A stretch of 24,444 nt of DNA, from IMG/VR virus record IMGVR_UViG_3300009068_000184, positions 1 to 24,444 of that record; one strand, written 5' to 3'. This stretch comes from a virus. Below are positions 1 to 24,444 of this stretch, in pieces; positions within the stretch are counted from its first letter, which is position 1; each line of letters begins with the position of its first letter. The notes beneath the pieces were generated by a model. That model made no database searches. It had not been told where the DNA came from and worked only from the letters and a program-made list of their open reading frames with translations. Both the position numbers and the translations under genes were made by a program.

Positions 1-1023
1 AACTAAATCATCATTCATAATATATGCAGGATTAGCAGAAACTACACCGATTGCCAAATCACCATTATTGGTTGCAGTTATTTCTTTTGTTCCACCAACA
101 CACATTACTGTGCCAGTTTCATATACATCATCAGCAAGATATTTTTCTGCCAAGTCGGCGTAACGAGCAGAAGTAGAAGTACCGTAGATTACAGCAAATC
201 TATTTGCAGACTGGCCAATATCACCAGAACCATTTGTACCTTGCTTAACAATGTAATCTACAGTTGGAGTAGAAGAGCCAGTAATAACAGGATTACCATC
301 AACACCATTACCATTAGTGATAGAAATATTAGTACCAGCAGTTATAGTTCTCTCAACAACAGAAGCAGAACCAAGACGAACATAGAAACCAGTCGCTGAA
401 GTTGCACCAGCAATTGCAGTCAATTCGTTGGAGAATGGTTGTACGTCAGTACCAATAACTAAACCTAAGTTTGTTCTTGCTTGAGTAGTAGAGGTTGCTG
501 CAGTACCACCAGAAGCAATACCAAGAGCAGAAGTTAATGTTACCGAACCGCCAGTAATAGTTACGTTATTTGCATTTTGCGTGGAAATAGTCCCTAAGCC
601 CAATGCAACTCTTGCTGTAGCATCAGTAGTTGAGCCAGTACCACCATTATTAATAGAAACAATACCATCTACGTTTGTTGCATTACCTGTGACAGTACCA
701 GTTAAATTGCCAACAACATTACCTGTTACGTTACCAACTAAAGCAGCCGTGATTGTTCCAGCGGAGAAATTACCAGAAGATCTAGTGACAACGGAGTTTC
801 CAGTAGTATCTGAACTACTAGTATTTAAACCATCTAGTAAGTCAGCATCTAAACCAGAACCTAATCCATCCACTGTTTTAATTTTAGTTAGTACATCAGC
901 TGCATTATATGAAGTTGCAGTTAATTTGGTTCCAACCTCAGTGTTTAGGTTGTCAAAGTTAGCGTCTGCCTCAGCAATCGTTAGAGGACGACCCAACACA
1001 GATCGAAGTGTAATATCAGCCAT
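1..1023 (-). CDS. Tail fibre-like protein, C-terminal part cut by window edge
   Basis: The minus-strand frame is open for 341 codons from the ATG at 1023 to the left edge, so the C-terminus is missing. It starts MADITLRSVLGRP. The middle is low-complexity fibre sequence with the phage-fibre phrases NNGGTGSTTDATARVALGLG and ASGGTAATSTTQARTNLGL. These Gly/Thr/Asn-rich stretches are typical of trimeric fibre shafts. Near the left edge, residues about 270 to 341 read SANRFAVIYGTSTSARYADLAEKY, then GTVMCVGG and GVVSANPAYIMN. This resembles the intramolecular-chaperone or self-cleaving end domain (peptidase G2-like) found at the end of many phage fibres. It would act on the virion surface, probably in host recognition. 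The start overlaps the stop of the 77-residue gene (TAATG), implying translational coupling. The fibre assignment is from motifs; the exact fibre type and receptor are unknown. Confidence 0.75.
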   Translation of the reverse strand, partial: MADITLRSVLGRPLTIAEADANFDNLNTEVGTKLTATSYNAADVLTKIKTVDGLGSGLDADLLDGLNTSSSDTTGNSVVTRSSGNFSAGTITAALVGNVTGNVVGNLTGTVTGNATNVDGIVSINNGGTGSTTDATARVALGLGTISTQNANNVTITGGSVTLTSALGIASGGTAATSTTQARTNLGLVIGTDVQPFSNELTAIAGATSATGFYVRLGSASVVERTITAGTNISITNGNGVDGNPVITGSSTPTVDYIVKQGTNGSGDIGQSANRFAVIYGTSTSARYADLAEKYLADDVYETGTVMCVGGTKEITATNNGDLAIGVVSANPAYIMNDDLV

Positions 1024-1256
1024 TATTGTCTACCCTTAATAAGCATTGCGAGCATTTCTTTTATCTCTGTCACATCTGACTCAATCTTTTGGATCTTATC
1101 AGCGTTTTGTTTAATCTGTTGAGTTAATTCTTTAGTTGCGTTTCTTCGTTTTAAGAAAATTTCACGATCAGTTATATTTGTATTTATTACTGCGCCACTG
1201 GATAGGTCTCTTACGAGACCATCCTTATCTTTTATTTTAACAAAACCTTCCATCAT
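1023..1256 (-). CDS. Small coiled-coil protein between the DUF4815 gene and the fibre gene
   Basis: This is a 77-residue protein. Residues about 1 to 35 are polar and include KDKDGLVRDLSSGAVINT. Residues about 38 to 72 show a heptad-like pattern (ATKELTQQIKQNADKIQKIE, then VTEIKEMLAMLI), which predicts a coiled coil. The first ATG overlaps the TGA stop of the upstream DUF4815 gene (ATGA), and a second ATG follows directly, so the start could be residue 1 or 2. Its own stop overlaps the fibre start (TAATG). Its position inside a structural operon suggests a small virion part or an assembly factor for the fibre, but nothing in the sequence fixes a function. The tight coupling on both sides argues that it is a real gene. 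Confidence 0.75.
   Translation of the reverse strand: MMEGFVKIKDKDGLVRDLSSGAVINTNITDREIFLKRRNATKELTQQIKQNADKIQKIESDVTEIKEMLAMLIKGRQ
1181..1188 (-). promoter_or_regulatory. Possible late promoter motif AATAAATA inside the 77-residue gene
   Basis: On the minus strand this reads AATAAATA, one base different from the T4 late consensus TATAAATA. It lies about 160 bases upstream of the fibre start and inside the small coiled-coil gene. It could give extra fibre transcript, but a chance match is likely in DNA this AT-rich. Confidence 0.25.
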
Positions 1257-4200
1257 ACGCAGGCAAGCACACGAAGATCTTTAATTCTTGGAACTTGAGA
1301 ACTATTAGAAGACTTCATTACAATCTTAATTTGCACAGCATCAAATGCTGGCAAATCATCTAATGAATAAGAAGCATCATAGAATTTGTTTTCTTGATTT
1401 GAAGAGATTAAAATAGCAGAATCTACTGCCATCTCTTTATATGCTGCATTTTCAAATGGAGTATTGGAACCAACAATATTAGTTTTATACCATACTTCAA
1501 TAGATGCTTCAGCTGGAAGATTAGCTGCAAAATTTACTCTTAAGTAGCTAGAGTGATCTGCTAGATTAACTCTCTTGGTTACATATTTACTGTATGTAGA
1601 ACTTTCTGATGGAGCATTTTCTTCAACAAATCTTTCTCTCTGAGTTATTGTCACATTACCAGTAACTGCTGTTGGTGCAGAATCAAATGTAATAGAAGTT
1701 CCATCAGTAGCAACTGCAGTTATTAACTTAGTGCTAGTTCCAGTACTTGCGCCAGCGATAGTTAGATACTTACCAACTGTTGCAGTTTTGAAGGCATCTT
1801 GAGCAGGAGCAATATATCCAGTATATGTTAAACCAGTTGAAGTACCAGCAGTAGTAACAATAGCAGAACCAGAAGTAGTAACTAAAGTGAAACCAGTAAC
1901 AGAAGAACCAGAACCAGTAATAGCAGAAACTTGATATGTTGTACCAGTTGTATACCCTGTAATAGTTCCTGTGCCACCTAGTGTACCAGTAATTTGAATT
2001 CTACTACCAACCACTAATGTAGTAGCAGTACAAGTAAACTGCCCAGCAGTTCCACCGATAGCAACACCAGAAATTGTTACTGGAGATGTAACCGCTGCGG
2101 CAGGTGTTGTAATAGTACTACCGCTAATAGTTATTGTAGGGCTATTACTTATCAATACATTATAGTCCAAGTTTGTCACATTCATGTTGGTTTCTAAAGG
2201 ATTATTAACTTTGTTTCCAATAGCAATCAAACTTGTTCTGTGTGTATCAATTACTGGAGACAGTGCGTCATTTGAAGTGCTCATCACAACATTAAATTTA
2301 ACAGACTTGGCACCATTCAATCCATTCGCTAAATCTGAATTCGCTTCGTTTTGTTCTGAAGCAATCATTCTTGGTGAATCGAAATAATTAGTCTCGTTTG
2401 CAAGAACTCCGATATAATCAGTATCTTGATCGTAAGCAGATTGTGTAGTAGAATCGACAGATTTACCACTAGTACCCTTTATTCCAAATGTTACTGGAGT
2501 CTCAGAGAATGATTGTAATTGAACCAATGGTTGTACTGCATCAAACTGGATATGTCTAGTAGCCTTTACAGTAGAACCACCACTGTATCCAGAAGAAGTT
2601 GCATTTGTACCAAGAGTAATACAGTAACTGTCTAAATCAACATCACTAACAGTAAATGTATTATTAAATCCAGCAAATGCAATACCATTAACATTAGCAG
2701 TAACACCACTAAGGGTTACATAAGATCCAGATGGAATACCATGATTTGCGTGCCACACACGAACTTTAGAAACACCATTTCTAGTCTCGAATGGATTTAA
2801 AACCAATGTAACTTTCGGTAGAACATCGTTTTGATATACAACATTAGAATTAACACCAGTAGCAAACTGACAACGATAAATGGTAAACTTCAAATCTTGA
2901 GTTTGATCTGCTGTCCATGTAGAAGCATTTTGAGACTTAAACAATGAACCAAGATATGGTTGCTCAGAAATAGTACGAGCAGTTCCTGGCATTAAATCGC
3001 CGACTTGTGAAATCCAAACTTTATAGTTATTTGAATCTGATGATAGAACAATAGCATATTCAGCATTTTCTTGAACATATACTGGACTTGGGAAAGTAAA
3101 TGTTGTTGGTGTATCATAAGAATTAACATCAACATCATCTAATAATACTGTGTTCTCAGAAAGTTTTACATATTCTGGTTTTAAAGTTACACGAGAGAAT
3201 GGAAGAACTCGTTTTCCTGGATAGCCATTGACAACTTCACGAATTTCTAAAGAAACAGGGATTGAAACATCTTTTGATGCAAAGAAAATATCTACCTTTG
3301 ATAAGAAACATCCACCTTTTTGTTCGATCAAGAATGTCTGTGCTAACGGATCCCACCAGCCAGTATCAGCAACAACTCGTTCAGAAGTTTGAGTGATAAC
3401 TTGATTATCTGCTAGTGGCTCTTGAGCCAATTCTCCATTACGAACTGCATGAACAGTTCTTTGTTTAGTTTCAAGAACACCTTCTGCACGATAATTTGCT
3501 CGTGCACGAGAAGTAAATGCTCCATTTGCAGTTGTTACATCTACTAATTTTAGTTCACGACTACCGCAACGGAATCTTAATGAATCATTATTTGGAATAT
3601 TAAATAATAGATTTAAATCACCATTAAAGTTAGAGATTAAAGTGCTACCAAGTGCTTTGGTAGTAACTGATTCAATGGCTCCAGATGCTGCGGTTGCGTA
3701 ACCCAGTGGATTAGAAGCAGTGATCGTTTCACTAGTTGAGAATGTACCTTGAATATTAATCACAAACAATGAGTATGTTCCAGCATCTGGATTATATTCT
3801 TTACCAACAACAACTGCTGTTGCACCAGAAGAACCACCAGTAATAACATCACCACGATTTAAACAAACTTGTGAGTCACCACCAATTCTTCGAGAAGCAC
3901 CTGTAGCCTGTGAGCCAACATTAGTTTCAGAATCAAATTTATTATGTGTTATTAATTTCGCTGCAGCAGTAGCACCAGTAGGAACATATTGAATAGTAGA
4001 AGCTGGTGTACAGTACGCTGATATATCGATACCATCAAAGAATGGATAGAAACGAGTATTTGGTTTTAATTTTTGAATTTGAACCAAAATGTTTCTTGAA
4101 CGGATGTAAGGAATTGCAGCTGTTGAAAGAATACGATCTCCAACAACTTGTCTATCAATTTTCTCAACAAGAGTAGTTTTAATACCTGTTCTAGACTGAC

Positions 4201-7200
4201 CAACTTTAGTAGCAGTTTGTTCTACAGTGATTTGACGAGCATTACCCCACTCATTGATGCCAAACTTCGCTTGAACTTCAGCCTGTGACAAACGAACATC
4301 ACCTTGACCAGATGCCCAGTTTCCACCAAATGTATATTTCACACGACCAGTGCTAACAGGTGTACCAGTCCATTGTGTTTGCCATGCATTCCAAACAGTA
4401 CCAAGCACACCTGCCTTTTCAGCAAGATTTTTAACTGAATTAAAGTTACCTTCAACATCAATAACTAAATCTGGGCGACGATCTGTTTCAAACCAATCAT
4501 CTGTAGATGGGTTAATTTTAACATCGCCAAGGAATGTGAATACAGCGAATGGGTTGATATTTTCTAAACGAGAAGCGTATGCTTGCTTAACGATTGGTAA
4601 ATGATCAACTACTGGCAATGTAATAACATCACCATATAATTTGTAGTTTGATGTAGTTCGATCACTATCAGCTGAAACTGCTTCAATTAAGTTGACATTT
4701 TGCATTGTATAGAATGGTCGCATTTCTGCCTTTTCCATATCAATAGAACACAAGTAATCTGGAGACGCTGTGTCACCTGTATTATGCCCTGCAAAATTAT
4801 CTACAATAAATCCATTTTTGAATCTGCTTATACCATCAGCATCTATAATATCTAAAGATTCTGTTTGTTGTTCTAACAATGATAATGAAGTATAGTATTC
4901 TAGATTATCGATTCGTTTTTCTAGTTTACCGATATCACGCATAGTGTATCGTTTATTGTCAACTCTATTAATCTGAACATTATTACTTAATGTTCCAAAT
5001 GTGTATGGCTCAAGTGTTAGGTTATAAAGAACTAAACCAAGAGTTGGATCTAATGGCTCACCTGGATTTAGAGATGACACGCCATCAATAGCAAAGAAAT
5101 TACCACCAAAGTCTACAGCGATTTTAGTTTTTCTTGCTAGGTAGTATGAGAAATCTGTTGTAATGTCAATACCACGCTTTGGCAGTAATGTTACAGATGG
5201 ATTAGTTCCAGTAAATCCTGTACCCTCATCATCAATCTTTGGTCTAAAGTCAATAACATCTCGTAAAGCAGTACCTTGGAAATATGGTAAAGCACCATAT
5301 TGAATAGATACAGGATATGAATCTTTAGTAAAGTAGTCACCAGTTCCTTGAGTGAAGTAATCAAATATTACTTCAATAGGTGCTTCTGGGGGAGCATATG
5401 AATTCTTAAGAATTAATCGTGCTTGATCATAGTGAGTAGATCTTTGTCCATCATCCCAGATAAAACGATCTGAAATATCAATAGAGTAAGTAGCACCTGG
5501 AGATGCAAATGTGCCAGATTTCATTTTAACAGAAATCAAACGATACCCATCACCCTTACCAAGTTTTAATTCAGTTAACTGTGCAGTGGCTGCAGTTGTA
5601 AATGTTTTAGATGCGCTTGGTACTAAAGTTTTTGTCTTTTGAGTTAGTGATGCGCCACTTTTATTAACTGCAGCAATAACAAAAACAGTTTTAGTATTAT
5701 ATGATGTATTGACATTAAGCGTAGCATTTGAGCCAGATGGAATAATGCTAGTAGTTGGAATAACAGCACCACCAGATGTAGAATCAGTATCAATAACAGT
5801 ATAATTATCTTGGTCTGCTGCTGAAGCCATTGTTCCAGAAGCAGTAGAAATAGAGATAGCACCAGCAGATACGCTGCTAGTGAATGTTTCATATACAGTA
5901 TAAACTGTATCGCTTATACTCTCAATCGCATAGTACGGAAATGGGAATAGTAAAGAAGTATTTTCTGGTTCTCTTAATTGAGTTTCAACTCTATCAATAG
6001 TGACACCAGCCACTGAAAGTGGAGAATCAACAGTTATAGAAACTTGTGATGCAATTGCAGTAACTCTTCGTAATGCAGTACCCAAGAAAATATAATCACC
6101 AACTTTAAGATCTGTTTGGAAAGAAGTTGATGAACCAGTAATAATTGAAGATTGAACTGAGTACACTAAACCAGTTAATGTTCCAGCAGTTGTTACAATC
6201 GCAGATCCGCCACTAGTTGTTAAAGTAAATCCAGTTACATTTGGATATGTACCAGTAATAGCAGAAACTTTATACGTAGTGCCAGTTGTGTAACCAGTAA
6301 TAGTACCACTACCACCTAGTGCTCCAGAAATAGTAATTAAATCTCCAACTGCTAGAGTAGAAGCCCCGCAAGTAAATTGTCCACCAGTTCCACTGGTAGC
6401 AACAGTTGCAGTTAAAGCATATACAGATGTTGCTGATTGCCCAATTAAACGAATTAATGTTCCAGATCCAACTTTAGTAGCACCTTCTACATCAGCAGTG
6501 AAGTTTAAATTAACATCACTACTAGATCCAACATGATATACTGATTTAACATCTCTATTAAAGTCATATCCAGAAATCATCTGAACATCAAATAAACCTA
6601 GTTTATAAATTGCAGTTTGTGCACTGATAGTTCCGTTGTGGTATTCCATGAAACGAACACGAGCAGTACCAACTGCTGTCGCACCAGATGGACCACCAAT
6701 ATTTCCAACAGCAGAAGAAACTCTATTATAAAGAGTTACTTGTTTTAATGTATTAATTCCAGGAGCACCATTAATGTTAGTGACTAAAACATAGTTACCA
6801 ACTGTTGCTGGAATAACTGAGTTATTAACAGAAACAATATCTCTGGCTTTTTCAACTGTTACATATTCAGTAGAAGGTTTTTCAATTTCATAACCCTGAA
6901 CATACGCCTTTCCTGGCTCTAAACCAATCGCCAGTTGCGCTTCATGTGATCGTTGTGTAGTAATATTTTCCGAAGTTTCTGGGGTGTGAATACCACGATT
7001 GTAGTATGGATTTTCATTATATTCCCATTGAATACCTGAAGTACCAACACCAGCAACAGCACCATCATAAACAAGACCAGATGTATGAGTTGGTGGAGTG
7101 CTACTAGAAGATGTTCCAGAATTTTTAGCAACATATGTGTAATCGCTATTGGTTACCACATCACCATTTAGATAAACACGAGATGATGTCCATGCGCCAC

Positions 7201-8161
7201 GATTATTATTTCTATACTCACGAACATCAATCTCAAAGTTTTTAACTGTATAATCACCAGACTCATCGTATGTTCTATGCGCAAATTCTTTTTCAAGATA
7301 TGAGTATTCTGACTTATCAATTACTTTTTGAGTCTTTCCAACATTAGTACGAAGCAGTTCAATAAAATCTGTATCTGCTGTGCTATCTAATGAAAGTTTA
7401 GTTAAAACAGCATCGATATAATAACGATGAGCACCTGGAGCAGCATAGTTAAATGAATTTTGAGCATTATCAAAAAGAGTAATATCTTCTTCTGCAGTAA
7501 TGATAGACTCAGAAGTGACTAAACCAATTCTATAAGATGGATTATTTGTGAACTTATCAAGGATAATCTTTTGTTCTGGGACAAGAACAAAATGTTTTTT
7601 AATATAATACACACCTTGTTGAATAGTTGCAATAGAGCCAAGACCAACAGCACCAGAAGTTTGCGCAGCAATTGTAAATGTTCCTGCAGAAACTGTAGTT
7701 CCTAAAAGATTTGTACCAGAAAGGTTTGTTAAAACTTCTGAATTTGAAAATGTTTTTGTAGTTGTGCTATCACCAGAATTTAAGTAACGAACAAATAGTG
7801 CTGCATCATCTCCGTTTTCACTTTTTGTATAGTGAATGACTTGTGCCTGAACACCGTCAATATTTTCAATAATTAAACCAGGAAATTGGCTTATAACAAC
7901 ATCAGCAAAAACACCACTATATGACTCTTGTAATTTAACATAACCAATTTTAGTATCGATACCGATTGCACCTGGAATTACAAGCGAACCTTCTTTAAAT
8001 ACATGATTACCAAAACGAGAAATCTGATTCTGCAGAATAGTCTGCATTTGAGTGAGTTCTCGTGCTTGGACAGCATATCCTGGACGATACAAAATACGCA
8101 AGAATCTTTTTGATTCGTTGAAATCGTCGTAATACGGTTCGGTGTTAAAATCAATAGCCAT
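1253..8161 (-). CDS. Giant DUF4815 baseplate or tail structural protein
   Basis: This is a 2302-residue protein. The N-terminus (YYDDFNESKRFLRILYRPGY, VQARELTQMQTILQNQ, FGNHVFKEGS) is the DUF4815 signature of T4-like marine phage virion proteins. Later conserved blocks include residues 896-960 (DISDRFIWDDGQRSTHYDQA), a helical patch near 1078-1105 (KLEKRIDNLEYYTSLSLLEQ) and a beta-rich region 1600-1770 that starts GWWDPLAQTF. Several modules look inserted: a carbohydrate-binding-like one at about 315-388 and two copies of an ~80-residue module at 586-668 and 2033-2115. There is no signal peptide or membrane segment. By its position after gp8 it may fill the role of T4 gp9, gp10 or gp11 at the baseplate edge; that is inference. 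The ATG at 8161 is backed by an upstream AAAGAG and a late promoter motif. The stop overlaps the next start (ATGA). Confidence 0.85.
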   Translation of the reverse strand: MAIDFNTEPYYDDFNESKRFLRILYRPGYAVQARELTQMQTILQNQISRFGNHVFKEGSLVIPGAIGIDTKIGYVKLQESYSGVFADVVISQFPGLIIENIDGVQAQVIHYTKSENGDDAALFVRYLNSGDSTTTKTFSNSEVLTNLSGTNLLGTTVSAGTFTIAAQTSGAVGLGSIATIQQGVYYIKKHFVLVPEQKIILDKFTNNPSYRIGLVTSESIITAEEDITLFDNAQNSFNYAAPGAHRYYIDAVLTKLSLDSTADTDFIELLRTNVGKTQKVIDKSEYSYLEKEFAHRTYDESGDYTVKNFEIDVREYRNNNRGAWTSSRVYLNGDVVTNSDYTYVAKNSGTSSSSTPPTHTSGLVYDGAVAGVGTSGIQWEYNENPYYNRGIHTPETSENITTQRSHEAQLAIGLEPGKAYVQGYEIEKPSTEYVTVEKARDIVSVNNSVIPATVGNYVLVTNINGAPGINTLKQVTLYNRVSSAVGNIGGPSGATAVGTARVRFMEYHNGTISAQTAIYKLGLFDVQMISGYDFNRDVKSVYHVGSSSDVNLNFTADVEGATKVGSGTLIRLIGQSATSVYALTATVATSGTGGQFTCGASTLAVGDLITISGALGGSGTITGYTTGTTYKVSAITGTYPNVTGFTLTTSGGSAIVTTAGTLTGLVYSVQSSIITGSSTSFQTDLKVGDYIFLGTALRRVTAIASQVSITVDSPLSVAGVTIDRVETQLREPENTSLLFPFPYYAIESISDTVYTVYETFTSSVSAGAISISTASGTMASAADQDNYTVIDTDSTSGGAVIPTTSIIPSGSNATLNVNTSYNTKTVFVIAAVNKSGASLTQKTKTLVPSASKTFTTAATAQLTELKLGKGDGYRLISVKMKSGTFASPGATYSIDISDRFIWDDGQRSTHYDQARLILKNSYAPPEAPIEVIFDYFTQGTGDYFTKDSYPVSIQYGALPYFQGTALRDVIDFRPKIDDEGTGFTGTNPSVTLLPKRGIDITTDFSYYLARKTKIAVDFGGNFFAIDGVSSLNPGEPLDPTLGLVLYNLTLEPYTFGTLSNNVQINRVDNKRYTMRDIGKLEKRIDNLEYYTSLSLLEQQTESLDIIDADGISRFKNGFIVDNFAGHNTGDTASPDYLCSIDMEKAEMRPFYTMQNVNLIEAVSADSDRTTSNYKLYGDVITLPVVDHLPIVKQAYASRLENINPFAVFTFLGDVKINPSTDDWFETDRRPDLVIDVEGNFNSVKNLAEKAGVLGTVWNAWQTQWTGTPVSTGRVKYTFGGNWASGQGDVRLSQAEVQAKFGINEWGNARQITVEQTATKVGQSRTGIKTTLVEKIDRQVVGDRILSTAAIPYIRSRNILVQIQKLKPNTRFYPFFDGIDISAYCTPASTIQYVPTGATAAAKLITHNKFDSETNVGSQATGASRRIGGDSQVCLNRGDVITGGSSGATAVVVGKEYNPDAGTYSLFVINIQGTFSTSETITASNPLGYATAASGAIESVTTKALGSTLISNFNGDLNLLFNIPNNDSLRFRCGSRELKLVDVTTANGAFTSRARANYRAEGVLETKQRTVHAVRNGELAQEPLADNQVITQTSERVVADTGWWDPLAQTFLIEQKGGCFLSKVDIFFASKDVSIPVSLEIREVVNGYPGKRVLPFSRVTLKPEYVKLSENTVLLDDVDVNSYDTPTTFTFPSPVYVQENAEYAIVLSSDSNNYKVWISQVGDLMPGTARTISEQPYLGSLFKSQNASTWTADQTQDLKFTIYRCQFATGVNSNVVYQNDVLPKVTLVLNPFETRNGVSKVRVWHANHGIPSGSYVTLSGVTANVNGIAFAGFNNTFTVSDVDLDSYCITLGTNATSSGYSGGSTVKATRHIQFDAVQPLVQLQSFSETPVTFGIKGTSGKSVDSTTQSAYDQDTDYIGVLANETNYFDSPRMIASEQNEANSDLANGLNGAKSVKFNVVMSTSNDALSPVIDTHRTSLIAIGNKVNNPLETNMNVTNLDYNVLISNSPTITISGSTITTPAAAVTSPVTISGVAIGGTAGQFTCTATTLVVGSRIQITGTLGGTGTITGYTTGTTYQVSAITGSGSSVTGFTLVTTSGSAIVTTAGTSTGLTYTGYIAPAQDAFKTATVGKYLTIAGASTGTSTKLITAVATDGTSITFDSAPTAVTGNVTITQRERFVEENAPSESSTYSKYVTKRVNLADHSSYLRVNFAANLPAEASIEVWYKTNIVGSNTPFENAAYKEMAVDSAILISSNQENKFYDASYSLDDLPAFDAVQIKIVMKSSNSSQVPRIKDLRVLACV
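1817..2065 (-). repeat. Copy 2 of an ~80-residue module in the DUF4815 protein
   Basis: This encodes residues about 2033-2115. It shares with the copy at 6158-6406 the phrases GQFTC, ITGYTTGTTY, VSAIT, VTGFTL and SAIVTTAGT in the same order and spacing. It is beta- and Gly/Thr-rich, like surface modules of marine phage structural proteins. The function is unknown. Confidence 0.85.
6158..6406 (-). repeat. Copy 1 of an ~80-residue module in the DUF4815 protein
   Basis: This encodes residues about 586-668 (GGQFTCGASTLAVGDLITIS, ITGYTTGTTYKVSAIT, GSAIVTTAGT). It is the partner of the copy at 1817-2065, about 4.1 kb away in the same gene. The two copies differ at scattered residues, so the duplication is not recent. 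Confidence 0.85.
6998..7219 (-). repeat. Carbohydrate-binding-like module shared with gp8 (DUF4815 copy)
   Basis: This encodes residues about 315-388: [48 protein letters not shown]. The pattern of W/Y, then GD-V, then Y-V-A, then PTHTSG, then W-E-Y resembles the small CBM5/12-like chitin- and sugar-binding modules. The closest relative in the window is gp8 residues 911-980 (8445-8651), with a 21-base identical stretch at 7195-7215 and 8631-8651. Confidence 0.75.
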
Positions 8162-8190
8162 TCGTAATTTCTCTTTAGTTGGTTCTAATC

Positions 8191-8198
8191 TATTTATG
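8191..8198 (-). promoter_or_regulatory. Late promoter motif CATAAATA upstream of the DUF4815 gene
   Basis: On the minus strand this reads CATAAATA, one base from the T4 late consensus TATAAATA. It sits directly after the gp8 stop codon, in the only 37-base gap of the left half of the window. With T4 spacing, transcription would start near 8185, giving a leader of about 24 bases to the ATG at 8161. The ten-mer AACATAAATA here is repeated exactly before gp48 (22742-22751). Confidence 0.65.
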
Positions 8199-11100
8199 TT
8201 AGAATCTGATAACTGTTCTTAAAGTAACTGTTTCATCGGATGAAGGTGTGAATCCAGGCTTGTTATCAATAAACATTAACTGACCAGAATATTTATCTAT
8301 AGTTGGATTACCCACTTGCGAGATAGTGAAAGTATATCCATCGGCATTCGAAAAAGTATCATTAATTACAGGCGTGTCATTGTCTAGTGATTGTAATAGC
8401 GCACTAGATGCTGTTGCAGAAACAACACGATATTTACTAACATAATTATAATATGGGTTTTCATTATATTCCCATTCAATACCATTAGTTCCACCACCAT
8501 CGTATGCTGTACCAGAAGTATGGATTGGTGCTGTGCTACCTGAAGTCCCACTATTTTTAGCTACATATATTTTATCACTCGCATTTTTAACTACATCTCC
8601 TGCCAAGTAAGCAGTAGCTGTTGCCCATATGCCACGATTATTATTTCTATAAGAACGAGTTCTGGTTACTGTAACATCAGTATCTTTTGGAAATTGAGTA
8701 GCGTTAATTCCAGCTTGCACGATAAAACATCCTGAACCAATAATTCCTTGGAATCTTTGATCAGAACCGTATATGTTTGGGTTTTTAATAATACCCAATT
8801 GACGATAATCGTTATTTACAGAAATACCCTGATTCAAGTCTGTTGACACGTTACTGTAAAACATTAATGATTGAGCAAATAACTCATTGGGTGCATTCTT
8901 ACCATGCCCACCAAATGGTGCCATGATTGCTCTAACATTGGCTCCATATCCATTACCTGATATAATAACATTAGCAAACGTGTAGTTTTGCCCTGGATTT
9001 GTAATATTAATTTTGCTAATTTTACCTGTTACTGAATCAATCGTAGCAGTAGCAGTGGCATCTGTACCATCACCCTGTATTTCCACATTTGCTACACCAT
9101 AAGCAAATCCACCAGAAATAATTTTTATTGCATTGATAGTTCCAGGTTTAGTTAAAATTTCATTGTTTGCTTGGAGTGATTGAATAGTTCCAATATTAAG
9201 GTCTGGTTTTAGTTCAGCGTTCTGACCATCACCAGAAACCGTAATAGTAGCTGTTGAATAACCAACCCCAGCATTTTCAATAATTACACCAGCAATTTGT
9301 CCATTTTCAAGAACAGGAAGTAATTTTGCTTCAGACTTTGATGTTAAGAAAGATAATTCTGCTGCAGCAGTTCCTGCACGTGCTGCGTCAGTAATAGTAA
9401 TAGATGGGACACTTTTGTAACCTGAACCATATCTACGAACAACTTCACCTGTGGCTCGAATACCAGCATATGTAAAGGTAGCTGTACCATTAGTGGCAGA
9501 ACCAGAACTATGAGATGGACCAGTTGAAGAATGTGTAGTTCCAGCAGCAGTTACAGTATACAATTTTCCAGAATAGAAATATTGTTGTCCGATTAAAACT
9601 GCAGTAGAAGAAGTCCACTGAGTTCCAAATGTTACTGTTGGGTCGCTAGTATAATTATCACCTTGATTCGATACTGTACAATATAATACTGAACCACCAT
9701 TTAATTTAGCAATTGCAACAGCACCTGACCCACCACCACCAGAGAATGTGATTTGTGGAGCAGATGTATATCCAGAACCAGCATTTAATATATTAATTTG
9801 TAGTACACCACCAAGTAGTGTTATACTAGAAATGTATTTTGTGTATGCAGTGCCAGTACCAGAACCTGCGCCAGTTGCAGTAAAGGTGGCTCCAACTACT
9901 GGCTGTCCTGTTATGGTACCAGAAGAAACTGTTTGAGATTGATTAACAGTGTAAGTACCGTTCCCTCCTGAACCTGTTCCAAGAGCAGTAATGTAAGTTC
10001 CAGCAGTAATACCAGTACCAGTTATGTAGGTTCCAACTGCCAAACCAGAACTGCTGGTTGATGTTACAGTTAAAGTGGTTCCAGAAATATAACCAATAAC
10101 AACTGCAGTAGAAGTTGCCCCGATAGCAACAAAATTAGTAGTTCCAAGAGCACTAATTGTATATTTTACACCAGTACTAAATGATCCAGCAGTGACACTA
10201 GTATTTGACGTATTTACTGTACCCTTAACTCTAGTTCCAACATAGTTTAAAGCAGCAGTATTATTTTGAACTGTACCACCTCTGTGTGTTGGCTCAGATG
10301 AGGACATAGTTCCTGGAGTAACAACCTCATAAAAATCGAATACACTGTTAAAGATCTTTTGTCCCAAATATACAGTTGATCCTGAAATAAATGAAGATGC
10401 ATTAGAAGCTGGATCTCCAAATGTTACAGTTGGATTCATGTAACCATTTCCGCCAGAAGACACATTTATACTAGTTAATAATGTTGGATCTTCTTCTCTA
10501 TATCCATCGCCAGAAACAGTTAGTGTTGCTGTGGTATATCCAGTTCCTTTATTATTAATAATAATGGTATCCATAGCACCATTAGAATAAAACTGATTAG
10601 TAAGAGCAGAAACCACTGGCATCTGACTTTCTGATAAGAATTTGTTTCTTAAATTAATAGGAACAGTATACATAAACTTCCAAACATAACCATCTGCAGT
10701 AGTGATTGGGGTAGTAGCTGTACCTAGTGGTTTTGCGGTGGATGATTTGTTGTTATTATTATCTAAACATTTATAGACGTTAAAATCTTCTGTAATAACA
10801 TAGAAATCACATTCTTCAAGTTTTTGAGATCCAGAAGGTGCAATATTTACAATCGCTTGTATTACTGCACCAGTGCCACCACCACCAGTAATCGTTACAG
10901 TTGGTGTAGAAATATATCCAGATCCTCTTGACGTATTTAATACACCAAGTCGTTCAATGTCAATAATTGATCCATCATAAACTACAGGATAATATTTTGC
11001 ACCAGTTCCGCCACCACCTGTTATAGTAATAGTTGGTATTGATGTATATCCAGATCCACCATTTATGATATTAAGACCAATTACTCCAGTTGAGTATTCA

Positions 11101-11384
11101 TCATCATACATATCATACACTACACCACTAGTCCAGTTAATACGAGGGATAACGAATGCTACGTTAGATGCTGTAATAATTTTCATAGTGATAATATCAT
11201 CACGAACTGCTCGTTCATAAGCATAACTATCTACTGGATATGGTGGGGTTGCTTCATCATCCCACTTCAATGTTTTACCAAGAAAATAGTAATAATTAGA
11301 ACTTCTAGTTACCACATCCTTGTAAACACCCTCTGCAAGACTTTTATGCAGGATTGTTTTAATTAGAGAAGATGATGTCGCCAT
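8199..11384 (-). CDS. gp8: Baseplate wedge protein gp8-like, enlarged by repeat insertions
   Basis: This is a 1061-residue protein; T4 gp8 has 334. The gp8 landmarks appear in order: [16 protein letters not shown] at 45-60, FVIPRINW at 77-84, [10 protein letters not shown] at 203-212, [12 protein letters not shown] at 231-242, [12 protein letters not shown] at 859-870, and LMFIDNKPG followed by an [11 protein letters not shown] end at 1036-1061. These match T4 gp8 phrases such as APPYPTDS, VIPRRDW, GDGYVWEYLFEIP and the closing DQTEEINILFTF. Between them lie long insertions at about 103-180 and 270-820, built of Gly-rich repeats and other modules, and one at 911-980. gp8 sits on the outside of the wedge and contacts gp7 and gp10 in T4; the insertions are likely exposed. 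The start has AAGG 9 bases upstream. The gp8 call is from blockwise similarity. Confidence 0.8.
8445..8651 (-). repeat. Carbohydrate-binding-like module shared with the DUF4815 protein (gp8 copy)
   Basis: This encodes gp8 residues about 912-980: [45 protein letters not shown]. It is closely related to DUF4815 residues 315-388. Weaker relatives within gp8 lie at residues 338-390 and 596-648 (LGQ, then Y-V, then GT, S, P-H, G, N-TA, Y-G-R, G-V). Confidence 0.75.
8931..11069 (-). repeat. Array of about ten degenerate Gly-rich repeats in gp8
   Basis: Repeats of the form N[21 protein letters not shown] recur at residues about 106, 150, 276, 306, 531, 571, 650, 701, 754 and 793. The clearest are [40 protein letters not shown] and [19 protein letters not shown]; later ones decay to forms such as [17 protein letters not shown] and [19 protein letters not shown]. 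The region is beta-rich and low complexity, with other modules placed between the repeats. Confidence 0.8.
9843..10184 (-). repeat. GTTNF-type module in gp8, split by a second module
   Basis: Residues 401-427 ([20 protein letters not shown]) and 496-514 ([18 protein letters not shown]) read as two halves of one common phage module. Residues about 428-495 (DNA about 9900-10103) lie between them. They read as a separate unit with [40 protein letters not shown] and [12 protein letters not shown]. Confidence 0.6.
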
Positions 11385-11406
11385 TTAGCAGAACCTTAAA
11401 CTTAAA

Positions 11407-11862
11407 TTAACTTACTGTGACAACCCATGTTACAGCAATAGTATCGCCAGCACCTTTAGTAACAATTGGGAAAGTGGTACGGCAAAGCATAACACCACTA
11501 CTACCAGCATTAAAAATACCAGCTTCTCTAATATCTCCATCACCAGTACCAGCTGGGAATGTAGCAGTATATGTAATAGTATTTGTAGAAACTGTGTTAC
11601 CAGATAGTGATACACGACCAGTTTGAGCACCTAGTGTAGTATCGCTTGCGCCTGGAGAAGTAGAACTAGTGCCGATACCCATATGAGTCATAGCAGCAGG
11701 GCTGTTAGTAGTAGTTTTAATCATTGACTGTGCAATGAAGTTTTTTCCAGATATAACAACTAAATTAGGCACTTCAAAATCTTGAGTTGTTACACCTTGT
11801 GCATTAGTTTTAACGATGCGAACTTTACCTGTCGCTTTTAGGTTTTCTTGTTGTTCAATCAT
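11407..11862 (-). CDS. Conserved phage structural protein of unknown role
   Basis: This is a 151-residue protein. It begins with a polar helix (MIEQQENLKATGKVRIVKTN) followed by a beta-rich body with phrases seen in many phage proteins: NLVVISGKNFIAQSM at 28-42, MTHMGIGTSSTSPGASDTTL near 58-77, TYTATFPAGTGDGDIREAGI near 97-116, MLCRTTFPIVTKGAGDTIAV at about 124-143. I recognise this as a recurrent small tail or virion protein family, but I know no proven function. It has a strong AGGAGA ribosome site in the 18-base gap behind the 602-residue gene, and it is followed by gp8. The small size and repeated beta strands would fit a jelly-roll or decoration-like fold; that is inference. Confidence 0.75.
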   Translation of the reverse strand: MIEQQENLKATGKVRIVKTNAQGVTTQDFEVPNLVVISGKNFIAQSMIKTTTNSPAAMTHMGIGTSSTSPGASDTTLGAQTGRVSLSGNTVSTNTITYTATFPAGTGDGDIREAGIFNAGSSGVMLCRTTFPIVTKGAGDTIAVTWVVTVS

Positions 11863-11880
11863 AGGATTCTCCTGTTTTGG

Positions 11881-13689
11881 TTAATTAGTGAAAGACTGTT
11901 GTAGTCCTACGCTATATTCTTCTGAATAATAATCTTGTTCTTGGTATGAATTCATCCATACTTTACCTGCGTTGCTCCAAGTTCCTACATCAGTGTCTTC
12001 TAGATATTTAGACACCTCTTGGGCGAAAGATTCTGAAATTACTGGTTCATCTGCCAATACTTTATCAGTATCAATTTTAGTAATGAAATCTGTCCAAGTT
12101 CCTACATTAGTATCTGCTAGTGCTTTACCAATTGTAAATGTTGGTGCAGTATCAGTCATATCACTGTATGTGTCTAATAATGCTTTACCGAATAACTTCT
12201 CTACGGTATCTGTTGGTGTATCTATCGAATCTCCCAGTGCCTTACTAACAAACACTGTAATAAAACTATCTTCTGGTGTGGATAATGAATCTGATAGGAC
12301 TTTTGTAAAAGATATAGATAATCCACCAGTATCTAATGCAGTAAAGTTTTCTTCAAGCCCAATACCAAGAGAGTTAACTAGAGATTGTAGTGCGATACTT
12401 AAATCTACATTATTGGTAATATTATACTCACCAAATAGTGCCATACCAGATGGGTGAATCATAGTCTTCACTGCTGATTTGTATGATGCTAGTCTTTCAT
12501 CAATTTTCACAACATAAGAAAACGCTTGATAATATTTACTGTCTTGAATAAAAATAGAGTCATCTAAGAAACCTGCATTTGAAGTAAAATAACCTGGATA
12601 CTTTACAAGAGCACCAAGATCTACTTCAATAATAGATGGTTCATCAAATTGAGTTTGAGCATTTCTATAACTTAATGAAAACTCACGGAGAATAGAACCA
12701 GCATATGTACCATCAACATAGCCATAGCTAATATAATCTCCTTGGTTAACATAACCCTGTTCATCAAATCCTAAAGTTCTATCACCAATAGTTAAATCAT
12801 TTCCAGCTCTAGTAACTGATGCGCTAGCAACTGCCAGTTGAGTAGCATTTACAGTGTTTGATGCTAATAAATTTACAGCAAACCCAGCAGTATATCCAAT
12901 ACCAAATTTAATAAACTGCGCATATTTAATACCATTATTAGCATCAATCCCAGTAACTTTTAATAATGCACCAGTTCCTGTCCCAGACCTAACTTCAAAT
13001 ACCTGTCCGACACGAAAGTTTTTTCCAGGTTGTATAATCTTAGGTGTTTGTGTTGCTGGAAGGATAGTAGCTTGAAATATATCTTTATATTTAATTCTAT
13101 CAGTAGGTTTTAATACACCAAAAAATCTTTTATCTAAAAAGAACTCATAGATATTTCCACCAAGAGCAACGATTCTATCTACTTCACCAATTAAATCTTC
13201 TTTTCTGTCAACTAGTACTCTAATCAATCTAGATGATGTTTGAATGTCTACTAGTTTACCAACAATATCTTCTGGATCACCATAATCAACTTTTGCAAAA
13301 ACAGAAATTTCTTGATTCCATTTGCCATCAGAGGCACGAAGCATCTCATTACCAGGATATGTTAATTCTACTTTTTTACCAAACAACAATCTAAACAAAA
13401 GTTTATATGATGCTTCAGAACCTTTTGAAAGATACTGATCTTTAATGTGCGATAGTATAAATCTCTCGTCACCTTCTGTATTTGGTAAATTATGTGCTAA
13501 TTCTTTTTTAAACTCTACAACAAACTTATCAAGAGTTTGATCAATATCTCTGGCAGTAGAAAGATCTACACCTTGTTGTTGCAAGTATTGGTAGTATGCT
13601 TCAACGAAAGCAACAAATGTAGGATAATCTTCCCTGATAAATTCAGGGATCTGTCTAGATACAACAGATGATAATTGAGTTCTTGACAT
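11881..13689 (-). CDS. Conserved T4-like phage structural protein in the gp7 position
   Basis: This is a 602-residue protein. The N-terminus (VVSRQIPEFIREDYPTFVAF, VEAYYQYLQQQ) and residues 85-112 (DQYLSKG then SYKLLFRLLFGKKVELTYPG) are helical and match a family seen in many marine T4-like phages. A second conserved block at 371-422 includes DDSIFIQDSKYYQAFSYVVK and MIHPSGMALFGEYN. The C-terminal third carries six degenerate repeats with K-x-L-x-D (463-573). Gene order here is gp6, this gene, a small gene, gp8; in T4 it is 6, 7, 8. No sequence match to gp7 (1032 residues in T4) is visible to me, so the gp7 role is inference from position. The start overlaps the gp6 stop (TAATG). Confidence 0.8.
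   Translation of the reverse strand: MSRTQLSSVVSRQIPEFIREDYPTFVAFVEAYYQYLQQQGVDLSTARDIDQTLDKFVVEFKKELAHNLPNTEGDERFILSHIKDQYLSKGSEASYKLLFRLLFGKKVELTYPGNEMLRASDGKWNQEISVFAKVDYGDPEDIVGKLVDIQTSSRLIRVLVDRKEDLIGEVDRIVALGGNIYEFFLDKRFFGVLKPTDRIKYKDIFQATILPATQTPKIIQPGKNFRVGQVFEVRSGTGTGALLKVTGIDANNGIKYAQFIKFGIGYTAGFAVNLLASNTVNATQLAVASASVTRAGNDLTIGDRTLGFDEQGYVNQGDYISYGYVDGTYAGSILREFSLSYRNAQTQFDEPSIIEVDLGALVKYPGYFTSNAGFLDDSIFIQDSKYYQAFSYVVKIDERLASYKSAVKTMIHPSGMALFGEYNITNNVDLSIALQSLVNSLGIGLEENFTALDTGGLSISFTKVLSDSLSTPEDSFITVFVSKALGDSIDTPTDTVEKLFGKALLDTYSDMTDTAPTFTIGKALADTNVGTWTDFITKIDTDKVLADEPVISESFAQEVSKYLEDTDVGTWSNAGKVWMNSYQEQDYYSEEYSVGLQQSFTN
11971..12303 (-). repeat. Six K-x-L-x-D repeats at the end of the 602-residue protein
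   Basis: Residues 463-573 contain KVLSDSLSTPEDSF, KALGDSIDTPTDTV, KALLDTYSDMTDTA, KALADTNVGTWTDF, KVLADEPVISESF and KYLEDTDVGTWSNA, spaced about 17 to 25 residues apart. The fourth and sixth also match closely at DNA level (GTTCCTACATTAGTATCTGC and GTTCCTACATCAGTGTCTTC on the plus strand). The acidic, regular spacing suggests an extended surface or binding region. Confidence 0.8.
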
Positions 13690-15533
13690 TATGATCTAAT
13701 AGAGTTAAACTGGTAGTTATATCCAGCACCGAGATCGCCATTCACAGTATTATCAGCAATAGCTTGAACATTTAATATAGTTGGATCAATTTGAACGATT
13801 TGATTTAATGCTGACACAATATCATAAGATTCTGGTTTAACTTGCCATTCAAAAATAGGACCATCTAAAGATGTAATATTTAAACCATTAACATTAATTA
13901 AACCTTTTTCATAATTAATAATTCCGATTGATCTATTCACAAAAACTTTATCTAAGTTAGAATTTAAATAGTATAAACGAATGTTACCAACAGCATCATC
14001 ATCAAGGTAATGAACTTTAGTACTATCTGGAACATAGAATCCAGTCGATGCAAATACCTCACCTTGTTTACCGCCATCTTGAGAGATTGGGTTAATTAAA
14101 TTTAGTACATATTGAGCATTAATGCCATATTGTGGACTATGTGGGTGACGAACCATTAGACGAGTAATGTTATTTGTAATGGAAGGATCAGCCTGATCAA
14201 TAATACCTGTTAATTTTGTGTAACGAAGAACACCATCAAATTTTTGGAGTTCTTTAGCATCATAATCAAGAATTGCAGTTTTAACAATACTCTCGATTTG
14301 AGATGCTGTTTTACTTGTTTCTTTAGGATTGTAGTGAACGAATGATGTAACTTTAATATTGAAATATTCTGGATCAACAATCTCTGGAGTGATAGAAACC
14401 ACACTTCTTGGATTTAAAATCTCAGTTGAGATTAATTCCTTTTGTTGGTTGGTTAATTTGCTGGCATCCTTTGGCTTAACACAGATAAATGTTTTACCAT
14501 AAACTGGAGGATTATTATCCTCACCACCCCAAACAGAAACTGTCTGCGCAGCAGGAAATTTACTATAGATTAGTGCCTTGTAGTCATCTGGAGTAACTGC
14601 ACGATTTTGAGCTGCGAATAATCTTGGTGCATTGAATTTAATAGAACTAATGTCTTCAGATGGTGCACCATTTACTGCAGCGCCAGTAGTAGTGACAGAA
14701 AGATTACTACCCAATACTGATATACCATTATATGTGAAAATATTTGCACCATTTGGTGCTTCTAAACTAGAAACAAAATAATTAAGTGTTACTACATTAC
14801 CAGTGGTTACAGGAACACCAAGAACTCCGTCGCCAAAAGTGATTTCATAAAGACCATCATCAATTTCTTTTAAAAAATATACTTGTGTGGTTTCAGTCAC
14901 TGATGTTAAATCATCTGCTTTTGTAAATGTTTCATACATATCTGAAGTTGCAGATTCTTGGACTTGGACAGATAGCGTGGAAGCGTCGATATTAGCATTT
15001 GGAATAATGTAGCGAACACCGCTGGATGCAGTATACTTGTATGAAAGTGGAGTACCCTCAACAAGTTTTAAATTAGGAAATGTATAAGAACCTGCAGTGC
15101 TTCTTGCAACTGTAACGTCTTCTAAATTATAGAAAACATAGGAAACACCATCAACAGAAGTTAAAAAAGGTTGTTGTGCTGGTAATGTCGCAACATCTGG
15201 ACTAGAAGTTGGAGCAGTAATGCTTACATTTACAGTGGCTTGCGCACATACGGCAGATCGTGGAGTATATCCAAGCATCTTAGATAGAGAAACTACTGAG
15301 GCTCGTTTGCTGGCTGAGTCAAGGAACATCTCATTGACAGCGAGGTTAGTATAAACACCATTATAATGGGTGTTATATGCAAGTAAATCTATAAGAACAG
15401 AAAGAGCAGATCCTTCAAAGTCATAATCTGAAAATTCAGATTGCCCCTGTAGGAATGTTTTAAGATTGTTTTTAATAGTATCAAAGTCTAACTCTGATAC
15501 GTTCATTCTTTTACTGTTGGTTGTGATTGCCAT
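13689..15533 (-). CDS. gp6: Baseplate wedge protein gp6
   Basis: This is a 614-residue protein; T4 gp6 has 660. The N-terminus includes LDFDTIKNNLKTFLQGQSEF, DYDFEGSALSVLIDLLAYNT and FLDSASKRASVVSLSKMLGY, which is the hallmark N-terminal block of gp6 and baseplate J-like proteins. A J-like region includes PEDISSIKFNAPRLFAAQNR and AVTPDDYKALIYSKFP, then KTFICVKPKD and PRSVVSITPEIVDPEYFNIK. In T4 two gp6 copies and one gp7 form the core of each wedge, and gp6 joins the six wedges into the inner ring that changes shape when the sheath contracts. Here it follows gp25 with stop and start back to back (TAAATG), and its own stop overlaps the next gene, so wedge proteins are co-translated. The call rests on several conserved blocks and on the neighbours. 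Confidence 0.93.
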   Translation of the reverse strand: MAITTNSKRMNVSELDFDTIKNNLKTFLQGQSEFSDYDFEGSALSVLIDLLAYNTHYNGVYTNLAVNEMFLDSASKRASVVSLSKMLGYTPRSAVCAQATVNVSITAPTSSPDVATLPAQQPFLTSVDGVSYVFYNLEDVTVARSTAGSYTFPNLKLVEGTPLSYKYTASSGVRYIIPNANIDASTLSVQVQESATSDMYETFTKADDLTSVTETTQVYFLKEIDDGLYEITFGDGVLGVPVTTGNVVTLNYFVSSLEAPNGANIFTYNGISVLGSNLSVTTTGAAVNGAPSEDISSIKFNAPRLFAAQNRAVTPDDYKALIYSKFPAAQTVSVWGGEDNNPPVYGKTFICVKPKDASKLTNQQKELISTEILNPRSVVSITPEIVDPEYFNIKVTSFVHYNPKETSKTASQIESIVKTAILDYDAKELQKFDGVLRYTKLTGIIDQADPSITNNITRLMVRHPHSPQYGINAQYVLNLINPISQDGGKQGEVFASTGFYVPDSTKVHYLDDDAVGNIRLYYLNSNLDKVFVNRSIGIINYEKGLINVNGLNITSLDGPIFEWQVKPESYDIVSALNQIVQIDPTILNVQAIADNTVNGDLGAGYNYQFNSIRS

Positions 15534-15926
15534 TTATCGTGTTCTCTCTAACGCTAAATCGAGAGTAATTGGTCTCTCGGTGTTGACTATTGTGAATTCT
15601 AAAGTTACATAAACTTCATTTGCATCGGAATAATCGTCCACTCTAACATCAATGATATTAACTCTAGGTTCAAAGTTATTAATAACATCGATGATCGCTC
15701 TTTTGAGCATAACATTAAACATTGGACCAGGATTATCAAATAACAACTGTCTAATCGGAGATCCAATTTCACTGTGGAATGGTCTCTCATAATTTCGGGT
15801 CAATAACAAATTCTTTACGGATTGCTTAATAGCATCCTCATCATGTCTGCGAGTTATATCCCCAGTCACTGGATGCGCAGTGAAGTTGAGGTCTAAATCA
15901 GAGAAAATTCTTGTATTTCTTGCCAT
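15534..15926 (-). CDS. gp25: Baseplate wedge protein gp25
   Basis: This is a 130-residue protein; T4 gp25 has 132. Family signatures are FSDLDLNFTAHPVTGDITRR at 8-27, RNYERPFHSEIGSPIRQLLF at 44-63, and the EPR motif at 86-88 within NNFEPRVNIIDVRV. gp25 is the small conserved wedge protein, related to type VI secretion TssE, that ties the gp6 ring to the first sheath layer. It lies between PAAR and gp6. No Shine-Dalgarno site is visible before the ATG at 15926; instead the late-promoter-like CCTAAATA ends 6 bases upstream. That could mean initiation without a normal ribosome site, or coupling to the PAAR gene, which ends 14 bases upstream. Confidence 0.95.
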   Translation of the reverse strand: MARNTRIFSDLDLNFTAHPVTGDITRRHDEDAIKQSVKNLLLTRNYERPFHSEIGSPIRQLLFDNPGPMFNVMLKRAIIDVINNFEPRVNIIDVRVDDYSDANEVYVTLEFTIVNTERPITLDLALERTR

Positions 15927-15932
15927 ATGGTT

Positions 15933-15940
15933 TATTTAGG
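15933..15940 (-). promoter_or_regulatory. CCTAAATA motif directly before gp25
   Basis: On the minus strand this reads CCTAAATA, directly after the PAAR stop codon and 6 bases before the gp25 ATG. It shares TAAATA with the T4 late consensus but differs at the first two bases. With T4 spacing the start of transcription would fall at 15927, one base before the start codon. Confidence 0.35.
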
Positions 15941-16243
15941 TTATTCTATAAAAGTGTTGGAAGAACCTTGCGCAATTGCATCTCCGTCTCCAATACTGTC
16001 TCCGATTCGAACTGCTAAGTTACCCTCAATATAAGTCTTTCCAGCAGAACTAGATGGTATTCTACTGCTCTGTGGATGAACAGTTGTACCACAACTATGA
16101 GTGGCAAACTGGCAATCTCCGCTCTTTGAACCAGCTAATTTACCGTTAAAATATGTCTTAGTCACACCTGTAGTCACCATTGGAGTTGGTGGAAAACATC
16201 CATGTCCTGTGCTGTTATCTCCGATTGTTGATACAGCAGGCAT
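15941..16243 (-). CDS. gp5.4: PAAR-repeat spike tip protein (gp5.4-like)
   Basis: This is a 100-residue protein; T4 gp5.4 has 97. It starts MPAVSTIGDNSTGHGCFPPT and holds PAAR-type features: GHGCFPP at 13-19, then THSCGTTVHP at 48-57, and a second half with IRIGD-like spacing (LAVRIGDSIGDGDAIAQGSS). H14, H49, C51 and H56 are candidate ligands for the metal ion that PAAR proteins bind in their conical tip. These proteins cap the beta-helix needle of gp5 or VgrG and form the sharp point that pierces the outer membrane. It sits one gene downstream of gp5, and its start overlaps the stop of the 154-residue gene (TAATG). The family call is firm; the exact metal ligands are inferred. Confidence 0.9.
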   Translation of the reverse strand: MPAVSTIGDNSTGHGCFPPTPMVTTGVTKTYFNGKLAGSKSGDCQFATHSCGTTVHPQSSRIPSSSAGKTYIEGNLAVRIGDSIGDGDAIAQGSSNTFIE

Positions 16244-16707
16244 TATCGTCCAATCCTAGTCTGAGCAATAGCAGTTAACAAAGCAGTTTTACCCGCATCC
16301 CAGTTAAATGTAGAAACAACGGTATAAGTCTGTTGAACATCTGGACCAATAAAATTTTTATCCTTAGCTGTTACAGTATAACTATAAGTTACAGTTTGAA
16401 TAGTCGGTGCAGTAAAAGAACAAATTTCATATGAATTTGTTATATCATTAAAATTATTAACAGTATTATATGTTTTATCTTTAGTCAAATATGTAATACT
16501 ACTATTGCCATGATATGTTGCATCATATTGACCAGAAATATTATTGGTACCAACAGTCATCATAGGGTTTGGTTTATCTGTAACTATTCCTGTGACTTCA
16601 TAGTTTGTTGATGCTGCACCAGTATAAGAAAATGTTTGTGAGTAGCTGGTATAAACAGGCAACTGATCCACTGTCGTCAAAGCAGTATTGGAAGGAGTCC
16701 AAGGCAT
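16243..16707 (-). CDS. Protein of unknown function between gp5 and PAAR
   Basis: I do not recognise this 154-residue protein. It is rich in Thr, Ser, Tyr and Asn, with alternating hydrophobic patterns that predict mostly beta strands (QTFSYTGAASTNYEVTGIVT, IQTVTYSYTVTAKD, QQTYTVVSTFNW) and a short C-terminal helix (AGKTALLTAIAQTRIGR). This resembles a small beta-sandwich. There is no signal peptide, membrane segment or catalytic motif. It is coupled at both ends (TAATG) to gp5 and PAAR, the two halves of the cell-puncturing spike, so a role in the spike or in loading its tip is plausible. This is inference from position only. Confidence 0.8.
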   Translation of the reverse strand: MPWTPSNTALTTVDQLPVYTSYSQTFSYTGAASTNYEVTGIVTDKPNPMMTVGTNNISGQYDATYHGNSSITYLTKDKTYNTVNNFNDITNSYEICSFTAPTIQTVTYSYTVTAKDKNFIGPDVQQTYTVVSTFNWDAGKTALLTAIAQTRIGR

Positions 16708-19700
16708 TATGCTGCTTTCGGAGGAATGCTATCTAACAAAACAAATCCAGAGGGAATACGCTTTGAATCCCGTTTATAAACTTTATCATTCACCATCGTA
16801 AACGCTTGTTTTCTTGCACCCTTAGACTTAAATGATACATGGATCCAAACTGATTGAGGGAAACGATATTCAAGAATCAACTGATCATAAGGAAGGATCT
16901 TTTCTAACTGTTGAATGATCTCATATGTTTTTGTATTTTTGTCTGGCAGCATAATACCAATATCAAATGCTTGCCCCTTACAGTGGTCTGATGTTGGTGA
17001 CTCGTTTGCAACTATACCCTTTAAACGATAACCTGAATTAATCTTCCACTGTTTCTTATATCCTCCAATACCACCTGGAAGAACTCCCATCGCTGGTTCA
17101 AGAATATTCTGACAAGTCTGCGCAAGATTACATACAATCTCGGGAGCAGTGTATAATCTTTCTGGTGCGTCTTTACTATCCTTAAGCATCTGATCAACGA
17201 GTTTATGTTCACCACCAACACCTCCATCCATTAACATACCAAGAGTGAAGTTTTGGGACATTCTAAAATCATTTGTAAATTGTCTTGTTGCGTAAATAAT
17301 CTCACAACTTACTGGAATAGTAGTATTAGAACCACCTGATGGTTTTCCTGCTTCTTCTGACGCTACTGGTGCAGGTGCTCCAACTACACCTTCTTTTCTA
17401 GTAGTCTCAGCAGATGCCGCACGACCTTCTGGTGTGTCAAAGTCATCTGGAGTTTCAGCAACAGTCTTTTCTTCAAACTGTCTTTCTGGAGGAATTGAAT
17501 ATGGCACAACTGGAGATAGTGGATTACCTAAATCTGGAGGAGTCAATTCTACATCAGGAGCAACAATAGTTTCGCTACCAGCTGCACCATTACCAAATTG
17601 ACCTTGAGAGTAATCTGCAGATAATGTTCCACCAGCAAGGATATCCATACTACCACTCGACTCAAGATTAACTGTGGCACCGAGTAGGTTAAATCCTTCA
17701 TCAGCAGCAACTGAAACTGCAGATCCATTCACTGCATAATTAGTATCAGCTTTCTGATTAATATTTGCAGCTTGGATATCAATATCACCAACTGCTTTAA
17801 TAAGAATGTCTCCACCTGCAGCCATGTAGATATCATTGGCAACACCAATGTCTAGATTTTGCCCAACTTTAAGTGTAGCATTTTGCTCAACTTGAATGTT
17901 CGCATCAGTACGAGCATAAATGTTTGCATTACCATTCACAGTAATGTTTAATTCACCAGCTACGGATAGACAACCATTCTTTTCCATGACAACAAAGTTA
18001 TCACCGATGATGTAGTTAACCTGTGTTCCGTTTGGATCGATCTCGCTAAATGTTCCAGATCTATGGTAAGTGTTTATTCTTTCATACCCTGGAGTATCAT
18101 CAAATTCTTGTAGGTGACCAGATTCTGTTTCAAGAACTTTGTTAAATGGATACTTTGCTCCATATGGTGCTTCTGGTTGATCCCATGATCCGTTATCAAG
18201 TGCTTTAGGAACACCCAGCTTTCGGATAGCATCTTTCTTCTTAATAACTGTACCTTCAATAACACCACGTGCAAGACGATTAGTGTCTGGCTCACCGATA
18301 TACTCTTTTAGAGGATACTTGTTGTTTGGGTCTCGGAAACCAGTAGTACCAGAACCAGTTTTTACAGATTCTGGTGATGGTTGTGGAGTTGTTACATTGC
18401 CTACTGGTGGTGTATCTGGAATTGGTGGGTTGGCATCTTTCTCTGGAGCACCAACATCTGGTGATTGCCCATAGAAATATTCATAGTATGCTTTCTTTTT
18501 TGCAGCGATATCAGCTGAGTTTACACCAACTGCTTGTTTTGCTGCAAGGAAATATCCAGGATGATCATTTACATTAACACCCTTTGGCACTCTGTCTTTA
18601 ATGTACAATGCAGCAACTAATGCTGACACATTAATATCAGCATCAAGTGAATCTGGATTGTTAACAATATCCAGAGTCAAACCCATCTGATTGGCAAGTT
18701 TCTGGTATCTTGCATAGTTTGATTTACCAGTTAACTGAATAAATCCACGACCATAATACTTTCCACCATCTTCATCTGTTTGATTACCAAGAAATCCTTT
18801 TCCTCTTTTTGTTGGACCATATGCCCATGAGAAGAATTCTTCTCTACTTAAACCTCGTTTTCTAGCATTAGAATATTTGGCAATGTCTTCTGGAGTAGCA
18901 AACGAGTAAATAGTTTTAAGACGTCCTTCATTATAATTATACTCTTCTGATGTTGGAACCCACGTACTTTCACCACCAGCAATACCCAACAAAGCACATT
19001 TCTGTTCTTTAGTAGTCAATCCAACTTTATCACATGCAGCAATAAGTGCTTTAATACCTTCTGATGCCTTGTTTGGGTTACTAGAAGACTTTGGTGGTGG
19101 GATAGTTGGTATTGATGAATTAGATGCTGTTGATTTTATTTTATCTGCAGTCGATCCTGTTACCACTGCAGTTCCATCGCTAGTGACAAGATTAGTGACT
19201 TTACTTTCAGCAACAGCTTCAAGATTTGATGGTGCTGCTTGAAACTTTATAATATTTTCTTGATAATTTATAACAGTATTACTAATTGTAATTTTAGTAC
19301 CACTATCAACAGAAACAATAAATGTTCCTGCTGGAAGTCCAAAGCCTAACACTCTCATGTTTGCTTTTAAATCTTTGGTTAGATTAGTAGCACCAGTTTC
19401 TTTATCATAAAATGTTAATTGTGTGCCATTTGTTGGACCAGGAATAGTTCTTAATTCCAAATTTTCAATTTTACCGCCAGAAGCAATTGGTGCATCATCT
19501 TCTTTATCAATGGGTGCTGGCGCAGAAGGAATACCACCAACAGTACCAATCATAATTGGTTGTTGATTATCAGTATCCGCAAAAATAATAATTACACAAG
19601 TACCCTCAACTGGACCAATAGGAGAGAATCCAATACCATTCATTGCAGCAGATGTAACTGACTGCATTGGATGCGCCCATGGTAATTCTGAAGTAGGAAG

Positions 19701-19802
19701 CTGTGATTTGTCGTGTGTATGCAATCCAACTACTCGGACTTGACAACGACCAAGTTTTAATGGATCACTTCTATTTTCTACGACACCATAGTAAAAATTC
19801 AT
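16707..19802 (-). CDS. gp5: Baseplate hub spike gp5 with GH19-type and M15-type domains
   Basis: This is a 1031-residue protein; T4 gp5 has 575. Residues 1-95 are the OB-fold (YYGVVENRSDPLKLGRCQVR, GCxP-like hub core, IMIGTVGGIP). A Pro-rich linker at 228-245 leads to a GH19-type domain at about 245-446: ALLGIAGGESTW with candidate catalytic E278, E286/E287, and KYYGRGFIQLTGKSNYARY at 348-366. A second Pro-rich linker runs about 452-480. Residues 590-735 are the beta-helix needle (short repeats such as VNGNANIYARTDANIQVEQN). After a linker at 745-830, residues 838-1003 match the peptidase M15_3 pattern: KINSGYRLKG, SDH-x-x-G-x-A-x-D (H940, D947), DQLILEY and WIHVS (H988). It would pierce the outer membrane and cut peptidoglycan. 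It is coupled to the gp27-like gene upstream. Confidence 0.9.
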   Translation of the reverse strand: MNFYYGVVENRSDPLKLGRCQVRVVGLHTHDKSQLPTSELPWAHPMQSVTSAAMNGIGFSPIGPVEGTCVIIIFADTDNQQPIMIGTVGGIPSAPAPIDKEDDAPIASGGKIENLELRTIPGPTNGTQLTFYDKETGATNLTKDLKANMRVLGFGLPAGTFIVSVDSGTKITISNTVINYQENIIKFQAAPSNLEAVAESKVTNLVTSDGTAVVTGSTADKIKSTASNSSIPTIPPPKSSSNPNKASEGIKALIAACDKVGLTTKEQKCALLGIAGGESTWVPTSEEYNYNEGRLKTIYSFATPEDIAKYSNARKRGLSREEFFSWAYGPTKRGKGFLGNQTDEDGGKYYGRGFIQLTGKSNYARYQKLANQMGLTLDIVNNPDSLDADINVSALVAALYIKDRVPKGVNVNDHPGYFLAAKQAVGVNSADIAAKKKAYYEYFYGQSPDVGAPEKDANPPIPDTPPVGNVTTPQPSPESVKTGSGTTGFRDPNNKYPLKEYIGEPDTNRLARGVIEGTVIKKKDAIRKLGVPKALDNGSWDQPEAPYGAKYPFNKVLETESGHLQEFDDTPGYERINTYHRSGTFSEIDPNGTQVNYIIGDNFVVMEKNGCLSVAGELNITVNGNANIYARTDANIQVEQNATLKVGQNLDIGVANDIYMAAGGDILIKAVGDIDIQAANINQKADTNYAVNGSAVSVAADEGFNLLGATVNLESSGSMDILAGGTLSADYSQGQFGNGAAGSETIVAPDVELTPPDLGNPLSPVVPYSIPPERQFEEKTVAETPDDFDTPEGRAASAETTRKEGVVGAPAPVASEEAGKPSGGSNTTIPVSCEIIYATRQFTNDFRMSQNFTLGMLMDGGVGGEHKLVDQMLKDSKDAPERLYTAPEIVCNLAQTCQNILEPAMGVLPGGIGGYKKQWKINSGYRLKGIVANESPTSDHCKGQAFDIGIMLPDKNTKTYEIIQQLEKILPYDQLILEYRFPQSVWIHVSFKSKGARKQAFTMVNDKVYKRDSKRIPSGFVLLDSIPPKAA

Positions 19803-21079
19803 TATTTGTTCCTATTCATATTCATTTGCGATGATTCTTTAATTAGTTCCATATGGCATTCATGTTTTTCTCTATCAACATGATGGTTAATAGCAGCAAT
19901 GATATAATAACCTGAAAACATTTTATCCGTTGTGTCTTTATCTTTTGGAGACATTGGTTCTATTCTATTTAATACAACACCAACTTTCTGTCCTACCGTG
20001 TAGTCAGTTCTCCCAGGAACTGTAATCCTAATTTTATTTGACTCTGCCAGTTTCATCAAAGATGCTCTCTCTTGGAATGTCTTAGAATTGGTGACATCAC
20101 CAAACCCATTAAAGTTACCGTAGTCTTTGGGATAGTTGATTAATGTTGAGTTTGATCTAAAAACTGCTTTGTCAGAATTGATTGGATGTTTGTTTAAATG
20201 CTTTTGCTGTTCATATCTCTGAAACATATTGTAGTTCTTAACTGAATATGTTTTCTTTGTAACATCATACATAATTTGTCTAGATGACAACATACCACTA
20301 CGAATTCTATCCATGTAATCATATGCTACTGGTACACTGATATCCGTAATTCTTTTGTAGTCTTCATTTACATTTCGGATATCACCACCATTGGGTAATT
20401 TATCACGAGTATATTTGTCATATGTAAATTCTTGGAATGGTTTATTTTGATATAACATTTCTAAACTAATAAAGTAAAACCCATCTCTATTCTCGAAGAA
20501 AACATAGTTTGGGGTCTTATTCATATTGACTGCATTCTCGCAAAGATACATAATGTTCTTAATTGGAGACCAGTAGTTTGAAATATACTTTACATTAGAA
20601 AGTGTTGGCTCGACATGAACTTTCTTTTCACTTTCCAAACCTATAACTTTATCTTTAATAAATGGTGTGACTAACTCAGAAACTTTATTTCCAAAAACAC
20701 GACTAATCTTTTTGTTAAGATCTGCTACTGCTTCAGTAGAAATAAAATGTATCTGATAAATCACAGAACGATCGCCAAGAAGTTCTCTATCAGTCAATTT
20801 GTAGATATAATATTTACCTTTAACCGCACTGTCTTTTAGAGCAGGTGTTGTAATATCTAATTCAACATATTCTTCACCAATAAATGGGAAAAGATTAATC
20901 AAATCTAATGATTCTTTAATAACAATACTACCAGTTATAAATGGTGAAAAAATATCTTCATAAAATTGCACAGTTAAAACTTGCCCTGTGATATCCTGAT
21001 GAAAACCTTTCGGGGTAATTATTTTAACTTTATTGATGCTGACATCGCCAGCAAATCTCAATTGTTGACTAGATTTCAT
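19802..21079 (-). CDS. gp27: Baseplate hub protein, gp27-like
   Basis: This is a 425-residue protein; T4 gp27 has 391. Features that fit a hub protein are an N-terminal beta-domain (INKVKIITPKGFHQDITGQV, VQFYEDIFSPFITGSIVIKE), a middle region with VKYISNYWSPIKNIMYLCEN and NYVFFENRDGFYFISLEMLY, and a C-terminal part with AESNKIRITVPGRTDYTVGQ, KVGVVLNRI and FSGYYIIAAINHHVD. The last two are typical of the tube-like domain of gp27 and related gpD/VgrG proteins. gp27 trimers form the cylinder that holds gp5 and joins it to the tail tube. It sits directly upstream of gp5 with a TAATG overlap, and gp53 is upstream. The hub call is strong from position and fold-like motifs; direct sequence identity to T4 gp27 is low. 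Confidence 0.75.
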   Translation of the reverse strand: MKSSQQLRFAGDVSINKVKIITPKGFHQDITGQVLTVQFYEDIFSPFITGSIVIKESLDLINLFPFIGEEYVELDITTPALKDSAVKGKYYIYKLTDRELLGDRSVIYQIHFISTEAVADLNKKISRVFGNKVSELVTPFIKDKVIGLESEKKVHVEPTLSNVKYISNYWSPIKNIMYLCENAVNMNKTPNYVFFENRDGFYFISLEMLYQNKPFQEFTYDKYTRDKLPNGGDIRNVNEDYKRITDISVPVAYDYMDRIRSGMLSSRQIMYDVTKKTYSVKNYNMFQRYEQQKHLNKHPINSDKAVFRSNSTLINYPKDYGNFNGFGDVTNSKTFQERASLMKLAESNKIRITVPGRTDYTVGQKVGVVLNRIEPMSPKDKDTTDKMFSGYYIIAAINHHVDREKHECHMELIKESSQMNMNRNK

Positions 21080-21570
21080 TACAATAATTCTTTATATTGT
21101 GTCAGTATAGTTGATATAACCTGTGGTGAAATTACTTTTATTCTTCTCTTTGACTCATTGAGTTCTCTTTCGTAATCATCATTTGATACTGATACCGCAC
21201 CAGTGACAGTAGAGTTCACAACAAACCCAGCAGCATTTACATAGTGGCGAGTTGCATATCGTTGTGCACCATAGGTAGCTACAATATGGTTTTCTAATGC
21301 CTGCTCTGAAAGAGGGAAGTCAGAAATATAATCATGTTTTTGATTTGTCAGCATAATGATCCAATGATATTCTGGATCACCATATATCTTTTCAGCAACA
21401 ATTTCTGGAGTCTCTCCATCAACAATATCATATTCATCGAATAGAGTTACATTCTCTAAAACTTCTTTACGGAAACGAACATTTCTAGTAATATCTGTTA
21501 CAACGGATGTCTTAGTAGTAGTTCCATATTTAAAGTCGTATAAAAACTGTGGGAATTCTTTAAAGTACAT
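21079..21570 (-). CDS. gp53: Baseplate wedge protein gp53
   Basis: This is a 163-residue protein; T4 gp53 has 196. The start MYFKEFPQFLYDFKYGTTTK and the block YDIVDGETPEIVAEKIYGDP, then EYHWIIMLTNQKHDY and DFPLSEQALENHI (residues about 46-94) are diagnostic of gp53, whose core has a LysM-like fold. gp53 joins neighbouring wedges around the hub during baseplate assembly. The C-terminal half ends with a charged helix (NDDYERELNESKRRIKVISP). It is coupled at both ends by TAATG, between gp48 and the gp27-like hub gene. Confidence 0.9.
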   Translation of the reverse strand: MYFKEFPQFLYDFKYGTTTKTSVVTDITRNVRFRKEVLENVTLFDEYDIVDGETPEIVAEKIYGDPEYHWIIMLTNQKHDYISDFPLSEQALENHIVATYGAQRYATRHYVNAAGFVVNSTVTGAVSVSNDDYERELNESKRRIKVISPQVISTILTQYKELL

Positions 21571-22697
21571 TATAGACCATCCGCAATCTTGTCTTTGGTT
21601 AGTAGAGCAAGTTCTCTAAAATTCATAGTAATATTAATCTGTGTTGGCATACCATTATCAAATGTAGTGAATGCACCATTCGGTGTATAATTGACATTGA
21701 GTTCTGTTAATACGCAAGATGTATGACGATGTAAGTTTATGTTCTCTTGGCCATTTTGATAATAGAAAATATCAAATTCAGATGGGTAGATATAAACAAA
21801 ATTATTATTATCTTTAAACTCTGGGTGCATATGGTATTTAAGTGTTTTGATAATGTTTAAAACATTGGCTGCTTCTGTAGAACTTCTTGGGAAAAACTGA
21901 TAATCAAAAGCGAATGTTCTAAAATCTACACCCTTAAAGATTTGTTCTTTCTTTGGGTTTGAAGCCAGACCAGTGGCTGCAGATAATCCTGCTGCATTTG
22001 GACCTTTCGATAAAGCCAAATTAGTAATGATGGCTTTTGCTGGCTCAGCTAAGTTTTTAGCATCACCCTTACTAACAGCATCTATCAATTCTTGTGATGC
22101 TGTTGTTGCCATTTGTAACGCACCAGTATCTTCATCACCCCATTGCATTCCGTATCTAATGGATAGTTGATTTGGCACGTGCATGGCAATAGCAGTTTTT
22201 AATCTTCTTTGAGCACGAGTTGCCGATGCAGCCATTAAAGCAGTCGCACCAGCACCAATAGTCGCCAATCCAGCAGCAGTGGCACTGGCTTCGCCAATAC
22301 CAAGTGATTTACCTAAGATTGCGCCACTAGCATTTAAAGTAGCAGCACTAGCAAACAACTTTCCAGTAGTTAAGTTTTGAGCAATAAGATCTCCACGATC
22401 TCTTGGAGTGATATTATCTACAAAATTATCATTAGTTAAAGACTGTGCTAGTTTAGAATCTACTGCTACATTGATGTAAAATATAACATAATTACCACCA
22501 TATTTTCCGCCTGCAGCTAGTAAATCTTCTGGATACATGTGCTGTTTAACTTCATATGGAGAATTAGAAGCACCTTTATGCGTAGCTTCACCTCTAGTAC
22601 TACCCATATTTGGTGGGCGACTAAGCGTTGTAGCTTTATCTCTAATAGCTGAAGTGGCAGAAACCACTCTATCTCTGATATCTGGAAGGAGTGCCAT
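21570..22697 (-). CDS. gp48: Baseplate tail tube cap gp48
   Basis: This is a 375-residue protein; T4 gp48 has 364. The C-terminal half carries the gp48/gp54 tube-fold signature: FKGVDFRTFAFDYQFFPRSS at 249-268, NIIKTLKYHMHPEFKDN, FVYIYPSEFDIFYYQNGQEN, CVLTELNVNYTPNGAFTTFD, and QINITMNFRELALLTKDKI. The N-terminal region includes SPYEVKQHMYPEDL and an Ala-rich stretch (GEASATAAGLATIGAGATAL, about 135-154) that could be a hydrophobic helix. gp48 binds the top of the baseplate and, with gp54, starts tail tube growth. It is the first gene of the leftward operon, 39 bases downstream of the start predicted from CATAAATA at 22742-22749. gp54 is the alternative name, but the other tube-fold gene at 23787 fits gp54 better. 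Confidence 0.85.
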   Translation of the reverse strand: MALLPDIRDRVVSATSAIRDKATTLSRPPNMGSTRGEATHKGASNSPYEVKQHMYPEDLLAAGGKYGGNYVIFYINVAVDSKLAQSLTNDNFVDNITPRDRGDLIAQNLTTGKLFASAATLNASGAILGKSLGIGEASATAAGLATIGAGATALMAASATRAQRRLKTAIAMHVPNQLSIRYGMQWGDEDTGALQMATTASQELIDAVSKGDAKNLAEPAKAIITNLALSKGPNAAGLSAATGLASNPKKEQIFKGVDFRTFAFDYQFFPRSSTEAANVLNIIKTLKYHMHPEFKDNNNFVYIYPSEFDIFYYQNGQENINLHRHTSCVLTELNVNYTPNGAFTTFDNGMPTQINITMNFRELALLTKDKIADGL

Positions 22698-22710
22698 TTG
22701 TTGTCTTTAC

Positions 22711-22718
22711 CCTAAATA
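22711..22718 (+). promoter_or_regulatory. gp4: CCTAAATA late-promoter-like motif before gp4
   Basis: This lies in the 49-base divergent gap between gp48 and gp4. CCTAAATA shares TAAATA with the T4 late consensus. With T4 spacing transcription would start near 22724, giving a leader of about 23 bases to the gp4 ATG. No Shine-Dalgarno site is evident before gp4. Confidence 0.45.
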
Positions 22719-22741
22719 TGGTTGTTATTATCCTAATTAGT

Positions 22742-22749
22742 TATTTATG
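22742..22749 (-). promoter_or_regulatory. Late promoter motif CATAAATA for the leftward baseplate operon
   Basis: On the minus strand this reads CATAAATA, within an AACATAAATA ten-mer identical to the one at 8191-8200. It overlaps the gp4 start codon (22747-22749). The expected start near 22736 gives a 39-base leader to gp48. Only a weak ribosome site (GGGTAAAGAC) precedes gp48. Confidence 0.65.
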
Positions 22750-23178
22750 TTCCACAAGAGAAAGTTTATTCCTATATTCCCAGAAAAATATACAGGAGAT
22801 GCCACAAACATTATCATGAGATCCAGCTGGGAAACACGATTCGCTTCTTGGTGCGATAAGAACCCTAGTGTGTTAAAATGGAGTTCTGAGGAAACAATTA
22901 TACCGTATAAGTGTCCAACGGATAATCGTATTCATCGCTATTTTGTAGATTTTAAGATTACCGTAACTACAGGTAAAACCTATCTGGTTGAAGTTAAACC
23001 AAAAACACAAACCCTACCACCTATTTATCCTGGAAAGAGAACCCAAAGATACTTACAAGAGTCTTTAGCGTTTATGAAGAATCAAGCAAAGTGGGAAGCA
23101 GCAAACGAATTCGCAAAAGATCGAGGCTGGGAGTTCAAGATTATAACTGAACACGAGTTGGGTCTAGCACCTAAATAA
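22747..23178 (+). CDS. gp4: Head completion protein gp4 (nuclease-like fold)
   Basis: This is a 143-residue protein; T4 gp4 has 150. The conserved blocks are MRSSWETRFASWCDKNPSVL at 24-43, KWSSEETIIPYKCPTDNRIH at 44-63 and RYFVDFKITV, then YLVEVKPKTQT. They fit the T4 gp4 family. D68, E82 and K84 form a PD-(D/E)XK-like nuclease core, with E29 just upstream as in TnsA-type folds. gp4 is needed late in head maturation, after DNA packaging and before tail joining. In T4 gene 4 lies between genes 2 and 53; here it is next to gp48-gp53 but divergent from them. The ATG at 22747 is the first in the frame after the gap, and no Shine-Dalgarno site is visible. The stop lies within a CCTAAATA motif before the next gene. 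Confidence 0.92.
   Translation: MFHKRKFIPIFPEKYTGDATNIIMRSSWETRFASWCDKNPSVLKWSSEETIIPYKCPTDNRIHRYFVDFKITVTTGKTYLVEVKPKTQTLPPIYPGKRTQRYLQESLAFMKNQAKWEAANEFAKDRGWEFKIITEHELGLAPK
23170..23177 (+). promoter_or_regulatory. CCTAAATA motif at the end of gp4, before the 200-residue gene
   Basis: The motif covers the last gp4 codons (Pro, Lys and most of the stop) and ends 5 bases before the ATG at 23183. With T4 late spacing the predicted start of transcription is 23183 itself, the A of the start codon. A chance match remains possible because the bases also encode gp4. Confidence 0.3.
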
Positions 23179-23182
23179 GAGT

Positions 23183-23785
23183 ATGGCTCAAAAATCACCA
23201 ATGCTCGATGTATTCGAACGAAACAAATATGACTTAGCGACTAGCGTCAGAAAGTCTAAAGGATGGTTCGAACAACAAGTCACTCTGTTGACTAAGCAAC
23301 AACTCACCCCAGCAAAAGTACTAAATGGAAACACAGATCAATTAGTGACTAAAATTATGCCTGGACGACTATACATGTATGGTTACGATCCAAAGGGTAA
23401 GAAGGATTTGCCATACTATGACAGATTTCCTTTAGTATTTCCATTTAGTAGAACACCAGATGGGTTTATGGGATTAAATATGCATTATCTTCCATATTAT
23501 TTAAGGATAAGATTACTTGATTCTTTGTTAGTGTTTAAATCTAACAATCGTATGGATGAAACAACTAGATTAAAGTATTCATGGCAGGTTATAGATGGAG
23601 TCTCTAGATTCTCCGCAGCACAACCATGCGTCAAACAGTATTTAACTGGGCATGTAAGAACACAATTCAGACAAATCGATGCCGCAGATTGGGCGACTGC
23701 TATGTTACTTCCAGTTGAACGATTTGTTGGTGCATCTAAAGAAGAAATATGGTCAGATTCGATCAAGAAAATAAGAAGGGTTTAA
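23183..23785 (+). CDS. Conserved T4-like phage protein of unknown function
   Basis: This is a 200-residue protein. The centre has MPGRLYMYGYDPKGKKDLPY, YDRFPLVFPFSRTPDGFMGL and NMHYLPYYLRIRLLDSLL (residues about 59-116), a pattern I recognise as common in T4-like phages of marine and freshwater hosts. The C-terminal half has AAQPCVKQYLTGHVRTQFRQ, then DWATAMLLPVERFVGASKEE and IWSDSIKKIRRV. It has a basic tail and no signal peptide or membrane segment. In T4, gene 2 (DNA end protector) neighbours gene 4; this gene is directly after gp4, so a gp2-like role is possible by position only. It starts 4 bases after the gp4 stop. No known catalytic motif is seen. Confidence 0.8.
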   Translation: MAQKSPMLDVFERNKYDLATSVRKSKGWFEQQVTLLTKQQLTPAKVLNGNTDQLVTKIMPGRLYMYGYDPKGKKDLPYYDRFPLVFPFSRTPDGFMGLNMHYLPYYLRIRLLDSLLVFKSNNRMDETTRLKYSWQVIDGVSRFSAAQPCVKQYLTGHVRTQFRQIDAADWATAMLLPVERFVGASKEEIWSDSIKKIRRV

Positions 23786-23786
23786 A

Positions 23787-24444
23787 ATGCCACTTAATTT
23801 ACCGTTTTTTAATAAAAACACTGCACGGAAAGATGCTAAGCCGAATAAGATTAATCAGTTTATAGCCGAAGTCAAAACTGGAGCATTAGCAAGATCTAAT
23901 AGATTTGGGGTAGAGTTTCAACCACCAGCAGGAATAAATCCAGGAAATTTGAAAAAGATTTTACTATTTTGTGATACAGTTCAACTTCCAGGAATTAACT
24001 ATGCAACTACTCAAAATAGATCATTCGGTGAATTTCGTGAAATTCCTTATGAAAAACTATACGAACCAATCAGTCTGACTTTTTATGTAGATAACGATAT
24101 GCAGGTTAAGAAGTTATTCGATGAATGGATGAGTCTAATCTCGAATCCAACCACTAGAACATACAGCTATTATAATGACTATATTTGCAAAATGGTTATT
24201 GAAGTTCAAGACATCAATGATAAAACTAGATATCAAGTTGAACTAAACGAGTGCTATCCTAAGAATGTCAACGCTGTTTCTTTAGATAATGCATCTAAAG
24301 ACGTTATGAAATTGACTGTTAATATGCAGTACAAATATTGGGTGGCAACTCCAGTAACTCAATTAGCAGACGATCAAAAGATTCCTACCAGTTTCATTGA
24401 TAAACTAACTAAAAATTTTACAGGATTCCAAGAAACATTGAATA
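23787..24444 (+). CDS. gp54: Tail tube-fold protein, gp54/gp19-like, cut by window edge
   Basis: The frame is open for 219 codons from the ATG at 23787 to the right edge. An AGAAGGG ribosome site lies 6 bases upstream, the best in this right-hand group. After a polar start (MPLNLPFFNKNTARKDAKPN), the protein shows tube-fold features: GALARSNRFGVEFQPPAG at 37-54, DTVQLPGINYATTQNRSFGE, IPYEKLYEPISLTFYVDNDM, KLFDEWMSLISNPTTRTYSY, then ELNECYPKNVNAVSLDNASK and LTVNMQYKYWVATP. The pattern (neck strand, then YEPISLTFYVDND, then W near a linker, then CYP-N and a closing Y-W) is that of T4 tail tube gp19 and the tube initiator gp54. The extra tail after residue about 190 fits gp54 better than gp19. 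The C-terminus is missing. Confidence 0.75.
   Translation, partial: MPLNLPFFNKNTARKDAKPNKINQFIAEVKTGALARSNRFGVEFQPPAGINPGNLKKILLFCDTVQLPGINYATTQNRSFGEFREIPYEKLYEPISLTFYVDNDMQVKKLFDEWMSLISNPTTRTYSYYNDYICKMVIEVQDINDKTRYQVELNECYPKNVNAVSLDNASKDVMKLTVNMQYKYWVATPVTQLADDQKIPTSFIDKLTKNFTGFQETLN

Follow-up and report, generated by a model that had tools for sequence, protein, structure and literature searches.

A T4-type gp5 spike with a GH19 domain and a probable M15 peptidase domain in an uncultured phage lineage

Results

Baseplate locus and gp5 architecture

The window, i.e., the whole stretch of DNA that was analyzed, is the 24,444-base IMG/VR virus record IMGVR_UViG_3300009068_000184. A T4-type baseplate cluster spans 13.7-22.7 kb of the window on the minus strand, with the PHROG-based order tail tube cap, wedge, tail protein, gp5, a 154-aa protein, PAAR and two wedge subunits. 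The two wedge proteins that follow PAAR occupy the positions of gp25 and gp6 (PHROG). The gp5 gene lies in a baseplate neighborhood with a PAAR tip, the order of which was compared with that of phages RB32 and KVP40. The genes around gp5 are:

19802..21079, minus strand: tail protein directly upstream of gp5, where the gp27 hub would be expected (PHROG 350, E 5.6e-79)
16707..19802, minus strand: gp5 spike gene, 1031 aa, encoding OB fold, beta insert, GH19, linker, triple helix, flexible tail and M15-type domain
16243..16707, minus strand: 154-aa protein at the position of T4 gp5.1 (PHROG 1168, E 1.4e-8; RB32 and KVP40 share this gene order)
15941..16243, minus strand: PAAR tip protein at the gp5.4 position, 100 aa, without a fused enzyme (PHROG 281, E 1.9e-16)

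The ORF at 19802..16707 is a T4-type gp5 spike from an uncultured T4 relative, and gene order suggests that the protein encoded at 19802..21079 serves as the gp27 hub. The cyanobacterial-host marker psbA was found neither in 13 related IMG/VR contigs, some of 161-174 kb, nor in Synechococcus phage BUCT-ZZ01. The search for bacterial genomes carrying a gp5-type GH19 confirmed none.

Within gp5 the following regions and residues were distinguished:

19524..19802, minus strand: OB fold, residues 1-93 (Gp5_OB, PF06714; E 5e-24; 75 bits to T4 gp5 residues 8-104)
19125..19523, minus strand: fast-evolving insert, residues 94-226 (occupied in 85 of 88 homologues; median identity 51%)
18465..19070, minus strand: GH19 domain, residues 245-446 (Pfam, PHROG, PDB sequence, fold)
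18969..18971, minus strand: E278, aligned with proton donor E49 of the SPN1S endolysin
18945..18947, minus strand: E286, aligned with catalytic base E58 of the SPN1S endolysin
18270..18341, minus strand: conserved gp5 linker GFRDPNNKYPLKEYIGEPDTNRLA, residues 488-511, following GH19 here and preceding the lysozyme in T4
17598..18185, minus strand: gp5 triple-stranded beta-helix region, residues 540-735 (matches T4 gp5 376-471 and 474-555, and 9f4a; PHROG 430)
17292..17597, minus strand: poorly conserved tether between helix and M15, residues 736-837 (median identity 57%, minimum 26%)
16794..17291, minus strand: M15-type zinc peptidase domain, residues 838-1003 (motif, PHROG, fold, tree)
16983..16985, minus strand: H940, predicted zinc ligand
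16962..16964, minus strand: D947, predicted zinc ligand
16869..16871, minus strand: E978, predicted catalytic base
16839..16841, minus strand: H988, predicted zinc ligand

The framework of the protein is that of a gp5 spike. Pfam scored Gp5_OB at 85.6 bits against a cut-off of 25, and phmmer aligned T4 gp5 to residues 1-92 and 540-671. With the same program, helix homology extended over residues 540-671 for 1pdl and over residues 541-733 for 9f4a. PF22178 remained below its cut-off on the helix, and Gp5_C repeats were absent from the Pfam match list. The insert at residues 94-226 gave no Pfam match, and its dN/dS is the highest or near-highest within gp5.

The GH19 domain

The original prediction placed a GH19-type domain at residues 245-446 and proposed E278 as a catalytic candidate, and both proposals were supported. 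When the domain was searched alone, PF00182 gave 27.4 bits (E 3.6e-6), above the cut-off of 25.5, whereas the entire gp5 scored slightly below it (24.4 bits). PHROG 181 (endolysin) matched gp5 residues 249-402 with E 3e-26. The nearest solved sequences, ahead of chitinases, were 7r6s, 8p8e, 9ms6 and 4ok7, which are phage or phage-like proteins mostly named endolysins. The predicted structure agreed with this: Foldseek matched the model to 8p8e (E 7e-4) and 4ok7 (E 9e-4) with a probability of 1.0 and TM scores of 0.46-0.49. The range over the fold matches, with 7r6s lying between 7e-4 and 9e-4 in E-value, was TM 0.44-0.49 on a model of moderate quality (pLDDT 75). This model and that of the M15 domain were made for single chains from 11-row alignments. 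The GH19 assignment is solid.

In the SPN1S endolysin, E49 is the proton donor and E58 the base according to a GH19 database paper (PMC8547705). The spacing of E278 and E286 follows this endolysin pattern and not the E67/E89 pattern of chitinases in the same comparison (PMC8547705). The domain probably acts as a muramidase rather than a chitinase. H48, a substrate-binding, non-catalytic residue that is 93% conserved among GH19 endolysins (PMC8547705), has no counterpart in the window GH19, where G277 is found; relatives have V or K.

The M15 domain

The M15_3 pattern was found as originally described, with SDHCKGQAFD from position 938, LILEY at 975 and WIHVS at 986, so that an SxHxxGxAxD plus WxH zinc-site motif and a nearby Glu are present. 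The accompanying expectation of a PF08291 match was not borne out at the curated threshold: the domain scored 17.2 bits (E 0.0056), below the cut-off of 23.2. A PDB sequence search with the domain gave no match. On the other hand, PHROG 894 (endolysin) matched it with E 1e-10, and the top PDB fold for the model (pLDDT 70) was the zinc DD-peptidase 1lbu, with a probability of 0.98, E 0.016 and a low TM score of 0.42. With the Pfam score below the cut-off, it is motif, PHROG and fold that make membership of residues 838-1003 in the M15 family probable.

Conservation of the two-enzyme architecture

The architecture was examined in IMG/VR scans that covered 38 loci found with the whole protein, 80 of 376 confirmed GH19 matches and 80 of 398 M15 matches. 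The order OB-GH19-linker-helix-M15 was present in at least 142 locus ORFs, corresponding to 88 non-nested sequences. Among the 80 M15-found loci, all 62 with an untruncated gp5 showed GH19 in the same five-part order; in the remaining 18, gp5 was cut by the contig end. Since these loci were found with M15 only, circularity in the domain-order count is avoided.

Both E278 and E286 are invariant in all 88 distinct full-length homologues. In the M15 domain, H940, D947, E978, H988, R926 and S923 are invariant in 85/85 alignable sequences, i.e., the homologues among the 88 that have letters at the M15 site, down to 35% identity. Chance similarity was controlled with profiles built from distant relatives only (identity of up to 58% over GH19 and up to 38% over M15). 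These profiles scored the window at 216 bits for GH19 and 136 bits for M15, while the best of 2000 shuffles reached 8.5 and 9.3 bits, respectively. Furthermore, dN/dS values against five relatives (Nei-Gojobori) were 0.10-0.27 for GH19 and 0.06-0.15 for M15, lower than those of the insert and the tether in every or nearly every pair. The results confirm that the combination of GH19 and M15 on one spike is real and conserved. The proposal of a single spike with glycosidase-type and peptidase-type wall-degrading domains is thereby upheld, with catalytic residues intact and invariant.

Position of the enzymes relative to T4 gp5

In the T4-type gp5 of RB32, the OB fold ends near residue 103, the linker GFSDPTGQYP starts at 113, about 10 residues further on, and the helix starts at 387, with the lysozyme between linker and helix. 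In the window gp5, linker and helix start only 63 residues apart, at 488 and 551, respectively, and Phage_lysozyme (PF00959) gave no match there; the T4 slot is without an enzyme. GH19 instead precedes the linker and falls within a region that Pfam counts as a single Gp5_OB domain. The suggestion that GH19 replaces the T4 lysozyme like for like was therefore rejected, as the two lie on opposite sides of the linker. PF00959 is dispensable in the wider gp5 family, because the gp5 proteins of KVP40 and EniLVp02 also lack the lysozyme (linker at 112 and 114, helix at 202 and 176, respectively). The premise that gp5 has a single lysozyme domain is correct for T4 but does not hold for the gp5 family, in which several phages have two-enzyme or different-enzyme spikes.

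The upstream slot is also where gp5 is split into two genes in phage Melnitz and in five of the loci (L032, L034, L035, L038 and L039). A VanY domain ends the first gene in Melnitz, and GH19 begins the second gene in the five loci. In CBA120, a CHAP domain follows the OB fold; the linker was not found there, so that its slot is uncertain.

Spike-associated M15 domains in other phages

Phage relatives of the M15 domain occur at gp5 C-termini (Cr30, pf16, Melnitz, BUCT-ZZ01) and fused to PAAR (Milchi, PA5oct, Vibrio 1.244.A, Peetri). In an 18-row tree, the spike-associated M15s form one clade (99/99) separate from endolysin M15s, and the PAAR-fused domains fall on one side of a 94/93 branch. The simplest reading of these sequences is that one spike-specific M15 lineage switched carrier between gp5 and PAAR. 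Both carriers, the gp5 C-terminus and PAAR, put M15 at the tip.

A separate GH19 gene in relatives

Each of four near-complete relatives (161-174 kb) has a second GH19 gene encoding a protein of 209-229 aa, which is probably the endolysin. Because these relatives encode a separate candidate GH19 endolysin, the spike enzymes are not necessarily required for lysis. A 96/97 branch divides the separate GH19 proteins from the gp5 GH19s in a tree with long branches, which makes the division tentative. Following the example of T4 gp5 and gene e, we asked whether the gp5 GH19 had recently been copied from the endolysin of the phage itself; the tentative 96/97 separation leaves this unsupported. As in T4, the phage group uses one glycosidase family twice, here without a sign of recent duplication.

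Discussion

A proposed two-enzyme spike acting at entry

We consider it likely that the window encodes the trimeric gp5 spike of a T4-like phage and that this spike carries two chemically different peptidoglycan hydrolases that act at entry. This reading draws on the order and homology of the domains, on active-site residues that do not vary, on purifying selection and on the neighboring genes. By analogy with the T4 trimer, each spike would most likely display three copies of each enzyme. The OB fold would dock onto the hub, with GH19 beside the spike base on flexible arms, between the OB fold and the GFxDPxxxYP linker. M15 would hang at the far end of the beta-helix on its tether of about 100 residues, adjoining the separate PAAR cap. 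Upon sheath contraction, the tip would pass through the outer membrane and M15, with its predicted zinc site, would reach the periplasm first, where it may cut stem or cross-link peptides. The spike would follow, allowing GH19 to cut glycan strands and the tube to pass through the hole. That one spike cuts both bond types during injection, as originally proposed, is a reasonable inference. The presence of M15 domains of the same lineage on the PAAR tip in other phages fits a tip function.

Three other explanations were weighed. M15 might have turned into a binding or structural tip module, which would leave GH19 as the only working hydrolase, and both the score below the Pfam cut-off and the weak fold match would agree with such a loss. 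However, a decayed enzyme is hard to reconcile with six residues that stay invariant down to 35% identity and with the low dN/dS of the domain; homologous M15 domains on PAAR and on other gp5s also retain the same residues. We regard an inactive M15 as unlikely. Where the spike enzymes act is a different matter. T4 gp5 is cleaved once in assembly. M15, or both enzymes, could likewise be cleaved off gp5 and serve lysis or virion maturation instead of entry, and the long, poorly conserved tether at residues 736-837 would suit such a release. Against this stand the separate endolysin-size GH19 protein in the four near-complete relatives and the 99/99 clade that sets spike M15s apart from endolysin M15s, and we find release quite improbable.

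The remaining explanation concerns the target of GH19: instead of peptidoglycan, the domain would attack a polymer outside the wall, either a surface polysaccharide or a chitin-like one. The family does include chitinases, and PF00182 is a chitinase model, but the nearest solved relatives by both sequence and fold are mostly phage endolysins, ranking above chitinases, and the E278/E286 spacing is that of the endolysin and not of the chitinase. This makes a polymer outside the wall the least probable of the three. The preferred reading remains a spike on which GH19 and M15 both act on peptidoglycan at entry.

A broader interpretation, which we put forward tentatively and at slightly less than even odds, is that gp5 offers two sockets for enzymes. 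One would lie upstream, between the OB fold and the linker, and would not coincide with the site of the T4 lysozyme. The other would be the tip, occupied by an M15 lineage that is specific to spikes and has changed places between the C-terminus of gp5 and the PAAR cap. In that case entry would proceed in stages, with peptide cut before glycan. The upstream socket would hold GH19 here, M15_3 plus lysozyme2 in Ochrobactrum phage vB_OspM_OC, VanY in Melnitz and possibly CHAP in CBA120.

Relation to known spikes

The window gp5 shares with T4 gp5 (1k28, 1pdl; read here from RB32) the OB fold, the GFxDPxxxYP linker, the triple beta-helix, the gene order with a PAAR tip and the presence of one glycosidase. 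It differs in that T4 has PF00959 downstream of the linker and no domain beyond the helix, whereas the window has GH19 before the linker and a C-terminal M15. The gp5 of Synechococcus phage BUCT-ZZ01 (UTS51949.1) has the same OB-GH19-linker-helix-M15 order, with linker at 416, helix at 480 and GH19 upstream of the linker as in the window. It is about 32% identical and annotated merely as a baseplate hub subunit. Caulobacter phage Cr30 gp5 also combines an OB fold, a glycan-cutting domain, the helix and a C-terminal M15, identified by tblastn, PHROG 894 and motif. It has Phage_lysozyme2 (PF18013) in place of GH19, and the linker motif was not found. In vB_OspM_OC gp5 (phiOC_p064), peptidase and lysozyme also share one gp5, but M15_3 precedes Phage_lysozyme2 and both lie in the slot upstream of the linker. 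The paper on this phage mentions a tail-associated lysozyme only.

Outside gp5, the tail-tip protein gp13 of phi29 has lysozyme and endopeptidase domains. A gp5-type protein of Rak2-like phages (CBB_240/CBB_250; both numbers appear in one passage) is reported to combine a lysozyme with a possible peptidase; it differs from the window in that the peptidase is possibly M23 and the lysozyme is C-terminal (PMC5259590). The T6SS effector TseP unites two proven peptidoglycan-cutting activities in one delivered protein, but these are amidase and lysozyme, and TseP is carried by VgrG and kills competitors, with no role in entry (PMC11893102).

Two-enzyme gp5 spikes occur in OC and Cr30 according to the present scan and are reported from Rak2-like phages, and the architecture of the window gp5 was deposited unremarked in BUCT-ZZ01. 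We found no papers on a GH19-carrying gp5 in the open-access literature. What is new is that GH19 and M15 are combined throughout an uncultured lineage that is abundant, that the enzyme slot upstream is a separate one, and that a spike-specific M15 lineage is found on gp5 or the PAAR tip. According to a 2018 review, virion lysins of the endopeptidase type are almost confined to phages of Gram-positive bacteria (PMC6116005). In a 2021 survey, the PAAR tip proteins of jumbo phages are presented as standalone, without effector fusion (PMC7824862). Both statements are qualified by M15 on the spike of a T4-like lineage that is represented by hundreds of loci in IMG/VR and by PAAR-M15 proteins in several isolated phages. 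With catalytic residues and sockets named, a division of labor between glycan and peptide cleavage at entry becomes testable in isolates such as BUCT-ZZ01 or Cr30.

The PAAR-M15 tip proteins of Pseudomonas phages Milchi, PA5oct and Peetri and Vibrio phages 1.244.A and 207E48.1 likewise present a related M15 at the spike tip, and differ from the window in having it on the PAAR cap instead of gp5. The PA5oct protein is listed with mass-spectrometry evidence.

Variation around the enzyme insertion site of gp5

The site at which gp5 accepts an enzyme is also one at which the gene can be divided. In L032, L034, L035, L038, L039 and L040 (Melnitz), gp5 is encoded by two genes, one containing the OB fold and the other the linker, helix and M15 domain, and the break point coincides exactly with the enzyme insertion site of other phages. 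Between the OB fold and GH19, the window gp5 carries a fast-evolving insert (residues 94-226) without a Pfam match. It is occupied in 85 of the 88 full-length homologues with the same five-part order, and is absent from gp5 of L026, L028, L030 and Synechococcus phage BUCT-ZZ01.

Window 19125-19523, minus strand: insert

Enzymes on gp5, on tip proteins and on a possible hub protein

Other gp5 proteins carry different enzymes. Upstream of its linker, gp5 of Ochrobactrum phage OC has two tandem enzyme domains. A tail-associated lysozyme is all that the genome paper names.

L202:2956-5382: OC gp5, M15_3 (E 6e-13) and Phage_lysozyme2 (E 1e-20)
L209:1993-3606: CBA120 gp5, CHAP domain (E 3e-10) C-terminal to the OB fold

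Five isolated phages have the PAAR tip protein and an M15 peptidase domain in one protein, at odds with the 2021 survey describing jumbo-phage PAAR proteins as standalone (PMC7824862).

PAAR-M15 fusions:
L041:4937-5941
L045:4343-5332
L206:2967-3953
L207:2964-3986
L214:1874-2881

The near-complete relatives L218-L221 have a separate GH19 gene, with similar neighbouring genes, for a protein of 209-229 aa that is probably the endolysin. The PHROG 181 'endolysin' profile covers GH19, and its later part matches the start of the gp5 helix in Cr30 and pf16, which suggests that gp5-GH19 fusions were among its source sequences.

PHROG 181 matches:
L042:5992-8808
L043:2980-5082
L044:2974-4503

A long protein of the 642-kb uncultured phage LR756502 (L217) ends C-terminally in a GH19 domain; this protein is possibly not a spike but a baseplate hub.

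Follow-up and report, generated by a model that had tools for sequence, protein, structure and literature searches.

A T4-type spike needle is capped by a PAAR protein, and the spike protein described here continues past its needle into a further domain of the M15 metallopeptidase type, with a PAAR gene close by. How can such a domain and a cap share one needle end? We addressed this question in a 24.4-kb virus record of 24,444 nucleotides (hereafter the window; the remainder of the phage lies outside it) and in related loci, designated by L numbers. The genes of interest lie in the order gp5, a gene for a 154-aa protein, PAAR, gp25, and gp6, and every feature given coordinates in the window below is on the minus strand.

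The baseplate hub/spike protein gp5 (16707..19802, 1031 aa) starts directly with an OB domain at about residues 1-93 (19524..19802), supported by PF06714 (Gp5_OB) at 5e-24 and by profile. The tail-lysozyme slot, about residues 264-424 (18531..19013), holds a GH19-like domain of the chitinase/endolysin type, with GRGFIQLTGKSNY at residue 351; it matches phrog_181 at 3.1e-26 and PF00182 at 2.8e-5, just short of the cut-off of the latter. A triple beta-helix needle follows at about residues 487-737 (17592..18344), ending ..DYSQGQFGNG, as judged by phrog_430 (1.5e-89), our own profile (which spans 487-726), and a junction alignment. Downstream, the 100-aa PAAR protein of the 'STGHGCFPPT' type (15941..16243) bears out an earlier call: it matches phrog_281 at 1.9e-16, the family that also contains T4 gp5.4 (2.9e-37), and PF05488 weakly (0.018). 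The baseplate wedge gene gp25 (15534..15926; PF04965, 4.2e-13) served as the downstream landmark for counts. OB domain and needle within a T4-type baseplate gene cluster identify the protein as a T4-type gp5, and the order of OB domain, wall-cutting slot, needle, gp5.1, and PAAR genes is that of the T4 gp5-gp5.4 spike. However, T4 gp5 (575 aa) has the T4 lysozyme in its slot and ends at the needle with nothing beyond, whereas the window gp5 carries the M15 domain there.

The first-pass annotation had placed an M15-type domain beyond the needle, and our analyses confirm it. The span marked then, 16794-17570 (residues 745-1003), does cover linker and M15 sequence; the domain itself runs further, from about residue 825 to the C-terminus at 1031 (16707..17330). 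It matches phrog_894 at 1.1e-10. The single-sequence Pfam match is weak (PF08291, E 0.056, 14.0 bits) and does not reach the curated cut-off of 23.2, which is a convenience criterion and not a property of the enzyme class. The active-site residues H, D, E, and H are kept in all 119 aligned homologues. In the window, the metal ligands correspond to H940, D947, and H988, and E978 aligns with the hedgehog Glu, whose role as catalytic acid we take to apply here. One pair of search patterns contained the first H, D, and E, so that the loci it yielded (the best 80 of 461) can be checked without bias for the second His alone. That His and the M15 loci that came from different patterns provide the cleaner test.

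A predicted model of the domain (mean pLDDT 86) is nearest to the Zn DD-peptidase 1lbu (Z 10.8, rmsd 2.9, 130 aligned), with a Z well above those of other structures and the hedgehog proteins next. Foldseek of the model gave no match below 1e-3, the best again being 1lbu at 4.5e-3, and a sequence search of the M15 segment alone against the PDB returned no matches. By motif and predicted fold, the domain is a divergent M15 relative; with its intact active-site residues and DD-peptidase-like predicted fold, it is real and looks active. It resembles the M15A Zn DD-carboxypeptidase of Streptomyces albus G (1lbu) and the hedgehog fold in predicted structure and in the H-D-E-H metal-site pattern. 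Unlike 1lbu, to which it is ~15% identical, it is tethered to a spike. Homologues of the catalytic domain make up the single-domain M15 endolysins encoded by phages and prophages (phrog_894; proteins of pelagiphages and Bacteroides phages), which presumably act as free lysis enzymes outside the baseplate, whereas here the domain is spike-borne.

The linker between needle and M15 domain had been described as ~90 residues rich in Pro, Glu, and Thr. The composition stands: these residues make up 38%, and equal richness is found in 6 of 6598 86-residue stretches elsewhere in window ORFs of at least 86 aa. The floppy part is shorter, nearer 55-60 residues; block pLDDT is 50-68 only at about residues 733-792, begins to climb at 793, and is above 90 from 813 onward, and composition and confidence together place the low-confidence part at about residues 738-790 (17433..17591). 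Within the linker we found a conserved element, PPERQFEEKTVAETPDDFDTPEGRAASAE.., at about residues 771-804 (17391..17492), with the core PPxR...E...(F/A)ETP(D/E)(D/E); the window copy ends in a predicted helix (791-804). In a split-half profile test, held-out linkers were found in 16/31 and 18/31 cases, and 5/6246 other ORFs matched in each half, all of them M15-bearing: ORFs cut off and open at the 5' end and, among the five of one half, the M15 gene that stands alone in L085, a borderline match (0.045). This test weakens the idea that the linker is a mere floppy spacer. The needle-linker piece alone retrieved one weak record (E 0.8) from the phage collection. As far as sequence comparison can tell, the element goes with M15 and not with the needle or PAAR in the loci examined, so it would either belong to the M15 fold or serve for docking; its apparent specificity for M15-bearing proteins is a new observation. 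The variant PPxR..E..FETPDE is present at window positions 17391-17492 and in the linkers of L026, L028, L029, L031, L032, L035, and others.

Fusions of needle and M15 recur. The loci fetched contain at least 140, or 62 once duplicates, defined by M15 segments 85% similar, are removed. Some contigs are represented by several overlapping loci (e.g., L008/L092, L088/L139), and only the de-duplicated figures count these singly. Given this recurrence, we rejected a domain order arising by chance. At several loci two genes take the place of gp5, one for the OB part and one for needle plus M15 (L002:3962-7005, L037, L044, L048, L064, L117, L119, L120, L123, and L124), and M15 sits on the needle gene, not on the OB gene (e.g., L002, L037, L044, L048, L064, and L117). 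The splits in L002 and L064 fall in the same inter-domain region as the T4-type maturation cleavage, which is no proof of cleavage. Melnitz (L002) also has a second, VanY-like M15 match in its lysozyme slot (1.1e-4, below cut-off).

To count PAAR genes, we used the non-redundant loci that have gp5-M15 and, downstream of it, gp25 (58 in all), leaving out the others and merging duplicates only within the same PAAR/gp5.1 state. Because PF05488 missed the PAAR of the window itself, absence was judged by our own PAAR profile for these loci and by profile A2 for the genomes and longer records below. A PAAR gene lies between gp5-M15 and gp25 at 42 of the 58 loci. None was recognized there at the other 16, eight of which have no more than 27 nt between the genes. 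By profile, no PAAR was found in pf16, a complete genome, or in two records of 167-168 kb; in BUCT-ZZ01 a PAAR is encoded elsewhere in the genome, away from gp5-M15. Thus, PAAR usually, not always, accompanies the extended needle. In L010 (about 2798-2887), gp5.1 is present with no intact PAAR ORF before gp25, and the profile finds a short remnant with an internal stop.

The anchor of the M15 domain varies among phages. In 12 loci (L003, L006, L052, L129-L136, and L138) it is joined to the C-terminal end of PAAR, as in Vibrio phage 1.244.A and the Pseudomonas phages Milchi, Paride, and Peetri. At the eight of these 12 loci with a gp5 visible to profiles, gp5 ends at the needle and the lysozyme slot is empty, so that M15 is the sole wall-cutting domain seen on the spike. 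M15 is a separate gene in L085, between gp5 and gp5.1, and in L137, ahead of gp25. The slot is also empty in 5/42 non-redundant single-gene gp5-M15 proteins (incomplete ORFs were left out of this count and of the needle-end count below), and with an empty slot M15 may be the only wall-cutting enzyme of the tail. The Pseudomonas phage pf16 likewise has an empty slot. Other configurations were seen as well: in L075 (5188-6354, 388 aa) and L087 (3250-4569, 439 aa), upstream of gp25, M15 is preceded by an N-terminal part of another kind, and in L081 (5524-6558) it lies behind a diverged PAAR-like N-terminal part, recognized by eye and unscored by profile.

The payload varies too. At seven loci with the same gp5.1-PAAR-gp25 order, a CHAP/TIGR02594-type domain follows the needle, a call that was profile-tested in L175 and L171 only: PF05257 matches L175 at 1.7e-8, above its cut-off, and TIGR02594 matches the two at 7e-11 and 4.5e-12, below its cut-off. 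L175 is 70% identical to L164 in gp5.1, 68% in PAAR, and 72% in gp25. L174 and L193 are 84% identical in the OB domain and 49% in the needle, with no match in their C-terminal parts. A GH24 domain follows the needle in L085 (8.5e-37) and L137 (1.7e-10). The post-needle position is thus exchangeable, with CHAP or GH24 in place of M15. Most gp5s that stop at the needle have a terminal strand of the type ..GSRIDIG (T4) or ..GSRIDLN, and a related last-strand motif was found at the needle end of 13/42 extended gp5s, compared to 2.5 expected from shuffles. This partial motif supports, short of proof, the addition of the payload after an ordinary last needle strand.

A similar arrangement is described for type VI secretion. 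Passages on P. aeruginosa VgrG2b report a C-terminal metallopeptidase and a requirement of PAAR3 for VgrG2b secretion (PMC7376260), and homologues of this peptidase are described as attached to PAAR as well, or as made in the form of cargo proteins (PMC6899460). In a further account, PAAR is bound by the final strands of VgrG, beyond which payloads are added (PMC7043769). As described there, VgrG2b with PAAR3 likewise has a needle and then a zinc-peptidase payload, with PAAR needed. There, however, the peptidase is of the HEXXH kind, its linker contains a TTR domain, and an immunity protein goes with it. The window gp5, by contrast, carries an M15 (H-D-E-H) payload, is encoded in the baseplate operon of a phage, and has no gp27 part. 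The window gp5 has in common with T6SS evolved VgrGs an effector domain after the needle and a PAAR partner nearby (15941-16243 in the window). Since gp27 and gp5 are not one protein here, gp5 would work like an evolved VgrG without being a member of that class. An immunity gene beside the effector is not expected in a phage. The three-way choice of anchor in phages is the T6SS pattern with a different peptidase.

These comparisons bear on the tip-placement problem that the first-pass annotation had raised. Its anatomy was right. The problem itself largely dissolves, because the same M15 domain follows the needle in many phages and PAAR is mostly kept; VgrG2b with PAAR3, and the varying M15 anchor among phages, likewise leave no real paradox. 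Among the options listed then, the domain hanging beside the tip is the best supported. We favor, with a probability of roughly 0.7, the reading that gp5 amounts to an 'evolved spike' of a phage, in which an otherwise normal spike of the T4 type bears an M15 payload after the needle and is capped by PAAR, with M15 beside the cap. In T4, gp5C and gp5.4 were measured at 3:1, one PAAR per three needle chains (PMC7600766). Correspondingly, the needle here would consist of three gp5 chains, with one PAAR capping it directly, as in T4. From the last needle strand of each chain a partly flexible tether would lead to an M15 domain, and these three domains would hang beside the cap in the virion. Once the needle has crossed the outer membrane, M15 would reach the peptidoglycan and, as an active zinc peptidase, would cut peptide stems or cross-links, with the GH19-like domain cutting glycan strands. 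The variation among relatives suggests that the extra M15 domain is a swappable payload rather than a rebuilt tip.

The best surviving alternative, which we consider unlikely, is that the linker is cut during assembly and M15 is released as a free or lysis enzyme, so that mature spikes lack it. T4 gp5 is itself cut between its lysozyme and needle parts, and the P/E/T-rich, low-confidence stretch of the linker would fit such a release. Free-standing M15 ORFs of ~150 aa with no other domain also occur in viral contigs, L085 has M15 as a separate gene, and a search of bacterial genomes (best 80 of 91 loci) gave at least 79 M15 ORFs with a median of 150 aa, none fused by profile to OB, needle, PAAR, gp5.1, or gp25. 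However, M15 is anchored in many phages by two types of fusion, to needle and to PAAR, which would be unneeded if it were always released; moreover, the linker is 78-91% conserved among non-identical near relatives and holds the conserved element. Less probable still is a tip built differently, in which no PAAR caps the needle and M15, or a trimer of M15, forms the tip itself. The 16 loci with no PAAR recognized before gp25, and the complete pf16 genome, would fit such a tip, but PAAR is kept beside gp5 at the other 42 and in this phage, and the linker is long and variable (54-217 aa among relatives, duplicates at 85% removed), unlike a rigid tip.

The 154-aa protein encoded between gp5 and PAAR (16243..16707) had been proposed as an adaptor. 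It matches genes 5.1 of T4-like phages and belongs to phrog_1168 (1.4e-8), the family of T4 gp5.1 (5.5e-67); alignment of profiles with T4 gp5.1 gave a probability of 90.7 (E 1.3e-6). This profile match and its place between gp5 and PAAR assign it to the gp5.1 family. It is predicted to form an Ig-like beta-sandwich with a C-terminal helix, and comparison of the model returned common Ig/cadherin-like sandwiches only (best Z 8.2, many tied rows); the best match of the gp5.1 profile to the PDB had an E of 0.3. T4, JSE, and VH7D have the order gp5, gp5.1, PAAR with no M15 on gp5, and near relatives with a gp5 ~80-90% identical have no gp5.1 and a different PAAR type. Between eight gp5 sequences from loci with gp5.1 and nine from loci without it, there were no fixed differences in 1042 columns. 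Loci with and without gp5.1 numbered 19 and 2 for 'STGH' PAARs and 1 and 20 for other PAARs (p 1.7e-8, with loci taken as independent, PAAR types drawn up once the sequences had been inspected, and gp5.1-bearing loci over-represented through two of the searches). Because gp5.1 tracks the PAAR type and is absent behind near-identical gp5s, it belongs with PAAR and not with M15; it may serve PAAR itself, for example as a chaperone. An adaptor joining gp5-M15 to PAAR, suggested by the position of the gene and its association with one PAAR type, is therefore very improbable and was rejected on synteny, on family, and on the near-identical loci that lack gp5.1. The alternation, behind similar gp5s, of gp5.1 plus 'STGH' PAAR (L091, L095, L096, L009, and L097) with another PAAR alone (L088-L090, L093, and L094) marks a candidate recombination cassette.

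What chiefly remains of interest is the exchangeable spike-tip payload in T4-like phages together with the conserved linker element, which stays with M15 even in its separate gene in L085 (by the borderline match). A literature search of partial coverage recognized no phage spike in which a peptidase comes after the needle or is joined to PAAR. Tentatively, and with distinctly less than even confidence, one may picture the distal spike end of T4-like phages as a general bay for payloads, where M15, CHAP, or GH24 would be exchanged on gp5, carried on PAAR, or re-docked separately. The linker element would then be a docking signal, the payload would replace the tail lysozyme where the slot is empty, and PAAR-less phages would have a differently built tip. 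Genes for testing the evolved-spike reading can be named in the culturable phages Cr30, pf16, Melnitz, Milchi, and PA5oct-like phages. If that reading is true, such phages would offer natural, comparable cases of a PAAR cap and a payload accommodated at the same needle tip, and phages would deliver spike-tip enzymes by the same routes as T6SS effectors: fused to the spike, fused to PAAR, or separate.
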